Shown here piece after piece: positions 1-64,000 of a stretch of DNA of 64,000 bases; positions within the stretch are counted from its first letter, which is position 1, and every line of letters starts with the position of its first letter. The stretch comes from Paludibacteraceae bacterium (GTDB lineage: Bacteria; Bacteroidota; Bacteroidia; Bacteroidales; Paludibacteraceae): assembly GCA_024400125.1 (NCBI GenBank), contig JAKSNG010000002.1, forward strand, positions 1 to 64,000, given 5' to 3'. The position numbers and the translations under genes were made by a program. The notes below the pieces were generated by a model. The model had not been told where the DNA came from. It worked only from the letters and a program-made list of their open reading frames with translations, and searched no databases.

Positions 1-2247
1 AGCCTGATGAAGTTAGATGGCTCGTGCGACTCTATCGTAACATTGAACTTGAAGTTCTACGTGGACGAGTGCGACACCGCCAAGGTAACACTGAACGACT
101 CCATCATCGAAGGTGAGAGTTACTTGTTCGGTTGCCAAATTCTAACAGAGGCAGGTACTTATGTAGATAGCCTGATGAAGTTAGATGGCTCGTGCGACTC
201 TATCGTAACATTGAACTTGAAGTACTACGTAGACGAGTGCGACACCGCCAAGGTAACATTGAACGACTCCATCAAACTCGGTCAATCTTACCTCTTCGGT
301 TGTCAGGTTATTACTCCTACCGAAATAGGTGATACTGTTTGTGTAGATACGTTACAGACTTACTTAGGTTGTGACTCTATTGTCACTCTGACCCTGACTG
401 TTAATCCGAATACGGTTTATACAGACACCGTTGCTAATGTTTGCGAAGGCGACATGCCTTACACTTGGCACGGATACGTGATTTATAATGATACCGTTTG
501 CAGCGATACCATCGACCTCACGACGTATGACAGCATTGTGACATTGACACTCAATGTCCTCCGTGTTCAATACGCAGAAGTAGAAGACTCTGTTGTCTGC
601 GAAGGTGCATCGTGCAAATGGTCGCGTACTGGCAAAGAGTACAAAGCTGGTATCTATTACGATACTGCACGTTATGTAGGTTCAGACTGCGACAGCATGA
701 TCTATCAACTCTCCGTAAGAGAGGCGAAAGTAACCTATGCTCCAGTTGAGAAAGCGGTCAAATGTGCTGATGGTTTCCCATATATATGGGAGAGAAATTT
801 ACAATTCTACAATACTACAGGTATCTATTATGATACTGCTCGCTATGTCGGCTGCGGTTGTGATAGCGTAATCTATACACTCGACTTGACAGTTAATCCT
901 GCTCCTACAGATTCGACACTTGATACGACTATTTGTGATGGTGATTTTATCGAATGGTTCGGACACAAGTATTCTGTTGCAGGTATATACTACGATACGT
1001 TGTATTACACCACTGGTTGTGATAGTGTACGCGGAACACTCAAACTGCACGTGCGCAAACTCACAACAGAGGCACCGCTTTTAGATACTATCTGCGCTGG
1101 TGAAGAATATGATTGGTATGGAACCAAAATTACCGAAGCAGGTATCTATTACGATACTATTCAGTATGTAGGTTCCGCTTGCGATAGCATCGCTCGTATG
1201 TTGATTCTGACTGTTAATCAGCCTGTTACAGTAGAGATTTCTGAAACATGGTGTCTCGCCGCTGCTCAAGCTGCTTATCCAGACCTGAACATTACGGGTA
1301 CAGGTGACTATACTCGCGTAGGTACTTCTGCTTTAGGCTGCGATTCAACAACGATTTATCATATCACAATCTTGAGCAAACCTGAAGTTCCAGCATTGAA
1401 GAATTTGTTGTTCCAACCTGTTGTAGCTTGCGGATTCCCAATCATACTTGACTCCGCTCGCGTCGCTGTGGCTGCCGAATTGGCAATGACTCAAGCTGAT
1501 GATATCGCTAAAGTAGATCACTTCTGGTTCGAAATGCAACTCACACCGACTTCTGAATTCAAACAGATTACTTCGGATGTGATTATGTCATACACAGAAG
1601 AACCTATCCAGATTCGTCTCGTTCTATACACTGAATGTGATGAAGAAATCCAGGGTGAACCTGTGGCTTACGAGGTGGTTAAACCTTCTCCAGAAGAAAT
1701 CGCTGAATATGATGAAATGCCTGCTGTTAGCAAGTATAACAACTGGCTGCTCATGATTAACGTGAACAAGATTACTGAAATGGGCTTCGATGTGAAAGAA
1801 GAAGATGTTACTTGGTACCAAGTCATCAATGATATTGATCCTGCTGGACAACATATTGATGATAAGGAAGTTGGTAAAGGATTCTACTTCACAGCAGATA
1901 TGTCGCTCACCGGTCAGTACTACGCTGTCATCGAAACAGATAAGACCGAAATCAATGAATGCGGTGCTATCTTACGTACTTTGGTAGTGAAGTGTACAAC
2001 CGACGGAAAGATGCGTCTCGTTCCTAACACCATCCACGAGGGTGAGACTATGGAAGTTCGCAATATCAATCCGGATGAGAATACGACATTATGGATGTAT
2101 GACCGCGATGGTAAACTGCTCGAGAAACACGTCTCCGACGGACAAGAGCAATATATCATCCAACCTGAGCAAAACGCAGGTGTATATCTGCTGCGCGTGG
2201 TTAACGGTAAACAAGAAGAGTCATTTAAGTATGTAATAACCAAATAA
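1..2247 (+). CDS. Repetitive T9SS-secreted surface protein, 3' part (5' end outside window)
   Basis: The frame is open from the first base (AGC CTG ATG...), so the gene starts upstream of the window. The protein is built of repeats that each end in a CDSIVTL-like motif and carry paired cysteines and phrases such as AGIYYDT. The first two visible copies are a tandem duplication of 168 nt (1-168 against 169 onward), with the first 55 nt identical. After about residue 450 the repeats give way to a non-repetitive region. The last 75 residues (from about nt 2020) match the Por secretion system type A sorting domain, with a conserved GVYLLRVV-like strand and a terminal FKYVITK. Proteins with this tail are exported by the Sec and type IX systems and attached to the cell surface. 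The repeats suggest an adhesin-like stalk; that role is inferred. A barrel-protein gene follows 15 nt downstream. Confidence 0.85.
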   Translation, partial: SLMKLDGSCDSIVTLNLKFYVDECDTAKVTLNDSIIEGESYLFGCQILTEAGTYVDSLMKLDGSCDSIVTLNLKYYVDECDTAKVTLNDSIKLGQSYLFGCQVITPTEIGDTVCVDTLQTYLGCDSIVTLTLTVNPNTVYTDTVANVCEGDMPYTWHGYVIYNDTVCSDTIDLTTYDSIVTLTLNVLRVQYAEVEDSVVCEGASCKWSRTGKEYKAGIYYDTARYVGSDCDSMIYQLSVREAKVTYAPVEKAVKCADGFPYIWERNLQFYNTTGIYYDTARYVGCGCDSVIYTLDLTVNPAPTDSTLDTTICDGDFIEWFGHKYSVAGIYYDTLYYTTGCDSVRGTLKLHVRKLTTEAPLLDTICAGEEYDWYGTKITEAGIYYDTIQYVGSACDSIARMLILTVNQPVTVEISETWCLAAAQAAYPDLNITGTGDYTRVGTSALGCDSTTIYHITILSKPEVPALKNLLFQPVVACGFPIILDSARVAVAAELAMTQADDIAKVDHFWFEMQLTPTSEFKQITSDVIMSYTEEPIQIRLVLYTECDEEIQGEPVAYEVVKPSPEEIAEYDEMPAVSKYNNWLLMINVNKITEMGFDVKEEDVTWYQVINDIDPAGQHIDDKEVGKGFYFTADMSLTGQYYAVIETDKTEINECGAILRTLVVKCTTDGKMRLVPNTIHEGETMEVRNINPDENTTLWMYDRDGKLLEKHVSDGQEQYIIQPEQNAGVYLLRVVNGKQEESFKYVITK

Positions 2248-2248
2248 T

Positions 2249-2254
2249 AGGAGG
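2249..2254 (+). promoter_or_regulatory. Perfect Shine-Dalgarno AGGAGG before the barrel-protein gene
   Basis: AGGAGG lies 8 nt upstream of the ATG at 2263. Strong Shine-Dalgarno sites are uncommon in Bacteroidota, where the anti-SD of 16S rRNA is largely occluded, so this site is unusual. It also supports the chosen start. Confidence 0.6.
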
Positions 2255-2262
2255 ATAAGACA

Positions 2263-3549
2263 ATGAAAAAATTGAATATTATTCTATTTGCATTATGCTG
2301 CCTAACCTCCTTTGGTTATGCACAACAACTGATTGGTAACAAAGCTCCACAGGACAAGAACTTGCAAAGCAAAGGCCATGAGGCTCCTGAAGGATACAAA
2401 TACCAAAGAGGGGATACGGTTATCATTAAGAAAGATGCTATCAATTACTTGACGGGTGAGCGTATGTCCAATTGGGTATATGGTGTTCGTCACATTGTAG
2501 CTCGTCATGGTAGTCCTCGCTTCCAAGATGGTGTACTCATTCAGGACATTATGTCTTGGGTTCCTGCCGATGGCCTGCTGCTGAATACTCCGGTTGTCCT
2601 TGACACCAATGGTAAAGCAGTCTATCAGCAAGACACCGTCTATGCGGATCGTGAAGTTGTTCGCACTGTACATGACACTATTCTTCAAACGAAGACTGTG
2701 CATGATACAGCGTACGTACACGATACTGTATCTGTGGTCTATTCCACTCGCTATGGCATCAATCGCTTGTCGCTTGGTGTTCGCGGCGGATTAGCTTCAC
2801 TGATGCACGGTACCAATGCGATGAAAGATAATTTAGGATTTGATGTTTATTTCGATTTGCAGTATGCACACTACTGGAAACAAGGTGACAAAGCCGCTAT
2901 GGGTATCCTGACCGGCGTTGGAGTAGGTTTCTTACGTGGTGGTTTGCATGGCAACATCGATGATAAATACCAAACTTCTACAGACGGAGGACAAATCCTC
3001 TATAACATTACGGCTCAAGAAGTCAGAGAAAAACAAGACCAAGTAATGGTCGATGTACCTTTGATGTTCTCCATCGTAACGGATAAAGGATTCTTCTTCA
3101 ATGTAGGACCTAAAGTGTCTTTCCCTGTATGGTCACGTAGCAAAATGAACTTTACCGAGCCTCACGTGGACGCTCTCTTCGTAGAAGAAGGTGTGTCTGT
3201 TCGTGATCGACTGATTACTGGTGTTGTTCCTGATGGCGCATACAAAGATGTTGTTAATTGGAAACATCCTGTACTCAATGTTCTTCTTGGCGGTGAAATC
3301 GGTTACGAGTTCAAGTTCAAGAACGGTCATGCTCTTGGTCTCGGCTTGTACGGTGACTACGGCGTTTACTCGCTCTATAAGAACGAAAGCGAAGCTCAGA
3401 GTATTGTCAACATCACTCCTCCATCTAATTCGGCACCTGCATCGGTGAAGATTGAGTCTCCATCAGATGTATATACGTCGAAGATGAGTTTGTTTGATGT
3501 TGGTTTGAAACTCACTTACCACATCCAGTGGCAAAAGATTCGACTCTAA
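2263..3549 (+). CDS. Outer-membrane beta-barrel protein with N-terminal SH3-like domain
   Basis: 428 aa. Residues 1-20 are a signal peptide (MKKLNIILFALCCLTSFGYA). Residues 47-107 resemble the SH3-like module found at the C-terminus of clostridial cell-wall lysins: a GDTV start, an A-x-x-Y-x-T-G-E core, a WV pair and a closing I-M-S-W-V. A linker with repeated VHDT units (about 135-158) follows. From about 165 to the end alternating aromatic strands and a final FDVGLKLTYHIQW segment suggest an outer-membrane beta barrel. The architecture fits a barrel whose periplasmic arm touches peptidoglycan, but this is inference. The gene sits 15 nt after the T9SS protein and 4 nt before ddh, so all three are probably co-transcribed. 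I do not recognise it as a PorP/SprF partner. Confidence 0.7.
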   Translation: MKKLNIILFALCCLTSFGYAQQLIGNKAPQDKNLQSKGHEAPEGYKYQRGDTVIIKKDAINYLTGERMSNWVYGVRHIVARHGSPRFQDGVLIQDIMSWVPADGLLLNTPVVLDTNGKAVYQQDTVYADREVVRTVHDTILQTKTVHDTAYVHDTVSVVYSTRYGINRLSLGVRGGLASLMHGTNAMKDNLGFDVYFDLQYAHYWKQGDKAAMGILTGVGVGFLRGGLHGNIDDKYQTSTDGGQILYNITAQEVREKQDQVMVDVPLMFSIVTDKGFFFNVGPKVSFPVWSRSKMNFTEPHVDALFVEEGVSVRDRLITGVVPDGAYKDVVNWKHPVLNVLLGGEIGYEFKFKNGHALGLGLYGDYGVYSLYKNESEAQSIVNITPPSNSAPASVKIESPSDVYTSKMSLFDVGLKLTYHIQWQKIRL

Positions 3550-3553
3550 GTAA

Positions 3554-4408
3554 ATGAGATTAGTAATCATCGGCACCGGAAACATCGGTCGCGCAGCTGT
3601 TGAAGCAGCTAAAAAAGCGTCTGATATCGAACTCGTTGGGGTCTATCATCATAATGATGACCTCAGCGAAGTCGATGCCGATGTAGCACTCCTCTGCTTA
3701 CCTACTCGCGAAATCCCTACTTTTGCACAGAAAATGCTGAAGATGGGCATTTCTACGGTAGATTCGTTTGACATCCATGGACAGATTTATGACCTTCGGG
3801 AAGATCTGATGTGGATAGCCAAACAGCACAAGGCAGTGTCTATTCTTTCCGCAGGATGGGACCCAGGTTCGGATTCAATGGTACGTGCTCTCTTCTCGGC
3901 ACTGGTGCCTAACGGAGATACGTACACCAATTTTGGACCAGGACGTTCCATGGGACATACGGTGGCTGCTAAAGCCATCCCAGGAGTCAAAGACGCATTG
4001 TCGATGACTCTCCCCGCAGGAAAAGGCAAACATGACCGACACGTCTATATTGAATTGGAAGACGGATACACGTTCCAAGAGGTGAAAGCTGCCATCCTTC
4101 GAGATGACTACTTCGCACACGATAAAACGGAAATCGAACAAGTGGAATCGGTGGCAGCCATCAACACTACGGCTCATGGTGTTCATATCGAACGCAATGG
4201 ACTGAGTGGGGTGACACCTAATCAGCAACTTGATTTCACCATGCGCATTGACAATCCTGCACTAACAGCCCAATTTATGGTCTGCTGCGCAAGAGCTGCG
4301 TATCGCATGATGGGACGCGAACAGTATGGCGCTTTTACGACCATCGAACTCGCTCCAATAGATTTGTTAGAAGGTAATGATGAAGAACTAATTCGCGCTT
4401 TTATATAA
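3554..4408 (+). CDS. ddh: meso-diaminopimelate dehydrogenase
   Basis: 284 aa. The enzyme makes meso-diaminopimelate from tetrahydrodipicolinate in one NADPH-dependent step, for lysine and peptidoglycan. The N-terminus has the Rossmann motif IGTGNIGRA (residues 5-13). The family hallmark region follows with SAGWDPGSDS and the FGPGRSMGHT stretch, which line the substrate pocket. The length is a little under the usual 300-330 aa. The ATG lies 4 nt after the upstream stop, so translation is probably coupled. Peptidoglycan precursor supply next to a putative peptidoglycan-touching barrel protein may be meaningful or accidental. Confidence 0.88.
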   Translation: MRLVIIGTGNIGRAAVEAAKKASDIELVGVYHHNDDLSEVDADVALLCLPTREIPTFAQKMLKMGISTVDSFDIHGQIYDLREDLMWIAKQHKAVSILSAGWDPGSDSMVRALFSALVPNGDTYTNFGPGRSMGHTVAAKAIPGVKDALSMTLPAGKGKHDRHVYIELEDGYTFQEVKAAILRDDYFAHDKTEIEQVESVAAINTTAHGVHIERNGLSGVTPNQQLDFTMRIDNPALTAQFMVCCARAAYRMMGREQYGAFTTIELAPIDLLEGNDEELIRAFI

Positions 4409-4425
4409 AAAGTATAGAAAAATTG

Positions 4426-4466
4426 AAAAAAAATCGATTTGTATTTGTACAAGTCGATTTTTTTTT
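4426..4466 (+). terminator. Long A/T-flanked terminator hairpin after ddh, overlapping the next promoter
   Basis: Eight As plus TCGA (4426-4437) pair with TCGA plus eight or nine Ts (4454-4466), with further pairing of TTTGT to ACAAG inside. The A-tract and T-tract make it potentially bidirectional. The -33 element and the spacer of the EF-G2 promoter lie inside the hairpin. Confidence 0.7.
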
Positions 4467-4475
4467 GTACCTTTG
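4444..4475 (+). promoter_or_regulatory. Bacteroidota-type promoter of the EF-G2 operon
   Basis: -33 TTTG (4444-4447), 20-nt spacer, -7 TACCTTTG (4468-4475). Transcription would start near 4482, giving a leader of about 55 nt before the ATG at 4539. It overlaps the upstream terminator. Confidence 0.75.
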
Positions 4476-4538
4476 CGGTGTTTTTTGAAACAAAAGCATA
4501 ATCAAGAATTTATACTATTTATAACAACCTGAAAATCT

Positions 4539-6701
4539 ATGGCTAAAGTTTATCAAGCAAATGAGATTAAGAACATCGCCCTGATGGGTGGAAGTGGTTC
4601 TGGTAAAACTACTCTGATGGAGTCTATGCTCTTTGAGAGTGGTGTGATTAAACGTCGTGGCACCGTTGAGTCTCAATCAACTGTATGCGACTATTTCCCT
4701 GTTGAGAAGGAGTATGGCTATTCTGTATTCTCAACCGTATGTAACATTGAATTTAACGGTAAGAAACTGAATATCGTTGATTGCGCGGGTTCAGACGACT
4801 TCTGTGGTGGTACCGTTACCGCCCTCCACGTGGTGGACACAGCTGTCATTGCATTGACTGCAAATGGTGGCGTTGAAGTTGGTACACAAAACAACTTCCG
4901 TTTGGCTGAAAATGCAAAGAAACCTATTGCTTTTGTTATCAACAAATGCGATCACGAAAATGCCAACATCGAGCGTACAATGGAGTCTCTCAAAGAGAGC
5001 TTCGGCGCTAAAGTGGTTACTATTCAATATCCAGTTAACCCAGGTGCAGGCTTCAATGCTGTTATTGATGTGCTGAAAGGCAAAATGTTGGTTTGGAAAG
5101 CAGAAGGCGGTGCCCCAGAGCTCAAAGATATTCCTGCTGAAGAGCAAGGTAAGGTGGAAGAGTTATTAGGTGCTCTATATGAAATAGCTGCTGAGTCTGA
5201 TGAATCATTGATGGAGAAATTCTTCGAGGAAGGTAAACTGACAGAAGAAGAGACCATCCGCGGTCTGAAGGCTGAGTTCGCAGAAGGCGGTTTCTATCCT
5301 GTTATCTGCACCAGCGGTGTGCGTGACATGGGTGTGCGTCGTTTGATGGATTTCTTGGGCGAAATGGCTCCGTCTGTAGCAGACGTGGCTGCTGTAAAAG
5401 CTACCGATGGTACTGAAGTGAAACCCGATGCAAGCAAACCTGCTTCGATGTTCATCTTCAAGACTTCTGTTGAACCACACATTGGTGAGGTTAACTATTT
5501 CAAAGTAATGCAAGGTACCGTTCACGGTGCAGACGACTTGCAGAATATGGACCGCGGCTCCAAAGAGCGTATCTCTCAATTATACTGGGTGGACGGCTCT
5601 ATCCGTACCCCAACGGACGAGGTCGCTGCTGGTGATATCGCTGCTACTGTGAAACTGAAAGATACTCGCACGGGTAATACATTGAATGCAAAGGACTGCG
5701 ATTTGACTTATCCTGCTATCAGCTATCCAGAACCTAAGTATCGTCGTGCTATCCGTCCTCAAACAGAGTCTGACGCTGAGAAACTGAGCGCATTGCTGAC
5801 TCGTATGCACGAGGAAGATCCAACATGGCTCATTGAGCAATCCAAAGAATTGAAACAAACCATCGTTAGCGGTCAAGGTGAATTCCACCTCCGTACCCTC
5901 AAATGGCGTTTGGAAAATAACGATAAGATGATGGTAGAGTTTGACGAACCAAAGATTCCATATCGTGAGACTATTACTAAATCTGCTCGTGCTGACTATC
6001 GTCACAAGAAACAGTCCGGTGGCTCAGGTCAATTCGGTGAAGTTCACCTCATTGTTGAGCCATACGAGGAAGGTGTTCCTGTAAAAGAAGTGTACAAATT
6101 TGGTAACCAAGAATATCGTATTTCTGTCAAAGATACCCAAGAAATTCCATTGGAGTGGGGTGGTAAATTGGTACTGATTAACTCCATCGTTGGTGGTGCT
6201 ATTGATGCTCGTTTCATTCCTGCTATCTTGAAAGGTATCATGGACCGTATTGAGCAAGGCCCATTGACTGGTTCTTATGCACGTGACGTGCGCGTTATCA
6301 TCTATGATGGTAAGATGCACCCAGTTGATAGTAACGAAATCTCGTTCCGTTTAGCAGGACGTAATGCTTTTGCACAAGCATTCCGTGAGGCTAATCCAAA
6401 GATTTTGGAACCTATCTACGAAGTAGAAGTACTCGTTCCTGGTGAGATGATGGGTGATGTAATGTCAGACATCAACGGCCGTCGTGGTATGGTGCTGGGT
6501 ATGGAGGCAGAGAAGAACTTCCAACGCCTGAAAGCACTTGTTCCTCTTAAAGAGATGTCTTCTTATTCCACCACATTGTCATCATTGACCGGTGGTCGTG
6601 CTACCTTCACCATGAAGTTCAAGAGCTACGAACTCGTTCCTGGTGATGTACAAGACAAACTCATTAAAGAGTACGCTGCTAATCAAGCCGAAGAAGAGTA
6701 A
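4539..6701 (+). CDS. fusA2: Elongation factor G-like protein (EF-G2 paralogue) with altered G3 motif
   Basis: 720 aa with the full EF-G domain order: GTPase domain, domain II, then domains III-V ending in the EF-G C-terminal fold (GGRATFTMKF near the end). The P-loop GGSGSGKT (17-24) and G4 NKCD (135-138) are intact. The G3 motif, DTPGH in canonical EF-G, reads DCAGS (81-85): the Pro is Ala and the catalytic His is Ser. The switch I motif RGITI is also not recognisable. Bacteroides carry an EF-G2 paralogue reported to translocate without GTP hydrolysis and to sustain translation during carbon limitation; this protein is most likely the same type. It is the first gene of an operon with two nucleoside kinases, a Xer recombinase and the ribosome hibernation factor. 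The last base of its stop codon is the first base of the next start. Confidence 0.88.
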   Translation: MAKVYQANEIKNIALMGGSGSGKTTLMESMLFESGVIKRRGTVESQSTVCDYFPVEKEYGYSVFSTVCNIEFNGKKLNIVDCAGSDDFCGGTVTALHVVDTAVIALTANGGVEVGTQNNFRLAENAKKPIAFVINKCDHENANIERTMESLKESFGAKVVTIQYPVNPGAGFNAVIDVLKGKMLVWKAEGGAPELKDIPAEEQGKVEELLGALYEIAAESDESLMEKFFEEGKLTEEETIRGLKAEFAEGGFYPVICTSGVRDMGVRRLMDFLGEMAPSVADVAAVKATDGTEVKPDASKPASMFIFKTSVEPHIGEVNYFKVMQGTVHGADDLQNMDRGSKERISQLYWVDGSIRTPTDEVAAGDIAATVKLKDTRTGNTLNAKDCDLTYPAISYPEPKYRRAIRPQTESDAEKLSALLTRMHEEDPTWLIEQSKELKQTIVSGQGEFHLRTLKWRLENNDKMMVEFDEPKIPYRETITKSARADYRHKKQSGGSGQFGEVHLIVEPYEEGVPVKEVYKFGNQEYRISVKDTQEIPLEWGGKLVLINSIVGGAIDARFIPAILKGIMDRIEQGPLTGSYARDVRVIIYDGKMHPVDSNEISFRLAGRNAFAQAFREANPKILEPIYEVEVLVPGEMMGDVMSDINGRRGMVLGMEAEKNFQRLKALVPLKEMSSYSTTLSSLTGGRATFTMKFKSYELVPGDVQDKLIKEYAANQAEEE

Positions 6702-7333
6702 TGTATATCGCCATTGCAGGCAATATTGGTGCAGGCAAGACTACGCTAACCAAGATGTTAGCCAAGTATTACGGATGGGAGCCACGCTTCGAAAGCGTGA
6801 GCTTCAATCCGTACTTGGAAGACTACTATACCGACATCAAACGCTGGTCTTTTTGTCTCGAAACATACTTCTTAAAGGAACGTTTCAAAGATTTGCTTGC
6901 AGTGCTTGAATCGCAACATACCATCGTTCAAGACCGCAGTATTTTTGAGGGAGTGTATGTGTTTGTTACTAACAACTACGAACGCGGCGACCTCAGCGAA
7001 CGGGACTATCAAACCTACATGGAGTTATTTAATCACATGAAACGGTTGATGCGTTTGCCGGACTTGATGATTTATCTGCGTAAGTCCGTGCCTTCGCTCA
7101 TTTCACAAATCCAAAAACGTGGTCGTGACTATGAGCAGGGAATGCAGATTGACTACCTTAAGGACTTGAACGAACGATATGAAGACTTTATCTATCACAA
7201 GTACGAGGGGCGTGTGCTCGTGATTGATTCCGATGAGATGGACTTTGAGAATAATCCCGAAGATTTCCGTACCATCATCAACAAAATCGATGCCCAATTG
7301 TTCGGATTATTTAGTGAGGAAAACTGGAAATAA
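6701..7333 (+). CDS. Deoxynucleoside kinase, copy 1
   Basis: 210 aa of the dCK/dGK-type deoxynucleoside kinase family, which salvages deoxynucleosides by 5'-phosphorylation. The P-loop is GNIGAGKTT (7-15). The substrate-binding Glu lies in RFESVSFNPYLEDYY, the DRS motif (VQDRSIFE) carries the catalytic region, and the lid is QKRGRDYE. The start overlaps the EF-G2 stop (TAATG), which implies translational coupling. A second copy follows 47 nt downstream, so the pair may divide substrates (for example purine against pyrimidine); which does which cannot be read from the sequence. Confidence 0.88.
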   Translation: MYIAIAGNIGAGKTTLTKMLAKYYGWEPRFESVSFNPYLEDYYTDIKRWSFCLETYFLKERFKDLLAVLESQHTIVQDRSIFEGVYVFVTNNYERGDLSERDYQTYMELFNHMKRLMRLPDLMIYLRKSVPSLISQIQKRGRDYEQGMQIDYLKDLNERYEDFIYHKYEGRVLVIDSDEMDFENNPEDFRTIINKIDAQLFGLFSEENWK

Positions 7334-7380
7334 CAATTAGGACTGTTTCAACTTTTAGAACTTTTTAAACTTCTCTCTAT

Positions 7381-8031
7381 ATGCATATAGCTATCGCTGG
7401 AAATATTGGATGCGGCAAAACCACCTTAACCAATATGTTGGCCAAACATTATGGCTGGAAACCTCGTTTTGAGAGTGTAGATTTTAATCCATATTTGGAA
7501 GATTTCTACCAAGATATGTCTCGTTGGTCATTCAACTTGCAAATCTATTTCCTGAACAAGCGTTTCCAGGATATCGTGGATATCTCTAAGACAGATGAGT
7601 ATATCATTCAAGACCGTACTATCTACGAAGATGCCCGTATCTTTGCGCCCAACTTGCACGAACAGGGATTTATGTCGGACCGTGATTTTAACAACTACTG
7701 CGACTTGTTCGACTTGATGATGTCGCTGGTTAAAATGCCCGATTTGATGATTTATATCCGCTCCACTATTCCTAACCTCGTTTCACAAATCCAAAAACGT
7801 GGTCGTGCGTACGAAGCATCTATGCGTATTGACTACTTGCAAGGTTTGAATGATAAGTACGAAAACTGGATTAAAGACTACAAAGGTAAACTGCTTATCA
7901 TTCCTGGTGATACATGTAAATTCGGTAATAATCCGGAGGATTTCCGCTGGGTGACTGACCGTATCGATGCAGAGTTGTTCGGTCTGTTCCCATTTGAAGC
8001 AGAAAACGGAGTGGGTAAAGAAATAAAATGA
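7381..8031 (+). CDS. Deoxynucleoside kinase, copy 2
   Basis: 216 aa, clearly a paralogue of the preceding gene, roughly half the residues identical by eye. It has the same motifs: P-loop GNIGCGKTT (7-15), FESVDFNPYLED, IQDRTIYED and lid QKRGRAYE. A 27-nt stretch over the lid region is identical in both genes (about 7100 and 7782), marking it as the most constrained part or a place of gene conversion. The divergence around the DRT/DRS helix suggests a different substrate preference. Its stop overlaps the start of the Xer gene by 4 nt (ATGA). Confidence 0.88.
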   Translation: MHIAIAGNIGCGKTTLTNMLAKHYGWKPRFESVDFNPYLEDFYQDMSRWSFNLQIYFLNKRFQDIVDISKTDEYIIQDRTIYEDARIFAPNLHEQGFMSDRDFNNYCDLFDLMMSLVKMPDLMIYIRSTIPNLVSQIQKRGRAYEASMRIDYLQGLNDKYENWIKDYKGKLLIIPGDTCKFGNNPEDFRWVTDRIDAELFGLFPFEAENGVGKEIK

Positions 8032-8930
8032 TTCAACACTTTCTCGATTATATAGCCATCGAGAAGAAATATTCTGAGCAAACAGTTGCTGCTTATCGAG
8101 ATGATCTTCGTGCCTTCTGTCAGTTCTTAGGGTGGGAGTTACAGGATTATGACCCCACCAAAGTGCAGGAGGGAGACATACGTGACTGGATGATTCAGTT
8201 GTTGGACGAAGGACACTCACCACGTAGTGTGAAGCGATACCTCTCCTCACTCCGTTCGTTCTATAAGTTTATGCTGCGAACAGGATTGGTGAAGGTGGAC
8301 ATTACCAGACGGATTATCGCCCCCAAGACACCGAAGAATTTGCCTGTTTTCTTCAATCCCTCAGAGATGGAGCGAGCGCTCGCATTTGAGGACCAAGCGG
8401 ATGATTTTGAATCTATCCGTGACAACCTCATTTTAGAGATGCTTTATCAGACGGGAATGCGTCAGGCAGAGATGTTAGGACTGAAGGATGCTGATGTTGA
8501 TTTAGTGCAAGCGCAGGTTCGAATCTTTGGTAAACGAAAGAAAGAACGTATTGTCCCCATGGGCGAAGCCCTGATTCAGCAGATTAAGAACTATCTGGAA
8601 GCGCGAAAAGAGGTGGGAGACGCAGGTGCCTTTTTTATTCGTTCTAAACGAGACGGGTCACTGGTTCCAATGGACAAAAGCACCTTATATAATATCGTGC
8701 GCGCGCGCATGGGAGAAGTGACGACACGTAAAAAACGCAGTCCGCACGTGCTCAGACATACGTTTGCAACGACCATGCTGAATAATGGAGCTGATATACG
8801 AACCATTCAATCGCTGCTAGGACACGCCTCTTTGGCAGCAACACAAATCTATACGCACGCTACTTTTGACCAGATAAAAAAAGTCTATGAGAACGCCCAT
8901 CCAAGAGCGGTCAAACAAAATGAACAATAA
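8028..8930 (+). CDS. xerD: Xer-family tyrosine recombinase
   Basis: 300 aa with the SAM-like N-terminal core-binding domain (about 1-90) and the catalytic domain. All catalytic residues are visible: R145 (TGMRQAE), K169 (beta-hairpin GKRKKER), H240 and R243 (HVLRHTF), H266 (LGHAS) and the nucleophile Y275 (TQIYTHA). Length and motifs fit chromosomal XerC/XerD, which resolve chromosome dimers at dif, rather than an element integrase. The position in a housekeeping operon directly before hpf supports this. Whether it is XerC or XerD cannot be settled from one sequence. Confidence 0.85.
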   Translation: MIQHFLDYIAIEKKYSEQTVAAYRDDLRAFCQFLGWELQDYDPTKVQEGDIRDWMIQLLDEGHSPRSVKRYLSSLRSFYKFMLRTGLVKVDITRRIIAPKTPKNLPVFFNPSEMERALAFEDQADDFESIRDNLILEMLYQTGMRQAEMLGLKDADVDLVQAQVRIFGKRKKERIVPMGEALIQQIKNYLEARKEVGDAGAFFIRSKRDGSLVPMDKSTLYNIVRARMGEVTTRKKRSPHVLRHTFATTMLNNGADIRTIQSLLGHASLAATQIYTHATFDQIKKVYENAHPRAVKQNEQ

Positions 8931-8950
8931 TTATAAAGAAAGGAGTTACC

Positions 8951-9241
8951 ATGAAACTGAATGTGAAAGCAGTCAACTTCGAGATTGCAGAGCGTCTCGA
9001 GAAGTACATTGACAAGAAAACACACCGCTATGAGAAGTTGTTGAACAACCCAGGTGCAGAGATGGAAATCAATCTGACAGTTATTAAACCAGAGACCAAT
9101 CTCAATAAGCAAACCAAGATTCGTGTCTTAGGTAACGGCACCGAGATGTTCGCTGAGAAAATCTGCGACACTTTTGAGCAGGGAATTGATTTATGCTTGG
9201 AAATTATCGATCGTCAGATTGAGAGACTCAAAGATAAATAA
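8951..9241 (+). CDS. hpf: Ribosome hibernation-promoting factor (HPF/RaiA family, short form)
   Basis: 96 aa, a single HPF/YfiA beta-alpha-beta domain that binds the decoding centre of resting 30S subunits. It begins with MKLNVKAVNFEI and ends before any long-form dimerisation domain. It is preceded by a strong AGGAG (8941-8945), unusual for this phylum. Its co-transcription with an EF-G2 paralogue groups two factors that adjust translation in starvation. A bidirectional terminator follows at once. Confidence 0.88.
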   Translation: MKLNVKAVNFEIAERLEKYIDKKTHRYEKLLNNPGAEMEINLTVIKPETNLNKQTKIRVLGNGTEMFAEKICDTFEQGIDLCLEIIDRQIERLKDK

Positions 9242-9255
9242 CACTCAAAGATAGT

Positions 9256-9292
9256 GAAAAGAAAAAAGCTCCGTTTGGAGCTTTTTCTTTTC
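9256..9292. terminator. Bidirectional intrinsic terminator between hpf and rplS
   Basis: The stem AAAAAGCTCC / GGAGCTTTTT (9263-9272 with 9277-9286) has a GTTT loop and can be extended with flanking AAAAG / CTTTT. With A-tract on one side and T-tract on the other, it serves both convergent genes. Confidence 0.9.
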
Positions 9293-9307
9293 TGGATAAC
9301 CGATAGG

Positions 9308-9661
9308 TTATTTAACTCGTCTTTCAGGAATACGAGCTTTTTTACCAGTGAGGTCACGTAAGTAATACAACTTAGAGCGACGTACCTTACCGTACTTGTT
9401 CACTGTGATACTCTCGATAAATGGAGAGTCCATAGGGAAGATACGCTCAACGCCGACGTTGCCGGACATTTTGCGAACGGTAAAGCGTTTTTTGTCCTCG
9501 CTACCATGGATGGCGATAACGTCACCACGGAACTCCTGGATACGCTCTTTGTTACCTTCTTTAATACGATAAGCTACAGTGATTTGATCACCTGCTGCGA
9601 AAGCTGGGAACTCTTTTTTCTCACCAGCAAATGCCTGTTCGGCAATTTTCATTAAATCCAT
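9308..9661 (-). CDS. rplS: 50S ribosomal protein L19
   Basis: 117 aa. The family signature is clear: the FAAGDQITVAYRIKEGNKERIQ start, the VERIFPMDSPFIESITV core and the RSKLYYLRDLTGKKARI end. It sits at the 30S-50S interface. It is a monocistronic unit on the minus strand with its own promoter (9770-9801) and a leader of about 100 nt. Confidence 0.97.
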   Translation of the reverse strand: MDLMKIAEQAFAGEKKEFPAFAAGDQITVAYRIKEGNKERIQEFRGDVIAIHGSEDKKRFTVRKMSGNVGVERIFPMDSPFIESITVNKYGKVRRSKLYYLRDLTGKKARIPERRVK

Positions 9662-9769
9662 TGTTTTAAAACTTTAATGGGTTGTGGACTACAGTATTCA
9701 CTACTATTCGAGCGCGTCAAATACGCGTCTCTACACTAATCGCCAGAGACTATAGTCGAAAATCGGCTG

Positions 9770-9801
9770 CAAAAGTACAACAAATTTTTGAAATATGCAA
9801 A
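9770..9801 (-). promoter_or_regulatory. Promoter of rplS
   Basis: On the minus strand: -33 TTTG (complement of 9798-9801), 20-nt spacer, -7 TACTTTTG (complement of 9770-9777). The -33 is followed by CATATTTCA, a TTTGCATAT extension seen at other strong promoters here. Confidence 0.8.
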
Positions 9802-9815
9802 TTTTTCTGCATTTT

Positions 9816-9847
9816 TTTGTATATATCAGAAAAAAATTGTAATTTTG
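9816..9847 (+). promoter_or_regulatory. Promoter of the WYL regulator unit
   Basis: -33 TTTG (9816-9819), 20-nt spacer beginning TATATATCA, -7 TAATTTTG (9840-9847). The ATG at 9876 follows with a short leader. It is a full consensus promoter, unlike the -33-less promoters of the downstream island units. Confidence 0.8.
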
Positions 9848-9875
9848 CAGCTCAAAAGTTTGGAACAAAAACATC

Positions 9876-10883
9876 ATGCCATTAGATAAAAATAAAACAC
9901 GACGATTTCAGGTGTTGGACCGCTGCTTTGCGGACCAACATAAGAAGTACTTTGTGGAAGACTTGCAAGAGGCTTGCCGCAAAGCACTATATGAAGCAGG
10001 TATGGAGTTCCCTGATGTGTCGCGACGTACTATATTTAATGACATTAACGAGATGACAACTAATGGCGAATGGAAAGCGGAACTTCTACCGCCAGAGCAG
10101 TCTCGTGAGGGCAAACAACGATTCTATCGCTATGCAGACCCCAATTTCTCGATATGGAAGTTAGACCTAAGTGAAGAACAGTTGCTGCAACTGAAGTCAG
10201 TACTGCTAATGCTTCGTCAGTTTGAGAATATGCCTCAATATGATATGATTGAGGATATTATAGAAGAATTAGAAAAGAAGTATAACTTCTCGTTGGGAGA
10301 AACAAATGGTGTAATGGCTTTTGAGGCAAATGACAATATTGAGGCCATGCAATATGTCGGTATTTTGTTCTCCGCAATTGTAAATAAGCAGGTGCTTAAG
10401 ATTGTGTATCAACCCTTTGGTAAAGAAGCACGCGCGTGCGTCGTACACCCGCATTACCTTAAACAATATAACAGACGTTGGTTCTTGTTTGGGCACAATC
10501 AAGATGGAGACGCAGATAGTATCACTAATTGGGCTTTAGATAGAATCGTCTCCGTAGAGCCGACATCAGACAAATACGTAGAATGTGCGATAGATTGGAA
10601 TGAATACTTTGAGGATTTAATGGGAGTAACACAAACTAATGATTCAGCAGAAGTCATTGAATTGGAGTTCAGTTCGAAGCGTCTGCCTTATGTTGAATCC
10701 AAGCCACTACATCCTTCTCAAAAAGTAAACAAGACAACCAAACACATCACAATAGAAGTTAAACCAACCAAAGAGTTATATCAACGATTGCTCTCCTTTG
10801 GTGCAGATGTGGAAGTGATTGCCCCGCAGTCGGTACGAGAAGTAATGAAAGAGGAAATCGATAAAATGAGGACTTTATATTAA
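9876..10883 (+). CDS. WYL-domain transcriptional regulator
   Basis: 335 aa. The N-terminal ~95 residues look like a winged helix (VSRRTIFNDINEM is the recognition-helix-like part). The middle contains a WYL domain with the PHYLKQYNRRWFLFG core (about residues 195-210), and the C-terminus (LLSFGADVEVIAPQSVREVM) matches the WCX extension. WYL regulators often sit first in phage-defence loci and are thought to sense a nucleic-acid ligand. It opens the island and has its own consensus promoter. It is the natural candidate for the factor that binds the inverted repeats repeated downstream; this is inference. The next gene starts 2 nt after its stop. Confidence 0.82.
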   Translation: MPLDKNKTRRFQVLDRCFADQHKKYFVEDLQEACRKALYEAGMEFPDVSRRTIFNDINEMTTNGEWKAELLPPEQSREGKQRFYRYADPNFSIWKLDLSEEQLLQLKSVLLMLRQFENMPQYDMIEDIIEELEKKYNFSLGETNGVMAFEANDNIEAMQYVGILFSAIVNKQVLKIVYQPFGKEARACVVHPHYLKQYNRRWFLFGHNQDGDADSITNWALDRIVSVEPTSDKYVECAIDWNEYFEDLMGVTQTNDSAEVIELEFSSKRLPYVESKPLHPSQKVNKTTKHITIEVKPTKELYQRLLSFGADVEVIAPQSVREVMKEEIDKMRTLY

Positions 10884-10885
10884 TT

Positions 10886-12439
10886 ATGGCAAAATTTAAA
10901 GTATTTATCAGTAGTGTTCAGGACGAGTTTCTAATAGAACGGCAGCGTTTGTATGATTTTATAAAAAACGATGAATTGTTTACGGAATACTTTGATCCGT
11001 TTATCTTTGAGAAAGCTACAGCACAGGATGCGTCCGCGAGTCAACTATATATAGAGCAAGCAAAACTATGTGATGTGTATATTGTTCTTGTGGGACAACA
11101 ATATGGCAATGCGTTGAAAGATATGCTGTCGCCTACTGAACAAGAATATATAGTTGCTGGAAAGGCGAATGCATATCGTGTAGGGTTTATTAAAGACTTA
11201 AATGGAGAAAAGCGTGATTCGCGTGAAGAAACTTTTTTCCGTAAAGTGCAATCAGAATTAACTTATCGAGAGTTTGCCAATGTAGAAGTGCTCATTTCTC
11301 ATGTTAAGAGTTCGCTGAAGGAATATTTAAAGTATAAGGGCATTATACAAACTAAGAGTTTTGATGAGCAAACACTCGATGAGGTTTCCTTGCAGGATAT
11401 TGATGATGAGAAAGTCTCTAAATTTGTCAAGATAGCCAACCAGTATCGTGGTTTCCCGTTATCAGAGGCCGCAAGTACGGAGCAAGTCTTGCAACATCTG
11501 CGTTTAATGCGCAAAGGCGTACCGTGCAACGGCGCATTATTGGCATTTGGCAAGGACCCACAATACTTTTTCCCAACTGCAGTAATCAAATGTGCATGGT
11601 TTTTAGGTACCGAAACGGTAAAACCTATGGAGGATTACCAGACATTTGATGGAGATGTGTTAGAGCAAATCAATCGATCCACCAGTTGGGTGATGTCTAA
11701 ACTTTCATTGCATGTAGGACTTCGCGATAAATCTGTTCAGAATGATACTGAATATGAGTTACCACGTTCCGTAATTTTTGAAACGATAGTGAATGCAGTG
11801 GCCCATCGTGATTATAATAGCAATGGGAGCGTGCAGATTTCTGTATTTCGTAATCGTATTGTTGTACGAAATCCTGGGACATTGCCAGTGGACCTCAAAT
11901 TAGAAGATCTTAGCAAAGAACATGGCTCGTTCCCGCATAATCCATTTTTGGCGGAGGTGTTATATCAAACTGGTTACATAGAAAAATATGGGACAGGAAC
12001 ATTGGAAAATATCCGTAAGATGCATGAAGCAAAATTATTGGCGCCAGATATTAATTTGACGGCTGAATTTATTACCACTATTTGGCGCAAAAATGTTGAC
12101 AACTTGAATGTAAATGTTGATAATAATCTTGCTAGTAATCTTGCTAGTAACCTTGCTAGTAACCTTGCTAGTAATCTTGCTAGTAAAGATGCTATCAATA
12201 AGTCAGTTTGTTCTTGTATTGCAAAACGTATGTCTCGTGAAGCAATAGAAGATTGTATTTTACGTTTATGCATTATAGAGCATTCAACGGAAGAACTTGC
12301 CAATGTCTTGCAGAAGAATGTTCGGTATTTAAGAAACGAGATAATCCCATCTATGGTTCAAGAGGGGAAACTTCTTCCTACCAAACAAAAAACAGACCCG
12401 AGTCAGTGTTATATAACTCATCCCAAGTGGAAAAAATGA
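10886..12439 (+). CDS. DUF4062 / GHKL-ATPase fusion with C-terminal winged-helix-like region
   Basis: 517 aa. Residues 1-155 match DUF4062: the KVFISSVQDEFLIERQ start and SPTEQEY at about 82-88. That domain is usually grouped with TIR-like folds. From about 195 to 400 the protein matches the HATPase_c_4 (RecG-C-like GHKL) type, with the ALLAFGKDP stretch, an N-box VIFETIVNAVAHRDY, VVRNPG and a GTGTLENIRKM loop. Residues about 414-433 are five perfect NLAS repeats encoded by a 12-nt tandem repeat. The C-terminal ~85 residues contain a helix-turn-helix-like EELANVLQKNVRYLRNEI. It follows the WYL regulator by 2 nt. Such proteins recur in defence islands, but a function here is not established. 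Confidence 0.72.
   Translation: MAKFKVFISSVQDEFLIERQRLYDFIKNDELFTEYFDPFIFEKATAQDASASQLYIEQAKLCDVYIVLVGQQYGNALKDMLSPTEQEYIVAGKANAYRVGFIKDLNGEKRDSREETFFRKVQSELTYREFANVEVLISHVKSSLKEYLKYKGIIQTKSFDEQTLDEVSLQDIDDEKVSKFVKIANQYRGFPLSEAASTEQVLQHLRLMRKGVPCNGALLAFGKDPQYFFPTAVIKCAWFLGTETVKPMEDYQTFDGDVLEQINRSTSWVMSKLSLHVGLRDKSVQNDTEYELPRSVIFETIVNAVAHRDYNSNGSVQISVFRNRIVVRNPGTLPVDLKLEDLSKEHGSFPHNPFLAEVLYQTGYIEKYGTGTLENIRKMHEAKLLAPDINLTAEFITTIWRKNVDNLNVNVDNNLASNLASNLASNLASNLASKDAINKSVCSCIAKRMSREAIEDCILRLCIIEHSTEELANVLQKNVRYLRNEIIPSMVQEGKLLPTKQKTDPSQCYITHPKWKK
12125..12184 (+). repeat. 12-nt tandem repeat x5 inside the DUF4062 gene (NLAS linker)
   Basis: Five copies of AAYCTTGCTAGT, differing only by a silent T/C, encode five consecutive Asn-Leu-Ala-Ser units. 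The unit is a multiple of 3, so changes in copy number alter linker length without shifting the frame. Confidence 0.95.
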
Positions 12440-12453
12440 ACACGCTCTACTCA

Positions 12454-12495
12454 CCTATGCAAAAAGGTTGCACAGAATAGCAGTACTTTTGCAGC
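12454..12495 (+). promoter_or_regulatory. Island promoter/operator repeat, copy 1 (before the helicase)
   Basis: A 42-nt element beginning CCTATGCA and ending in -7 TACTTTTG (12484-12491) plus CAGC. No TTTG lies at the proper -33 distance. Instead an inverted TGCA-N7-TGCA occupies that place, with half-site centres 11 bp apart. It differs from copy 2 at two positions. Confidence 0.75.
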
Positions 12496-12514
12496 GGAAA
12501 TAAAAAAAAAGGAT

Positions 12515-14629
12515 ATGACAACGGAAGAACTTCATAACACGAGCAACGCTAAATACCAAATTGACAAGGAGAATTCTGCTCAAATGTTAGCTCTTAACTT
12601 GGTATCTAAAACGAATGCCAGTTTCTTCCTTACAGGTAGGGCAGGGACAGGCAAGACAACCTTTCTTCACTATATTCAAGAGCACGTAAAGAAGAACTTT
12701 GTTATTGTTGCACCGACTGGCGTGGCTGCCATCGTTGTCGGTGGTATGACAATCCACTCATTCTTCGGGATGCCTTTTACTCCTATTACATCGGATACGA
12801 AATTTAACCTAAATGCCAACAAATGGTCCATTCTCAAACATGTACATACCATTATCGTGGATGAGATTTCCATGGTACGGTGTGACATAATAGATGGTAT
12901 TGACCGTGTTCTTCAAAAGGCTATGGAAAACAATCTCCCTTTTGGAGGAAAACAAATAATCTTCTCAGGCGATCTTTATCAATTAGAGCCTGTTTTGGAA
13001 CACGATGATTTGGAGTTGGTGGAGTTCTATCATAGAGAATATAATTGCGACGTGCCATATTTCTATCATGCACATGTATTCAAGCGCATCCAGTTACCTC
13101 GTATTGAATTCTCTAAAGTCTATCGTCAAAATGATCCCGAATTTCAAAAAATGCTTGAAAACATTCGGCACGGACGTTTAGAGGCTGCCGAAGTGAACAG
13201 AATTAATAAAATTGGTTTAGCCAACTATGCCGTCAAACAACACGAGCACTTGATTCTTACATCCACTAACAAAGCGGCTGATACTATCAATCAAGAGCGC
13301 ATAGACGCGATTGACCAGCCTGCATTTGAATATGAAGGAACAATTTCCGGAGAATTCAACAAAAGTTCATTTCCGTCCCCATCATTACTTACATTAAAGG
13401 TAGGAACGCGAGTGATGTTTACCCAAAATGATACTACAAAAAAATGGGTCAATGGTACCGTCGGCACAGTGACATCATTGACAGAAGACTCCATAATGGT
13501 GGAGTTAGACCATGGAGATATAGTACCCGTGCAACGTGCCAAATGGGAGAATATACGCTACACGTATCACAAAGATACCCGGAAGTTAGAACATGAGATT
13601 ATTGGGACTTATATTCAATTCCCGCTCAAATTGGCTTGGGCTATCACCATTCACAAGAGTCAAGGTATGACTTTTGATGATATGACGATTGATTTGAGTA
13701 ACGGAGTTTTTATGCCAGGGCAACTCTATGTAGCATTAAGCCGTGTTTGCTCCTTGCAGGGGTTAAACCTAACCTCCCCTATCCGATTGCACTACATCAT
13801 GTCTAAACCAAATATAGATAAATTCTTAGGAGAATATAATGATGTGGAAGTAATTGAAAAAGATATTGCTGATTATGCAGAATATTACAATGCTCTACAA
13901 ATTAACGATTACGATAAAGCTGTAGCAGAATGCGACCACTTAATGATGCACGAACTACAACAACGTAAGAACATTAGATTGCTACCTATTGACAGTCGAA
14001 AGAAGGCGGAACGGCAAAATGAGAAACATGAAGAAAATGCTTATTTCGCAGCAGAACGACTAGTTACGGTTATGCACACTATAGATTCTCTCTCGACCAG
14101 TGATACTCCCATCAAACTTTTTCCTGGAGATGGAGAACATGACCAATTATTAAAGGCTGTCATTGCATTAAAAAATAAAGATTATTGTACAATGTCAAAT
14201 TACGCAGACCGATTAATCTTTCGTGATACATTCTCCGCGAATTACCATTACCTGAAATGTCTTTCATTGTTTTTGATAAAAGACTATCCCGGGATGTGTA
14301 ATGCGTTAAATAGTTGGCGCGATAATGTAGAAACATTGGATGCGCGATATTACTATTTAAGCGCTTTGGCGGCATATAACACTAATCAACCCTTTGTTGG
14401 TAAAATGGCGACTGCCATTGAGAGTTGTCCTCGATATTATTCCTACATTCAGCAACTAAAACAAATGATGCAGGAGCGAGAACTTGTATTAGACTCCGAG
14501 GAAACAGAAGGAGAAGCCCTCGTAAATCAGTTTAATATTCCACAGACTGACATTATCACAGCATGTAAAAACGCAACAGCTAAACAATATCAATCATTTA
14601 TTAATTCAATCATGAATTTTGAAGAATAA
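12515..14629 (+). CDS. Pif1-like SF1B helicase with long C-terminal extension
   Basis: 704 aa. Helicase motifs in order: Walker A GRAGTGKTT (41-49), APTGVAA (66-72), Walker B VDEISMV (115-121), motif III SGDLYQLEPV (151-160), a TNKAADTINQ motif near 250, and HKSQGMTFDD (380-389) followed by QLYVALSRV. These define a Pif1/RecD2-like 5'-3' DNA helicase. Residues ~450-704 are an extension with TPR-like helical spacing that I do not recognise. The gene has its own copy of the island promoter repeat. The 86-nt gap to the next gene holds copy 2, so it is a separate, probably co-regulated unit. Pif1-like helicases are common in Bacteroidales accessory DNA; a defence role is inferred. Confidence 0.8.
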   Translation: MTTEELHNTSNAKYQIDKENSAQMLALNLVSKTNASFFLTGRAGTGKTTFLHYIQEHVKKNFVIVAPTGVAAIVVGGMTIHSFFGMPFTPITSDTKFNLNANKWSILKHVHTIIVDEISMVRCDIIDGIDRVLQKAMENNLPFGGKQIIFSGDLYQLEPVLEHDDLELVEFYHREYNCDVPYFYHAHVFKRIQLPRIEFSKVYRQNDPEFQKMLENIRHGRLEAAEVNRINKIGLANYAVKQHEHLILTSTNKAADTINQERIDAIDQPAFEYEGTISGEFNKSSFPSPSLLTLKVGTRVMFTQNDTTKKWVNGTVGTVTSLTEDSIMVELDHGDIVPVQRAKWENIRYTYHKDTRKLEHEIIGTYIQFPLKLAWAITIHKSQGMTFDDMTIDLSNGVFMPGQLYVALSRVCSLQGLNLTSPIRLHYIMSKPNIDKFLGEYNDVEVIEKDIADYAEYYNALQINDYDKAVAECDHLMMHELQQRKNIRLLPIDSRKKAERQNEKHEENAYFAAERLVTVMHTIDSLSTSDTPIKLFPGDGEHDQLLKAVIALKNKDYCTMSNYADRLIFRDTFSANYHYLKCLSLFLIKDYPGMCNALNSWRDNVETLDARYYYLSALAAYNTNQPFVGKMATAIESCPRYYSYIQQLKQMMQERELVLDSEETEGEALVNQFNIPQTDIITACKNATAKQYQSFINSIMNFEE

Positions 14630-14640
14630 AAAATATTATT

Positions 14641-14682
14641 CCTATGCAGAAAGATTGCACAGAATAGCAGTACTTTTGCAGC
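14641..14682 (+). promoter_or_regulatory. Island promoter/operator repeat, copy 2 (before the ATPase)
   Basis: 42 nt with -7 TACTTTTG at 14671-14678 and the TATGCA-N7-TGCACA inverted repeat at 14643-14661. One mismatch to copy 4 and two to copy 1. Confidence 0.75.
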
Positions 14683-14715
14683 AGAATTAAAAAATAGAAT
14701 ATTGACACAACGAAT

Positions 14716-16392
14716 ATGAAAGCAATTGGTTTTAAGAATTTCCGCAATTTCGAGGAATTGCCTTTGTTAGAATTTGGCAAAGGAGTTACATTTTTGGTTG
14801 GGCAAAATAATGCTGGCAAATCCACTCTAACGAAGGCATGTCGACTTATGGCCGAAAATATGCCATCGTGTATCAAATCCGAAGAAACAGCCACTATTGA
14901 TTTCGGAAAAATATGCCATTCTTTTAAACGTGCTATGCGTATTGGAGCGGATAATCAAAAAATGGAGTTCTCTGTGCAAACAGGTTACTTTACCATCACT
15001 TATACCATCGATGGTATGATTGAAGATAGACAGAACACGCGAGGAAATGTATCTCTAATTAAGGTATATGATCAAATAGATGATTGTACTTGGATTGGTG
15101 ATTTTGAGAAAAAACGCGCCACATTAGAATATAATGGTCGTTTATTAGCTAATATCATTCGTCAAAATCTTGATGAAAGTGACAATCGGGAAAATTTATT
15201 GGATTACACACATTTGTTCATTGATAAAACAGACATAAACATAGAAGAAATGCTTCTTAAACCAATTATTAGGGAAAAATGGGCATCAAAGAGAGAAGAA
15301 TACCAAAAATGGATAGATGAACTTTCTAAGGACAAAAAACTTCGCAGAATTGACTTAGTAGATGATTATGGTTGTAGTACCATGTCGCCATTTGCACACC
15401 ACACATTAGATTTTATATGGATAGATGAGTTTGGAAAAGAAGTGCATGACTTACAATGCAATAATCAATACATGTGCTATCTTCGCCAAAAATTAGCGCT
15501 CCATGTCAATATGAATGATGAAATAAAACATGATATGCTGGTATTATTTGACGTCCAACCCTTATTGTCTAAGATTCGTCGACATTATAAAATCGCGATT
15601 AGTAGCGAAGTAGACTTTTTACCTACTCATGAAACGCCACAACGCAGTGCATTCTATATTGGAGATGAAAATCTTGACTATTTCGAAACTATTGTTCGTG
15701 ATTTTTACTATGGCGAGGCACTCAGAGAACGTATATCTTGGGTATCAGACCGTATGAAAGATCTCGGTATAGGAACTAGTATAGTTTTACAACACCAATT
15801 GGGTGAAGTTGTTAATATATCAGTTAAGAAGGAAGATGGTACAGAACTTCCTCTTGCGGATTTAGGAAGAGGATCCATTCAGATAATAATGCTATTGTTG
15901 AGCGTTGCAACTAAAATATGTTCGATATACCTCAACCCCAATCTTCATCAGGTACTTTGTGAGAAACCTATGGACTATGCGTCTTTACTCCCAGGCCAAT
16001 TGGACGAACTATCTCGCCAACAAGCCCTTCGATATGAGCGTACAATCATTATCGAAGAACCAGAGCAAAATTTACATCCAGCCTTGCAAAGTAAGTTAGC
16101 AGATCTCTTCCTTTGTATATCAAAGACATTTAGATGTCATGTTATTGTGGAGACACACTCCGAATATATGATTCGACGAACGCAAGCCATGATTGCGACA
16201 GGAGAAATTTCGTATGATAACAATCCGTTCAAGGTGTATTATTTCCCACAAGGAGGTCTTCCGTATGATATGGGATATCAAGAGTCTGGAATGTTTGAGA
16301 ATAAGTTTGACGAAGGATTCTTCGATGAAGCGGAATCAATGAACTATGAAGTATTCCAGAGAAGTCGTCAACTAAAAAAGCAGCAACTGTGA
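14716..16392 (+). CDS. OLD/SMC-like AAA ATPase (DUF3696-like C-terminus)
   Basis: 558 aa. Walker A is GQNNAGKST (29-37), preceded by the typical FKNFRNFEEL start of OLD/RecF-like ATPases. An ABC-type signature-like stretch LADLGRGSIQ lies near residue 380. Walker B with its catalytic glutamates is IIIEEPEQNLHP (444-455), and the H-loop is VETHSEYMIRR (478-488). The C-terminal ~60 residues (KVYYFPQGG, then EGFFDEAE) resemble the DUF3696 tail. No TOPRIM nuclease is seen, so any effector activity must come from a partner. The stop overlaps the start of the next gene by 3 nt (GTGA), implying coupled translation and a stoichiometric complex, as in two-gene ATPase-effector defence systems. Confidence 0.8.
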   Translation: MKAIGFKNFRNFEELPLLEFGKGVTFLVGQNNAGKSTLTKACRLMAENMPSCIKSEETATIDFGKICHSFKRAMRIGADNQKMEFSVQTGYFTITYTIDGMIEDRQNTRGNVSLIKVYDQIDDCTWIGDFEKKRATLEYNGRLLANIIRQNLDESDNRENLLDYTHLFIDKTDINIEEMLLKPIIREKWASKREEYQKWIDELSKDKKLRRIDLVDDYGCSTMSPFAHHTLDFIWIDEFGKEVHDLQCNNQYMCYLRQKLALHVNMNDEIKHDMLVLFDVQPLLSKIRRHYKIAISSEVDFLPTHETPQRSAFYIGDENLDYFETIVRDFYYGEALRERISWVSDRMKDLGIGTSIVLQHQLGEVVNISVKKEDGTELPLADLGRGSIQIIMLLLSVATKICSIYLNPNLHQVLCEKPMDYASLLPGQLDELSRQQALRYERTIIIEEPEQNLHPALQSKLADLFLCISKTFRCHVIVETHSEYMIRRTQAMIATGEISYDNNPFKVYYFPQGGLPYDMGYQESGMFENKFDEGFFDEAESMNYEVFQRSRQLKKQQL

Positions 16393-17426
16393 TAATACTA
16401 TACACTACAGGTGAAATATTAGATCGCTTGCTAGTAGATGACATTGGCAATTGGGGACGGCTCCTTCATACAAAAGGCGCAGTCAGGGTTGTTGTTGATG
16501 AGATTGCGAATACACCGGAATCTATCCGATTTACAAAGATGGGAACATTTGATGAAGACACAAGTGTATTGGACTTTATATCTCAGCCTCAAAAAACGCT
16601 TGATGAATCAAATGCAGTTTTTATCTTTGATGTAGAAGAGACGGTTGCTTCTAAAATACGAAAGGAATATGGTGTATATTTTGTGGCATATAAAAATGCT
16701 ACGAAGAATATTCTAACAGAACAGGGGTGGGATTGGGATACAAGTGATGATTCCAAAACGCAGACGTGGCCATCATTCTTGGATGGACATGGGTGTCCAA
16801 TAAACTCTGCTATTATTTTAGATAGATATATGTTTTGTCCGGAAGGAGATGAGACCCTGGACGACTCGCTATTTAATATATGGCAAATAATGGAAGCTGT
16901 TCTTCCCTCTAATATCAAAGAGAAGGTCTTCAATATTGCATTGGTCTTTGATTATTCCAAGGGAACATATTGTAAAGATGATGGGGAATGTTATTCCTTT
17001 AAAGAACTTGCAGAAAGAGTGAATAAACTAAAAAGGAGAATTACTCGTCCTTATCATTTTACGATAGAATTAATATCTGTAGATCGAAAATGTGATGATT
17101 TATATAGTGAAACACATGATCGTCATATTATAACTAATTATTTTTTAGTGCATGCCGGCCATAAAATGAAAGCATATCGTGATCCGGATATACCTCTATG
17201 CAATCAAATTATTTATTTTAAACGTTTATTCTCCAGTGATCTAGCGGGGAAATCAAGTCTTCCCATAATTACACAGACCAGACTAAAGAGTGCTCTTTAT
17301 GATATAACGCACAATCCGCTATGGGATGATGAACTCGATTATGATGCAGAGTATCATTATGCAAAAGACGGGGCTGTGTACAACATGAGAAACGTAAATA
17401 TTGAGAATCGAATACTGACTTCCTGA
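16389..17426 (+). CDS. Unknown protein, coupled partner of the ATPase (putative effector)
   Basis: 345 aa from a GTG start overlapping the ATPase stop (GTGA). I do not recognise the family. Visible points are an acidic N-terminal half, a conserved-looking HDRHIITNYFLVHAGH stretch (residues 243-258) resembling the HDR(Y/F)I(I/L)T motif of PLD-like domains in conflict proteins, and no signal peptide or membrane segment. Frame-coupled position after an OLD/SMC-like ATPase lacking a nuclease domain suggests that it is the effector or specificity subunit. It ends just before island repeat copy 3. Alternative: an accessory subunit without catalysis. Confidence 0.6.
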   Translation: MIILYTTGEILDRLLVDDIGNWGRLLHTKGAVRVVVDEIANTPESIRFTKMGTFDEDTSVLDFISQPQKTLDESNAVFIFDVEETVASKIRKEYGVYFVAYKNATKNILTEQGWDWDTSDDSKTQTWPSFLDGHGCPINSAIILDRYMFCPEGDETLDDSLFNIWQIMEAVLPSNIKEKVFNIALVFDYSKGTYCKDDGECYSFKELAERVNKLKRRITRPYHFTIELISVDRKCDDLYSETHDRHIITNYFLVHAGHKMKAYRDPDIPLCNQIIYFKRLFSSDLAGKSSLPIITQTRLKSALYDITHNPLWDDELDYDAEYHYAKDGAVYNMRNVNIENRILTS

Positions 17427-17468
17427 CTAGTGCAGAAAGATTGCATAGGAATAACGAACTTTTGCAGT
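17427..17468 (+). promoter_or_regulatory. Island promoter/operator repeat, copy 3 (diverged, before the M48 protease)
   Basis: TGCAGAAAGATTGCATAGG (17431-17449) keeps the TGCA-N7-TGCA inverted repeat and lies at exactly the same distance from the -7-like AACTTTTG (17457-17464) as in copies 1, 2 and 4. The rest has diverged. The leader to the ATG at 17605 is about 130 nt. Confidence 0.6.
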
Positions 17469-17604
17469 GGAGGAAGATATATATTAGATTCACACAACGC
17501 AAACAAGCACAACAGCATAATCAACACTCATTATCAAATAATGTAAAATTATTGTTACACAATTATTCAAAGTCATTCATATCAATTCTAAACAATGTAA
17601 ATAT

Positions 17605-19146
17605 ATGAAACGATTTATTTTTTCTATTTTAATTATTCTACCTATCGCTATACATGCACAAATGTATAACATTAATTTATCTGCTAAAGTTGTAAAAAAG
17701 TACCAAGATCATAGCAAAGGGGAGATGTTGAATATTATCGGTCTACGACATGATATAACCCTTTCAAAAGATTTATATTATAGCGGCGTTAATAAATTTA
17801 ATGACTCATATAGTATGATTTTAGAAGGAGGGGCAGAAGTTCCATTAACGACTAAAATAGATAGAGCCCTTGACTTTCAAATAAAAACAATTGATGATTT
17901 ATGGAATGCTGCTATTTTGCAAGATGTAATTCCTATGTTAATAACTAAAGGAACGCAGGTTGACCTTCGTCAAGAGATAGAGAATGACGCACTACAATAT
18001 ATTGAGACTTTGAAAGAAAATGGTCTTGAATTCAATGACCCGTATTTGCTTAATTATTTATATACCATCATTTCCAAAATAGCACCATCCACCCTCATAG
18101 ATGGTCGTCCAGGTTCTGTAAATATAATAATCCAAGATAGTCCAGAATTAAATGCTGCAACTTATCCAAATGGCACGATTATTATAAATACAGGACTACT
18201 TGCTGCACTACACACAGAAGATGAATTGGTTGCAGTACTAGCTCATGAAATCGCGCACTTCGTTCTTGATCACAGTGTCCAAAACATTAATGCACAAATT
18301 GAGCAACAAAAAAGAGCGGCGGCAGCAGCGGCGTTCGCAACAGTTTTGGCAGGTATCGCAGAAGCCGGAATGGCATATTATTCAAATGGATACTATATGC
18401 CTGGAGCCGTTACAGCAGCAACAGCTATTGCCGCAACGGCTATTGCAAGCCAAGCAGTTGAAGATTTTGGTATGAACTATAGCAATCAACAAGAATTTGA
18501 AGCAGACAGATATGCTATTCAAGCTTTAGACTTTTTGGGATATAATCGAAACGCGCTTTCTACTGCTCTTAATCGCTTAAAAGAAATTATGCTCATAGAA
18601 CGTAGTAGAGCTATGTATTTCGCTTCATATTCTCACCCTGCCTTAGTTGAGCGAATTAACAAAGCAGGGACACCATCAATGGCATCAGATCCCGAGTTTG
18701 AAAAAATGATGTCTTTTGCTGTAACGAACACTGCATTTGTTAAGTACGACTGTCGCCGATTTAAGGAGGCGATGTGCTATGCAGAACAAAATATTAAAAA
18801 TCATGTAGCAACCGCCGATGATTATCTATTAAAAGCCAATTGCTTATTAGCATTAAATGGCACCAAAGAATCTGACCATGAGGTCTTGTCTTTAATAAAT
18901 AAAGCGAAGCAATTAGACCCTACAAATGTTAATATTTTTAAGACAGAAATCCTTACCGAACTTCGTTTAAAAAACATATCAAACGCAAAGATTATGTTAG
19001 ACGAGTATGTGAAATATCTCGCAGAAAAAGAAAATCACCTTAAAGATATTCAACATTCTGATGTTTGGTTAGGTTTATACAATTATGTGATTAGTGAGCG
19101 CAAATGGGCAAGCAAAATGTCTATTAAATTATCTGGTATGATTTAA
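17605..19146 (+). CDS. Exported M48-family metalloprotease
   Basis: 513 aa. Residues 1-19 are a signal peptide (MKRFIFSILIILPIAIHAQ) with no lipobox, so the protein is probably periplasmic. The catalytic zinc motif is HEIAH (214-218), with the third ligand in EFEAD (E297), the M48 arrangement. Between them lies an Ala-rich hydrophobic segment (238-285) that may touch a membrane. The C-terminal ~140 residues look like TPR helices. M48 proteases such as BepA/LoiP do envelope quality control. Here the gene lies in an otherwise cytoplasmic defence-like island behind copy 3 of the shared promoter repeat. That placement suggests a conflict role, but an ordinary envelope protease carried along is possible. 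Confidence 0.8.
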   Translation: MKRFIFSILIILPIAIHAQMYNINLSAKVVKKYQDHSKGEMLNIIGLRHDITLSKDLYYSGVNKFNDSYSMILEGGAEVPLTTKIDRALDFQIKTIDDLWNAAILQDVIPMLITKGTQVDLRQEIENDALQYIETLKENGLEFNDPYLLNYLYTIISKIAPSTLIDGRPGSVNIIIQDSPELNAATYPNGTIIINTGLLAALHTEDELVAVLAHEIAHFVLDHSVQNINAQIEQQKRAAAAAAFATVLAGIAEAGMAYYSNGYYMPGAVTAATAIAATAIASQAVEDFGMNYSNQQEFEADRYAIQALDFLGYNRNALSTALNRLKEIMLIERSRAMYFASYSHPALVERINKAGTPSMASDPEFEKMMSFAVTNTAFVKYDCRRFKEAMCYAEQNIKNHVATADDYLLKANCLLALNGTKESDHEVLSLINKAKQLDPTNVNIFKTEILTELRLKNISNAKIMLDEYVKYLAEKENHLKDIQHSDVWLGLYNYVISERKWASKMSIKLSGMI

Positions 19147-19237
19147 TCAATGGCCTTTGCATTTTTACATTATACTCTTTCAACATCCAAAAGTGGTATA
19201 AGGCAGAGTGGTAAGAAAGGACGAGTTCTTTGTAAAT

Positions 19238-19330
19238 ATGATTAGAAACTTATACATAATAGGAAATGGATTTGATTTGCATCATGGAATTAATAGTTCC
19301 TCTGATGAGTATCAACATTTTTCCATATAA
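19238..19330 (+). pseudogene. AbiH-like abortive infection gene remnant (N-terminal 30 codons)
   Basis: The frame reads MIRNLYIIGNGFDLHHGI and continues for 12 more codons to a TAA. (N/R)xLYIIGNGFDLHHG is the hallmark start of AbiH-family phage-abortive-infection proteins, which normally run to roughly 250-350 aa. The rest is absent: the stop is followed within 16 nt by island promoter repeat copy 4. The gene was therefore cut off, probably by recombination at the repeat. A short functional peptide is unlikely. Confidence 0.65.
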
Positions 19331-19345
19331 TAACTTTTTAATATT

Positions 19346-19387
19346 CCTATGCAGAAAGATTGCACAGAATGGCAGTACTTTTGCAGC
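19346..19387 (+). promoter_or_regulatory. Island promoter/operator repeat, copy 4 (orphan)
   Basis: 42 nt, one mismatch to copy 2; -7 TACTTTTG at 19376-19383. No gene follows: a terminator lies 56 nt beyond the -7. Confidence 0.7.
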
Positions 19388-19438
19388 ACCTTTTTGAAGG
19401 ATATACACAATAAGGATTATTCCGTTGTGAAAACATTC

Positions 19439-19470
19439 AGGGTGGGACTTACGTCTCGCCCTTTCTTTTT
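19439..19470 (+). terminator. Intrinsic terminator downstream of orphan promoter copy 4
   Basis: AGGGTGGGAC pairs with GTCTCGCCCT (19439-19448 / 19453-19462, two wobbles) over a four-base loop and is followed by TTCTTTTT. Together with copy 4 it would produce a transcript of roughly 75-80 nt. Confidence 0.65.
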
Positions 19471-19645
19471 CATAGAATATATCCGCTCGCTATCCTCTCG
19501 GAAAGTGGCTACATTCATCGGACGTAGTCTCGCAGCACCAACGGAGCACCTGCGGACGTGGACATCCCCGCCAATCCGCCACCAAAAACTACTTTTTTTT
19601 AGGGAAAGACAATGTATTTAATAGATTGTCCCTAAGAAAAGAAAG

Positions 19646-19772
19646 AAAAAGGTAAAAAGTAAAACATAAGCGATTTTGTTTTTCCATCTCTCTTCTTATA
19701 CTCTACACGCGTACATCTGCGCGATGCTCCATTACTAATTTAATTTCGATACTTTTTACTTTTTACCTTTTT
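19646..19772. repeat. Perfect 19-nt inverted repeat
   Basis: AAAAAGGTAAAAAGTAAAA (19646-19664) and its exact reverse complement (19754-19772) flank about 90 nt. It is related to the AAAGTNR-type repeats found elsewhere in the window. Confidence 0.85.
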
Positions 19773-19803
19773 ATGAACTGTCGGCAGACAAAGTGGATGA
19801 GTT

Positions 19804-19977
19804 AAGCGTTACAGCGTTACAGCGTTACAGATTAAAAATTGAGGGTACACACTTTGCCGCAAATCTCTATATACTATATATAACTATCTAATAATCAATA
19901 ATATATATAATAATAAAGAGGGTAAAAAAAGAAATACCCCCTTCGTTTTTTGGGACTGTAACGCTGTAACGTAACGC
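19804..19977. repeat. GCGTTACA direct/inverted repeats around an AT-rich core
   Basis: Three tandem AGCGTTAC(AG) units at 19804-19830 face CTGTAACGCTGTAAC plus GTAACGCT at 19955-19977, separated by about 125 nt of very AT-rich sequence. The arrangement recalls replication or attachment sites, but I cannot assign it. Confidence 0.6.
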
Positions 19978-20352
19978 TTTGTGATTCGTTAAAGTGTTTG
20001 TAATCAAGAGTTTAACTGACAATATTCTCGTGACAAAAACGAAGAATCGTTACGATTTGATGGGTATATCTGCCCTTCAAGAGTCCAAAACGCTACCTCG
20101 AATGCTGAATATGGCGGCAGTAAATGCACCAAGGCATATAAAACCTGTGATTTTAAATTCGCACATTTTCTGCGTTGGGAGCGTTAATGCAGCATGTTGG
20201 ATTTCGTTGTCCTGACAATATGCATATAGTTATTTGTTCGAGAAATTTTATTGAAACATAGATAATTGGTAATCATTACCAAACATTTTATGAAAAATGT
20301 GGTACTCTTGTACTGTGGTCACAAAAATGGCAGAAAATAGGGGGACAAGCCG

Positions 20353-20530
20353 CTCGGTAACCTCTCGGTATCCTCTCGGAAAAGATCGCCTAAAAAAGGA
20401 CGAAACAAATTAGGGTCGGCGAACAGAAATAGAACAGAAATAGTATAGACTGGTCGCGGTGTGGTCGCGGTTGTAGTTGAGCATGGGTAGTGTATGACTG
20501 GCATAGAAAGTTGCAAGTTGCAAGTTGAAA
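20353..20530. repeat. Cluster of short tandem repeats (11-nt and 7-nt units)
   Basis: CTCGGTAACCT/CTCGGTATCCT (20353-20374), GAACAGAAATA x2 (20421-20442) and GGTCGCGGTGT/GGTCGCGGTTG (20452-20473) are three unrelated 11-nt duplications. They are followed by AAGTTGC x2 plus AAGTTGA (20509-20529), a 7-nt repeat. Confidence 0.85.
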
Positions 20531-20567
20531 GTGATATCCACAAGCCCATGTGATTTGTTGTTAAAAG

Positions 20568-22040
20568 TTACTTGCCTCGATGTAGCCGTTGCGGAAGAAT
20601 AGAACGGATGTCCAAACGGAATGCGATACATGCAAAGACCAGAATCAGCACGGTGCCAAATGCCATACGCGTAAGTGTATAAGTTGTGGTATTGATGGAC
20701 AGTAGTCCGCTGTGCTGAAGTGCCATTGGTACGAGATAAAATATGCCCAATAACACAACAATAACGCCCGTATATAGACCAATTCGACGTAAGTCGTATG
20801 GGATGTCTAAGTGCTTGCGACCAACTAAATAGCTGATGAGCATAATCACGAAATAGCACACTAAACTGCTGCCGCACGATGCCCAATAACCGATGCGAGG
20901 AACGCCCACAATCTGTAGAACGACGGTGATGGCTAAACCAATCAAAGAAAAGATAGCACCGAAACGTGTCTCGTCCGTTAACTTATACCAGAAAGAGAGA
21001 TTGAAATACACTCCCTGGAAAATGTATGTCCAAAGGACGATAGGCACAATACGCAAACCCTCCCAATAGGTGGAGCCGATAATGTACTTGAAGATGTCCA
21101 AATAAACGACAACCACGAGCAGGATAAGATAAGAGAAGATGATGTAATACTTCATGGCATCAGCGTATGCCTCGACGGATTGACGGTCTTTGTGTTTGGC
21201 AAAAACAAATGGTTCGTACGCATAGCGAAAAGCCTGCGTGAACATCATCATGACCATCGCTACCTTGAAACAAGCACCATAAATACCGAGTTGAGCCTCT
21301 GCATCTTCGCCCGAATAAAGATAGGGGAAAATAATACGGTCAAGCGTCTGGTTCATGATGCCAGCAATACCGAGTACCAGCAATGGCAACGAATAACGCA
21401 GCAGTTCCTTGAGCAGTCCCCATGAGTATTGACCACCACGCGGCAATGTGAGCAGCAGCAAAATGACAGTCTGGATGGTAGTGGCAAGGATATTGCTGAG
21501 GAAGACATAGGTGACGTCTTGCCATTGCAGAATAATCAAGAAGAGTAGGTTGAAGGCAATGTTAAGTACTACAAACAGCAGCTTGAGTGCCGCAAAAAGA
21601 ATGGCACGTTTCTGGTAACGGAGATAGGCAAAAGGCACGCTGGATAGGGCGTCCATTGCCACCGTCATAGCCATCATGGCAATGAAATTAGCATGGTGTT
21701 CGTAGCCCAAACCATTAGCAATCGGTTGCTGAAAAACAAGGCAGACAACGGCAAAAAGGACGCTGGTTGCAAAGACGGTCCACATACTGGTTTTATAGAC
21801 AGAACGAGCATCGTATCCGTCCTTGTTAGCAAAACGGAAGAAGCCTGTCTCCATGCCGTAGGTCAAGATGACGAGTAACAATGCTGTCCATGCGTACAAG
21901 TTAGTCACGATACCATAGTCGGCGGTGTTTTGAAGTACGTAGGTATATAGTGGAACGAGCAGATAATTAAGGAACTTTCCTACTATACTGCTGATGCCAT
22001 AAATGGCTGTGTCTTTTGCTAATCCAGATAAATTACTCAT
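20568..22040 (-). CDS. Polysaccharide flippase (MOP/Wzx family)
   Basis: 490 aa with about 12-14 hydrophobic segments throughout. The N-terminus (GLAKDTAIYGISSIVGKFLNYLLVPLYT) is typical of Bacteroidota Wzx-like oligosaccharide flippases that move lipid-linked glycans across the inner membrane. There are no neighbouring glycosyltransferases, so the substrate cannot be inferred. It is the last gene of the ssb-ilvE operon and its start overlaps the rsmI stop by 8 nt. Confidence 0.85.
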   Translation of the reverse strand: MSNLSGLAKDTAIYGISSIVGKFLNYLLVPLYTYVLQNTADYGIVTNLYAWTALLLVILTYGMETGFFRFANKDGYDARSVYKTSMWTVFATSVLFAVVCLVFQQPIANGLGYEHHANFIAMMAMTVAMDALSSVPFAYLRYQKRAILFAALKLLFVVLNIAFNLLFLIILQWQDVTYVFLSNILATTIQTVILLLLTLPRGGQYSWGLLKELLRYSLPLLVLGIAGIMNQTLDRIIFPYLYSGEDAEAQLGIYGACFKVAMVMMMFTQAFRYAYEPFVFAKHKDRQSVEAYADAMKYYIIFSYLILLVVVVYLDIFKYIIGSTYWEGLRIVPIVLWTYIFQGVYFNLSFWYKLTDETRFGAIFSLIGLAITVVLQIVGVPRIGYWASCGSSLVCYFVIMLISYLVGRKHLDIPYDLRRIGLYTGVIVVLLGIFYLVPMALQHSGLLSINTTTYTLTRMAFGTVLILVFACIAFRLDIRSILPQRLHRGK

Positions 22041-22716
22041 CTCCTTTTTTAGAGGATTTGCCCTCTACAATCATAACGATTTCGCCTTTAGGCGGTGTTT
22101 GTTTATAGTGCTCTATTAACTCTACTAAAGTGCCACGTTGGGTGTCTTCAAACTTCTTGGAAATCTCCCTGCTGACAGATGCACGGCGTTCTGCACCAAG
22201 GACTTGTGCCAACTGCTCCAGGGTCTTGACCAATCGGAACGGGGACTCGTAGATAATCATCGTATGCTCTTGCTCTGCCAATTGTTGCAAACGAGTCTGC
22301 CGTCCTTTCTTTTGCGGCAAGAATCCCTCAAAATAGAATCGGTCACAAGGCAGTCCACTATCAATGAGTGCCGGCACAAAAGCAGTGGCACCAGGAAGAC
22401 ATTGCACTTCTACTCCTTTTTCTATACACGCGCGCGCGAGCATAAAACCTGGGTCAGAGATACCAGGAGTGCCAGCATCAGAGATAAGGGCAACGTTCTT
22501 GCCAGCAGCAATCTCGTCTGCTACGGCGTTGGAGGTCTCGTGCTCGTTGAACTTGTGATGTGAGCGCAAAGGAGTATGGATGTCGTAGTGCTTGAGCAAA
22601 ACAGACGAAGTCCGTGTGTCCTCTGCTAAGATGAGATCCACTTCTTTGAGCACACGCAATGCTCGAAGTGTGATGTCTTCTAAATTTCCAACCGGTGTAG
22701 GGACGAGGTAGAGCAT
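22033..22716 (-). CDS. rsmI: 16S rRNA (cytidine1402-2'-O)-methyltransferase
   Basis: 227 aa. It has the SAM-methylase fold signature YLVPTPVGNLEDITLRA at the N-terminus, LAEDTR, the ISDAGTPGISDPG loop, CLPGATAF and IYESPFRL, all diagnostic of RsmI. The start is set at 22716 (MLYLVPTP): an upstream in-frame ATG at 22803 would add 29 residues encoded by the AAAGTNR repeat and by the end of the neighbouring gene, which is not plausible. Confidence 0.93.
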   Translation of the reverse strand: MLYLVPTPVGNLEDITLRALRVLKEVDLILAEDTRTSSVLLKHYDIHTPLRSHHKFNEHETSNAVADEIAAGKNVALISDAGTPGISDPGFMLARACIEKGVEVQCLPGATAFVPALIDSGLPCDRFYFEGFLPQKKGRQTRLQQLAEQEHTMIIYESPFRLVKTLEQLAQVLGAERRASVSREISKKFEDTQRGTLVELIEHYKQTPPKGEIVMIVEGKSSKKGDE

Positions 22717-22720
22717 GGGA

Positions 22721-22750
22721 GTCAAAAGTCGAAAGTTGAAAGTCAAAAGC
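22721..22750. repeat. AAAGTNR heptamer repeat at a gene boundary
   Basis: Units AAAGTCG, AAAGTTG and AAAGTCA in tandem lie between the stop of the coiled-coil gene and the start of rsmI. The same heptamer family occurs at 29772-29808, 33728-33776 and in a weaker form elsewhere. Confidence 0.8.
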
Positions 22751-23360
22751 GGCGGTGAAGGACGTTGAGGAAGAGCTGATAAGCAGTTGATTCTTTGTCC
22801 CAATCTGCAAAATGTTTGTCGAGATACGCAATGGCTTCATCCATATTGGCTTGATTATTGAGTGTCTCCAACGTTTTCTGCATGAGTTCGCCGTTTTGAG
22901 CAAAGAGTTCGCGTTGGAACAAGAAGCGATCTCCTAACGAAATCGCGTGACGAATATCATCGACGGGTGTGCCAAAGAGTGCACGCTCTGCAAAAGGATC
23001 AGCAGATTTGGCCTCTTCTTTCACTTCCAAGTCAATGAGACGAGCCTCTAATTCTGCCATCTTCATGTCTTGCTCTAATTGAGCATCTACATTAGATATG
23101 GCTACTTCGTCTTCTTGCTCAGCCTCTGCAAACTCTTCTGCAACCACTTCCGGAGCAGGTTGTGGAGCAGGTTGAGCAGCCAAAGTCGTAGCTACGGCAA
23201 GTTGCTCTTTGAGACGCTTAATCTCTGCCTCCTGTAGTTCTTCTTGCTTGTGTGCTTGCTCTAACGTGTTTTCTAAGGAAGCCACTTTGCGTTCTATTGC
23301 TTCAAGACGAGCATTTTGTTCCTCGATATATTCAGCGATTTTTAATAAAGTCTCTTTCAT
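22743..23360 (-). CDS. Conserved coiled-coil protein of Bacteroidales
   Basis: 205 aa. Residues ~5-60 form a heptad-rich coiled coil. A Pro/Ala/Glu-rich linker follows. A compact C-terminal domain (about 128-205) contains DIRHAISLGDRFLFQRELF and a WDKES motif before a terminal HRRF. The same layout occurs in uncharacterised Bacteroidales proteins of about this length. No signal peptide is present. The function is unknown. It lies between the peptide transporter and rsmI in the leftward operon. Confidence 0.75.
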   Translation of the reverse strand: MKETLLKIAEYIEEQNARLEAIERKVASLENTLEQAHKQEELQEAEIKRLKEQLAVATTLAAQPAPQPAPEVVAEEFAEAEQEDEVAISNVDAQLEQDMKMAELEARLIDLEVKEEAKSADPFAERALFGTPVDDIRHAISLGDRFLFQRELFAQNGELMQKTLETLNNQANMDEAIAYLDKHFADWDKESTAYQLFLNVLHRRF

Positions 23361-23372
23361 CGTGGTATGAAT

Positions 23373-24923
23373 TTATTTAGTCATTTCATTCAGTTTCTTC
23401 AGTAAGGCAAACATTACAATAGCGCTGATTAAGCATAATCCAATGAGAATGCCCCAGTTGTACATCAGAGGAATGCGATTCCATAGTTGTGAAGGTATTT
23501 GGCTTAGATAGTTGCCAATAGCGGTGGCAACAAACCAGCCACCCATCATCATGCCTTTGAATTTGGGAGGAGCGACTTTGCTAACAAAAGAGATTCCCAT
23601 TGGACTAAGCAATAATTCTGCTAAAGTGAGGGTGAGATAAGTAGAAATCAGCCATGAAGGGGACAATATACTTTGCGTGCTATCGCCCAAATCCATTGGA
23701 GAAATCAGTCCTACTGACGCAATAGTGATAACACCAAATCCGACGGCTGCTACTAACATACCCCATGCAATACGTGCTGGAGCGCTAACTGCTTTACCAC
23801 GTTTTTCTAAAGCACCAAAAAATGCCATACTGAATGGCGTTAGGGCTACTACAAAGAATGGATTAAATTGTTGGAAGTCAGATGGTTGCGCAGCTACTGG
23901 GTTAGGCATACCTAAAAAGAGTGCAATAGCTCCGCTCCACAATACGAGGGTAATCAATCCACAAATAATCTTTGACTTAGCAATCTTGCTTTGGATGGTA
24001 GCAAAACCTGTATATACAGAAGCAGCAATCAAGGCTAAACTCCAGATGTTAAAACCAAATCGCATGCCGCCATGGATGCTAAGATTGGTATATTTCTTGG
24101 CAAAGAAAGTCAAAGCTGAACCATTTTGATGGAAAGCCATCCAGAAGAAGATTACAACAGCAAACACCAATAAGAGTGCCGTAATGCGGTCTTTGGTCTG
24201 TTTAGGCGTGAGTTCAACAGCATCTGCGTCTGCTTCTTTGGTCTGCTTGGCAGTAACATCTGCATGCTTAAACCAATTGCGGAAACCGAAATAAACAGCA
24301 GCGGACAAGATTAGTGACACGGCAGCCACGCCAAAACACAAACTATATGAATTTGACAATGCTTCTAAATATGCGGGATCCATATTGGCAGCATCATAAA
24401 CAAAACCATATTTGGACAAGTGCTGGTTGGTAATCCATTTTGCCATAGATGGAGCAAACATGGCGCCGATGTTAATTGCCATATAGAATAAGGAGAAGGC
24501 TGAGTCACGACGGTCTGCATACTTGGGGTCATCGAAAAGGTTACCGACGAGCACCTGCAAGTTGCCTTTGAAGAGACCTGTTCCCAAGGATACCAATAGT
24601 AAACCTCCTAACATAACTATCACACCTGTCATGTCAGGATTGGTAGGAATGACTAATGCAGCATAGCCTAAGAACATGATGGTCATTCCCATAACTACAC
24701 ATTTGCCGTAACCAATTCTGTCTGCTACCCAACCTCCTAATAATGGTACAAAATAAACGACTGCAAGAAAAATAGCAAAAACTTTGCCTGCGACATCTTC
24801 TGCCCAGCCGAATTTAGCTTGCATGAAGAGGGTAAAAATAGCTAACATTGTGTAGTAGCCAAAACGTTCGCCGGTGTTGGCGAGAGCGAGGGCAAATAGC
24901 CCTTTAGGTTGATTTTTAAACAT
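23373..24923 (-). CDS. POT/PTR-family proton-dependent oligopeptide transporter
   Basis: 516 aa with about 12-14 membrane segments. The family signature near the N-terminus (ALANTGERFGYYTMLAIFTLF, with the E-x-F-x-Y-Y proton/peptide motif) is clear, and the FYMAINIGAMFAP stretch matches the second PTR signature. It imports di- and tripeptides with protons across the inner membrane. Peptide uptake next to ilvE (branched-chain amino-acid transamination) fits an amino-acid-using gut bacterium. Confidence 0.9.
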   Translation of the reverse strand: MFKNQPKGLFALALANTGERFGYYTMLAIFTLFMQAKFGWAEDVAGKVFAIFLAVVYFVPLLGGWVADRIGYGKCVVMGMTIMFLGYAALVIPTNPDMTGVIVMLGGLLLVSLGTGLFKGNLQVLVGNLFDDPKYADRRDSAFSLFYMAINIGAMFAPSMAKWITNQHLSKYGFVYDAANMDPAYLEALSNSYSLCFGVAAVSLILSAAVYFGFRNWFKHADVTAKQTKEADADAVELTPKQTKDRITALLLVFAVVIFFWMAFHQNGSALTFFAKKYTNLSIHGGMRFGFNIWSLALIAASVYTGFATIQSKIAKSKIICGLITLVLWSGAIALFLGMPNPVAAQPSDFQQFNPFFVVALTPFSMAFFGALEKRGKAVSAPARIAWGMLVAAVGFGVITIASVGLISPMDLGDSTQSILSPSWLISTYLTLTLAELLLSPMGISFVSKVAPPKFKGMMMGGWFVATAIGNYLSQIPSQLWNRIPLMYNWGILIGLCLISAIVMFALLKKLNEMTK

Positions 24924-24932
24924 AGTGATTTA

Positions 24933-25949
24933 TTATTGGTTATTTATGATTTTGCACCAATGATGCGTATCTTCGACACGTCCAAATTGGATGTCGCGAA
25001 TGGTTTTGTATAGTAATTGGCAGATTGGTCCTGGTTTTTCTCCATATTCATACACTTTGCCAGTGTCGGGGTCTGTAATGCGGCTAATGGGCGAAATAGC
25101 AGCGCCTGTGCCACACGATGCGGCTTCTTGAAAATCGCTTAATTCATCTACTGCTATTGGACGCTCTACTACAGCAATACCTAAGTCGGCACACAATTCC
25201 ATGAGAGAACGATTAGTGATACTCGGCAGAATAGATTCTGACTTAGGCGTCACATAGATGCCATCCTTGATGAGGAAGATGTTGGCAGCTCCACATTCGT
25301 CTAAATAACGATGTTCGGCAGAATCGAGGAAGAGTACTCCCACGCCCTGTTTGTGTGCGGGTTCGGTGGCTCGGAAAGAGGATGCATAGTTGCCTCCTAC
25401 TTTATATTGTCCTGTTCCCAATGGTGCTGCACGGTCCACGTGTCGATTGATGACAAATGGAGTGGTGCCAAAACCGCAAGGGTAGTAGGGACCGATAGGT
25501 GTGACAACGACGCAAAATTCAAACTCGGACGCCGGACCGACACCCACTCTGGGTGTTGTACCAAAGAGAATGGGACGGATATAGAGTGTGGCATCTGTTC
25601 CGTACGGGGGTAGGTAGTCGATATTCTTTTTCACAGCTAAGATGACTGCCTCCATAAAAAGGTCTGTCGGCACGGGTGCTATATACATGGCTTTGGCAGA
25701 AGCCTGCAAACGCGCAGCATTTAGTTCTGGACGGAAAATCCCTACCGTTCCGTCCATTCGACGATACGCTTTAAGTCCTTCAAAAGCCTGTTGCGAATAT
25801 TGAAGCGCGGTGGCTGCCACGTGAATAGGTATAGTGGCATCGCTGGTGGCATAAGGGCGTTCCCAAACGCCATTAGCATAGTGGCTACGCACTATATAGT
25901 CCGTAGGAGTGTAAGAAAAAGTAAGTTTTGACCAATCAATCTCTTTCAT
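24933..25949 (-). CDS. ilvE: Branched-chain amino-acid aminotransferase
   Basis: 338 aa of fold-type IV PLP enzymes. Visible are QQAFEGLKAYRR, GQYKVGGNYASS with the PLP lysine just before GGNYA, DECGAANIF, and SILPSITNRSLMELC. It exchanges amino groups between Val, Leu or Ile and 2-oxoglutarate. The length equals the usual 340-360 aa class-II BCAT. It starts 3 nt after the ssb stop and belongs to the same operon. Confidence 0.93.
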   Translation of the reverse strand: MKEIDWSKLTFSYTPTDYIVRSHYANGVWERPYATSDATIPIHVAATALQYSQQAFEGLKAYRRMDGTVGIFRPELNAARLQASAKAMYIAPVPTDLFMEAVILAVKKNIDYLPPYGTDATLYIRPILFGTTPRVGVGPASEFEFCVVVTPIGPYYPCGFGTTPFVINRHVDRAAPLGTGQYKVGGNYASSFRATEPAHKQGVGVLFLDSAEHRYLDECGAANIFLIKDGIYVTPKSESILPSITNRSLMELCADLGIAVVERPIAVDELSDFQEAASCGTGAAISPISRITDPDTGKVYEYGEKPGPICQLLYKTIRDIQFGRVEDTHHWCKIINNQ

Positions 25950-25952
25950 GCA

Positions 25953-26363
25953 CTAAAAGATGTTTTCATCGAGTTGCGGTTGCGGTTCAGCGGGCGTTTC
26001 TTCCTCTTTACCGAGGTTGCGGTATTCGTCAGGACGATATACAATCTGCACGTTCTCGGCAATGATTTCTGTTTTGCGGCGGACTTGTCCGTCCTTTTCC
26101 CATGTGCGTGTTTGGAGTTTTCCCTCCACGTACAGTTTCATGCCTTTACGTACAAATTTCTCTGCCCATTCGGCGAGATTGCGCCATAAAACGATAGGGT
26201 GCCACTCGGTGCGGTCTGGCACTTGGTTGCCATTTTGCATCGTGTAACCACGCTCGGTGGTAGCTAGATTGAAATTAGCGATGGCAACGCCACGATCCAA
26301 ATAACGAACTTCAGGGTCACTACCGACGTTTCCAACTAAGATAACTTTGTTTACACTGCTCAT
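25953..26363 (-). CDS. ssb: Single-stranded DNA-binding protein
   Basis: 136 aa with an OB fold: NKVILVGNVGSDPEVRYL at the start, TEWHPIVLWRNLAEWA, KGMKLYVEGKLQTRTWEKDG, and an acidic tail ending DENIF, the tip that recruits partner proteins. The start is set at 26363 (MSSVNKV), because the in-frame extension to 26492 would run through the promoter elements. Transcription comes from the leftward half of the divergent promoter at 26391-26438. Confidence 0.95.
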   Translation of the reverse strand: MSSVNKVILVGNVGSDPEVRYLDRGVAIANFNLATTERGYTMQNGNQVPDRTEWHPIVLWRNLAEWAEKFVRKGMKLYVEGKLQTRTWEKDGQVRRKTEIIAENVQIVYRPDEYRNLGKEEETPAEPQPQLDENIF

Positions 26364-26390
26364 AATAGTAAGATTTATATAAAAATCGTG

Positions 26391-26438
26391 CAAAAGTACA
26401 AAATTATTTGCATATATCAAAATTTTGTTGTAATTTTG
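26391..26438. promoter_or_regulatory. Compact divergent promoter pair (ssb leftward, exonuclease-like gene rightward)
   Basis: The core is TTTG (26407-26410), CATATAT, CAAA (26418-26421). Rightward: TTTG, 20-nt spacer, -7 TAATTTTG (26431-26438). Leftward: TTTG on the minus strand (CAAA 26418-26421), 19-nt spacer, -7 TACTTTTG (complement of 26391-26398). The two promoters interpenetrate. Confidence 0.85.
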
Positions 26439-26483
26439 CAGCGTTTTTGAAAAAAATATTTTATAAACAATAATTTTACCACA

Positions 26484-27536
26484 ATGAAACACAACTATTT
26501 TTTGTTAGCGTTGGCACTGATGTTATCGGTGAACGCATCTGCACAAAGCGAGAAAATGATTCGCTGCATCGGGTTCTATAACCTTGAGAACTTGTTTGAC
26601 ACTATTCATGATGAAGGAAAGAACGACTATGAGTATTTGCCTGATGGCGGAATGCACTGGACGGGACTCAAGTATGAGCACAAAGTGAAGAATATGGCAT
26701 ACGCATTGTCACAGATTGGAACGGATGAAGATCCTCGTGGCGCTGCATGTATTGGTGTTTGTGAGGTAGAGAACTTCGGCTGCTTGCAGGCTGTAGCGGA
26801 GAAAATGAAAGATTATGGTCGCAATATGGTGCCAGTTCTATTAGAAGGTCCAGACCGTCGTGGTGTGGATTGCGGCTTCTTGTATAATCCAGAGTTATTC
26901 AAGATGGTAAGTGCTAAAGGTCATGAGCTGAAGGCTCACTATGCTGATGGTGGTTTAGTAAAGTCTCGTTTGCAACTGGAGATAGATGGTTATTTGTTGG
27001 GCGGCAAACCAGAGAAGATTCATATCATTGTTAATCACTGGCCAAGTCGTTATGGTGGAGAACTTCGTTCGCGTGCCACTCGTGACTCCGCAGCTATGCT
27101 GACAAAGTCGATTATTGACAGTATCTATCTGAAAGAGCCTCGTGCAAAGATTGTGATTATGGGTGACTTGAACGACGATCCATACAACCACAGTTGTGCA
27201 GAAGTGCTGCAAGCACGTAAGACTCGTGAAGAGGTTGCAGAGCAAGGTCTGTTCAATACCTTATGGCAAAAACTGGATCGTGGAATCGGTTCGTTGGCTT
27301 ATAATGGTAGTTGGAACTTGTTTGACCAAATCATCATTTCTGAGCCTATGATGAATGAGAAATTAGAGTCAGGAAAGTGGGTATATTGGAAATCACAGAT
27401 TTTCAACAAACCATTCTTGACCGTTCAAGAGGGCAAGGATAAAGGCACTCCACTTCGTACTCACAAAGGTGGTGTATGGCAAGATGGTTATGGAGACCAC
27501 TATCCAACAATGATTTATTTGATTAAGGAGAAATAA
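26484..27536 (+). CDS. Exported endonuclease/exonuclease/phosphatase-family protein
   Basis: 350 aa. Residues 1-20 are a signal peptide ending ASAQ. The EEP fold is shown by FYNLENLFDT (metal-binding N and E), GVCEVEN, NHWPSRYGG and MGDLNDDP. Members cleave phosphodiesters or phosphoester bonds; the substrate is unknown, and export suggests scavenging of nucleic acid or phosphate. It is the first gene of the rightward operon from the divergent promoter. Its stop overlaps the next start (TAATG). Confidence 0.85.
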   Translation: MKHNYFLLALALMLSVNASAQSEKMIRCIGFYNLENLFDTIHDEGKNDYEYLPDGGMHWTGLKYEHKVKNMAYALSQIGTDEDPRGAACIGVCEVENFGCLQAVAEKMKDYGRNMVPVLLEGPDRRGVDCGFLYNPELFKMVSAKGHELKAHYADGGLVKSRLQLEIDGYLLGGKPEKIHIIVNHWPSRYGGELRSRATRDSAAMLTKSIIDSIYLKEPRAKIVIMGDLNDDPYNHSCAEVLQARKTREEVAEQGLFNTLWQKLDRGIGSLAYNGSWNLFDQIIISEPMMNEKLESGKWVYWKSQIFNKPFLTVQEGKDKGTPLRTHKGGVWQDGYGDHYPTMIYLIKEK

Positions 27537-27841
27537 TGGATTCATTACATCGTCAGTCAGAGCCCATACGGATGCGTAATTATGGGCGAATTATACAAGA
27601 TATGATTGAGTATTGTTGCACGCTGAATAACGAGCGTGAGCAACGGTCTCTTATTTTGTACATTGCGCGGTGTATGCGCCAAAAGAATTTAATTTGGAAT
27701 AAGGATCAGGAGTCCAATTGGGGGCGTATTAAGAAAGACTTAGTGACGTTATCAAAAGGACGCTTGAGTTGTGATTTTGCGGAGTTTGAGTCTTTGCAGA
27801 ATCAACCGATTCCGTTATCAGGAAAGAAAAAGAAGAGATAA
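27536..27841 (+). CDS. Short DUF4290-family protein
   Basis: 101 aa. RNYGRIIQDMIEYCCTLNNEREQ and the following helices resemble the start of DUF4290, a Bacteroidota family usually near 200 aa. The basic tail GKKKKR ends the protein early. There is no frameshift or stop inside a longer frame downstream, since prs begins 1 nt later, so it looks like a genuine short version. The function is unknown; tight coupling to prs suggests a housekeeping role. Confidence 0.65.
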   Translation: MDSLHRQSEPIRMRNYGRIIQDMIEYCCTLNNEREQRSLILYIARCMRQKNLIWNKDQESNWGRIKKDLVTLSKGRLSCDFAEFESLQNQPIPLSGKKKKR

Positions 27842-27842
27842 C

Positions 27843-28805
27843 ATGTTACAAGAAGCCAGTCAGTTTAAGGTCTTTGCCGGTAGTCAGGGTGGTGCAATTG
27901 CACAACGTATTTGTGAACACTTGGGTTGCCGCTTGGGTAAAGTGACTATTAGCCGTTTCTCGGACGGCGAGTTTGCAGCCGCATTTGATGACAGTGTACG
28001 AGGGCAGTCGGTTTATTTGGTTCAGTCCACTAATCCGAACAGTGATCATTTGATGGAATTGCTATTGATGATTGACGCAGCGAAGCGTGCGAGTGCATAC
28101 AAAGTAATAGCTGTGATACCCTATTTCGGCTGGGCGCGTCAAGATAGAAAAGATAAACCGCGTGTTTCCATCGGTGCCAAATTAGTGGCAAACATGTTGC
28201 AGGTAGCAGGTGCAGATCGTGTGATTACAGTAGATTTGCATGCTGATCAGATTCAAGGATTCTTTGATATACCTGTTGATCACTTATATGGTGCCAATGT
28301 ATTGGCTAACTATGTGGAGTCGCTCAAGTTGAAGAAACTGATTGTGGCTTCTCCGGATGTGGGTGGATCTAAACGTGCGGCGACGTTTGCTAAGAAGATG
28401 CATTTATTGACCGATAAAGAAGTGCCGATGGTTATTTGCTACAAGAATCGTCCAGACTTCAATAAGGTGAGTGAAATTCGCATTTTGGGTGATGTGTATG
28501 GCAAAGATGTGGTGATTGTAGATGATATGGTAGATACAGCAGGAACGTTATGCGCAGCTGCCAAGACGATGAAAGATGCTGGTGCAAAGTCTGTTCGTGC
28601 GGTAGTGAGCCATGGCATTATGTCGGGTGAAGCATGTCGGTTGATTGAAGAAAGCGAATTAGAAGAACTTGTCTTTACAGACACTATACTATTTGATACC
28701 AGTAGATGTTCTAAAGTTCGAACCGTATCTATGGCAGAGCCGATAGCAGGTACGATACAAGCTATTCAAGAACACAAGTCCATTTCTGAACTCAATATTA
28801 AGTAA
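27843..28805 (+). CDS. prs: Ribose-phosphate pyrophosphokinase
   Basis: 320 aa. It makes PRPP from ribose-5-phosphate and ATP for nucleotide, His and NAD synthesis. Motifs: FSDGEF, FGWARQDRKDKPR (flexible loop), VDLHADQIQGFFD, and the PRPP loop VVIVDDMVDTAGTL. The start is placed at 27843 (MLQEASQFKVFAG); an earlier in-frame ATG at 27771 lies inside the DUF4290 gene. Confidence 0.96.
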   Translation: MLQEASQFKVFAGSQGGAIAQRICEHLGCRLGKVTISRFSDGEFAAAFDDSVRGQSVYLVQSTNPNSDHLMELLLMIDAAKRASAYKVIAVIPYFGWARQDRKDKPRVSIGAKLVANMLQVAGADRVITVDLHADQIQGFFDIPVDHLYGANVLANYVESLKLKKLIVASPDVGGSKRAATFAKKMHLLTDKEVPMVICYKNRPDFNKVSEIRILGDVYGKDVVIVDDMVDTAGTLCAAAKTMKDAGAKSVRAVVSHGIMSGEACRLIEESELEELVFTDTILFDTSRCSKVRTVSMAEPIAGTIQAIQEHKSISELNIK

Positions 28806-28827
28806 AACGATGTGGCAAGTTCTTTCG

Positions 28828-29775
28828 ATGAAGCGGTTTCGTTTGTTACTTCCGTTTTTTGTGTTGATGATGGTGGGTTGTGCTAAGCAACCTGCAGCAG
28901 TTGAGCGTCCGTCTTTTTCGGGCGATTCTGCGTATGCTTACGTGGCACGACAGATGGCTTTTGGTCCGAGAGTTCCTAATTCGCAAGCGCATCTTGATTG
29001 TGCGGTATGGCTGATTCAGCAGTTGCGTAGTTGTAGTGCAGAGGTGGATTTGCAGAAGGGGACGGTGACCAATTATGCTGGTCGTGATCAGCAGGTTATG
29101 AATATCATTGCGCATTTCCCATCTCGTACAGCGAAGACACCCGCTCCCATATTACTGTGTGCACATTATGACACACGTCCGTGGTGTGATGAAGAGGAGT
29201 TGTATGAAGATAGGGCGTATAATGTGCCAGGTGCTAATGATGGTGCGAGTGGGGTAGGTGTACTTTTGGAAGTGGCACGTCAATTGAGTATGGATTCGAC
29301 ACATCAGTCTATTGATATTGTATTCTTCGATTGTGAAGATATGGGTACACCTCGTTCATACACAGGTATTCAACGAGAGAACACGTGGTGTCTGGGTTCA
29401 CAATTATTCGCGACGCATAATGTGACGAAGTATCGTTACGGTATTTTGTTGGATATGGTGGGTTCGCCAGATGCGATTTTCCCCCGTGAGTATTACTCCA
29501 TTCAGTATGCAGAGAACTATCAAGAACTGATTTGGCGTGCTGCGCGCAAGTTAGGATATAGTCGCTATTTTGTAGATAACACGGCTTATCCGATTATGGA
29601 TGATCATTATTATCTCAATTTGGTTGGAATCCCTTGTGTAGATATTATTCACTATGATGCGAAGACGGCAACGGGATTTGCGTCGTGGTGGCATACTCGT
29701 GAAGACGATATGCGCAATATCAGTACAGCTACGCTGCAGGCGGTGGGTGAAGTGGTGATGGAAGTAGTTAAGTAG
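28828..29775 (+). CDS. M28-family zinc peptidase, lipoprotein
   Basis: About 315 aa. A lipoprotein signal (MKRFRLLLPFFVLMMVGC) has its lipobox cysteine at residue 18, so the protein is anchored to a membrane on the periplasmic or surface side. The two-zinc M28 site is visible: HYDTR, GANDGASG, the FFDCEDMG pair and WWHTREDD. Glutaminyl-peptide cyclotransferases share this fold, and the W-H-T-x-x-D ending is compatible with either. A start six codons upstream (28810) is also open; the later ATG gives the better signal peptide. Confidence 0.82.
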   Translation: MKRFRLLLPFFVLMMVGCAKQPAAVERPSFSGDSAYAYVARQMAFGPRVPNSQAHLDCAVWLIQQLRSCSAEVDLQKGTVTNYAGRDQQVMNIIAHFPSRTAKTPAPILLCAHYDTRPWCDEEELYEDRAYNVPGANDGASGVGVLLEVARQLSMDSTHQSIDIVFFDCEDMGTPRSYTGIQRENTWCLGSQLFATHNVTKYRYGILLDMVGSPDAIFPREYYSIQYAENYQELIWRAARKLGYSRYFVDNTAYPIMDDHYYLNLVGIPCVDIIHYDAKTATGFASWWHTREDDMRNISTATLQAVGEVVMEVVK

Positions 29776-29808
29776 AAAGTCGAAAGTCAAAAGTAGAAAG
29801 TAGAAAGT
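29772..29808. repeat. AAAGTNR heptamer repeat just before sufC
   Basis: Five tandem units (AAAGTCG, AAAGTCA, AAAGTAG, AAAGTAG, AAAGTGA) fill the whole gap between the M28 peptidase stop and the sufC start. Confidence 0.85.
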
Positions 29809-29809
29809 G

Positions 29810-30556
29810 ATGATGAATCTTCTTGAAATATATGATTTGCATGCTTCGATAGCAGGGAAGGAGATATTGAAAGGTATTGACTTGACCATTCGTGCGGGCG
29901 AAGTACATGCGATAATGGGACCGAATGGTGCGGGTAAATCGACTTTGTCTGCCGTATTGACAGGCAATGAGCAATATGAGGTGACGAAAGGCACGGTATT
30001 GCTTAATGGCAAAGACTTGCTAAGTATGCCAGCAGAGGTTCGTGCGCGCGAGGGCGTGTTCCTTTCTTTTCAATATCCAGTAGAGATACCTGGTGTGTCG
30101 ATGGTGAATTTTATGCGTACGGCGGTGAATGAGAAACGTCAGTATGAAGGTAAAGAGCCGCTGTCGGCTACAGCATTTTTGAAGTTAATGCGCGAGAAAC
30201 GTGCATTGCTTGAGATGGCTGATAAACTCAATAACCGTTCGGTGAATGAGGGCTTCTCCGGTGGAGAAAAAAAGAAGAATGAGATATTTCAGATGGCTAT
30301 GTTAGAGCCGTGTTTGAGTATCTTGGACGAGACAGACTCGGGATTAGATATTGATGCGCTGCGTATTGTGGCAGATGGTGTTAATCGCTTAAAGACACCG
30401 CAGAACGCATCGATTGTGATTACGCATTATCAGCGATTGTTAGATTATATTGTGCCTGATTATGTGCATGTGCTGGCTGATGGTCGCATTGTCAAGACGG
30501 GAACAAAAGAGTTAGCATTGGAATTAGAAGAGACGGGTTACGTACAATTTGAATGA
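29810..30556 (+). CDS. sufC: Fe-S cluster assembly ATPase SufC
   Basis: 248 aa. Walker A is GPNGAGKST, the signature [10 protein letters not shown] and Walker [13 protein letters not shown]; the KKKNE variant and ETDSGLD are SufC-specific. It powers the SufBCD scaffold. Starts at 29810 and 29813 (ATG ATG) and a GTG at 29807 are all open. sufD overlaps its stop by 4 nt. No sufB is found upstream, where an M28 peptidase lies instead, or anywhere in this window. Confidence 0.93.
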
Positions 30557-31188
30557 CAGCAGAAAAACACATAGCAGCAGGTCAGGTAGAAGAGTGGGTC
30601 TTGGTGGATGAACAGGATGTCGATTTGTATGTGCGTCAAGCGGCTAATTCTGTGTTACGAATCGTATTAGTGAATTTTCATTCAGCGACGAACGTATTAC
30701 ACATTGACCATACGGCATCGAATTGTCGTACGGAGGTTTATGCGTTGGCATTTTTGAAGGGCAAGGAACATGTAGAGACGAAGACATGCATGCACCACGA
30801 TGTGGGTGAGGGCGTGAGCGAACAGGTGGTTAAGTTTGTGTTGGATGATGAGGCAAAGGGCGCTTTTGTGGGTGAATTGAAGATTAAGAAAGATGCGCAG
30901 CGTGTGGAAGCGCAACAGACCAACCGCAATATTTTATTGTCTCGTACGGCGACGATGCGTACGCAACCGCAATTAGAGATTTATGCGGACGATGTAAAAG
31001 CTTCTCATGGTGCGACAACGGGACAGTTGGATGAGTCAGCATTGTTCTATATGCGTCAACGAGGTATATCACCAGAATCAGGACGCAGGATGTTACTTCA
31101 TGCGTTTATGAGTGATATTGTAGAGAAAGTGAGTGATGAACACCAGCGTCAGGTATTAGTGGATGCGATTGATGGTGTACTCGAGTAA
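30553..31188 (+). CDS. sufD: Short SufD-like protein (N-terminally reduced)
   Basis: 211 aa, against about 400-450 for usual SufD. The C-terminal half has the SufBD hallmark [23 protein letters not shown] and the helical end that contacts SufC; the long N-terminal region of typical SufD is missing. The ATGA overlap with sufC shows that this start is genuine, not a truncation artefact. The last 33 nt overlap the convergent prenyl synthase gene. It may be a minimal SufD adapted to a distant SufB. Confidence 0.82.
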
Positions 31189-32139
31189 ATCCAGAAGACT
31201 TTGTTTTGTAGGATTATCGTGAAAGATAGAAAGCGCTTCGATGGCGCTTTTTTTATGCGTTTGCATTTGTGCGTACGTATAGCGTACTCCTTCGTAGCGT
31301 AGAACGAAGGACTTTATTTCTTGTTCTGCATCTATTCGATTGTCGCTATTGTGCAGGCTTTCGGCTAATTGTCGGATGTAGTCAGCTTCCTCTTTTGGAG
31401 CACGTTGGAGAGAGACGAGGATAGGAAGTGTGGCTTTACCATCTTGCAGATCGTTCATCGTTGGTTTACCCAATTCTTCGGCATCGGAGTAGTCGAGAAC
31501 ATCGTCTTTGAGTTGGAAACAAATTCCCAATTGGTGCCCAAATTCGCGTAGGGCAGAGACTTGCCGTTGACTTCCGCCGCTGGACTCAGCGCCGGCTTCG
31601 GTGCATGAAGCAAAGAGTTGAGCTGTTTTTTGGTCAATGATATGAAAATACTCTTCTTCTGAAATCCACATGGAGCGGTTGTGGTGTAATTGTACGAGTT
31701 CACCGCTGCTGAGTGATTCGCCTAATCGTGCAACGATATTGAGGATTGGAGTGTTTCGTATGTCTGTGATGCAGGCAATTACTTTAGCGAGCATGAAGTC
31801 ACCTACGAGAACGGCAATTTTGTTAGACCAATGTTTGTGCACGGCTTCCGCGCCATGTCGAATAGGGCTATTGTCCACTACGTCATCGTGAATGAGGCTG
31901 GCATTGTGTAAGGTCTCGAGCGCAACCGCCGTTTTGATGGACTTATCTGTGACGCCGTGACATAACTGCGCAGCGAGTAAGACCAATAGCGGTCGCATTT
32001 GTTTTCCTTGCTTGCTATAGACATAGCGCAACACCTCTTGCAGCAGCGGATTATCGCTCTGCATTGTTTCCGCGAGTGCTTTTTCGTAATCGTTGTAAGC
32101 ACTTTGGATGGGTTTTCGAATGTCCTCAATTGTGCGCAT
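31156..32139 (-). CDS. ispB: Trans-polyprenyl diphosphate synthase
   Basis: 327 aa. The first Asp-rich motif is DDVVD (85-89) and the second DDVLD (212-216); GKQMRP precedes them as usual. The enzyme condenses IPP onto an allylic primer, most likely to make the long menaquinone side chain (octaprenyl/heptaprenyl type). The chain length cannot be set from motifs alone. Its 3' end overlaps sufD tail to tail. It has its own promoter at 32156-32187. Confidence 0.88.
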   Translation of the reverse strand: MRTIEDIRKPIQSAYNDYEKALAETMQSDNPLLQEVLRYVYSKQGKQMRPLLVLLAAQLCHGVTDKSIKTAVALETLHNASLIHDDVVDNSPIRHGAEAVHKHWSNKIAVLVGDFMLAKVIACITDIRNTPILNIVARLGESLSSGELVQLHHNRSMWISEEEYFHIIDQKTAQLFASCTEAGAESSGGSQRQVSALREFGHQLGICFQLKDDVLDYSDAEELGKPTMNDLQDGKATLPILVSLQRAPKEEADYIRQLAESLHNSDNRIDAEQEIKSFVLRYEGVRYTYAQMQTHKKSAIEALSIFHDNPTKQSLLDLLEYTINRIH

Positions 32140-32155
32140 GTCTCAAAAAAACGTG

Positions 32156-32187
32156 CAAAGGTACTAATTTTTTTGCACATGTGCAAG
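32156..32187 (-). promoter_or_regulatory. Promoter of the prenyl synthase gene
   Basis: On the minus strand: CTTG (complement of 32184-32187), 20-nt spacer beginning CACATGTGCA, -7 TACCTTTG (complement of 32156-32163), just upstream of the ATG at 32139. Confidence 0.75.
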
Positions 32188-32282
32188 AGCCGAAACGATT
32201 ATTTTGAAAGTTTAACGTTTTTTAACGCACAATAAGAATATTTTTAACGTAGGAGAGTGTAGGTATTGCTCAATTATATGTA

Positions 32283-33500
32283 TTACTCAATTTGCAGGAC
32301 AAGTCCTTTGAGGTATTCTCCTTCTGGGTGGTAGATGTTGATAGGATGATCTGCGGGTTGGTGCAGTTGGTGCAGGATGCGGACTTTGCGTCCGGTTGCT
32401 GCGGCTGCGCTGAAGACTGCGAGGCGGAACATTTCTTTGTCAATGGCTTGCGAGCAAGAGAAAGTGAAAAGAATACCTCCTGGTCGAATTTGTTCGATTG
32501 CTTTTTGGTTGATGCGTTGGTAGCCGCGTAGGGCGTTTTTGATGGCATCGCGGTGTTTGGCAAAAGCGGGAGGGTCAAGAATGATGAGGTCGTATTTATT
32601 TTTGATGTCCGCCATAAACGCGAATGCTTCTTTGGCAAAAGCTTCGTGGTTGGAGTGGTTGGGGAAGTTGCGTGTCACATTTTCGCGCACGAGTTCGATG
32701 GCTTTTTCGCTAACATCGACAGAATGTACTATTTTTGCGCCTCCGCGGAGTGCGTAAACAGAGAATCCGCCCGTGTAGCAGAACATATTAAGGACTTCGC
32801 GCCCGTGTGCGTAGCGCTCTAAGAGTGCGCGATTCTCGCGTTGATCCACAAAGAAACCTGTTTTTTGTCCACGTAGCCAGTCAATACGAAATTCGAGTCC
32901 ATTCTCCTTGCTCCAGAACGTATCGTCGTTATGATCTTGTTGGATGAGGTAACCGACTTTGTCTTCGTTGGGAATATCGGCTTTGAAGGGTAGCGTGTCG
33001 TCCGATTTGTAATAGACATTGACCACTTCGGGTATTCCTTGAATGATGGCTTTGGCGACATCGTGTCGTGCGAAGTGCATTCCAACGGAGTGTGCTTGAA
33101 CGACAGCGGTGTTTGCGTAGATGTCGATGACTAATCCGGGGAGGTTGTCTCCTTCGCCGTGGACGAGTCGGTAGGTGTTGTTATTAGGGTTAAGCGCGGA
33201 AGTCAGTTTTAGGCTTTGGCGCAGTTGATAGGCAGAGTGAATGCGCTCGCGATAGAAATGTGCGGGTAATTCGTTGATGCCAAAAGCCAGCATACGAACG
33301 GTAATTGACCCTATTTGGTAATGTCCAACGCCGAGAGGGGTGTTCTTGCAATCGGTGACGAGTACGAGTTCGCCTTCTTGTGGTGATTCGTGCGGATAGT
33401 TTTTATCTAAGACGATGCGAGAAATAGCGCCAGAAAAGACCCAAGGGTGAAAACGTTTGAGTGATTCTTCTTTGTGCGGTTTGAGAATGATGGTTGTCAT
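32283..33500 (-). CDS. rlmI: RlmI-type 23S rRNA cytosine-C5 methyltransferase
   Basis: 405 aa. An N-terminal PUA-like domain (KRFHPWVFSGAI start) and EEHRE-type middle lead to a Rossmann methylase with VLNMFCYTGGFSVYA (SAM site), DLIILDPPAF and the catalytic-cysteine motif FSCSQ. It modifies C1962 in 23S rRNA in characterised members. It is monocistronic with its own promoter. Confidence 0.9.
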   Translation of the reverse strand: MTTIILKPHKEESLKRFHPWVFSGAISRIVLDKNYPHESPQEGELVLVTDCKNTPLGVGHYQIGSITVRMLAFGINELPAHFYRERIHSAYQLRQSLKLTSALNPNNNTYRLVHGEGDNLPGLVIDIYANTAVVQAHSVGMHFARHDVAKAIIQGIPEVVNVYYKSDDTLPFKADIPNEDKVGYLIQQDHNDDTFWSKENGLEFRIDWLRGQKTGFFVDQRENRALLERYAHGREVLNMFCYTGGFSVYALRGGAKIVHSVDVSEKAIELVRENVTRNFPNHSNHEAFAKEAFAFMADIKNKYDLIILDPPAFAKHRDAIKNALRGYQRINQKAIEQIRPGGILFTFSCSQAIDKEMFRLAVFSAAAATGRKVRILHQLHQPADHPINIYHPEGEYLKGLVLQIE

Positions 33501-33529
33501 TTTTGCTTATTTATTTGCGATTCAAAGCG

Positions 33530-33561
33530 CAAAGGTACAGTTTTTTTCTGATATGTGCAAA
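33530..33561 (-). promoter_or_regulatory. Promoter of rlmI
   Basis: On the minus strand: TTTG (complement of 33558-33561), 20-nt spacer beginning CACATATCA, -7 TACCTTTG (complement of 33530-33537). Confidence 0.8.
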
Positions 33562-33670
33562 TATGGGTGCGGAAAAATTTGCATAAACCGCATTTTTTTG
33601 CGATTTAAGAGGGGGTTGATTGAATTATCGAGGGGGTGTCGAAGAAAAAATGAACTTTTTTTCAAAAAAA

Positions 33671-33702
33671 TTTGGAAATTGTAATTTTTTTTTGTATCTT
33701 TG
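33671..33702 (+). promoter_or_regulatory. Promoter of the gyrA operon
   Basis: -33 TTTG (33671-33674), 20-nt spacer ending in nine Ts and G, -7 TATCTTTG (33695-33702). The start would be near 33709, giving an unusually long leader of about 225 nt. Confidence 0.75.
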
Positions 33703-33727
33703 CAGCGTTTTTTGGGGAGAGGGCATA

Positions 33728-33817
33728 AAAAGTCAAAAGTAGAAAGTCGAAAGTCAAAAGTCAAAAGTTGAAAATAGGGGTGAGGTAGGGGATGCTTAAC
33801 GTATGCTTAACGTATGC
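33728..33817. repeat. Heptamer and 11-nt repeats in the gyrA leader
   Basis: AAAGTNR units run from 33728 to 33776 (at least six), followed by ATGCTTAACGT twice plus ATGC (33792-33817), an exact 11-nt direct repeat. Confidence 0.85.
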
Positions 33818-33933
33818 TATTTTTTAAGGTGCAAAAATGGCGAAAAATGAGGGTCAATTTGAGGATGCAAAATTGAGGTTTTTTAGTGGGGGTATAAATG
33901 ATTCGAAAATAACAAAAAATATAAAATAAATAT

Positions 33934-36522
33934 ATGGAAAACGAACACAATGTAACAGAAGTTAATGAGGATGAGTTGATCAAACATGATCAGATTATCC
34001 CCGTGAAGATTGACGAGGAGATGTGCAAGTCGTATATCGACTATTCGATGAGTGTCATCGTAAGTCGTGCCTTGCCTGATGTACGCGACGGTTTTAAGCC
34101 CGTTCAACGTCGTGTATTGTACGGAATGAACGAGTTGGGCTGTAACTCCGACAAGCAAACGAAGAAGAGTGCGCGTATCGTCGGTGAAGTCATGGGTAAA
34201 TTTCACCCGCATGGTGATAGTTCTATCTATGGCACGCTGGTACGTTTGGCGCAACCTTGGAATATGCGTTATTGCTTGGTAGATGGACAAGGAAACTTCG
34301 GTTCGGTCGATGGTGATGGTCCAGCAGCGATGCGTTATACAGAGGCTCGTTTGAGTCGTTTGGCAGAGGAAATGTTGCGTGATATCGAGAAAGATACGGT
34401 TGATATGCAACTGAACTTTGATGACACAATGCGTGAGCCGACCGTGTTGCCCTGCCGTTTCCCGAACCTGTTGGTGAATGGCGGCACGGGTATTGCAGTC
34501 GGAATGGCAACGAACATGGCTACTCACAACCTCTCGGAAGTGATGGACGGTTGTATGGCGTTGGTGAATAACCGCAAAGCGCGCATCGCTAATCCTGAAG
34601 AGGAAGAGATTACTGTAGAGGGTTTGATGGAGTATGTGAAAGCTCCTGATTTCCCAACTGGAGGTACAATTTACGGTTACCAAGGCGTAAAAGACGCGTT
34701 TGAGACTGGTCGCGGACGTATCGTTATCCGCTCGAATGCTGACATTGAGACGGAAGATAATGGTCGTGAGCGTATTATTATTACGGAGTTGCCGTTCGGC
34801 GTGGTTAAGTCGGACTTGGTGAAGAATATTGCAGAGTTGGTCAGCGACAAGAAGATTGAAGGTATATCTGATATCTCTGACCAATCGAAACGTGATATTC
34901 GCATTGTGATTGATATTAAGCGTGATGCTAATGCTCAAGTGGTACTGAATAAATTGTATAAGTTCACTGCATTGCAATCATCGTTTAGTGTGAATAATAT
35001 CGCATTGGTTCATGGTCGTCCAATGTTGCTGAACTTGAAAGATTTGATTAGCAACTTCGTTGACCACCGTATGGATGTGGTGACTCGTCGTACACGTTTT
35101 GAACTGCGTAAGGCAGAGGAACGCGCGCATATATTAGAGGGGTTGATAATTGCTGTCGATAACATTGACGAGGTGGTGAAGATTATTCGTGCAAGTCGTA
35201 CTCCGGCAGATGCACAAACGAACTTAGAGCAACGTTTCAACTTGGATAACATACAGTCAAAAGCCATCGTGGATATGCGCTTGAGTCAATTGACAGGCTT
35301 GCGTATTGACGAATTGAAGGCTGAATATGCTGAGATAGAGAAGTTGATTGCTCACTTGAACGAGTTGCTGGCATCGGAGACGTTGCGTTATGATGTGATT
35401 AATGAGGAGTTGCAAGAGATTAAAGATAAGTATGGTGACGAGCGTCGTACGCAGATTGTGAAGATGGCAACTGAGTTCAATCCAGAAGATATGTATGCAG
35501 ATGACGATATGGTGATTACTATTTCTCATTTGGGTTATATCAAGCGAACTCCGTTGACTGAGTTCCGTCAGCAAGCACGTGGAGGTATTGGTTCTAAAGC
35601 TGGTTCGGCACGTGATGAGGACTTTATTGAATACGTACACCAAGCTTCGATGCACTCAACGATGATGTTCTTTACGGAGGCAGGTCGATTGTATTGGCAG
35701 AAAGTTTATGAATTGCCAGAAGGCAATAAGCAATCGAAGGGTCGTGCTATTCAGAATATGATTAACCTGGAGAAGGGCGACAAAGTACGTGCGTTCATCA
35801 ATGTGAAGGGACTGAATGATCCTGAGTATGTGAATAACCACTATCTGATTTTTGCGACGAAGAACGGTTTGATGAAGAAGACAACGTTGGAGGCGTATAG
35901 TCGTCCACGTGCTAACGGTATCAATGCTGTTGGACTGCGCGAGGGTGATGAGTTAATCGCAGTGACGTTGACCGATGGTCAGTCAGAGATGTTAATTGCC
36001 AGCTACAACGGTAAGGTTGTTCGTTTCAACGAATCGACGGTTCGTCCAATGGGTCGAAATGCTTCTGGTGTAAAGGCTATTACGTTGGATGGTGAGAATG
36101 ATCGTGCAATTGGCATGATTTGTGTAGCGAAAGATACAGACAAGACTGTGCTGGTTATTTCGGAGAACGGTTTTGGTAAGCGTACATTGTTAGACGACGA
36201 GAATGGCGAACCAATTTATCGTATCACGAACCGTGGCGGTAAAGGCGTTAAGACGATGAACCTCACGGATAAGACAGGACAATTGATTGCGATTGAGGCA
36301 GTGACGGATGAAGATGACTTGATGTTGATAACAAAGTCTGGAACGGCTATTCGTATGGATATGTCTTCGATTCGCGTGATGGGTCGTGCTACACAAGGCG
36401 TCAAACTGATTGAATTGCAGAAACGCAATGACACGTTGATGTTCGGATGTATTGTACCCAAAGAAGAACCCGAAAACGAAAACCCAAACGAAAACGCAAA
36501 CCAAAACGAAAACCAAGAATAA
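33934..36522 (+). CDS. gyrA: DNA gyrase subunit A
   Basis: 862 aa. The breakage-reunion domain has HPHGDSSIYGTLVRLAQ and the catalytic tyrosine Y135 (MRYTEARL). The C-terminal domain has the GyrA box QARGGIGSKAG, which identifies gyrase rather than topoisomerase IV, and repeated beta-pinwheel blades (KRTPLTEF, MKKTTLEAY, KVVRFNEST, GKRTLLDD). At the position of E. coli Asp87 there is Gly (GDSSIYG). The last 18 residues are a low-complexity Asn/Glu tail from a short DNA repeat. It heads the operon that runs to rlmB. Confidence 0.95.
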   Translation: MENEHNVTEVNEDELIKHDQIIPVKIDEEMCKSYIDYSMSVIVSRALPDVRDGFKPVQRRVLYGMNELGCNSDKQTKKSARIVGEVMGKFHPHGDSSIYGTLVRLAQPWNMRYCLVDGQGNFGSVDGDGPAAMRYTEARLSRLAEEMLRDIEKDTVDMQLNFDDTMREPTVLPCRFPNLLVNGGTGIAVGMATNMATHNLSEVMDGCMALVNNRKARIANPEEEEITVEGLMEYVKAPDFPTGGTIYGYQGVKDAFETGRGRIVIRSNADIETEDNGRERIIITELPFGVVKSDLVKNIAELVSDKKIEGISDISDQSKRDIRIVIDIKRDANAQVVLNKLYKFTALQSSFSVNNIALVHGRPMLLNLKDLISNFVDHRMDVVTRRTRFELRKAEERAHILEGLIIAVDNIDEVVKIIRASRTPADAQTNLEQRFNLDNIQSKAIVDMRLSQLTGLRIDELKAEYAEIEKLIAHLNELLASETLRYDVINEELQEIKDKYGDERRTQIVKMATEFNPEDMYADDDMVITISHLGYIKRTPLTEFRQQARGGIGSKAGSARDEDFIEYVHQASMHSTMMFFTEAGRLYWQKVYELPEGNKQSKGRAIQNMINLEKGDKVRAFINVKGLNDPEYVNNHYLIFATKNGLMKKTTLEAYSRPRANGINAVGLREGDELIAVTLTDGQSEMLIASYNGKVVRFNESTVRPMGRNASGVKAITLDGENDRAIGMICVAKDTDKTVLVISENGFGKRTLLDDENGEPIYRITNRGGKGVKTMNLTDKTGQLIAIEAVTDEDDLMLITKSGTAIRMDMSSIRVMGRATQGVKLIELQKRNDTLMFGCIVPKEEPENENPNENANQNENQE

Positions 36523-36523
36523 T

Positions 36524-37768
36524 ATGAGAAAGACATTATTTATTGCAGCATTAGCACTGATAAGCGCAGGCTGCGTAGCGCAAAAAGCCAACGTAAAAGA
36601 AGTTAAGACTTTGATTTACGGAGAGAGTGCAGACTATAATAAGGCACGTCAACTCATTCAAGAGGCTTTGACTAATGAAGAAACCAAAGACTTAGCAGAG
36701 ACTTGGTATATGGCTGCTATGATTGGTTATCAACAGAGTGAACAACAGTTATTGCTCAAGCAAATGGGTCAGAACATGGACCAAGAGACAGCAGGTCAAG
36801 CTGTGATGGAGAGTTATGACTATTTGCTGAAAGCAGACGAGTTGGCTTCGGTGATGACGCTGGATAAGAAGGGCCGCGAAGTGATGACGGATGCCAAAAC
36901 GCATAAGAATGTGCAAAAGATGATGAAAGAGTACTACAGTAAGCAACTCTTCCCTATCTATGGTATTTTCCTCAATGATCAACGTGATTTTGCGGGTGCT
37001 TATCATGCGTTTATGAACCACCTGAATATCCCTAATCTGCCAATGATGCAGGATGAAAAGTCGCAAGCAGATATGCCGAAAGATAGTACGTATAATGAGT
37101 ACACTTATTATGCAGCACTGTTTGCTATTCAGGCAGAGATGCACCCAGAGGCTATTGCGTTGTTAGAGCAATTGAAGTCGGGCTCGTATGAAGCTATTTC
37201 TGTTAATCAGTTCTTGTACCAGGAATATGTGACTACCAAAGATACTGCGAACTTTGTTCAGGTATTGAAAGACGCGATGGTACGTTTCCCACAAGAGCCT
37301 TGGTTTTTGCAGAACTTGATTAACTACTACATTTTCTCTAATCAGGAATCTATGGCAATTGACTATCTTAATCAAGCGATTGAGCGTGAGCCAGAAGTTG
37401 CTCAATATCACTTGATTATGGGTAATTTGAAGGAGAATAAACAGAGTTATGAAGAAGCAATAGCAGAATTCGACCGTGCGCTGCAATTAGATCCCAAAAT
37501 GGCAGATGCAGCAGCAGGTAAGGGACGTGTATATTACAATCAAGCGGTGAAGATGAACGAGGACGCAGCCAATATTATGGACGCCAAAGAGTATAAGTTG
37601 GCTTTGGAAGATATGAATGAAATGTTCCGTCAATCGCTACCGTTCTTTGAGCAAGCGCACAAGATGGACCCTGCTAATCGTGACTATATGATTACTCTGA
37701 AGGGATTGTACTACCGTTTCTCGATGGAGGCAGAGTACAATGCTATTCAAGAGGAATTGAATAAGTAA
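36524..37768 (+). CDS. TPR-repeat lipoprotein
   Basis: 414 aa from ATG 36524, 1 nt after the gyrA stop. A longer in-frame reading from 36452 would use the gyrA tail region and is rejected. The signal MRKTLFIAALALISAGC has a lipobox cysteine at 17. Several TPR motifs follow, the clearest at about 310-370 (YHLIMGNLKENKQSYEEAIAEFDRALQLDP). It is probably an envelope scaffold protein; the partner is unknown. Its stop overlaps the ruvX start (TAATG). Confidence 0.75.
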   Translation: MRKTLFIAALALISAGCVAQKANVKEVKTLIYGESADYNKARQLIQEALTNEETKDLAETWYMAAMIGYQQSEQQLLLKQMGQNMDQETAGQAVMESYDYLLKADELASVMTLDKKGREVMTDAKTHKNVQKMMKEYYSKQLFPIYGIFLNDQRDFAGAYHAFMNHLNIPNLPMMQDEKSQADMPKDSTYNEYTYYAALFAIQAEMHPEAIALLEQLKSGSYEAISVNQFLYQEYVTTKDTANFVQVLKDAMVRFPQEPWFLQNLINYYIFSNQESMAIDYLNQAIEREPEVAQYHLIMGNLKENKQSYEEAIAEFDRALQLDPKMADAAAGKGRVYYNQAVKMNEDAANIMDAKEYKLALEDMNEMFRQSLPFFEQAHKMDPANRDYMITLKGLYYRFSMEAEYNAIQEELNK

Positions 37769-38178
37769 TGGGACGAATTTTAGCCATTGATTACGGTCAG
37801 AAACGCACAGGATTAGCCGTTACGGATATGCTCCGCATAACGGCTAATCCGTTGCTTACGATTGATACGAATCAATTGCAACAATGGCTCACGAATGAAT
37901 TGGCGAAGGGCGAAATAGACACTGTGGTGATAGGATACCCGACACAACTCAATGGGCAACCATCTGATTCTATGCGTTATATCACGCCTTTTATGGGGTG
38001 GTTTAAGAATCATTTTCCTACGATGCCGCTGATACCGTATGATGAGCGTTTTACGTCAACGATTGCTCATCAAGCAATGATTGCTGGGGGCATGAAGAAA
38101 AAAGATCGTCAAGACAAGGCGGTAGTGGATAAGATTGCTGCATGCATTATTTTAGAAGATTATTTGAGTACACTATGA
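37768..38178 (+). CDS. ruvX: RuvX/YqgF family pre-16S rRNA nuclease
   Basis: 136 aa, RNase H fold: MGRILAIDYGQKRTGLAV at the start, VVIGYPTQLNG, YDERFTS and a C-terminal DKIAACIILEDYL. The acidic residues D7, E and D of the fold are in place. The family trims the 5' end of 16S rRNA; it is also annotated as a Holliday-junction resolvase homologue. It overlaps the TPR gene by 1 nt and def by 4 nt. Confidence 0.92.
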   Translation: MGRILAIDYGQKRTGLAVTDMLRITANPLLTIDTNQLQQWLTNELAKGEIDTVVIGYPTQLNGQPSDSMRYITPFMGWFKNHFPTMPLIPYDERFTSTIAHQAMIAGGMKKKDRQDKAVVDKIAACIILEDYLSTL

Positions 38179-38723
38179 TTTTACCAATATATTTATATGG
38201 TCAACCAGCTTTACGTAAGCCGACCGAAGAAGTAGAGCAAGGTGCATTGGATGTGAAAGAGCTGGTTGCCAATATGCAGGAGACATTGACTGCTGCAGAA
38301 GGATGCGGCTTGGCTGCTCCGCAAGTGGGTTTGTCGCTGCGACTCTTTATCGTCGATGGCTCAGAGTTGGGCGAAGAATATCCTGATTGTGCGAATTTTA
38401 AGCAGGTATTTATCAATCCAGAGATTGTGGAAGAGAGCGAAGAAACTTCGGTTTATAGTGAGGGATGTTTGTCTTTGCCTGGTATAAGCGAGAATGTTGT
38501 TCGACCAAAGACGATTACTATTCGTTATCAAGATGCCGATTTTAAGTGGCATGAGGATACATATACGGATTTCAAAGCACGTATTGTACTGCACGAATAT
38601 GATCATCTGGAGGCACATGTGTTCACAGATCGTATTTCGCCTATTCGGAAGCAGTTTGTGAAGACCAAACTGACGAATATAGTGAAAGGCAAAACCGTAG
38701 CTCGCTATAAGTATAAACGCTAA
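38175..38723 (+). CDS. def: Peptide deformylase
   Basis: 182 aa starting at the ATGA overlap with ruvX (38175). All three PDF motifs are present: GCGLAAPQVGL, EGCLSLPG and HEYDHLEAHVF (HExxH variant HEYDH). The enzyme removes the formyl group from nascent N-termini using a metal ion. An ATG 11 codons upstream is inside ruvX and lacks family similarity. Confidence 0.95.
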   Translation: MILPIYLYGQPALRKPTEEVEQGALDVKELVANMQETLTAAEGCGLAAPQVGLSLRLFIVDGSELGEEYPDCANFKQVFINPEIVEESEETSVYSEGCLSLPGISENVVRPKTITIRYQDADFKWHEDTYTDFKARIVLHEYDHLEAHVFTDRISPIRKQFVKTKLTNIVKGKTVARYKYKR

Positions 38724-39265
38724 TGGATGTCATTACCATTATCTTGATTGCCATTGGCTTAGCCATGGACTGTTTTGCTGTCAGCATTGCCAAGGGATTA
38801 GCAAACGGACGATGGCAGAGACAAGCATTGTGGATGGCATTGCTGTTTGGAATTTTTCAAGGAGCGATGCCGTTGATAGGGTACTTTGCGGGGGCTGTTT
38901 TTTCCTCTTTCTTTAGCCGATTTGCGCCATGGATTGCGTTGGTGTTATTGGGCTATATTGGCAGTAAGATGATTTGGGATAGTTTGCATAATGAGAAAGA
39001 AACGCATTCTAATGACACGCCGATTTGGCTTTTGGCTATTGCAACATCCATTGACGCATTAGCAACAGGCGTGGTGTTTATTCCTTATCCCGAAGTGTTG
39101 TGGATGGCGATAGGGATTATTGCGTTGGTGTCGTTTGTATTTTCGTTGGTGGGGTATTGCATTGGCTGGAAAGTGGGAGAGCGCTTTACGTTTAATGTCG
39201 AACTGTTAGGTGGCATCATTTTGATAGCGATAGGTCTTAAAATTTGTTTGGAGGGAATATTGTAA
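38723..39265 (+). CDS. mntP: Manganese efflux pump MntP
   Basis: 180 aa with six membrane segments. MDVITIILIAIGLAMDCFAVSIAKG and the second-half SIDALATGVVF repeat carry the conserved membrane Asp residues of the MntP/YtaF family. It exports Mn2+. It is coupled to def (TAATG) and to the next gene (TAATG), in the middle of the gyrA operon. Confidence 0.88.
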   Translation: MDVITIILIAIGLAMDCFAVSIAKGLANGRWQRQALWMALLFGIFQGAMPLIGYFAGAVFSSFFSRFAPWIALVLLGYIGSKMIWDSLHNEKETHSNDTPIWLLAIATSIDALATGVVFIPYPEVLWMAIGIIALVSFVFSLVGYCIGWKVGERFTFNVELLGGIILIAIGLKICLEGIL

Positions 39266-39855
39266 TGTTCGCAATTGGAAATACATTGGTTTCGCTGGAC
39301 GTCTTGGAAAAAGAATTCTGTTGCGACTTGGGTGTGTGCCATGGATGTTGCTGTATCGAGGGAGATGCTGGTGCGCCAATTAGTGACGAAGAGTGCGAAG
39401 AGGTTGAAAAGATTTTGCCCCTTCTGCTGCCCGAGATGACAAAAGAAGCGCGTGAGGTGGTGAAAGAGCAGGGTATTTCGTATATTGATCCTTCAGGAGA
39501 GCGTGTCACGTCTATTGTGAATAATAAGGATTGTGTCTTTGCACGAACGGACCATAATGGATGGTGTTATTGCTTGATTGAGAAAGCTTATCGAGCTGGC
39601 AAAATCACGTTTCTTAAACCGATTTCTTGCCATTTATATCCTATTCGACTAAGTGCTTTGTCAGGTGCGGAATACACAGTTGGGCTTAATTATCATCGTT
39701 GGGATGTGTGTCATTGTGCACGGGTGTTGGGCAAGAAAAATAAAATCAAGTTATACGAGTTTTTGAAGGAACCGCTCATTCGGCGTTTTGGGCAAGCGTG
39801 GTATGAGGAATTATGCTTGACAGCGCAAGAGTGGGCAAAACAATGTAAGCAATAA
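39265..39855 (+). CDS. DUF3109-family cysteine-rich protein
   Basis: 196 aa. Cysteine clusters CCDLGVCHGCCC near the N-terminus, a CVFA/CYCLIEKA pair and later PISCHLYPIR and CHCARVLG suggest a metal or Fe-S site of the YkgJ/UPF0153 type. The start is taken at the TAATG overlap with mntP (39265); an earlier ATG adds seven unlikely residues. The function is unknown. It is a conserved Bacteroidota housekeeping neighbour. Confidence 0.82.
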   Translation: MFAIGNTLVSLDVLEKEFCCDLGVCHGCCCIEGDAGAPISDEECEEVEKILPLLLPEMTKEAREVVKEQGISYIDPSGERVTSIVNNKDCVFARTDHNGWCYCLIEKAYRAGKITFLKPISCHLYPIRLSALSGAEYTVGLNYHRWDVCHCARVLGKKNKIKLYEFLKEPLIRRFGQAWYEELCLTAQEWAKQCKQ

Positions 39856-39856
39856 T

Positions 39857-41098
39857 ATGCAATGTGAGATTATTACAATCGGAGACGAGTTGCTCATAGG
39901 GCAGGTTGTGGATACCAACTCTGCCTTCATGGCACAATTGTTGTTGGAGGAGGGCATTTTGCTCTATCAAATAACTTCTGTGCATGATGACGCAAATCAT
40001 ATTCGCACGGCGATAGATGAGGCATTACAGCGTTCGGAGATAGTCATCACGACAGGTGGTTTAGGTCCAACAAAAGACGATATCACCAAGAATGTCTTGT
40101 GCGACTATTTCCATACAACGTTAGTGGAAGATGACACTGTTAAAGCGCAGATAGAGAGCCTTTATCGAGACCGTCCTGATGTGCTGAATCGGTTGACGGC
40201 AACGCAGTGGCTTGTGCCAGCAAACTGCACGGTTCTGCCTAATCGAGTAGGGACTGCACCGCTGATGATGTGGCAGATGAATGGTAAAGTGCTTTTCTCT
40301 CTTCCTGGCGTACCTTACGAAATGGAGATAGCTATGCAGGAACAGATAATACCGACTATTCGTCACATGATTGAAGAGCATGTTTTGTCTTTCCAACGCC
40401 TTGGACAAAATCGCACTTTGTTGGTGGCTGGTATATCTGAATCGGCTTTGGCTATTCATTTGGAGGAGTGGGAAACGGCATTGCCGAAGAATTTGCATTT
40501 GGCTTATTTGCCTAAAGACGGTACCATTCGTTTGCGTTTGGATGCCGCTGATGAACAGGCTTTGTTAGATAGGAAATTTGAGGAGTTACAGCAACTTGTT
40601 GCACAGTGGTTGATTATGACTGAAGATAAACCATTGGAGTTGGCTTTAGGGGAACGTTTGCGGGCTAAGGGGTACACGATTGCTACTGCGGAATCTTGCA
40701 CAGGCGGTCGATTGGCGGCATTACTCAATGCGCATCCTGGTAGTTCGGAATGGTTTATGGGCAGTGTGGTGGCATATGACAACCAAGTTAAACGCAATGT
40801 GCTTTCTGTTCCTGCAGAGGTGTTACAAACTGTGGGTGCAGTCAGTGAGGAGACGGTGAAGGCAATGGCAGAAAATGTGCGTCAGTTACTACACACGGAT
40901 ATGGCAATTGCAACCAGCGGAATAGCTGGTCCATCAGGCGGCACCAAAGAGAAACCTGTAGGAACTGTTTGGATTGCGTGCGCTACGGCGCACGGAACGC
41001 ACGCAGAATGTTTCCATTTAGGACGCTTGCGTGATCAAATAACTCAGTGTGCATGTACGCGCGCATTAATTATGGCACTTCGTGCTTTGACAATATAA
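39857..41098 (+). CDS. cinA: CinA: nicotinamide-nucleotide amidase / competence-damage protein
   Basis: 413 aa. The N-terminal MoCF-like domain (EIITIGDELLIGQVVDTNS, TGGLGPTKDDIT, LPGVPYEM) has COG1058 pyrophosphatase features. The C-terminal domain (TAESCTGGRLAALL, TSGIAGPSGGTKEKPVGTVWIA) is the PncC NMN deamidase. It recycles pyridine nucleotides. nadD lies two genes further on the other strand. Confidence 0.93.
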   Translation: MQCEIITIGDELLIGQVVDTNSAFMAQLLLEEGILLYQITSVHDDANHIRTAIDEALQRSEIVITTGGLGPTKDDITKNVLCDYFHTTLVEDDTVKAQIESLYRDRPDVLNRLTATQWLVPANCTVLPNRVGTAPLMMWQMNGKVLFSLPGVPYEMEIAMQEQIIPTIRHMIEEHVLSFQRLGQNRTLLVAGISESALAIHLEEWETALPKNLHLAYLPKDGTIRLRLDAADEQALLDRKFEELQQLVAQWLIMTEDKPLELALGERLRAKGYTIATAESCTGGRLAALLNAHPGSSEWFMGSVVAYDNQVKRNVLSVPAEVLQTVGAVSEETVKAMAENVRQLLHTDMAIATSGIAGPSGGTKEKPVGTVWIACATAHGTHAECFHLGRLRDQITQCACTRALIMALRALTI

Positions 41099-41105
41099 CT
41101 AAACA

Positions 41106-41906
41106 ATGATGAATACTACTAAACCGCGCTACGAAACAAAGCGCCCCAAAGAATCGGAAATGGTTTTTGGCATCCGTGCTGTGATAGAAGCTTTGGATGC
41201 AGGCAAGACGTTTGATAAAATCTTGTTACGCCGAGACATGTCGTCTGCGATAGGTCGAGAATTATTGGCAAAGTTAGATGCTCTCTATCCACAGGATGGA
41301 GTAGGCGCAACCGCCTCCATACAACGTGTTCCGGTAGAGAAATTGAATCAGTTTACGGACAAAAACCACCAAGGTGTAATCGCATTCTTGTCGCCAATTG
41401 AGTTCCAACCATTGGAAGAAATGATACAAGGGTTGTTTGAAGCAGGAAAGACACCATTTTTAATGGTGCTGGATGGTATCACAGATGTGCGTAATTTTGG
41501 CGCGATTGCTCGTACGTGTGCTTGTGCTGGAGTGGATGCGTTGGTGATAGCAGCTCGTAGTGGTGTGGCTATCAACGGTGATGCGATAAAGACTTCTGCG
41601 GGTGCATTACATACGTTGCCTGTATGTAAAGTGGAAAATATGCAGAATGCGTTGCGATATTTACGAGATAGCGGATTGCATATCGTGGCAGCAACGGAGC
41701 ATGCGACACATGACTATACAAAGTCAGATATGACTCAACCTGTGGCGATTGTGATGGGCAATGAAGAACATGGTATCTACGAGGAGAATCTCAAACTCTG
41801 CACAGAGCAAGTGCGTATCCCAATGGCAGGTTCGATAGAGAGCTTGAATGTGTCGGTAGCCGCAGGGGTAATGATTTATGAAGTAGTTCGTCAGCGTCGA
41901 GGTTAA
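41106..41906 (+). CDS. rlmB: RlmB-type 23S rRNA (guanosine-2'-O)-methyltransferase
   Basis: 266 aa, SpoU/TrmH family. The N-terminal substrate-binding domain begins VFGIRAVIEALDAGK. The knotted SPOUT domain has LDGITDVRNFGAIARTC, IVMGNEEHGI and PMAGSIESLNVSVAAGVMIYE, the three SpoU motifs. It is the last gene of the gyrA operon and ends 11 nt from the convergent nadD with no clear terminator. Confidence 0.92.
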   Translation: MMNTTKPRYETKRPKESEMVFGIRAVIEALDAGKTFDKILLRRDMSSAIGRELLAKLDALYPQDGVGATASIQRVPVEKLNQFTDKNHQGVIAFLSPIEFQPLEEMIQGLFEAGKTPFLMVLDGITDVRNFGAIARTCACAGVDALVIAARSGVAINGDAIKTSAGALHTLPVCKVENMQNALRYLRDSGLHIVAATEHATHDYTKSDMTQPVAIVMGNEEHGIYEENLKLCTEQVRIPMAGSIESLNVSVAAGVMIYEVVRQRRG

Positions 41907-41917
41907 CGATGTGAGTG

Positions 41918-42442
41918 CTATAGAATAGAGTTACGAATCTCGGTACTTGAGATATTGAAATAGGGCGCGTCGGATAGGAAAACGACGCGCTTTGTGTTGA
42001 GAGTAGGGCACTGATGATTGCTCTCATTGTGTCGAGGGTACACTAAGACGCGGTAGTTGTCAAGTATATATTCGTACTCGCGCCATTGGTCAAAAATCTG
42101 CCAATTATCTTCGCCGATGAGAAGAGTAAATTCGTGTTCGGGATAGGTTTTGCTGAGTTCGCGCAAGGTGTTGGCGGTGTAATTAGGCACTGGTAGATGG
42201 AACTCAAAACCGCAAGCAATCAATTTGTCTTTGACATTTGGTATTTGGTTAATGGCAGCTTGCACCTCAGCCATACGGACGTGTGCATCTGTCAAGATAG
42301 CACGATTTTTAAGCGGATTGTTAGGACTAACCATCATCCATACGGCATCTAAATCCGTGTGTTCCACAACCCATTGTGCTAATCCTAAGTGTCCAAAATG
42401 CACAGGATTAAAACTGCCACCATATATTCCGATTTTAGCCAC
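41918..42442 (-). CDS. nadD: Nicotinate-nucleotide adenylyltransferase
   Basis: 174 aa. GIYGGSFNPVHFGHLGLAQ contains the GxFNPxHxGH nucleotidyl-transfer motif; SSTEIRNSIL near the end is the second ATP motif. It adenylates NaMN in NAD synthesis. It lies 6 nt after gmk in a yicC-gmk-nadD operon. Confidence 0.94.
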   Translation of the reverse strand: MAKIGIYGGSFNPVHFGHLGLAQWVVEHTDLDAVWMMVSPNNPLKNRAILTDAHVRMAEVQAAINQIPNVKDKLIACGFEFHLPVPNYTANTLRELSKTYPEHEFTLLIGEDNWQIFDQWREYEYILDNYRVLVYPRHNESNHQCPTLNTKRVVFLSDAPYFNISSTEIRNSIL

Positions 42443-42448
42443 GAGTGA

Positions 42449-43003
42449 TTAGAGTGTATTGTGAATAAGTGTGTCTAAGTTGGCGAAAGCTGATTGCAAG
42501 TTATCGTTGATGATAATGTGGTCAAAATGTATTTTATCTTCCATCTCCTTGGATGCTTTGGCAACGCGTTTTTCAATCATTTCGGGTGCGGTATCCCCTC
42601 GTCCGATTAGTCGGTCTCGGAGACAGTCAATGGATGGAGGACAAATAAAAATACTGACTGCGCGGTCTCCAAAGATATGCTTGAGGTTGATACCGCCTTT
42701 GACGTCCACATCGAAGATAACGTGGTGTCCGTTGCCTTCTATGCGAGAGATCTCTGATTTGAGTGTGCCGTAGTATAAGCCTTCGTACACTTGTTCGTGT
42801 TCGATGAATTCGTCGCGTGCGATGCGTTGGCGAAATTCTTCGGGAGAGATAAAGTAATATTCTCGTCCGTGTACTTCTTCGCCACGTGGAGCACGTGTAG
42901 TACAACTAATGCTCAGTTCAAAAGTATTTGGAAACGTGGTTAGTAGGTGCTTAACCATTGTTGATTTGCCGCTACCACTTGGGGCACAAAAAATGTATAT
43001 CAT
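42449..43003 (-). CDS. gmk: Guanylate kinase
   Basis: 184 aa. P-loop APSGSGKSTM (8-17), ISCTTRAPRGEEVHGREYYF (GMP binding), VIFDVDVKGG and the RxxxR lid RLIGRGDTAPEMIEKR. It converts GMP to GDP. It is 12 nt downstream of yicC, the usual neighbour. Confidence 0.95.
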   Translation of the reverse strand: MIYIFCAPSGSGKSTMVKHLLTTFPNTFELSISCTTRAPRGEEVHGREYYFISPEEFRQRIARDEFIEHEQVYEGLYYGTLKSEISRIEGNGHHVIFDVDVKGGINLKHIFGDRAVSIFICPPSIDCLRDRLIGRGDTAPEMIEKRVAKASKEMEDKIHFDHIIINDNLQSAFANLDTLIHNTL

Positions 43004-43015
43004 GGTGTATGTTGG

Positions 43016-43912
43016 TTATAGGACGTTTAAGACTTGTTCTTTGATTTGCTCCAGAATATCTTTCATTTTGACGACGATAATTTGCATTTCCGATTGGTTA
43101 GATTTGCTGCCTAATGTATTGATTTCTCGTCCCATTTCTTGTGCGACAAATCCGAGTTTTTTGCCGACGCCGGTTGTTTGGTCGTTCATTACTTCAAAGA
43201 AGTATCGGATATGATTGGTGAGTCTCACTTTCTCCTCGGTGATATCCAGTTTCTCAAGATAATAGATGAGTTCGGCTTCGAGGCGATTTTGATCTACGGC
43301 TTGTTTCGTTTCCTCTGCCAGTTTATCGAGGTTAGCGAGCAGACGTTGTTTGATATTATTGACGCGATTCTTTTCGTAAGGCTCGACTTCTGCCAGTAAC
43401 GTAGATATGCCATTCAGTTTCTCGGTGAACATACGTTCCAAGGAAGCACCTTCTTGCGTGCGGAAAGCCACAAAGTCTTGAAGAGCGCGTTGGATGGCAT
43501 CTTGTAGCAATTCCCATTCTTTGTCGTCCAATACGATTTCAGAGTTGGCGCTTTTGCATACTTCAGGCATTCGCATTACGGAAGAGACTAAGTCTGCGTT
43601 GGCTGGGATGCCGAGTTCGGTTTGGAGGGAAACTAATTCCTTATAATAATACTTGAAGGCCTCTCGGTTGATTGGTGCAAATTCTTTAGACTGTTCGCCC
43701 AAGTCTTGGGTGTAGATAGTAACATCTACTTTTCCGCGTTCCAATGGTGAGGTCAGCATGGCACGGATAGCGGCTTCTTTGTCGCGGAAGAGTCCGCTTG
43801 CTTTGAGTGTTAAATCCAATTGCTTGCTATTAAGCGAGCGAATTTCTACAATTGTTTTGTGGTCGGAAAAAGTATATTCGGCTTTTCCGTAGCCTGTCAT
43901 AGATAATAACAT
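43016..43912 (-). CDS. yicC: YicC-family endoribonuclease-like protein
   Basis: 298 aa. It begins MLLSMTGYGKAE with the IEIRSLNSKQLDL-type motif and ends with the family signature GKKLGFVAQEMGREINTLGSKSNQ. YicC proteins act on RNA in E. coli. First gene of the leftward yicC-gmk-nadD operon, driven by the left half of a divergent promoter. Confidence 0.93.
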   Translation of the reverse strand: MLLSMTGYGKAEYTFSDHKTIVEIRSLNSKQLDLTLKASGLFRDKEAAIRAMLTSPLERGKVDVTIYTQDLGEQSKEFAPINREAFKYYYKELVSLQTELGIPANADLVSSVMRMPEVCKSANSEIVLDDKEWELLQDAIQRALQDFVAFRTQEGASLERMFTEKLNGISTLLAEVEPYEKNRVNNIKQRLLANLDKLAEETKQAVDQNRLEAELIYYLEKLDITEEKVRLTNHIRYFFEVMNDQTTGVGKKLGFVAQEMGREINTLGSKSNQSEMQIIVVKMKDILEQIKEQVLNVL

Positions 43913-43932
43913 GATTTCTTCAAATTAGCGTG

Positions 43933-43980
43933 CAAAAGTACACTTTTTTTTTGGTATATGCAAATTTTTTTGTACTTTTG
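43933..43980. promoter_or_regulatory. Compact divergent promoter pair (yicC leftward, DUF2461 rightward)
   Basis: Core TTTG (43950-43953), GTATATG, CAAA (43961-43964). Rightward -7 TACTTTTG (43973-43980) after a 19-nt spacer; leftward -7 TACTTTTG (complement of 43933-43940) after 20 nt. Confidence 0.85.
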
Positions 43981-44006
43981 CAGTCGGAATAGTTAAAAAT
44001 AGTTCT

Positions 44007-44690
44007 ATGAAAGATATATTGTCTTTTTTATCGGATCTTTCCAATCACAATAATCGTGAGTGGTTTGAGGCTAATAAGGAGCGTTTTCGTGCGTGTCAAG
44101 GTACGTTTGTTTCTTTTACGGAGCAGTTGATTGCTCGTTTGACGGAGTTTGAGCCAGAGTTTGCTGGACTTACTCCGCGCGATTGCATTTGGAGGATTTA
44201 TCGTGATGTTCGTTTTTCTGCAGATAAGCGTCCTTATAAAGAATGGTTTGGAACGTTTCCTGCCGCTAAAGGAGGTAAAAAATCACAACATGGTGGCTAT
44301 TATGTGCATATACAGCCTGGGTATTGTATGGTTTCTGCAGGAATATGGAATCCGTGTCCAGATTTGCTGCGTGCTTTGCGTCGCGAGATTGAGGCTAACT
44401 ATGAAGAAGTAGAAACAATTATGGCTGCGCCACAATGGAAACGCTATTTTTGTGATTTTGATACTGAGTGGATGCTTAAGAAAGTACCAGCAGGATTTGA
44501 CCCGAATTTTGTACATGCAGATTGGTTGAAGCGCAAGTCGTTCACGTGTTCTACGATGTTGACTGACGCGCAAGTGTGTGCTCCAGATTTTTTAGACCAT
44601 GTGGTAGATATTTGTCGAACTGTCAAGCCGATGAATGATTTTTTGAATTATACGTTTGAGGAATATGGTGAGTTCCCTGAACGTTGTTAA
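44007..44690 (+). CDS. DUF2461-family protein
   Basis: 227 aa. ILSFLSDLSNHNNREWFEANKERF at the start, IWRIYRDVRFSADKRPYK and GGYYVHIQPG are typical of DUF2461 (TIGR02453). The biochemical role is unknown. It is the first gene rightward of the divergent promoter, followed after 13 nt by an MBL hydrolase. Confidence 0.88.
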   Translation: MKDILSFLSDLSNHNNREWFEANKERFRACQGTFVSFTEQLIARLTEFEPEFAGLTPRDCIWRIYRDVRFSADKRPYKEWFGTFPAAKGGKKSQHGGYYVHIQPGYCMVSAGIWNPCPDLLRALRREIEANYEEVETIMAAPQWKRYFCDFDTEWMLKKVPAGFDPNFVHADWLKRKSFTCSTMLTDAQVCAPDFLDHVVDICRTVKPMNDFLNYTFEEYGEFPERC

Positions 44691-44703
44691 CTACATTGAA
44701 GCG

Positions 44704-45306
44704 ATGAATATTCATACTTTTTATTTCAATCCATACCGTGAATGCACCTATATAGTTCGTGCCGAACAATCGTCTGAAATAAAGGAGGTTCCAGTGCTGA
44801 TTATTGATCCTGGTATGTATGGCGAAAAAGAGAATGAGCGGTTTCAACAGTATATGGATGTCAACCATTTAACGCCTATTGCTGTGTTGATTACGCATAG
44901 TCATCCAGATCATATCTGTGGATTGGAATATCTGCATAAGCGTTATCCTGCTTTGCCTATCTATGGCGTTGATTCACAAGTATGTAATTCACCTATTGCG
45001 AGTACAGATACCGAGAATCATTTGGAGGTATTGAATTTTGCACCTTTTTCATGCCAAGTGCTGCGTACTCCTGGGCACAAAGAAGATTCGGTGTGCTATT
45101 ATTGGTCTGAGGAAGGCGTGGTTTTTACGGGCGACACGCTGTTTCAAGAGTCTATTGGACGTACAGATTTACCTGGAGGTGATATGCGACAATTGATTCA
45201 ATCACTACAGAAGTTAGCGGCTTTGCCTAAAGAAACACAGGTTTATCCAGGACATGGATACCCCACAACGATTGCGCATGAATTGGAGTTTAATCCGTAT
45301 TTATAG
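44704..45306 (+). CDS. Metallo-beta-lactamase-fold hydrolase, glyoxalase II-like
   Basis: 200 aa. Metal ligands are THSHPDH, TPGHKED, FTGDTLF with the SIGRTDLPGG loop, and YPGHGY, the order found in small glyoxalase II-like hydrolases. The start is set at 44704 (MNIHTFYFNPYRECTY), which fits the family; the in-frame extension overlaps DUF2461. The substrate is probably a thioester such as an acyl-glutathione-like or bacillithiol-like conjugate, by family only. Its end overlaps the convergent exosortase gene by 17 nt. Confidence 0.85.
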   Translation: MNIHTFYFNPYRECTYIVRAEQSSEIKEVPVLIIDPGMYGEKENERFQQYMDVNHLTPIAVLITHSHPDHICGLEYLHKRYPALPIYGVDSQVCNSPIASTDTENHLEVLNFAPFSCQVLRTPGHKEDSVCYYWSEEGVVFTGDTLFQESIGRTDLPGGDMRQLIQSLQKLAALPKETQVYPGHGYPTTIAHELEFNPYL

Positions 45307-45868
45307 TTTCGTTGTGACGAATTTTTTCTACGTAGGCAACCCAAAGTAGGAACATAAAGCCGTAGAATAGGTATTTGAAGATATACGTGTGCAGCAGTTC
45401 GAACCATTCCGGATGGAATTCGATGAAGAGTGTGATGCACGTGATGCGGAAGATGTTGAAGAAATAGAGTAGCAAAATTCCCAATAAAGTATATCCCCAC
45501 TTTTTCCACTCGTTTTTAGGCGTAGCGACCATGATGCAAGTCCAAATAAAGATTTGTTTGAGTGGTGTGCATGACCATACGATACGTGTGCCGCTGCCGC
45601 TGGTAAAACGCAAGGTGTAGGTATCTGCTTGATAAATCGTATCTCGGAAAAGAGATACGCACCAATAGACAGCATTGGTAATGTTCTCAGCCATCCATGC
45701 AAATGGTGCGGTGATGTTGATACCGAACCAAGTCACTAAACCGACCGCATCATCTCCATGAACGGTGAACTTCCAAAAGTAGTTGCTAACAAGCAATGTG
45801 ACTGCAAAAATGATGATGTCACGATAAGGAAGTAGTTTAGATTTGAGTTTTGGCGAAAGGAACTTCAT
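45290..45868 (-). CDS. Exosortase/archaeosortase-family membrane protein
   Basis: 192 aa with about five membrane segments. The exosortase catalytic triad is visible: C100 in IVWSCTPLKQ, R141 in FFNIFRITC and H160 in ELLHTYIFKY. Such enzymes cleave and attach C-terminally tagged proteins at the inner membrane. The start used (45868) overlaps the tsaD 3' end by 32 nt; the longer reading to 45919 is not favoured. No PEP-CTERM-like target is seen in the window, so the substrate is unknown. It is co-transcribed after tsaD. Confidence 0.78.
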   Translation of the reverse strand: MKFLSPKLKSKLLPYRDIIIFAVTLLVSNYFWKFTVHGDDAVGLVTWFGINITAPFAWMAENITNAVYWCVSLFRDTIYQADTYTLRFTSGSGTRIVWSCTPLKQIFIWTCIMVATPKNEWKKWGYTLLGILLLYFFNIFRITCITLFIEFHPEWFELLHTYIFKYLFYGFMFLLWVAYVEKIRHNETINTD

Positions 45869-46910
45869 CGATGGCGCAAAAATCGTTGTCTTGGTATTTG
45901 AAATATCCGGCTTGTGCAATCATAGCCGCATTGTCTGTTGTGAAGGAAAATGGAGGAATAAATACATCCCAATGATAGCGACGACCATAATCCAAGAACG
46001 CTTCGCGTAATCCGCTATTTGCGCTGACACCTCCTGCTACGGCTATACGATTGATATGCAAGTCGTTAGCAGCTTTTTTGAGTTTGCGCATTAGCACATC
46101 TATGATGGTGAATTGCAGACTCGCGCAGAGATTCTCTTTTAAGAGAGGAATACGGTCTAATAAATCTTCCACCGTATCTACGTGCTCTGCTTTCATCATA
46201 TCTCTAATGGTGTATAGAAACGATGTTTTTAATCCAGAGAACGAGTAATCGTATCCCGCAATATGTGGTTCAGCAAATTGGAAGGCGTGCGCGTCTCCTT
46301 CGTGTGCTAATTTATCAATCCATGGACCGCCAGGGTAGGGTAATCCTAACACTTTGGCGCATTTGTCGAAGGCTTCGCCAGCAGCATCGTCAATTGTTTG
46401 TCCAATGATTTGCATATCGTTGTACGCTTTCACCAACACGATTTGGCTATTGCCTCCGCTTACAAGAAGGCAAAGGAATGGGAACTCGGGATGTCGGATA
46501 ACAGCGTTTTGCAGGCTGGGGACAGTTTGTTTATATGCTTCTGATGGCTCAACAAAATGTGCCATGATGTGCCCTTGTAAGTGATTGACATCGACTATGG
46601 GAATGTTCAGCGATTGAGCTAAACCCTTAGCAAATGAAGTGCCGACCAATAAACTGCCTAAAAGACCTGGTCCACGTGTAAATGCGATAGCGGATAATTC
46701 GCTCGCGTTCACGCCTGCACGTTTGAGGGCGGTGTCAATGACTGGAATAATATTGAGTTGATGTGCGCGGCTCGCTAACTCGGGTACGACACCGCCAAAC
46801 TCCTCATGTACTTTTTGAGAAGCGGTTACATTGCTGAGCAAAAGCCCATCTTGGATGACGGCTGCAGAGGTGTCGTCACAACTGGATTCGATAGCAAGAA
46901 TAGTAATCAT
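45837..46910 (-). CDS. tsaD: tRNA N6-threonylcarbamoyladenosine transferase
   Basis: 357 aa. ILAIESSCDDTSAAVI at the start, the metal-binding HLQGHIMAHF, SGGNSQIVLV and the AVAGGVSANSGLR loop are TsaD signatures. It transfers the threonylcarbamoyl group to A37 of ANN-decoding tRNAs. The start is set at 46910 (MITILAIES), just after the divergent promoter; the extension to 46955 would run through it. Confidence 0.95.
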   Translation of the reverse strand: MITILAIESSCDDTSAAVIQDGLLLSNVTASQKVHEEFGGVVPELASRAHQLNIIPVIDTALKRAGVNASELSAIAFTRGPGLLGSLLVGTSFAKGLAQSLNIPIVDVNHLQGHIMAHFVEPSEAYKQTVPSLQNAVIRHPEFPFLCLLVSGGNSQIVLVKAYNDMQIIGQTIDDAAGEAFDKCAKVLGLPYPGGPWIDKLAHEGDAHAFQFAEPHIAGYDYSFSGLKTSFLYTIRDMMKAEHVDTVEDLLDRIPLLKENLCASLQFTIIDVLMRKLKKAANDLHINRIAVAGGVSANSGLREAFLDYGRRYHWDVFIPPFSFTTDNAAMIAQAGYFKYQDNDFCAIDEVPFAKTQI

Positions 46911-46925
46911 ATTCGAAATTTGCTG

Positions 46926-46973
46926 CAAAATTACATAAAAATTTGCATATACCAAAAAAAAATTGTAATTTTG
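46926..46973. promoter_or_regulatory. Compact divergent promoter pair (tsaD leftward, waaA rightward)
   Basis: Core TTTG (46942-46945), CATATAC, CAAA (46953-46956). Rightward -7 TAATTTTG (46966-46973) after 20 nt; leftward -7 TAATTTTG (complement of 46926-46933) after 19 nt. Confidence 0.85.
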
Positions 46974-46993
46974 CGCGATTTTTATGTAATATT

Positions 46994-48223
46994 ATGCGTT
47001 TATATTTTTTACTCATACGAATAGCTGCGCTTTGTGGGCATAAAAAAGCCCAATTATTGGTGCGTGGGCAACGTGACACGTTGGTTAGAATTAAGCAAAG
47101 AGGCGAAGTAGCTGCGAAGGAAGTTGTATGGTTTCATGCGGCTTCTGTGGGCGAATTTGAGCAAGCACGTCCAATTATAGAACGTCTCAAAAGTCAAGAT
47201 AATGCAGGTGATGTTCGGGTTGTGCTGACATTTTTCTCGCCATCTGGATATGAGATGAGAAAGAATTATGCCTTTGCGGATGAGATTTATTACTTGCCTT
47301 TTGCCACGCGTCGTAATGCGAAAGCGTTTATTGCGGCTATTAGACCAACGAAAGTGATTTTTGTTAAGTACGAGTTTTGGCCAGCTTACTTGCGTGAACT
47401 TAAGGCACAAATGATTCCTACGTATTTGATTTCGGCCATTTTCCGTCCTGGACAACTCTTCTTCCGTTGGTGGGGAAAGTGGTATCGTAATTTGCTGCAT
47501 TGTTTTACGAAGATTTTTGTGCAGGATGAAGACTCTTGTCAACTGTTGGCTAAATACAATATATTACGCGTATTAGTGGCTGGTGACACTCGTTTTGACC
47601 GTGTGCATGCTATTGCTGAGCAATCCAATGCGATTCCGATCATTGAACATTTTGCTAATGTGACAAAGAACGTGTTCCAACAAACGCCTAATAGAGTGAT
47701 TATTGCTGGCAGCACGTGGCTACCTGATGAGGAGTTGTTAGCACGCTATGTCAACGAGCACGAAGATGTCAAGTTGGTGTTAGTGCCTCACGAGATTGAT
47801 AAAGCACATTTAGACGCCATCTTTAATCTATTCCAAGGTCGTTTAGTGCGACTCTCTGAAGCGAATGCACATAGTGTGGAGCATGTGAGAACGATATTGG
47901 TGGACTCGATGGGGCTGTTATCCAGCATTTATCGCTATGGGCAAGTGGCGTATATCGGCGGTGGCTTTGGGGTCGGAATTCACAATACGATTGAGGCTGC
48001 TGTTTATGGGGTGCCTGTCTTATTTGGCCCTAACTATCAGCATTTCCGTGAGGCAAAAGGTTTGATTGCTGCGAATGCTGGATTTAGCGTGGCTAATTAT
48101 CATGAATTAGCAGCGGCTTTAGACAAAGCCTTAGAGGAGCATGTACGCTTAGGTTTGAATGCTCGCGACTATGTCAACTCGGAGTTGGGCGCAACCGAAC
48201 GAATAATGAAATCTATTTTTTGA
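46994..48223 (+). CDS. waaA: 3-deoxy-D-manno-octulosonic acid (Kdo) transferase
   Basis: 409 aa, GT30 family. WFHAASVGEFEQARPIIERL carries the catalytic Glu region. The C-terminal GT-B domain has YIGGGFGVGIHNTIEAAVYGVPVLFGPNY, the CMP-Kdo-binding end. It attaches Kdo to lipid A precursors at the inner membrane. The start (46994) lies 20 nt after the -7 box; the in-frame extension to 46943 crosses the promoter and is rejected. Confidence 0.93.
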   Translation: MRLYFLLIRIAALCGHKKAQLLVRGQRDTLVRIKQRGEVAAKEVVWFHAASVGEFEQARPIIERLKSQDNAGDVRVVLTFFSPSGYEMRKNYAFADEIYYLPFATRRNAKAFIAAIRPTKVIFVKYEFWPAYLRELKAQMIPTYLISAIFRPGQLFFRWWGKWYRNLLHCFTKIFVQDEDSCQLLAKYNILRVLVAGDTRFDRVHAIAEQSNAIPIIEHFANVTKNVFQQTPNRVIIAGSTWLPDEELLARYVNEHEDVKLVLVPHEIDKAHLDAIFNLFQGRLVRLSEANAHSVEHVRTILVDSMGLLSSIYRYGQVAYIGGGFGVGIHNTIEAAVYGVPVLFGPNYQHFREAKGLIAANAGFSVANYHELAAALDKALEEHVRLGLNARDYVNSELGATERIMKSIF

Positions 48224-48226
48224 ATT

Positions 48227-49552
48227 ATGATACAGAAACCTAATATCCCTAAGGGGACTCGTGATTTTGGTGCCGTAGAGATGGCTCGTAGAAACTACAT
48301 CTTTTCGACTATCCGTTCTGTGTTTGCCTTATATGGCTTTCAACAGTTAGAGACTCCGTCGATGGAGTTGATGTCTACGCTGATGGGCAAGTACGGTGAG
48401 GAGGGAGACAAACTCCTTTTCCGCATTCAAAACTCCGGCGAAAAAGCCAATGAAGCACCAGAGAAAGGACTGCGTTATGACTTGACGGTGCCCTTTGCGC
48501 GCTATGTTGTGCAACACCGTGATGAGATACAGTTTCCTTTCCGTCGCTATCAGATTCAACCCGTATGGCGTGCTGACAGACCGCAGAAAGGACGGTATCG
48601 TGAGTTCTATCAGTGTGATGTGGATGTGATTGGTACAACGTCGTTAGTGAGTGAACTGGAACTGATTCAGATTGTTCAAGAAGTTTATCGCCGTTTTGGT
48701 ATTCGTGTGTCGTTGCATATCAATAACCGCAAGATTTTGGCTGGTATAGCCGAAGTCATTGGTGCTCCAGATAAGATGATGGACATCACGGTTGTCATTG
48801 ACAAATTAGATAAGATAGGCTTAGATAATGTAAATAAGGAATTAGCGGAACGCGGTTTAAGTGAAGACGCGATTGCTAAGTTACAACCTATTTTAGCGCT
48901 ATCTGGTAGCAATGAAGATAAGTTAGATACGATTGCACAAGTGCTGAGCGATAGCGAAATCGGAATGAAAGGTGTGGAGGAGTTGCGTACAATCTTTGCT
49001 TTAGTCAATGAATCCAATCCGTCTGCTGCGAATGAGCGTTTCATGCTGGAATTAGACTTGACGTTGGCTCGTGGACTGAACTATTACACGGGTGCTATTT
49101 TTGAGGTGAAGGCTTTAGATGTGCAGATGGGCAGTATCACCGGAGGAGGACGTTATGACAACTTAACGGGTATCTTTGGTATGCCCGACGTGAGTGGAGT
49201 GGGAATTTCATTTGGTGCCGATCGTATCTATGATGTTTTGACCGAACTCAATCTTTATCCAGAGTCGATGATGGATAGTACACAAGTGCTGTTTGTTACT
49301 TTTGGAGACGCAGAATTGCGATATGCATTGAAGTGGGCAAAAACTTTGCGTGAAAACGGAGTGCGTGTTGAGGTATATCCAGAGCCTGCTAAAATGAAGA
49401 AACAGATGGGATATGCAGATGCTAAGCACATTCCGTATGTAGCTATTGTGGGTGGAAACGAGATGGAAACGAATACCGTTATGCTCAAGAATATGGCAAC
49501 GGGCGAACAGCAGCCCATTGAACTAACTCAACTATTGACTTTCAACTTTTGA
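48227..49552 (+). CDS. hisS: Histidyl-tRNA synthetase
   Basis: 441 aa, class II synthetase. Motif 2 region [24 protein letters not shown], the histidine-binding [13 protein letters not shown] and motif 3 [10 protein letters not shown] with [11 protein letters not shown] are all present. The C-terminal anticodon domain follows. It starts 3 nt after waaA. Confidence 0.96.
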
Positions 49553-49557
49553 TTCTC

Positions 49558-50097
49558 ATGAATACATCGAATGAATTTGACCAAGTGGCAGCACTCTGCC
49601 GAGAGATTTATGTAAAGAAAATGAAGGACTATGGTCCATCGTGGCGTATTATGCGTCCGCAGACTGTCAATGACCAATTGTTCATCAAAGCCAAACGCAT
49701 CCGCGAGATAGAAACTACGGGTGTTAATCTTGTTGGAGAATCGGTTGAGGGGGAGTTGATGGCAATTGTCAATTACTCTATCATCGGGCTTATTCAACTC
49801 AATGAGGGCTATGCTGATTCGATAGATATGACGGCTGAAAAAACGATAGAGCTCTATGATCAATATATGCAACAAGCCAAAGAACTGATGTTGCGTAAGA
49901 ATCATGACTATGGCGAAGCATGGCGTGATATGTTAGGCTCGTCGTTGACAGATATTATCTTGACGAAGATTAACCGTAATAAGTCTATCTCTGCCAATGA
50001 CAATCAAACGCTTATCTCAGAGGGCTGCGATGGCAATTATTTCGATATGCTCAATTACGCCGTCTTCTATCTGATTAAGTTGATTATTGAGAAATAA
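49558..50097 (+). CDS. DUF1599-family protein with duplicated motif
   Basis: 179 aa. The family's internal duplication is clear: KKMKDYGPSWRIMRPQTVND near residue 23 and RKNHDYGEAWRDMLGSSLTD near 117, each followed by an IKAKRIREIE-like helix. The family looks like an all-alpha nucleotide-pyrophosphohydrolase-type fold, but the function is not known. The start is ATG 49558, six nt after the hisS stop. Confidence 0.85.
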   Translation: MNTSNEFDQVAALCREIYVKKMKDYGPSWRIMRPQTVNDQLFIKAKRIREIETTGVNLVGESVEGELMAIVNYSIIGLIQLNEGYADSIDMTAEKTIELYDQYMQQAKELMLRKNHDYGEAWRDMLGSSLTDIILTKINRNKSISANDNQTLISEGCDGNYFDMLNYAVFYLIKLIIEK

Positions 50098-50113
50098 CTG
50101 TGACTATTGTATC

Positions 50114-50995
50114 ATGAAACACGTTTGTTTACTATTGCTATTGCTTAATTTGGTCGTTTCTCCTTTGGCTGCGGCTAAAGTGGTATCATTGTCGATTACG
50201 TATGAATATAAATCTAATGACCGCAAGGAGTCACAAGAAGATGCTGAAAAACGAGCTATTGAGCGCGCTAAGCAGAAAGCGTTAGAGGATAAGTTTGGTG
50301 TTGATGTGAGCAATATCATTGTACAAGTAGAGCGATCTAATGATGCAGGGAAGTCGCATTCGTATAGTGATGATTTTTTCTCGATGGGAGGAACATCTTC
50401 TCGTGGAGAGTGGTTGCAGACGACTAAGGAGGAAGTGCTGACTTCTATTCATGATGGCGAGTTATGGCATGTAAAAGTGTATGTAGAGGGTACTGGTCGT
50501 GAGCGAGTGGGTGAGCCGATAGATATTAAGGCGGAGTTTATCAATAGTCCTGCTGAGAAACGAGGAAGGACAACGTTTTATGATGGCAATGACTTGTTTT
50601 TGCGTTTTCAGTCGCCGGTAGCGGGAGCGTTGTGCGTGTATTTAGTTGATGGAAACAAAGACGCATATTGCTTGCTTCCGTATATGAGTAGTTCGACTGG
50701 TTGTCAAACGATTGAAGCGAATAAGGAGTATTTGTTTTTCTCAAGTGTGGCTGATGTGTCGGCAGATGAGTACACACTCAATACGCAGTTGGAGCAAGAG
50801 CAGAATATCTTGTATGTAGTTTTCTCGCCCAATCGTTTTACGAAAGCGAATGACACGCAAGGTGGTCAAAATTGGCGAGAGGAGCAATTGCCACGAACGC
50901 TCAAATATGAACCATTTTTGAGGTGGTTGTCTGCTAATCAAATTAAAGATGAGCAGATGGTTGTTCGAACGGAGGTCGTGACGATTGTGAAATGA
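50114..50995 (+). CDS. Exported DUF4384-domain protein
   Basis: 293 aa. A signal peptide (MKHVCLLLLLLNLVVSPLAAA) precedes a basic/acidic helix (about 35-65) of the type found in envelope proteins with LPP20/FlgT-like starts. Residues ~165-255 (NDLFLRFQSPVAGALCVYLVDG, then LPYMSSSTG and ILYVVFSPNRF) match DUF4384. DUF4384 is often fused to or near caspase and FGE-sulfatase domains, and both occur in the next 5 kb. The stop overlaps a tiny ORF (ATGA). Confidence 0.75.
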   Translation: MKHVCLLLLLLNLVVSPLAAAKVVSLSITYEYKSNDRKESQEDAEKRAIERAKQKALEDKFGVDVSNIIVQVERSNDAGKSHSYSDDFFSMGGTSSRGEWLQTTKEEVLTSIHDGELWHVKVYVEGTGRERVGEPIDIKAEFINSPAEKRGRTTFYDGNDLFLRFQSPVAGALCVYLVDGNKDAYCLLPYMSSSTGCQTIEANKEYLFFSSVADVSADEYTLNTQLEQEQNILYVVFSPNRFTKANDTQGGQNWREEQLPRTLKYEPFLRWLSANQIKDEQMVVRTEVVTIVK

Positions 50996-51069
50996 GGGTT
51001 GTCAACACTCCACCACAAGCCATCAAGAAACATCTGGACGCAGATGAACTTATGGAGAAAAAGGAATGA
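50992..51069 (+). CDS. 25-codon ORF overlapping the DUF4384 stop (doubtful)
   Basis: Starts ATGA at the preceding stop and reads MRVVNTPPQAIKKHLDADEL then MEKKE. It could be a translated linker, a remnant of a lost gene, or chance. There is no family match by eye. Confidence 0.2.
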   Translation: MRVVNTPPQAIKKHLDADELMEKKE

Positions 51070-51093
51070 AAAGATAATGAATTCTGAAAAGAT

Positions 51094-52134
51094 ATGGAGA
51101 AAGAAATGAAAATCCAGACCCTTGCGAGTCTACGCACTACGGCAGATATTGTTCACGATGTGCGTTCTATATTGGAAGAAGCGCGCCGATTGTCTGTGCG
51201 TGCCGTAAATAGTGCGATGGTTTATTCGTATTGGTTGATAGGAAAGCGCATCGTGCAAGAAGAACAGCAAGGGGCAGAACGTGCCACGTATGGTGAGCAA
51301 ATACTGAAACGTTTATCTCAAGAATTAACATCGGAGTTTGGAGAGGGTTTCTCGTATGCTAACTTGCGAAATATGCGCCAATTTTATCGTACATATCCAG
51401 ATGAACAGATTTGCTACACACTGTGTAGCCAATTGCCATGGAGTCATAACCGCCTGATTATGAGAGTAGATGACCCATCTGCTCGGGAGTGGTATTTGCG
51501 TGAGGCGGCAGAGCAGCAATGGACGGTTCGTCAGTTAGAGCGTAATATCCATTCGTTCTATTATCAGCGACAATTAGAAAAAAGTGAAACGAAAATGCTA
51601 CACGTGTGTAGCCAATCTGTTCCGACTATTGATACACGGTCATTCGTAAAGGATCCGTATGTGCTTGAATTTGTGGGTTTGCCTCCGTATCCAGAGCATC
51701 GCGAGAAATCTTTGGAAGATGCGCTTATGGACAATATGCAACAGTTTTTGTTAGAGTTGGGTAGGGGCTTTTCTTTTGTAAAACGGCAATATCGTATTGC
51801 TACAGAAACGAGCGATTTTTATATAGACCTCGTTTTCTATAATTACATACTCAAGTGTTTTGTATTAGTTGACCTGAAAGCGGACAAACTGACTCATCAG
51901 GATGTTGGGCAAATGGATATGTATATTCGTATGTTTGATGACTTGAAACGAGGAGAAGGAGATAATCCTACGATTGGAATCTTGATGTGTGCCGAGAAGG
52001 ATGAAACAGTGGTTAAGTATTCTGTTTTGGAAGATTCTCGTCAGATTTTTGCCAGCAAGTACCTGCCTTATCTCCCCAGTGAAGAGGAGATTCGTCGCGA
52101 ATTAGAACAACGCTCAATGATTGATAATGAATAA
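51094..52134 (+). CDS. YhcG-type PDDEXK nuclease (DUF1016)
   Basis: 346 aa. The N-terminal DUF1016 domain (VNSAMVYSYWLIGKRIVQEEQ, YGEQILKRLSQELTSEFG, LRNMRQFYRTYP) precedes a PDDEXK nuclease core with DFYIDLVFYN and VLVDLKAD (the D and D-x-K residues) and the GQMDMYIRMFD helix. YhcG proteins are widespread in mobile DNA, often next to restriction genes; the target is not known. It is here without other restriction genes, between the DUF4384 and SUMF1 genes. Confidence 0.85.
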   Translation: MEKEMKIQTLASLRTTADIVHDVRSILEEARRLSVRAVNSAMVYSYWLIGKRIVQEEQQGAERATYGEQILKRLSQELTSEFGEGFSYANLRNMRQFYRTYPDEQICYTLCSQLPWSHNRLIMRVDDPSAREWYLREAAEQQWTVRQLERNIHSFYYQRQLEKSETKMLHVCSQSVPTIDTRSFVKDPYVLEFVGLPPYPEHREKSLEDALMDNMQQFLLELGRGFSFVKRQYRIATETSDFYIDLVFYNYILKCFVLVDLKADKLTHQDVGQMDMYIRMFDDLKRGEGDNPTIGILMCAEKDETVVKYSVLEDSRQIFASKYLPYLPSEEEIRRELEQRSMIDNE

Positions 52135-52190
52135 TTGAGAGTGGATGTGCAATATTGAATGAAGAATAAAAAATGAAGTAAATTACGAAT

Positions 52191-53231
52191 ATGAAGAATA
52201 TGAAGAATATGAAGCGAAGGAGTTTGATAATAGTGTGTTTGTGTGCGGTGTGTGGAATGGCAGTAGCACAGAAAGTGAGTAATGTATCTGCTGAACAGGT
52301 GGGGAAAAATATCGTGGTGAGTTACGATTTGGACAAAGCCGCTACGATAAGTGTGTGCTATTCTACGGATGGGGGAAAAACCTATTCACGGCCCATCAAG
52401 CAGGTAACAGGCGATGTGGGAAAAAATGTAAGTGCTGGACACAAACAAATAATATGGAATGTGCTGAATGAAGTGGAGAAATTAGTGTGCAGCAATTTGG
52501 TGTTTAAGGTAACAGCAGGTAGAGGAAATGAGACTTTTACTGTGAAGGGAGTAACCTTTGAGATGGTGAAAGTGGAAGGCGGCACGTTTACGATGGGCGC
52601 CACAAGTGAGCAAGGAAATGGTGCAGATAGTGATGAAAAACCGACTCATTTGGTTACTTTGTCGGATTACTATATTGGCAAGTATGAGGTGACGCAGGAG
52701 TTGTGGGAAGCGGTGATGGGCAATAATATAAGAACTTATTATGGAAGTACAATACCTATGGAAAATATTAGTTGGGACGATTGCAAAAACTTTATCAGCA
52801 AGTTGAATAGTCTGTTGTCTTCTCAGTTAGGCGGCAAGCATTTTGCGCTACCGACGGAGGCGCAATGGGAATATGCTGCAAGAGGAGGTTCTGAAAGCCG
52901 AGGATATAAGTATAGCGGTAGTAGTACAATTAGTAATATTGCATGGTATTTTAATAATGGAGGAAGGTCTTCTCATACGGTGGGGATGAAGATGCCGAAT
53001 GAGTTAGGAATTTATGATATGAGTGGCAATGTATGGGAGTGGTGTCAGGATTGGTATGGTAGTTATAGCAGCAATTCGCAGACGAATCCTACAGGCTCTG
53101 CCAGTGGGGCGTGCCATGTGGCTCGGGGAGGAAGTTATCTCAATGATGCGTGGGATTGTCGTGTCTCGAATCGAGATGAAGTTCCTGCTTATCGTAATAA
53201 TATAGGTTTTCGTCTCGTGCTCATCCCATAA
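52191..53231 (+). CDS. Exported SUMF1/FGE-sulfatase-domain protein
   Basis: 346 aa. A signal peptide (from about MKRRSLIIVCLCAVCGMAVAQ) is followed by an Ig-like module (30-112: VSNVSAEQVGKNIVVSYDLDKA and a SAGHKQIIWNVLNE motif) and a SUMF1 domain (~120-346: FEMVKVEGGTFTMGAT, LPTEAQWEYAARGG, GNVWEWCQDW, ARGGSYLNDAWDCR, NNIGFRLVL). True formylglycine generation needs a specific Cys pair; only one Cys lies near the usual site, so it is probably a binding or structural relative. Three tandem MKN-like codon units precede the signal peptide. Confidence 0.83.
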   Translation: MKNMKNMKRRSLIIVCLCAVCGMAVAQKVSNVSAEQVGKNIVVSYDLDKAATISVCYSTDGGKTYSRPIKQVTGDVGKNVSAGHKQIIWNVLNEVEKLVCSNLVFKVTAGRGNETFTVKGVTFEMVKVEGGTFTMGATSEQGNGADSDEKPTHLVTLSDYYIGKYEVTQELWEAVMGNNIRTYYGSTIPMENISWDDCKNFISKLNSLLSSQLGGKHFALPTEAQWEYAARGGSESRGYKYSGSSTISNIAWYFNNGGRSSHTVGMKMPNELGIYDMSGNVWEWCQDWYGSYSSNSQTNPTGSASGACHVARGGSYLNDAWDCRVSNRDEVPAYRNNIGFRLVLIP

Positions 53232-53364
53232 GTGAGGGGGGCGAAATATCGACCAATCGACCAACTGAAGGGCGAAGAACTTGACAAATCGTATGCTCGA
53301 CAAATCGAAGGGCGAAGTGTGAAGAAATCGAGAGAATAGAAAAGTTGAAATAAAAAAAGATATT

Positions 53365-53721
53365 ATGATAGTACATGTAGCGACGTATTTACGGAGTGCG
53401 GGAGGCAAAGTTGATGAGGGAAAGTATTTGCGTGGAATACCAGGCAGAACAGGTTATGCGACTTTGTGTAACAAGCCGAAATATAGTAAGAAAGAGAAAA
53501 AAGAAATGGGGAAACGCCCTGAAGTATCACACTTTAAGGAAATGATGGCAAAGGTAAAAGCCATTATGTCAGACCCCGAACAGCTCGCGATGTGGACCAA
53601 AAAACATGCTGAGGCTCAACGTGAAGCGAGTAGGCATCAAAGGCAACCAGATGCTAAAGGGAAACCGTTTATACCTGCGAGATTGTATGACTATATCCGC
53701 AGGGAAGTGATGAGGCAATGA
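53365..53721 (+). CDS. Small basic protein of unknown function
   Basis: 118 aa, strongly basic, with no signal peptide. The N-terminus MIVHVATYLRSAGGKVDEGK and a helical middle (SHFKEMMAKVKAIMSDPEQLAMW) look protein-like rather than random. The final codons run into an 11-nt-periodic repeat that begins at 53709. I do not recognise a family. Confidence 0.5.
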   Translation: MIVHVATYLRSAGGKVDEGKYLRGIPGRTGYATLCNKPKYSKKEKKEMGKRPEVSHFKEMMAKVKAIMSDPEQLAMWTKKHAEAQREASRHQRQPDAKGKPFIPARLYDYIRREVMRQ

Positions 53722-53829
53722 TCGGACAACGAAAGGGAAGCGAAAGGAAAGCGATAAGGCAACGATAGGGCGAGGTTCCGATGAGGTTCCGATGAGATTC
53801 CGATGAGGTTCCGATGAGGTTCCGATGCA
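53709..53829. repeat. 11-nt periodic repeat array (11 units)
   Basis: Eleven consecutive 11-nt units, first degenerate (GATGAGGCAAT, GATCGGACAAC, GAAAGGGAAGC, GAAAGGAAAGC, GATAAGGCAAC), then nearly exact GTTCCGATGAG copies (53775-53818). It spans the stop of the small basic protein and most of the gap before the caspase gene. Confidence 0.9.
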
Positions 53830-53901
53830 GACAGCGGGCAAACAGCAGGCAAGTAGGGGGTGAAAACGTCGAAAGTAGAATGTAGAAAAAAATAATTCGT
53901 T

Positions 53902-55566
53902 ATGAAAAAAGGAATATTAGTATTAGTAGCCACGATGTGGAGTGGTTTGATAATGGCGCAGAATGCGGGTGTAAGTAAACCTATTTCTGTGAATATCGTA
54001 AAGGAGATAATTCCAGCGATATTGGATATTGTGCCTGGGTCGGTGGAGTTTGTGGATAAGTCGGGTAATAATGCGATTGATGCGAACGAGACGTGCTATA
54101 TCCGTTTTCAAGTGCGAAACACAGGAAAAGGAGACGGCATCGGTTGCAAAGTTAAGATAAGTGCGACAGGCACAGCGAATGGCGTGCGTTATGCGGACAA
54201 GACTTTGCCTACAATCGCGGCAGGTAGTACACAGACGGTAGAGATACCGCTGACGGCAGGGATGGGGACGTTAGACGGAGTGGCGAACTTCCGCTTTGAG
54301 GTGACGGAACCACAGGGATTTGGAACTGACCCAGGAGAATTGTCGGTCGCTACGAAAGCATTTGTGAGTCCGATGCTACAGATTGTGGATTACTCGATTA
54401 CGTCCTCTACGGGCAGTAGCCAATTGCAAAAAAAGTCACCGTTTGACTTGCAACTGATGCTGCAAAATACCCAATACGGCAAGGCAGAGAATGTGAAAGT
54501 GCAGATTAGTTTGCCAGAGGGAGTGTATCTGATGGACGGAGAGGAGTTGATGAGTTTTGCAAGTATTGACGGCGGAAGCGCGAAGTCGTTGGTGTATTCG
54601 TTGATTGTGACTAATAACTATGCCAACACCAATATCCCTGTAAAGGTAGAGTTAAAAGAGAAATGGGGTAAGTACGCAGAGAACAAGACAATCAACCTGC
54701 AACTGAATCAGACGATGGCATCTAATAAACTCGTAGTGGATGAAGTGCGGCAGCAGCGTGACGAGATACAAATTGCTCAGATTGGTTCCGCAGTAGATAA
54801 GAATATCCCGCATACAGATGTGGTGAATAAAAACACGTTTGCGTTGATTATTGCTAATGAGGATTATATGTCTGTGGATGCTGTTCCGTTTGCTAAGAAC
54901 GATGGTAACATTTTTAAGAAGTATTGTATCAATACTCTCGGAATTCCAGAGAGGAACATCCATCTTCGTGAGAACGCCACTCTCAATATTATGCGTTCTG
55001 ATTTAGGCTGGCTCAAACAAGTATGTGATGCCTATAAAGGTGAAGCGTCCATTATCTTCTACTATGCTGGTCACGGTATTCCTGACGAGAACGACAAATC
55101 CGCTTATCTGCTTCCTACGGATGGTGATGGGCGGTTTGTTCAGTCGGGATATAAGTTAGACGACCTTTATAGTCGTTTGGGGTCAATGCTCGCTAAGTCT
55201 GTGACTGTGTTTATGGACGCTTGCTTTAGTGGTTCACAACGTGGTCCGGGCATGTTAGCCTCTGCACGTGGTGTGGCTTTGAAAGCCAAATCGGGAGTAC
55301 CACAAGGAAAGATGGTGGTGTTCTCGGCTGCGCAAGGAGACGAAACCGCCTATCCTAATAACGAGGAAGGACATGGCATGTTTACCTACTATCTGCTGAA
55401 AAAACTGCAAGAAACGAAAGGCGACGTAACTTTGAAGGAGTTAGGCGACTATATCACAACGAATGTTAGCCAACAATCGATAGTGCTAAACAGCAAATCC
55501 CAAACCCCATGTGTCACGCCTGCAAGTGCGGTTGCGGATAGTTGGAAAAACTGGAAATTGAAGTAA
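53902..55566 (+). CDS. Exported caspase-family (C14) protein
   Basis: 554 aa. A signal peptide (1-19, ending IMAQ) is followed by two beta-sandwich modules (about 30-155 and 160-270: CARDB-like, with FRVRNTGKGDG-type motif YIRFQVRNTGKGDG). The C-terminal caspase-like domain starts with FALIIANEDYMSVD (313 on). The catalytic dyad is H391 (FYYAGHGIP) and C441 (MDACFSG). Caspase-type peptidases cleave after basic or acidic residues; exported ones with CARDB-like arms are common in Bacteroidota but uncharacterised. It closes the DUF4384-YhcG-SUMF1-caspase stretch. Confidence 0.87.
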   Translation: MKKGILVLVATMWSGLIMAQNAGVSKPISVNIVKEIIPAILDIVPGSVEFVDKSGNNAIDANETCYIRFQVRNTGKGDGIGCKVKISATGTANGVRYADKTLPTIAAGSTQTVEIPLTAGMGTLDGVANFRFEVTEPQGFGTDPGELSVATKAFVSPMLQIVDYSITSSTGSSQLQKKSPFDLQLMLQNTQYGKAENVKVQISLPEGVYLMDGEELMSFASIDGGSAKSLVYSLIVTNNYANTNIPVKVELKEKWGKYAENKTINLQLNQTMASNKLVVDEVRQQRDEIQIAQIGSAVDKNIPHTDVVNKNTFALIIANEDYMSVDAVPFAKNDGNIFKKYCINTLGIPERNIHLRENATLNIMRSDLGWLKQVCDAYKGEASIIFYYAGHGIPDENDKSAYLLPTDGDGRFVQSGYKLDDLYSRLGSMLAKSVTVFMDACFSGSQRGPGMLASARGVALKAKSGVPQGKMVVFSAAQGDETAYPNNEEGHGMFTYYLLKKLQETKGDVTLKELGDYITTNVSQQSIVLNSKSQTPCVTPASAVADSWKNWKLK

Positions 55567-55613
55567 AGATAAAACCAAAAACTTACCATTTAGTGCAGTT
55601 TATTGCGTTTTTA

Positions 55614-55645
55614 TTTGCGTATATCACAAAAAAATAGTACTTTTG
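55614..55645 (+). promoter_or_regulatory. Promoter of the DoxX-tpiA-pyrH-frr-rsgA operon
   Basis: -33 TTTG (55614-55617), 20-nt spacer beginning CGTATATCA, -7 TACTTTTG (55638-55645). Confidence 0.8.
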
Positions 55646-55651
55646 CAGCGT

Positions 55652-55706
55652 GTTAACCTAAAAATGGTGCAGTATTAACAGTTTAGTTAACCTAAAAATG
55701 ATGCAG
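55652..55706 (+). repeat. 21-nt direct repeat in the DoxX leader
   Basis: GTTAACCTAAAAATGRTGCAG occurs at 55652-55672 and 55686-55706 with one mismatch, 34 nt apart, between the promoter and the ATG at 55715. It would lie in the 5' UTR and could be a protein-binding or RNA element, or a simple duplication. Confidence 0.85.
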
Positions 55707-55714
55707 AATAAGAT

Positions 55715-56854
55715 ATGAAACGAGTAAAACAAATCATAGGAACATGTGCGCGGACGCTACTCGCGCTGACGTTTATCTTTTCGGGCGTGGTCAAAGCGAT
55801 AGACCCGTTAGGCACGACATACAAAATAGAAGACTATCTCAAAGCTTTTGGAGGTTTCTTTACGGAATTGCTGCCATTGGCTGAAACGGCAGCGATTGCG
55901 CTGATTGCGGTGGAGTTTGTGTTAGGAATCTGTTTGCTGCTGAATGTCGGTAGCAAAATAACCTCTTGGCTCACGCTGCTGTTCTATCTCGTGATGACGC
56001 CGCTCACGCTCTACATCGCCCTCAAGAATCCTGTGAGCGACTGCGGTTGTTTTGGTGACGCACTTGTGCTCACGAACTGGCAAACATTCTGGAAAAATAT
56101 CGTTCTTCTTGTCTTAGTTGCCTTGTGGCTGAGTACAAAGAAGACTTTGCGAGCATGGTTTATGCCAGTGGCAGAGATTGGCGTTGCCAGTTTGTCTGCC
56201 TTGGCAGTAGTAGCATTCATGGCTTGGACGCTCAATCATTTGCCAGTGGCGGATTTTAGACCATACGCAGTAGGAAACAACATCCCCGCGCTGATGGAGT
56301 ATCCGGAGGACGCTGAGCCTGACGAATACGAGATAACTCTTATCTATGCCAAGGACGGCGTTGAGCAAGCATTTACGCTGCAAGACTACCCCAAAGGCGA
56401 TTCGACTTGGACATTTGTGGACCAGCAGTCTAAACTGATAAAGAAAGGCTACGAACCTCCTATCCATGACTTTGAGATACTCAATATGGACTATGAGGAT
56501 TTGACCTACGACATCTTGGAAAGTGAGACTCCTGTTTCGCTCGTTGTGATGTATGACTTAGAGAAGGCGGACTTAAAACAGATGAGCAAAGTGACGCAGT
56601 TGATGCATACATGTATGGCTCGTGGTGAATTATTCTATATCCTCACGGGCTCTGGTGAGCAAACGATTAACGACTTTTGCTTCAATATCGCTATCAACGA
56701 GACCTCGAACGAACTGACGCCGTTCAATCACCCTGCACAGTTCTTCTGCACATGCGACCCCGTCACACTCAAGACGATTGTGCGTGCGAACCCAGGCGTG
56801 ATAGTCGTACAAAATGGAAATATTATCGATAAATACAATATTAAAAACAGATAA
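55715..56854 (+). CDS. DoxX/MauE-family membrane protein with C-terminal soluble domain
   Basis: 379 aa. Four to five membrane segments in the first ~170 residues; [21 protein letters not shown] is the usual DoxX/MauE start in Bacteroidota. A CGCFG motif (SDCGCFGD) could be redox-active. Residues ~185-379 are soluble and look thioredoxin-like without a CxxC. A role in envelope disulfide or electron handling is suggested by the family, not shown. First gene of the tpiA operon. Confidence 0.78.
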
Positions 56855-56856
56855 CA

Positions 56857-57606
56857 ATGAGAACAAAAATGGTTGCAGGTAACTGGAAAATGAACAAAAA
56901 CCTGCAGGAAGGTGTAGCTTTAGCTACAGAATTAAAAGCACAAGTTAAGAATCCCAAATGTGAAGTAGTCATTGGCACTCCATTTATTCATTTGGCAACA
57001 GTGTGTGAATTACTTAAAGGCTCCGCTATCAAAGTAGCTGCTGAGAACTGCGCAGATAAAGAGAAAGGTGCTTACACCGGCGAGGTCTCTGCCGAAATGG
57101 TTGCATCTACAGGTGCAGAATATTGCATCTTAGGGCACTCAGAGCGTCGTGCTTATTATCACGAAACCCCAGAAATCTTGAAAGAGAAAGTGCTGTTCGC
57201 ATTGGCTAACGGACTCAAACCAATCTTCTGCATTGGTGAGGTGAAAGAAGAGCGCGAAGCGAATATCCAAAACGAGGTAGTGAAATCACAACTCGAAGGT
57301 TCCGTCTTCAACTTGAGTGCAGAGGAGTTTTCTAAAGTTACTCTCGCCTACGAACCCGTATGGGCAATCGGTACTGGTCTCACCGCAACTCCTGAGCAAG
57401 CGCAACAGATGCACGCATACATTCGCAGCCTCGTGAAAGAGCAATATGGTGAGCAAGTGGCAGAAGATACCACTATCCTCTACGGCGGCAGTTGCAACGA
57501 GAAGAATGCAGCCGAGTTATTTGCTAACCCAGATGTAGATGGTGGACTAATTGGCGGCGCATCACTCGTGGCTGAGAAGTTCTTAGCGATTATCAATGCA
57601 CGTTAA
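56857..57606 (+). CDS. tpiA: Triosephosphate isomerase
   Basis: 249 aa. AGNWKMNK holds the N and K (N9, K11), ILGHSERR the catalytic His, and [11 protein letters not shown] the catalytic Glu; [10 protein letters not shown] and GGLIGGASL bind phosphate. A glycolytic enzyme. It starts 2 nt after the DoxX gene. Confidence 0.97.
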
Positions 57607-57608
57607 TC

Positions 57609-58136
57609 ATGGCACTTATCAAGACCATCAATAGAAACGGTGAGATTTTGACACCTCGTATCGCGGATGGCGTGTCTCTAATGGAGAACGCTACCGTGGT
57701 AGGAGATGTGACTATCGGAGAGGGCACATCTGTTTGGTTTAATGCGGTGCTGCGTGGCGATGTTAATACCATCACTATCGGCAAACACTGTAATATCCAA
57801 GACGGTTCCGTGCTACACACGCTCTATCAAAAATCGACTATCACTTTGGGCGATTATGTGTCTGTCGGACACAATGTCACTATCCACGGCGCCGACGTGG
57901 ACGACTACGCGCTCATCGGCATGGGTGCGACTGTGTTAGACGGTGCTCATGTAGGCAAAGGTGCCATAGTTGCAGCCGGAGCACTTGTCCTCAAAGGCAC
58001 ACAAATCGGCGAGTACGAAGTGTGGGGTGGGGTGCCAGCTAAGTTCATTAAGAAAGCCGATCCTGCACAAACTGCAGAAATCAATGTTAAGATAGCCAAC
58101 AACTACGCGATGTACGCGAGTTGGTACGAGAAATAG
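57609..58136 (+). CDS. Gamma-class carbonic anhydrase-family protein
   Basis: 175 aa. A left-handed beta helix: VVGDVTIGEGTSVWFNAVLRGD, HCNIQDGSVLH, VGHNVTIHGADVDD and YALIGMGATVLDGA. The metal histidines (H of DGSVLH and of GHNVTIH) are present. Assignment to CO2 hydration is by family; some members lack activity. It starts 2 nt after tpiA. Confidence 0.88.
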   Translation: MALIKTINRNGEILTPRIADGVSLMENATVVGDVTIGEGTSVWFNAVLRGDVNTITIGKHCNIQDGSVLHTLYQKSTITLGDYVSVGHNVTIHGADVDDYALIGMGATVLDGAHVGKGAIVAAGALVLKGTQIGEYEVWGGVPAKFIKKADPAQTAEINVKIANNYAMYASWYEK

Positions 58137-58154
58137 AACAAAAACAACACAACT

Positions 58155-58859
58155 ATGTATAAACGAATACTCTTAAAACTATCTGGCGAAAGCCTCATGG
58201 GAAAGCAAGGTTACGGTATCGACTCAGACCGTTTGTCGGCGTATGCACGTCAAATCAAAGCCATCGCAGACAAAGGCGTTCAGATTGGTATTGTGATTGG
58301 CGGAGGCAACATCTTCCGTGGCTTGAGTGGCGCACAAAAAGGTTTTGACCGCGTCAAAGGTGACCAAATGGGAATGCTCGCTACGGTGATTAACTCGTTA
58401 GCATTGTCCTCGGCATTGGAGGATGTAGGTCAAAAAGTGCGTGTCTTGACTTCTGTTCGTATGGAGCCGATAGGTGACTTTTATAACAAACCCAAAGCGC
58501 TGCGGCTCTTCGAAAAAGGAAACGTTGTCATCTTAGCCGGTGGCACAGGCAGCCCATATTTCACGACAGATACGGCTTCTGCGCTGCGCGCTATCGAGAT
58601 TGAGGCAGATGTGATGCTCAAAGGAACACGCGTCGATGGCGTTTATACAGCTGATCCAGAAAAAGACCCCACTGCCACTAAGTTTGACGAAATAACGTAC
58701 GACGAAGTGCTGTCGCGTGGTCTCAAAGTGATGGACTTGACCGCTATCACGATGTGCAAGGAAAATAACATGCCCATCTATGTCTTTGACATGGACACCG
58801 AAGGTAACCTGCTCAAGGTTATCAACGGCGAACGCATAGGAACACTTGTAAAACCCTAA
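58155..58859 (+). CDS. pyrH: UMP kinase
   Basis: 234 aa. RILLKLSGESLMG at the start, IGIVIGGGNIFRG, GDQMGMLATVINSLAL and GGTGSPYFTTDTAS are diagnostic. A hexameric amino-acid-kinase-fold enzyme converting UMP to UDP. pyrH-frr adjacency is typical. Confidence 0.96.
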   Translation: MYKRILLKLSGESLMGKQGYGIDSDRLSAYARQIKAIADKGVQIGIVIGGGNIFRGLSGAQKGFDRVKGDQMGMLATVINSLALSSALEDVGQKVRVLTSVRMEPIGDFYNKPKALRLFEKGNVVILAGGTGSPYFTTDTASALRAIEIEADVMLKGTRVDGVYTADPEKDPTATKFDEITYDEVLSRGLKVMDLTAITMCKENNMPIYVFDMDTEGNLLKVINGERIGTLVKP

Positions 58860-58933
58860 AATAACTATCCTCGCTTCCTCTCGTTCAGGGGGAAGTAGAG
58901 GTACTAATTAACCCAATAAACCCAATAAACCCC

Positions 58934-59494
58934 ATGATTGAACCCAAACAAATCCTAAACGAAGCCGAAGAGGCTATGCAATCTGCAGTGATGTTCTTAG
59001 ACGACGCTTTAGCACATATTCGTGCTGGTAAAGCAAGTGCGCGTATTTTAGACCCCGTCCGTGTGGATTATTACGGCTCAGCTACACCATTATCTAACGT
59101 AGCTACTATCACGACTCCAGACGCACGTACTATTCAAATCCAACCGTGGGAAAAAAACATGCTGTCTGTCATCGAGCGTGCGCTCATCAATTCCAACATT
59201 GGTCTGGCACCGAATAACAACGGCGAGTGCATTCGTCTGATTATTCCCCCATTGACAGAGGAACGTCGTCGCGATTTGGCAAAACAGTGCAAAGGCGAAG
59301 CCGAGAACGCCAAGATGAGTGTGCGTAATGCGCGTCGTGACGCTATCGAATCCCTCAAGAAACAAATCAAAGAGGGCTTGCCCGAGGATGCAGAGAAAGA
59401 CGCAGAAGATCAAGCGCAGAAACTGCACGACAAGTACATCAAGCAGATAGACGAGGTCTATGCAAAGAAAGAGAAAGAGATAATGACCGTTTAA
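58934..59494 (+). CDS. frr: Ribosome recycling factor
   Basis: 186 aa. HIRAGKASARILDPVRVDYYGSATPL, the IQPWEKNM and RRDLAKQCKGEAENAK segments identify RRF, which splits post-termination ribosomes with EF-G. The gap to pyrH (74 nt) holds a weak hairpin (CTTCCTC/GGGGGAAG near 58875-58901) without a T-tract and an AACCCAATA repeat. Confidence 0.96.
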   Translation: MIEPKQILNEAEEAMQSAVMFLDDALAHIRAGKASARILDPVRVDYYGSATPLSNVATITTPDARTIQIQPWEKNMLSVIERALINSNIGLAPNNNGECIRLIIPPLTEERRRDLAKQCKGEAENAKMSVRNARRDAIESLKKQIKEGLPEDAEKDAEDQAQKLHDKYIKQIDEVYAKKEKEIMTV

Positions 59495-59497
59495 TCT

Positions 59498-60451
59498 ATG
59501 TGCGGTCTGGTCATCAAATCCACTGGCAGCAGTTACCTGGTTCATTTTGATGATGGTAATTGTTTGGAGTGCCACGTAAAAGGTAATTTCCGCATCCGCG
59601 GTATCCGCTCCACTAATCCTGTAGCGGTGGGCGATTATGTGGAAGTGGAAACATTGCCCGATGGCACGAATTGGATTATAGATATTCAAGAACGGCGAAA
59701 TTATATCATTCGCCGTTCTACTAATTTGAGTAAGGAGACACACATCTTAGCGGCTAACTTAGACCAAGTGGCGCTGATTGTCACGCTTAATCATCCTGTC
59801 ACATCCACCACGTTCATTGACCGCTTCTTGGCGACGGCAGAGGCGTATCGAGTGCCTGCGGTGCTGATTTTTAACAAGATAGACTTACTCACAGAAGACG
59901 AGCAAACGCAATTGCAGTCTTTGCGTCAACTCTATGAATCATTAGGTTACTCGACGTTAGCACTCTCTGCCAATCATCTCGAGGACTCGCAGCGTGCTAC
60001 GCTTTACGCACAACTTGCAGGCAAGGTCACTTTGTTGTCTGGCAATTCGGGCGTCGGCAAATCGACGCTACTCAATGCGCTCTTTGGACGTGAAATGACG
60101 CGTACGGGCGTGATTTCTAATGCGCACGACAAAGGAATGCACACGACCACTTTCTCCGAGATGTATCCGCTGTCGCTACCTTCCTGTGAAGAAGTGCAGT
60201 CCAAGACTTGGATTATTGACACGCCAGGTATCAAAGGTTTTGGAGGGGTGCAGATGGACAAGTACGAAGTGAGCCACTATTTTCGTGAAATCTTCGAAGT
60301 CGGACACAACTGCCGATACAGCGACTGCCTGCACACGGACGAGCCCAACTGTGCTGTTCGCGACGCAGTAGGAGAGGGCAAGATTGCTCTCTCGCGCTAT
60401 GAATCGTATCTGTCTTTATTGGGAGACTGCGACGAGCAGAAGTATCGCTAA
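59498..60451 (+). CDS. rsgA: Ribosome small-subunit maturation GTPase
   Basis: 317 aa. OB fold, then a circularly permuted GTPase: G4 FNKIDLL precedes G1 GNSGVGKST and G3 DTPGIKGFG. A C-terminal zinc knuckle is visible (GHNCRYSDCLHTDEPNC). It assists late 30S maturation. Its 3' end overlaps the convergent ybeY by 36 nt. Confidence 0.95.
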   Translation: MCGLVIKSTGSSYLVHFDDGNCLECHVKGNFRIRGIRSTNPVAVGDYVEVETLPDGTNWIIDIQERRNYIIRRSTNLSKETHILAANLDQVALIVTLNHPVTSTTFIDRFLATAEAYRVPAVLIFNKIDLLTEDEQTQLQSLRQLYESLGYSTLALSANHLEDSQRATLYAQLAGKVTLLSGNSGVGKSTLLNALFGREMTRTGVISNAHDKGMHTTTFSEMYPLSLPSCEEVQSKTWIIDTPGIKGFGGVQMDKYEVSHYFREIFEVGHNCRYSDCLHTDEPNCAVRDAVGEGKIALSRYESYLSLLGDCDEQKYR

Positions 60452-60847
60452 CGCCTTATTTTCTTTTTCAGTCATCACAGCTTTAGTCTCAGGCGTCTTG
60501 TCTGCTTGACCGGTTAGGTGTAGGATACCGTGAATGAGTATGCGATGCAACTCGTCCTCAAAACTAACGCCCACTTGCTCTGCGTTGGAGCGAACGGTGT
60601 CTAATGAGATATAGATGTCTCCGTTCAGCCGCGATGGGGTAGTGTAGTCAAAAGTGATGATGTCTGTGTAATAGTCGTGTCCCAAGAACTGACGGTTGAC
60701 TTCCAATATGCGTGCATCGTCGCAGAAGATATAGTGAATATCACCCACACCAAAACCGTATCCTGCGGACACCTTATTTATCCACGCACGCACACGCGTG
60801 TAATCGAGCGTGGGCACTTCTACATTTTCTCCAACAAACTGTATCAT
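60416..60847 (-). CDS. ybeY: Endoribonuclease YbeY / rRNA maturation factor
   Basis: 143 aa. VNRQFLGHDYYTDIITFDY and LHRILIHGILHLTGQADKT match YbeY. The usual HGxLHLxGYDH zinc site has only its first two His; the third is replaced by the QADKT segment, a variation I believe is common in Bacteroidota. It acts on 16S rRNA 3' processing; sharing a border with rsgA is functionally suggestive. Confidence 0.9.
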   Translation of the reverse strand: MIQFVGENVEVPTLDYTRVRAWINKVSAGYGFGVGDIHYIFCDDARILEVNRQFLGHDYYTDIITFDYTTPSRLNGDIYISLDTVRSNAEQVGVSFEDELHRILIHGILHLTGQADKTPETKAVMTEKENKALAILLLVAVSQ

Positions 60848-60955
60848 TCTACTTTTGACTTTCTAGTTTTCTAGTGTTATAGTGTTCTGGTTTTCTAGTG
60901 TTCTAGTTTTCTAGTTCTCTATTTCTACATCCCCCTCCCACAGAGGGGGCTTGGG
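60848..60955. repeat. TTCTAGT-type short repeats and a G/C palindrome
   Basis: TTCTAG(T)-containing heptamer/octamer repeats run from about 60862 to 60918. They are followed by CCCCCTC-CCACA-GAGGGGG (about 60930-60950), a palindrome of the dispersed REP-like kind. No gene or promoter is evident. Confidence 0.75.
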
Positions 60956-60959
60956 GGTG

Positions 60960-61523
60960 TCAACCATACAACACATACCCCACGCCTCCAGCAATAATCA
61001 GCAGAACAATGGGGTTGCTGATGATCGAGGTCAACTTATTCCTACGCACTTCTTCCACTAACATCAACGCCGCTGTCACCCCAAAGATTGCCCAACTTTT
61101 CCAGTCGATGAACGAGGCAGGAGTACACATACGAATAGCTGCGCTGGCAATGAGCACAACCACCAGGATGCGGATGATACGCATCGTGATTTGGAATGCG
61201 CGGTTGTTAGACCAGCGGTCGCGTATTTTCATATAAAGCGCGCAGATAGCAATCATAATAATCAGACTCGGCAAAATGATGGCGAACGATGCGAGCAGAC
61301 TTCCCCAAATAGAACCAGTGGTTGTGTAGCCTACGTAAGTTGCACAGTTGAGTCCGACTGGTCCTGGAGTGATTTGACTGATAGCAACTACATCTACAAA
61401 CTCCGTCGAACTCATCCAGCCATACTTAGTCACCTCGCGTTCCAAGAGCGCAATGATGCTTAGTCCTCCGCCAAAACCTAAGAGACCTACTTTGAAGAAC
61501 GATATGAATAGTTGCCAATACAT
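60960..61523 (-). CDS. chrA: Chromate transporter, half-size subunit (second gene)
   Basis: 187 aa with about six membrane segments. FKVGLLGFGGGLSIIALLEREV and the VVAISQITPGPVGLNCATYVGY motif (PGP-type) define a ChrA half. Short-chain ChrA proteins work in pairs of opposite topology. Start 1 nt after the preceding gene's stop. The substrate may be chromate or sulfate-like anions. Confidence 0.88.
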   Translation of the reverse strand: MYWQLFISFFKVGLLGFGGGLSIIALLEREVTKYGWMSSTEFVDVVAISQITPGPVGLNCATYVGYTTTGSIWGSLLASFAIILPSLIIMIAICALYMKIRDRWSNNRAFQITMRIIRILVVVLIASAAIRMCTPASFIDWKSWAIFGVTAALMLVEEVRRNKLTSIISNPIVLLIIAGGVGYVLYG

Positions 61524-61524
61524 G

Positions 61525-61962
61525 TTACACTTTTCTTGCTAAGCGCACGACGGTGGCTGCGATTAGGGCGACTACGGCTGGTCGAACACCCTTGAAAATG
61601 GCTTCCATAGTCGGCAAACTTTTATATCCGGCTGCGTAGATAGCAATCAGCAGAATAATAACAATCGACGGTAATGCTGCCCCTAAAATAGCAGCCGAAA
61701 TGCAGCCGACAGTAAATAACTTGGAGTTTTTGCAGTAGTTTTTAGCAACTCCCCATCCCACAAAAATGGCGGTGTTGACGGCTATCAGTCCTGGCGCAGC
61801 TTGTGCGAGAGCTAACATATTGAGGAATTCTTTTTCCTCCATCCAATGCCGTTTATCTACAATCTCTCGCTGCACGTACGCCAACATGACATAACCTCCT
61901 CCAATCGTGAAGGCGCCTATCTGCAAGTACGTCCAAAAGAGTTGTAGAATAATCCGGAACAT
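61525..61962 (-). CDS. chrA: Chromate transporter, half-size subunit (first gene)
   Basis: 145 aa from MFRIILQLFWTYLQIGAFTIGGGYVMLA. The ALAQAAPGLIAVNTAIFVGW motif corresponds to the PGP motif of ChrA. It is shorter than its partner by about 40 residues and may lack one helix pair. A start 9 codons upstream would overlap udk and is not used. Part of the udk-chrA-chrA operon. Confidence 0.85.
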   Translation of the reverse strand: MFRIILQLFWTYLQIGAFTIGGGYVMLAYVQREIVDKRHWMEEKEFLNMLALAQAAPGLIAVNTAIFVGWGVAKNYCKNSKLFTVGCISAAILGAALPSIVIILLIAIYAAGYKSLPTMEAIFKGVRPAVVALIAATVVRLARKV

Positions 61963-61964
61963 AG

Positions 61965-62591
61965 TTATTGTTCTTGGGAAGCAGCCCACAACTGCTGTTT
62001 AATGAATTTTGCCAACACGTTAATAGCGGCGTTGTTGTGACCTCCTTGTGGAATAATCACGTCTGCATAGCGTTTGCAGGGCTCAATAAACTGCTCGTGC
62101 ATAGGTTTGAGCACACGAATATACCGTTCCATCACCGACTCAACTGTTCTACCGCGCTCAATGATATCGCGCTTGATGACACGAATAAGACGGTCGTCTC
62201 CGTCTGCATCCACAAACACTTTGAGGTCCATTTGTTCGCGCAAGTCGGTATCAATCAGCGCCATAATTCCCTCTACCACAATTATTTCGCGCGGCTCAAT
62301 ATGAATAGTCTGCTTCTGTCGTGTACAAGATATGTAGTCGTAGATGGGTTGTTCAACAGCTTTCCCGTCTTTGAGCATTTGTATATGCTGTGCAAGCAGC
62401 GTCCAGTCGAATGCGTCCGGATGGTCGAAGTTTATTTTTTGTCGCTCTTCTACTGGAACATCCGATGAGTCTTTGTAGTAGGAGTCTTGTGGAATAACCA
62501 CTACTTCGCCTTTTGGAAGACGTTCAATCAGTTTTTTGACCACCGTAGTTTTACCCGAGCCGGTGCCGCCCGCAATACCGATTATAAACAT
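61965..62591 (-). CDS. udk: Uridine kinase
   Basis: 208 aa from MFIIGIAGGTGSGKTTVV. P-loop GGTGSGKT, QDSYYKD, NFDHPDAFDW and IFEGI-like VVEGIMALID are diagnostic. It phosphorylates uridine/cytidine for salvage. An in-frame ORF extends 51 codons upstream through the promoter and T-rich repeats; the start at 62591 is supported by the promoter at 62612-62643. Confidence 0.94.
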   Translation of the reverse strand: MFIIGIAGGTGSGKTTVVKKLIERLPKGEVVVIPQDSYYKDSSDVPVEERQKINFDHPDAFDWTLLAQHIQMLKDGKAVEQPIYDYISCTRQKQTIHIEPREIIVVEGIMALIDTDLREQMDLKVFVDADGDDRLIRVIKRDIIERGRTVESVMERYIRVLKPMHEQFIEPCKRYADVIIPQGGHNNAAINVLAKFIKQQLWAASQEQ

Positions 62592-62611
62592 ACTTTGTAC
62601 ACTTTGACGTG

Positions 62612-62643
62612 CAAAGGTAGTGCTTTTTTTTGAATTACGCAAG
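62612..62643 (-). promoter_or_regulatory. Promoter of the udk-chrA operon
   Basis: On the minus strand: CTTG (complement of 62640-62643), 20-nt spacer, -7 TACCTTTG (complement of 62612-62619). Confidence 0.75.
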
Positions 62644-62709
62644 TTTTGTTTCAAAACTTTAGAAACTTTTGTAACTTTTAGAACTTTTTTAACTTTTTTT
62701 ACACATTTA

Positions 62710-62741
62710 TTTGCATATATGCAAAATAAACCGTACCTTTG
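62710..62741 (+). promoter_or_regulatory. Promoter of the MNT/HEPN pair
   Basis: -33 TTTG (62710-62713), 20-nt spacer beginning CATATATGCAAA, -7 TACCTTTG (62734-62741). It has TTTG-N8-CAAA, one base longer than the divergent modules, and no leftward -7 partner. Confidence 0.8.
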
Positions 62742-62766
62742 CACCGAATTTGGATAACCGCCCTAA

Positions 62767-63084
62767 ATGCAAGCACAACCTTTTATAGAAGATTTGTCAC
62801 GAGTTGGGAAGCAAGTACTCCCTAAGGACGCGTCATTATGGCTTTATGGCTCCCGTGCTCGAGGCAATGCACATGATGGCTCTGATTGGGACGTACTCAT
62901 TTTGTTAAACAAGGAAAAACAGGAGTTGAATGACTTTGATGAATACTCCTATCCTTTAATTGATTTTGGTGCGCTTAATGGTGAAATTGTGTCGGCTCAA
63001 ATCTACACGCAAAAAGAGTGGAAGTCTATGTCATACACACCATTCTATAAAAACGTTGAACGTGATAAAATTGTAATACTATGA
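62767..63084 (+). CDS. MNT-type minimal nucleotidyltransferase (antitoxin)
   Basis: 105 aa. G28-S29 (YGSRARG) and the DxD pair D40/D42 (SDWDVLILL) form the nucleotidyltransferase site, with a third acidic residue D66 (LIDFG). MNT proteins neutralise HEPN toxins, in studied cases by AMPylating or otherwise modifying them. It overlaps the HEPN gene by 4 nt. Confidence 0.88.
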   Translation: MQAQPFIEDLSRVGKQVLPKDASLWLYGSRARGNAHDGSDWDVLILLNKEKQELNDFDEYSYPLIDFGALNGEIVSAQIYTQKEWKSMSYTPFYKNVERDKIVIL

Positions 63085-63482
63085 GTTTGAGCAATGAGGA
63101 ACGACATATAATGGTAACCCTTGAATTGGAACGTGCCCGCAAAATCCAATCGGAGTTTTCTGTGTATCAGCAAAATGAGTTGTGGAGCACTCTTGCAAAC
63201 AGAATGTATTATGCTGTATATCATGCCGCGATGGCGTTGCTTATTGCTAATGGTTTGCATGCGGGAACGCATCAAGGTGTTTATGTATTACTGAATCAAT
63301 ATTTCATTAAAGAGAAACTATTATCAGCAGAACATGGTTCATTGTATGCTCGTTTACAGACGATGAGGGAAAAGGGCGATTATAACTGCTTTATTGAAAC
63401 TACATCTGCGGAGTTGCTGCCAATATTACCTAAAGTTTCTGCTTTTATAGATGCTATTGCGATATTGGTTCAAGATATTTAG
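63081..63482 (+). CDS. HEPN-domain protein (toxin of MNT/HEPN pair)
   Basis: 133 aa, all-alpha. R41-MYYAVY-H48 has the R-x6-H form of the HEPN RNase motif. The region ANRMYYAVYHAAMALLI is typical of HEPN partners of MNT antitoxins. Its stop lies at the 5' edge of the structured region that follows. Confidence 0.85.
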   Translation: MSLSNEERHIMVTLELERARKIQSEFSVYQQNELWSTLANRMYYAVYHAAMALLIANGLHAGTHQGVYVLLNQYFIKEKLLSAEHGSLYARLQTMREKGDYNCFIETTSAELLPILPKVSAFIDAIAILVQDI

Positions 63483-63485
63483 TCT

Positions 63486-63510
63486 TTCTCTCAGACTATA
63501 AACGAGAGAA
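63486..63510 (+). other. 7-bp hairpin after the HEPN gene
   Basis: TTCTCTC (63486-63492) pairs with GAGAGAA (63504-63510) over an 11-nt loop. The T-tract after it is short (CAATTTTGG), so it is at best a weak terminator. Confidence 0.5.
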
Positions 63511-63518
63511 CAATTTTG

Positions 63519-63848
63519 GAAATCCACGCGAGGGAATGTGGGCGGGAAGTGTCCCGAGTAACCCCCTCCTAAGGATGGATTTCGAGGACATAAAACGGCA
63601 CAAAGTGCCGCGATAGCGTTTACTAACGCTTGTGATCGACTATTGAAACGTAGGAAATTTCATGTCTTTTTCGAGAACAAGTAAGTAGTAGATGCTCATG
63701 GTGTGATTATTCTCACACGTGCGCATATCGCGCATGGCTTTCAAAACTGAGATACACACGCGTGGGTTTCTAATTGCTTATTCGAAAAGACGGGTTCTTC
63801 CTACGACCTCAATAGCGGATGAGCAAAAGTGAGAAATCCGCGTTTTTT
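63519..63848 (+). ncRNA. Candidate structured non-coding RNA or structured leader
   Basis: There is no ORF of coding character, but many exact complementary segments nest well. GAAATCCA/TGGATTTC (63519-63526/63576-63583) encloses GAGGG/CCCTC (63530-63534/63564-63568) and CGGGA/TCCCG (63543-63547/63552-63556). CGGCAC/GTGCCG has a 3-nt loop (63596-63610). AGCGTT/AACGCT (63615-63630) is closed by CGAT/ATCG. A long-range helix runs CTATTGA/TCAATAG (63640-63646/63809-63815), CGTAGGAA/TTCCTACG (63649-63656/63798-63805) and GTCTTTT/AAAAGAC (63664-63670/63785-63791), enclosing GTGTG/CACAC and TGCGC/GCGCA hairpins. It ends in an intrinsic terminator. I compared it with tmRNA, RNase P RNA, 6S and SRP RNA consensus elements from memory and saw no match. 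Confidence 0.6.
63815..63848 (+). terminator. Intrinsic terminator at the end of the structured region
   Basis: GCGGAT (63815-63820) pairs with ATCCGC (63836-63841), followed by G and six Ts. Its first base is shared with the long-range helix, so the two structures abut. Confidence 0.75.
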
Positions 63849-63928
63849 GTATGCCTATATGTCAACGAATAAACAACTAATAAACAACTAATTAACAATA
63901 ATTTATTAACAAACCAATTAAAATTTTT

Positions 63929-64000
63929 ATGATTATGAAAAACAAATTCTTTAATCGGTTATTCTTGCTCTCCACCGCACTAATAACCATGTCAGTTAAT
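63929..64000 (+). CDS. Start of an exported protein (3' end outside window)
   Basis: Open from ATG 63929 (or 63935) to the window end: MIMKNKFFNRLFLLSTALIT then MSVN, a typical signal peptide. No promoter of the TTTG/TAnnTTTG type is seen in the 80 nt between the upstream terminator and the start. Only AATAAACAACT duplicated at about 63867-63890 is visible. Transcription may therefore depend on read-through of the structured RNA. The mature protein cannot be identified. Confidence 0.6.
   Translation, partial: MIMKNKFFNRLFLLSTALITMSVN

Follow-up and report, generated by a model that had tools for sequence, protein, structure and literature searches.

WYL proteins coded beside defence systems have been described in BrxR and CapW, which, according to the available text of the two reports, bind inverted repeats at their promoters (PMC9122601, PMC9122588). 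In the same texts the CapW sites are given as palindromes of 19-24 bp (PMC9122588), and two BrxR boxes are reported for the pEFER island of BrxR (PMC9122601). How defence islands acquire new systems and control them is an open question, and a site serving both control and joining would answer both parts of it. Here we analysed a window of 64,000 nucleotides, i.e., the whole stretch of DNA presented above, together with related loci from congeneric genomes. As read from the DNA, these loci display an AbiH remnant, operator repeats linked to a WYL gene, an enrichment of exchange breaks at the operators, a duplicated tracrRNA gene and a swap of its promoter. The explanation that we consider probable is that a defence regulon, led by a WYL protein and delimited by operators, took up a tracrRNA gene as one of its cassettes, next to a cassette of M48 peptidase and AbiH that is in decay.

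The site would represent the downstream end of a modular defence island headed by a WYL transcription factor, with the following features:

9876-10883, forward strand: WYL regulator gene, island leader, 335 aa (Pfam WYL and WCX over cut-off; fold; congeneric homologues)
10886-12439, forward strand: DUF4062 and HATPase_c_4 gene, between the WYL gene and operator 1 (Pfam)
12455-12495, forward strand: operator-promoter copy 1, dyad 12455-12475 and then the -7 box (repeat and matrix search)
12515-14629, forward strand: PIF1/RecD-like helicase cassette, 704 aa (Pfam PIF1)
14642-14682, forward strand: operator-promoter copy 2 (repeat and matrix search)
14716-17426, forward strand: cassette of an AAA_15/OLD-like ATPase and its partner (14716-16392; 16389-17426; Pfam, PADLOC; partner without known family)
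17428-17467, forward strand: operator-promoter copy 3, degenerate (matrix score 22.3)
17605-19146, forward strand: M48 metallopeptidase gene, 513 aa (Pfam M48)
19238-19330, forward strand: AbiH remnant, first 30 codons (Pfam PF14253, columns 1-24 of 260)
19347-19387, forward strand: operator-promoter copy 4, putative hybrid promoter of the tracrRNA copy (repeat and matrix search)
19374-19588, forward strand: stretch common with the CRISPR-Cas9 locus (L082:6525-6739), from the -7 box on
19384-19470, forward strand: predicted second tracrRNA gene (identity with the Cas9-locus tracrRNA gene; duplex with the array repeat; fold)

Homologues of the PIF1-like helicase at 57% identity were found in the island loci L122 and L124, and the families of the ATPase and of its partner both return in other islands (clusters c1 and c6). 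The usual order in the islands is the WYL gene, sometimes one more gene, and then operator, cassette, operator, cassette. A 12-nt direct repeat with six overlapping 36-nt copies was observed at 12105-12200, inside the DUF4062/HATPase gene. Rfam returned nothing in the window at the gathering threshold, and at E up to 1 it gave two unrelated weak matches in 12300-20600.

The operator is a 21-bp dyad with the consensus TTGTGCA-N7-TGCACAA, which occupies the position of the -33 box and is followed by a -7 box. The dyad of copies 2 and 4 reads CTATGCA-N7-TGCACAG; copies 1, 2 and 4 carry the -7 box TACTTTTG, and the -7 box of copy 3 lacks TA. A 40-nt query retrieved 12456-12495, 14643-14682 and 19348-19387 within 3 mismatches and gave no hit in 100 shuffles, while the dyad pattern without mismatch occurred in the source genome only at copies 1, 2 and 4. 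Matrix scoring returned 22.3 for copy 3 and 62.6, 59.5 and 52.8 for the others. Among the 178 congeneric genomes, the source genome included, the operator pattern was present in 40 and a reversed control pattern in none. In the rest of the order, the pattern occurred in 3 of 252 genomes (254 were searched, two of which belonged to the same genus). A stricter form of the motif was found in 11 contigs from metagenome assemblies of Bacteroidales and Paludibacteraceae, one of them Candidatus Colicola caccequi, and the exact pattern was absent from the viral contigs searched. At least one site was present in 46 of the 49 island loci, the window's included, and 91 sites scored above 10, counts that are partly circular because a locus entered the set by virtue of its WYL homologue or operator and the matrix itself derives from this set; on this matrix the reversed island sequences scored at most -12.7.

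A WYL homologue (E up to 1e-30) was found in 37 of the 178 congeneric genomes. The operator occurred in 31 of these 37 genomes, compared with 9 of the 141 genomes without a homologue (Fisher p 1e-20), and homologue and operator shared one contig in 30 of the 31, both overlaps being tallied by hand. In nine genomes the operator pattern was present but no WYL match, and in six a WYL match but no operator pattern; in four of these six the homologue reached 30-34% identity, and the other two (G064, G162) hold one weaker matrix site each. At the level of loci, a member of the WYL cluster was present in 35 of the 46 site-bearing ones, one member being a wrong ORF (L223). The N7 core types of the operators tracked the WYL tree, with 4 changes over 33 labelled islands compared with a mean of 13.6 and a minimum of 10 in 500 shuffles, L223 (wrong ORF, very long branch) and L225 having been left out beforehand and island L118, in which two core types are mixed, having been entered by majority. 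Genome G050 holds two islands, each with its own core type (L197 A, L198 B). As the operator core types follow the WYL tree, the WYL protein is the likely binder of the dyad.

The WYL protein contains a helical N-terminus of the winged-helix kind, a WYL and a WCX domain, i.e., the domain composition of the BrxR/CapW type. Its structural model was of moderate quality (pLDDT 77.5, pTM 0.38) and the predicted fold matched DriD, PafBC, BrxR and CapW, with DriD and PafBC as the best full-length matches. Foldseek returned an E value of 1.1e-8 to BrxR 7qfz_G with a TM of 0.30-0.34, and the VIA comparison with BrxR 7t8l_A gave a Z of 12.5 and an rmsd of 11.2 over 169 aligned residues. A search with the WYL protein against the PDB sequences showed no match, the kin of the protein being visible by fold search only. 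Since the operators are without a -33 box, activation, as by DriD and PafBC, might be somewhat more likely than repression, as by BrxR and CapW.

A sequence-only reading of this DNA had suggested that the repeats may act as exchange points for defence cassettes, and the comparison of congeneric islands supports this. Of 208 distinct identity-block ends, 38 lay at most 50 nt from an operator, with 5.4 expected from uniform draws and a maximum of 15 in 2000, and 49 of the 127 intergenic block ends fell in operator gaps (31.0 expected, 47 in the highest of 5000 shuffles), figures to be read with the block ends not being independent and the loci having been picked for WYL/operator features. The RmuC genes of L116 and L117 are 93.8% identical at the DNA level over 1462 nt, starting 76 nt after the operator; the WYL proteins of the two loci share 49% identity and their other genes at most 27%. 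Similarly, a block of 90.6% identity between L126 and L194 terminates at an operator. As identity breaks at the operators more often than expected by chance, the view that the repeats behave as cassette boundaries and exchange points is supported.

The cassettes of the other islands include several defence-related families. Pfam analysis of 18 distinct proteins identified HsdM, HsdS, HsdR, a reverse transcriptase, RmuC, a HAD hydrolase with a DprA-like partner, two methylase-HATPase proteins and a DUF1016/YhcG nuclease, while PADLOC reported a retron-like reverse transcriptase and the candidates PDC-M16A, PDC-S27 and PDC-S02; 6 of 10 other-island cassette proteins had no PADLOC match. The genes of the reverse transcriptase cluster c4 (L191, L195, L197, L201, L202, L210, L211, L212; one member scanned) start about 280-350 nt after the operator, a distance that would suit a retron RNA leader. 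Also observed was a cassette, about 206 nt long, that lies between two operators and codes for an acidic peptide of about 43 residues (L202:5140-5346, L197:2440-2648, L201:13726-13517).

The element following copy 4 was then characterised. A DNA search with 19140-19660 returned, besides a second copy at G000:C18, an element of about 95 nt that is dispersed in congeners. The native copy (C18) adjoins the Cas9, Cas1 and Cas2 genes and 12 repeats; the window copy lies on C12, so that only the native one is placed within the CRISPR locus. Comparison of the array spacers with the retrieved DNA gave short, chance-like matches only. The window copy consists of an anti-repeat (19393-19411), complementary to the CRISPR repeat, a nexus hairpin (19406-19429) and a Rho-independent terminator hairpin (19439-19462). 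The anti-repeat forms 19 contiguous pairs with the array repeat at -30.4 kcal/mol, compared with a mean of -14.1 and a lowest value of -25.5 in 300 shuffles, and in 20 other genomes (tallied by hand) the same element lies no more than 6 kb from cas9. On the basis of anti-repeat, nexus, terminator and closeness to cas9, the element reads as a tracrRNA gene.

The window and native copies are identical over 148 nt from AGTACTTTTGCAGC on, and the next base leftward falls outside the identity. The identical stretch extends to 19521, about 50 nt beyond the terminator, and is followed by 67 nt (19522-19588) with 6 differences, after which homology ceases. As the identity begins at the -7 box, the join is placed there, the island operator having taken the place of the native TTTG -33 half. 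TTTG or CTTG was found at the -33 place in 26 of 29 tracrRNA copies (19 TTTG, 7 CTTG), these 29 having been picked for a visible -7 box and copies without one left out; of the other three, one was masked, one had a wrongly picked box and one carried neither motif. At the same place, TTTG or CTTG occurred in none of the 87 operators. By the pattern positions in the 178 congeneric genomes, the window copy is the only one with an operator no more than 100 nt upstream of the nexus, and the window is also the only one of the 49 island loci with a nexus. A search of the genome contig collection, from which the source genome was possibly left out, returned no operator-tracrRNA fusion with the exact pattern.

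Across the genus, the tracrRNA nexus was present in 46 of 178 genomes, cas9 over the cut-off in 34 and both in 22 (an overlap tallied by hand), the tracrRNA counts resting on a pattern search and the DNA search having scored three candidates per genome. The remaining 24 of the 46 nexus genomes had no Cas9 over the cut-off; among these, seven reach a completeness of at least 90%, but drafts can miss genes. Solitary tracrRNA-like genes in genomes without Cas9 over the cut-off were collected as L084-L102 (genomes G056, G009, G157, G032, G156, G067, G095, G139, G150, G098, G014, G072, G025, G074 and G100), and several of them begin at the anti-repeat without a recognisable promoter. In 20 tracrRNA contexts no family was found beside most copies. 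The commonest context family, a protein of about 100-170 aa, occurred at 7 of the 20 loci, within 2.5 kb in 3, and gave no Pfam match in the four members scanned (the three near ones and that of L103). Its members lie at L086:3916-4425, L087:6754-7191, L089:5884-6276, L092:9312-9722, L093:4001-4492, L096:11776-12090 and L103:1324-1824. At L103 (G108:C8:250000-266000) one cas9 is flanked by two tracrRNA-like copies, with a third partial copy in addition. In viral contigs, the nexus was found in 4 contigs, with different flanks. A dispersed stretch lies downstream of both tracrRNA copies of the source genome and at a third place in it (19491-19590 and G000:C38:224-323).

These data have to be weighed against a serious possibility, to which we assign somewhat less than even chances, that the second tracrRNA gene is neutral debris, i.e., a recent duplication fixed by chance and serving at most as a terminator that closes the island. 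The fusion occurs in one genome only, the common stretch includes tail DNA with likeness at C38, and congeners without a Cas9 match also have scattered tracrRNA-like genes, all of which would fit such debris. However, the 97 nt from the -7 box to the terminator show 0 differences against 6 in the 67 nt of 19522-19588, a weak contrast (6 differences in 215 nt overall, P 0.026 under an even spread). Recency or gene conversion explains the 148-nt identity as well as selection does. Against debris, the -7 box and the start region are intact at the join, so that a complete operator-promoter faces the RNA.

The AbiH remnant lies immediately upstream of copy 4. Its ORF runs from the ATG at 19238 to the stop codon at 19328-19330 and codes for 30 aa; an alternative GTG start at 19208 would give 40 aa. 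The match to PF14253 scored 31.5 bits (cut-off 30.9, E 2.6e-7) and covers the conserved N-terminal region with GNGFD, i.e., columns 1-24 of the 260 that define the full-length protein; the PADLOC AbiH profile agrees weakly (E 1.7e-4). The stub is the sole AbiH match in the 1.62-Mb genome, with 28.3 bits in the genome-wide search, and when 19001-19700 was searched in six frames with a profile built on 12 AbiH proteins of congeners, no second AbiH stretch rose above noise. Among the 101 congeneric genomes searched, 16 match AbiH at E up to 0.01 (the source genome included), 13 pass the cut-off and 12 of these cover nearly the whole profile. Since AbiH is near-complete in most congeneric matches, the long form is the rule and the window copy a stub, in agreement with the earlier claim that only the N-terminus survives; a short AbiH ORF conserved in relatives, the finding that would have told against that claim, was not seen among them.

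The same reading had placed the end of the stub 16 nt before copy 4, which proved correct, and had taken this end as the mark of a recombination between two repeat copies that removed most of AbiH or a following module and left the stub by copy 4. We regard this deletion as unlikely. The stub is real, exchange at operators occurs in congeners, and AbiH similarity stops at 19321, 25 nt 5' of the copy 4 dyad, all of which speaks for it. However, the 16 nt between the stop codon and the dyad (17 on the scale of dyad start minus gene end) compare with a median gene end-to-operator distance of 18.5 nt and quartiles of 7.5-43.25 for the 84 of 87 operators that were measurable; the gap is ordinary cassette-end spacing and therefore no evidence for a break at the repeat. 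The AbiH loss may have been internal, with the stop of the stub sitting at the normal place of a cassette end. In addition, copy 4 precedes a captured tracrRNA gene and not a deletion scar. The expected full AbiH gene between repeat copies of relatives did not appear in the ORFs or the six frames of the 48 other island loci, nor was AbiH present within 1.5 kb of seven distant M48 homologues. At E up to 1e-20 the M48 gene itself found no counterpart in any of the other 177 congeneric genomes, so that there is no congeneric M48 gene against which to date the event at AbiH; no M48 relative was confirmed in viral contigs, and one plasmid record matched at 30%. Taken together, the AbiH stub and the degenerate copy 3 look like a decaying M48-AbiH cassette.

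It is very improbable that the copy steers Cas9 to a host promoter as a regulatory RNA of the L-tracrRNA or scaRNA type: it does lie outside the CRISPR locus, and scaRNA is likewise described, in the part of the report available, as encoded outside the array (PMC6199352). However, from the -7 box onward its sequence is that of the native tracrRNA gene, and no extra guide part is visible. An assembly artefact, in which the assembler joined island and tracrRNA gene via the common -7 box, is hardly credible, even though the draft genome comprises 41 contigs and that box is the place of the join. Each copy has contig sequence on both sides, the two differ beyond 19521, and the stated contamination is 0; a shared word of that length, moreover, seldom leads an assembler astray.

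Under the preferred reading, a WYL-led regulon that captured a tracrRNA gene, each cassette would stand behind the same operator-promoter, in which a WYL dimer most likely binds the dyad and a Bacteroidota -7 box follows. Recombination, with breaks preferentially at the common operator-promoters, would bring cassettes in, remove them and exchange them. The third cassette, with the M48 peptidase and AbiH, would be in decay, its operator degenerate and its AbiH gene reduced to 30 codons; the fourth would be an RNA gene, the second tracrRNA of the cell's own type II CRISPR-Cas9, joined via the common -7 box. As the start region is common to both copies, the RNA made from copy 4 is expected to equal the native tracrRNA, though under WYL/island control. 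Switching on the island would then supply extra tracrRNA and increase crRNA processing and Cas9 loading. WYL binding, the direction of control, expression and the effect on Cas9 are the steps of this scheme that we infer. A further-reaching and tentative proposal is that the promoter-operator acts as a joining element that immediately places any captured gene under island control, and that capture of the tracrRNA gene makes CRISPR-Cas9 inducible by the infection or DNA-damage signal of innate defence. If true, a tracrRNA gene as a cassette would provide a direct regulatory link from innate defence genes to CRISPR-Cas9. Among the literature matches listed, which comprised titles and the beginnings of abstracts with subscription journals mostly outside, neither a tracrRNA gene behind a defence-island operator nor operator-delimited WYL cassettes were found.

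Integron gene cassettes form an array of exchangeable cassettes with a common boundary element. The island resembles them in this organisation but differs in that its boundary would be a promoter-operator and that no integrase was present among the island proteins scanned. As to Cas9-related RNAs, the island copy is comparable to L-tracrRNA and scaRNA, as far as these are described in the available text (PMC8730458, PMC6199352), in being a further RNA beside the standard set; unlike them, it is apparently the tracrRNA itself, without an added guide part. It shares the RNA sequence, anti-repeat, nexus and terminator with the type II tracrRNA, and differs from the usual arrangement given in the accessible part of that report (PMC8730458) as a second copy outside the CRISPR locus and with another promoter. 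Among the regulators, the activators DriD and PafBC give the best full-length fold match to the WYL protein, and the missing -33 element would fit activators; PafBC, for its part, serves the DNA damage response (PMC11804915). Finally, the WYL protein resembles BrxR and CapW in its position beside defence genes and in its predicted fold, whereas the island operator, unlike theirs, is repeated before several cassettes, replaces the -33 box and coincides with cassette breakpoints.

Follow-up and report, generated by a model that had tools for sequence, protein, structure and literature searches.

The RNA encoded near the end of the window, the whole 64,000-nt stretch of Paludibacteraceae DNA analysed here, belongs to a family in which two complete and mutually exclusive folds are conserved, both with support from co-variation. 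The copy in the window very probably acts in cis as a transcription attenuator. In the best reading of the data, the leader behaves like a transcription attenuator or riboswitch leader yet fits no Rfam family, and it represents a new class of transcription attenuator. A search of Rfam 15 at the gathering score matched no family anywhere in the window, and relaxing the threshold to E ≤ 10 gave chance-level matches only; ARAGORN found neither a tRNA nor a tmRNA in the window. When the homologues were compared with Rfam, only the DUF805 and DUF805b motifs were matched, and these lie outside the leader RNA. There was no T-box match in the window, and no conserved leader ORF was seen by eye in the 5' domain. 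No description of the leader RNA was found in the part of the literature that was covered; thousands of candidates from the human microbiome are listed in PMC8040213, and the leader RNA could be among them. The original prediction of a new RNA class, in the form of a large riboswitch-like leader, is thus supported by the absence of an Rfam match, by co-variation, and by the presence of a promoter, a terminator, and a downstream gene on the same strand.

Two alternative folds of the leader RNA

Positions 63500–63860 fold at −127.4 kcal/mol compared with −92.8 ± 5.0 kcal/mol for dinucleotide shuffles (z = −6.96), with none of 100 shuffles matching this energy, and the reverse strand of the region likewise folds well (z −5.35). 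The fold energy and the strong co-variation in the family indicate that the predicted structured RNA is genuine. The long-range helix described originally corresponds to P2, the strongest co-varying helix of the family, and the unit closes with a terminator as proposed. Its start, first placed at 63519, is moved back to about 63481, where it overlaps the HEPN stop codon, because of an H-type pseudoknot predicted to begin at that codon. Similar H-type pseudoknots were seen by eye in several 5' domains of relatives, and a second type of 5' domain is present in the homologue alignment. The nine compatible helices drawn originally make up just one of two competing folds, the second being invisible to a reader who drew compatible helices. 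The features of the locus are listed in the table.

Table. Features of the leader RNA and its neighbouring genes in the window
Feature	Position	Strand	Basis or pairing
TAnnTTTG promoter-like box (TACCTTTG) ahead of the MNT/HEPN genes	62734..62741	+	sequence
MNT nucleotidyltransferase gene	62767..63084	+	Pfam PF01909, E 2.1e-9
HEPN-domain gene, stops where the RNA starts	63081..63482	+	Pfam PF05168, E 3.2e-8
Predicted H-type pseudoknot of the 5' domain (AGUC/GACU and UUCUCUC/GAGAGAA interleaved)	63481..63510	+	inferred from sequence
Remaining variable 5' domain (GAAAUCCA/UGGAUUUC hairpin and GGCAC-AAA-GUGCC hairpin)	63519..63613	+	fold
Conserved core of the leader RNA	63614..63848	+	covariance model R1, 185 bits in the window copy
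Segment a (GCGUUUAC)	63616..63623	+	with e (ON) or in small hairpin P1 (OFF)
Segment b (CUUGUGAUCGA)	63629..63639	+	with d (ON)
Segment c, 5' arm of long-range helix P2	63640..63657	+	with h
Segment d (GUCUUUUUCGAGAACAAG)	63664..63681	+	with b (ON) or g (OFF)
Segment e (GUAGAUGCUCA)	63688..63698	+	with a (ON) or f (OFF, helix P3)
Segment f (GCGUGGGUUUC)	63760..63770	+	with e (OFF) or terminator 3' arm j (ON)
Segment g (UUGCUUAUUCGAAAAGAC)	63774..63791	+	with d (OFF) or terminator 5' arm i (ON)
Segment h, 3' arm of P2	63795..63814	+	with c
Intrinsic terminator (GCGGAU/AUCCGC stem and U6)	63815..63848	+	sequence, swap test
Terminator arm i	63816..63826	+	sequestered in the antiterminator fold
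Terminator arm j	63833..63842	+	sequestered in the antiterminator fold
Exported-protein gene, 362 aa, signal peptide	63929..64000, continues to contig position 65017	+	

The OFF fold, obtained by RNAalifold and pair counting, is comprised of P1, c:h, d:g, e:f (P3), and the terminator i:j. Pairs were counted over 83 aligned matches, including three spurious antisense matches; 36 of the 40 pairs show changes on both sides (0/500 shuffles), and 96.5% of cells are paired compared with 35–45% when the partners are slid. The ON fold, consisting of a:e, b:d, f:j, and g:i, was recognized by reading the conserved sequence and then tested, and it holds the two terminator arms apart. In the genus alignment it is 96% paired with double changes at 8 pairs, which none of 500 shuffles reproduced, and its mean energy is −77 kcal/mol, shuffles folded with the same mask giving about −55 kcal/mol. 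Because the ON helices are absent from the aligning model, they were tested independently of alignment columns by a swap test, which asked whether cognate segments complement each other better than segments exchanged between homologues do (53 non-redundant homologues, 5000 permutations). Every helix of the ON fold (a:e, z −6.7; b:d, −10.3; f:j, −9.8; g:i, −9.9) and the tested helices of the OFF fold (c:h, z −27.8; d:g, −20.5; e:f, −10.6; i:j, −5.8) gave 0/5000, whereas 13 of 14 control pairings had |z| ≤ 2.0, the remaining one reaching −3.0. Co-variation in the homologues thus supports both folds. The overlaps that make the folds exclusive are themselves conserved, with b:d and d:g sharing about 7 nt in 53/53 homologues, d:g and g:i about 9 nt in 52/53, and g:i overlapping the terminator stem in 45/53. 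The pattern recurs in the 13 short forms of the RNA for b:d, f:j, g:i, c:h, d:g, and e:f; i:j and a:e were without significance in the short forms alone, so the two-state claim there rests on the other six helices. The b:d helix of the window copy contains two G-A mismatches.

Distribution and genomic setting of the copies

A DNA search found copies in 16 of 61 genomes, all of one genus and several with more than one copy. In the genus (Paludibacteraceae, Bacteroidales), a covariance model of the 235-nt core detected the RNA in 174 of 178 genomes, often with at least 12 copies each; the source genome carries eight, one of them partial. In a sample taken across the order, the same model detected the core in 64 of 295 genomes, which represent 42 of the 183 genera covered. 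Other named carriers are MAGs of Muribaculaceae, Bacteroidaceae, Candidatus Colicola, and Candidatus Scybalocola; elsewhere in the class, further families gave weak matches to single short copies. The copies L201–L209, from other families of the class or order, are short forms of 155–170 nt that lie ahead of exported-protein genes and in which the two-state pairing is largely retained. Some copies (L021, 1120–1500; L024; L025; L028) are partial, fused, or decayed, which suggests recombination between copies.

Among 130 distinct copies, the Bacteroidota promoter motif TAnnTTTG occurs 60–85 nt before the core in 87 cases compared with 2.7 expected, its distance to the core peaking sharply near 72 nt, and the terminator is present across the family as a conserved stem followed by a U-tract. 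Gene calls around the copies were mechanical. The first called gene within 400 nt past the terminator lies on the same strand in 99 of these copies and on the opposite strand in 12, and the first called downstream ORF is on the opposite strand in 16/125 copies. A same-strand downstream gene usually begins 0–130 nt past the terminator, with many polysaccharide genes starting 0–3 nt from it, and a TAnnTTTG box intervenes in only 9 of 130 copies; in the window copy no such box was found between the terminator and the exported-protein gene. Within the genus, surface-polysaccharide operons or exported proteins predominate downstream, the former encoding UDP-galactopyranose mutase (GLF), FdtA, glycosyltransferases, GtrA, pyruvyl transferase, DegT, MBOAT and other acyltransferases, and an ABC transporter, and the latter including proteins with BspA/InlB repeats; in other genera kinases, helicases, and defence-like proteins are found additionally. 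The copies thus look like cis-acting 5' leaders. A small protein family (KTYRDExGxVxGYG...PRDYExxPL) recurs near leaders (downstream of L054, L057, L009, L165, and L110; L251:1713-2132, minus strand), and the one member compared with Pfam, that of L054, gave no match. In a Muribaculaceae genome the gene after one leader copy is predicted to encode an AAA-ATPase/PDDEXK_9 protein (L173:4863-6422, minus strand).

Polysaccharide operons as targets and an early terminator are also features of leaders served by a specialised NusG of the UpxY/LoaP/RfaH type or of an RNA-only processive antitermination element of the EAR/put kind, and such an identity for the present RNA is possible but unlikely. The source genome has a single NusG-like gene, which scores below the UpxY cut-off and, being located between secE and rplK, is the housekeeping NusG. 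No UpxY-type paralogue is detectable in this genome (99.4% complete), although a very divergent one is possible. EAR is included in Rfam, and the lack of any matching Rfam family argues against an EAR/put-like element.

The original prediction also allowed for a new class of non-coding RNA, and a trans-acting structured RNA with its own promoter and terminator, for which the downstream gene would be incidental, agrees with the own promoter and strong terminator of most copies. This explanation is a little less probable again, given the strand bias, the close spacing of the downstream gene, and the rarity of a promoter in between. In many polysaccharide operons the start codon lies a few nucleotides from the terminator U-run, and constitutive termination would not predict a conserved second fold that captures both terminator arms. 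A recombination or mobility element (integron attC-like, intron, or retron) spreading by structure would fit the multiple copies, the decayed fragments, and the accessory genes on either side, but is very improbable, as conserved G-U pairs and the U-tract terminator indicate selection at the RNA level, the promoter position is conserved, Rfam gave no intron match, and viral contigs gave zero matches to one exact pattern.

The least probable explanation is that the RNA is a component of the adjoining HEPN/MNT toxin-antitoxin unit, as a dedicated partner of which it had originally been considered. The window RNA does start at the HEPN stop codon, and toxin-antitoxin or phage-regulator genes are frequent upstream of other copies. 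However, the constant association with a toxin gene that would mark a type III toxin-antitoxin RNA or a HEPN/MNT partner was not seen; the neighbours vary from copy to copy and the upstream genes span many unrelated families, HEPN/MNT being one among many, with only a handful of about 178 copies following a HEPN or MNT gene. Where a copy has no promoter box of its own, a toxin-antitoxin or phage-regulator gene tends to lie 40–200 nt upstream. Of 27 upstream genes tested, which were chosen non-blind, 8 encode HEPN, MNT, YoeB, PIN, or Fic domains and 4 RhuM or KilA-N, with DUF2442, DUF3990, Kinase-PolyVal, and HTH_3 as further domains, compared with one AbiEii among 14 more distant genes. With that choice of genes the link is suggestive, and in promoterless copies the toxin-antitoxin promoter may drive both the leader and the surface gene. 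In the window copy TAnnTTTG is absent within 330 nt of the RNA core, and the TAnnTTTG-like box ahead of the MNT gene is, judged by its sequence, the probable promoter of the entire MNT-HEPN-RNA unit. Genes of these types lie directly upstream of the promoterless copy in the window (62767–63482) and of L017, L023, L064, L100, L101, L211, L214, L226, L229, and L243; AbiEii, Bro-N, and ORF6N genes are found ahead of promoter-bearing copies too.

Proposed mechanism of attenuation

In a cis-acting attenuator of this design, the 5' hairpin (a:e and b:d) would be the first structure made by RNA polymerase, since it is complete before its competitors f and g are transcribed. On emerging, f and g could invade this hairpin to give d:g and e:f, stacked on c:h, after which the terminator i:j would form and transcription would stop (OFF). 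If the 5' hairpin resisted invasion, f and g would be left to pair with the terminator arms (f:j and g:i), and polymerase would read into the surface-gene operon (ON), in which state c:h could form as a loop-loop contact. The OFF fold is more stable than the ON fold by 11 kcal/mol on average, with the c:h kissing contact uncounted, indicating that the ON state requires kinetic trapping, kissing, or a factor; the gap is about 4 kcal/mol in the window copy. The decision between ON and OFF is therefore likely to be kinetic or factor-dependent. We infer the direction of the switch and the co-transcriptional order as its decision point. A trigger presumably exists, and the choice would probably be set by the 5' pseudoknot domain or by a factor binding there, which would make the 5' domain the natural sensor. 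A more far-reaching proposal, which we advance tentatively and with appreciable doubt, is that a new signal-sensing RNA class runs an attenuation regulon in uncultured gut Bacteroidales, in which one signal, acting via the 5' pseudoknot domain, would control accessory surface operons, 8 to 12 or more in each genome, through a branch-migration-like strand exchange, with two long hairpins trading partners.

Comparison with known leader systems

The leader RNA resembles the attenuation leaders with 1:2, 2:3, and 3:4 pairing (trp, TRAP, T-box, and many riboswitches) in its chain-pairing segments and in the opposition of antiterminator and terminator. No TRAP repeats or T-box were found in it, nor was a leader peptide on inspection by eye. 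Its exchange involves a pair of stacked helices on either side, a-b with d-e and f-g with i-j, whereby each arm of the terminator is captured. EAR (eps-associated RNA) and put are similar as structured leaders linked to antitermination, EAR occurring in exopolysaccharide operons, but neither gave a covariance match, and the leader RNA holds its own intrinsic terminator. The DUF805 and DUF805b motifs share a 5' UTR with some leader copies but are separate, shorter, downstream elements and a distinct RNA. These motifs (Rfam RF03081 and RF02914; L063:1779-1813, L064:1779-1813, L067:1707-1741, and L101:1809-1873) lie 36–156 nt past the leader terminator and before the next gene, so that some operons appear to have two stacked leader elements.

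The capsular polysaccharide leaders of Bacteroides that are served by UpxY, which belong to the same phylum, and the LoaP and RfaH systems are comparable in their long 5' leaders, their surface-polysaccharide operons, and their antitermination logic. In contrast to these systems, the leader RNA carries terminator and antiterminator itself in a genome with no detected UpxY paralogue, and it is found ahead of exported-protein genes too. Surface polysaccharides and exported proteins determine how gut Bacteroidales interact with hosts, with phages, and among themselves, and the known means of control in the phylum are promoter inversion and antiterminators of the UpxY type. If the proposed reading is true, an order-wide, multi-copy leader RNA with two conserved folds would constitute an additional layer of control, hint at how uncultured rumen and hindgut species control their surface-polysaccharide and exported-protein loci, and provide a directly testable switch.
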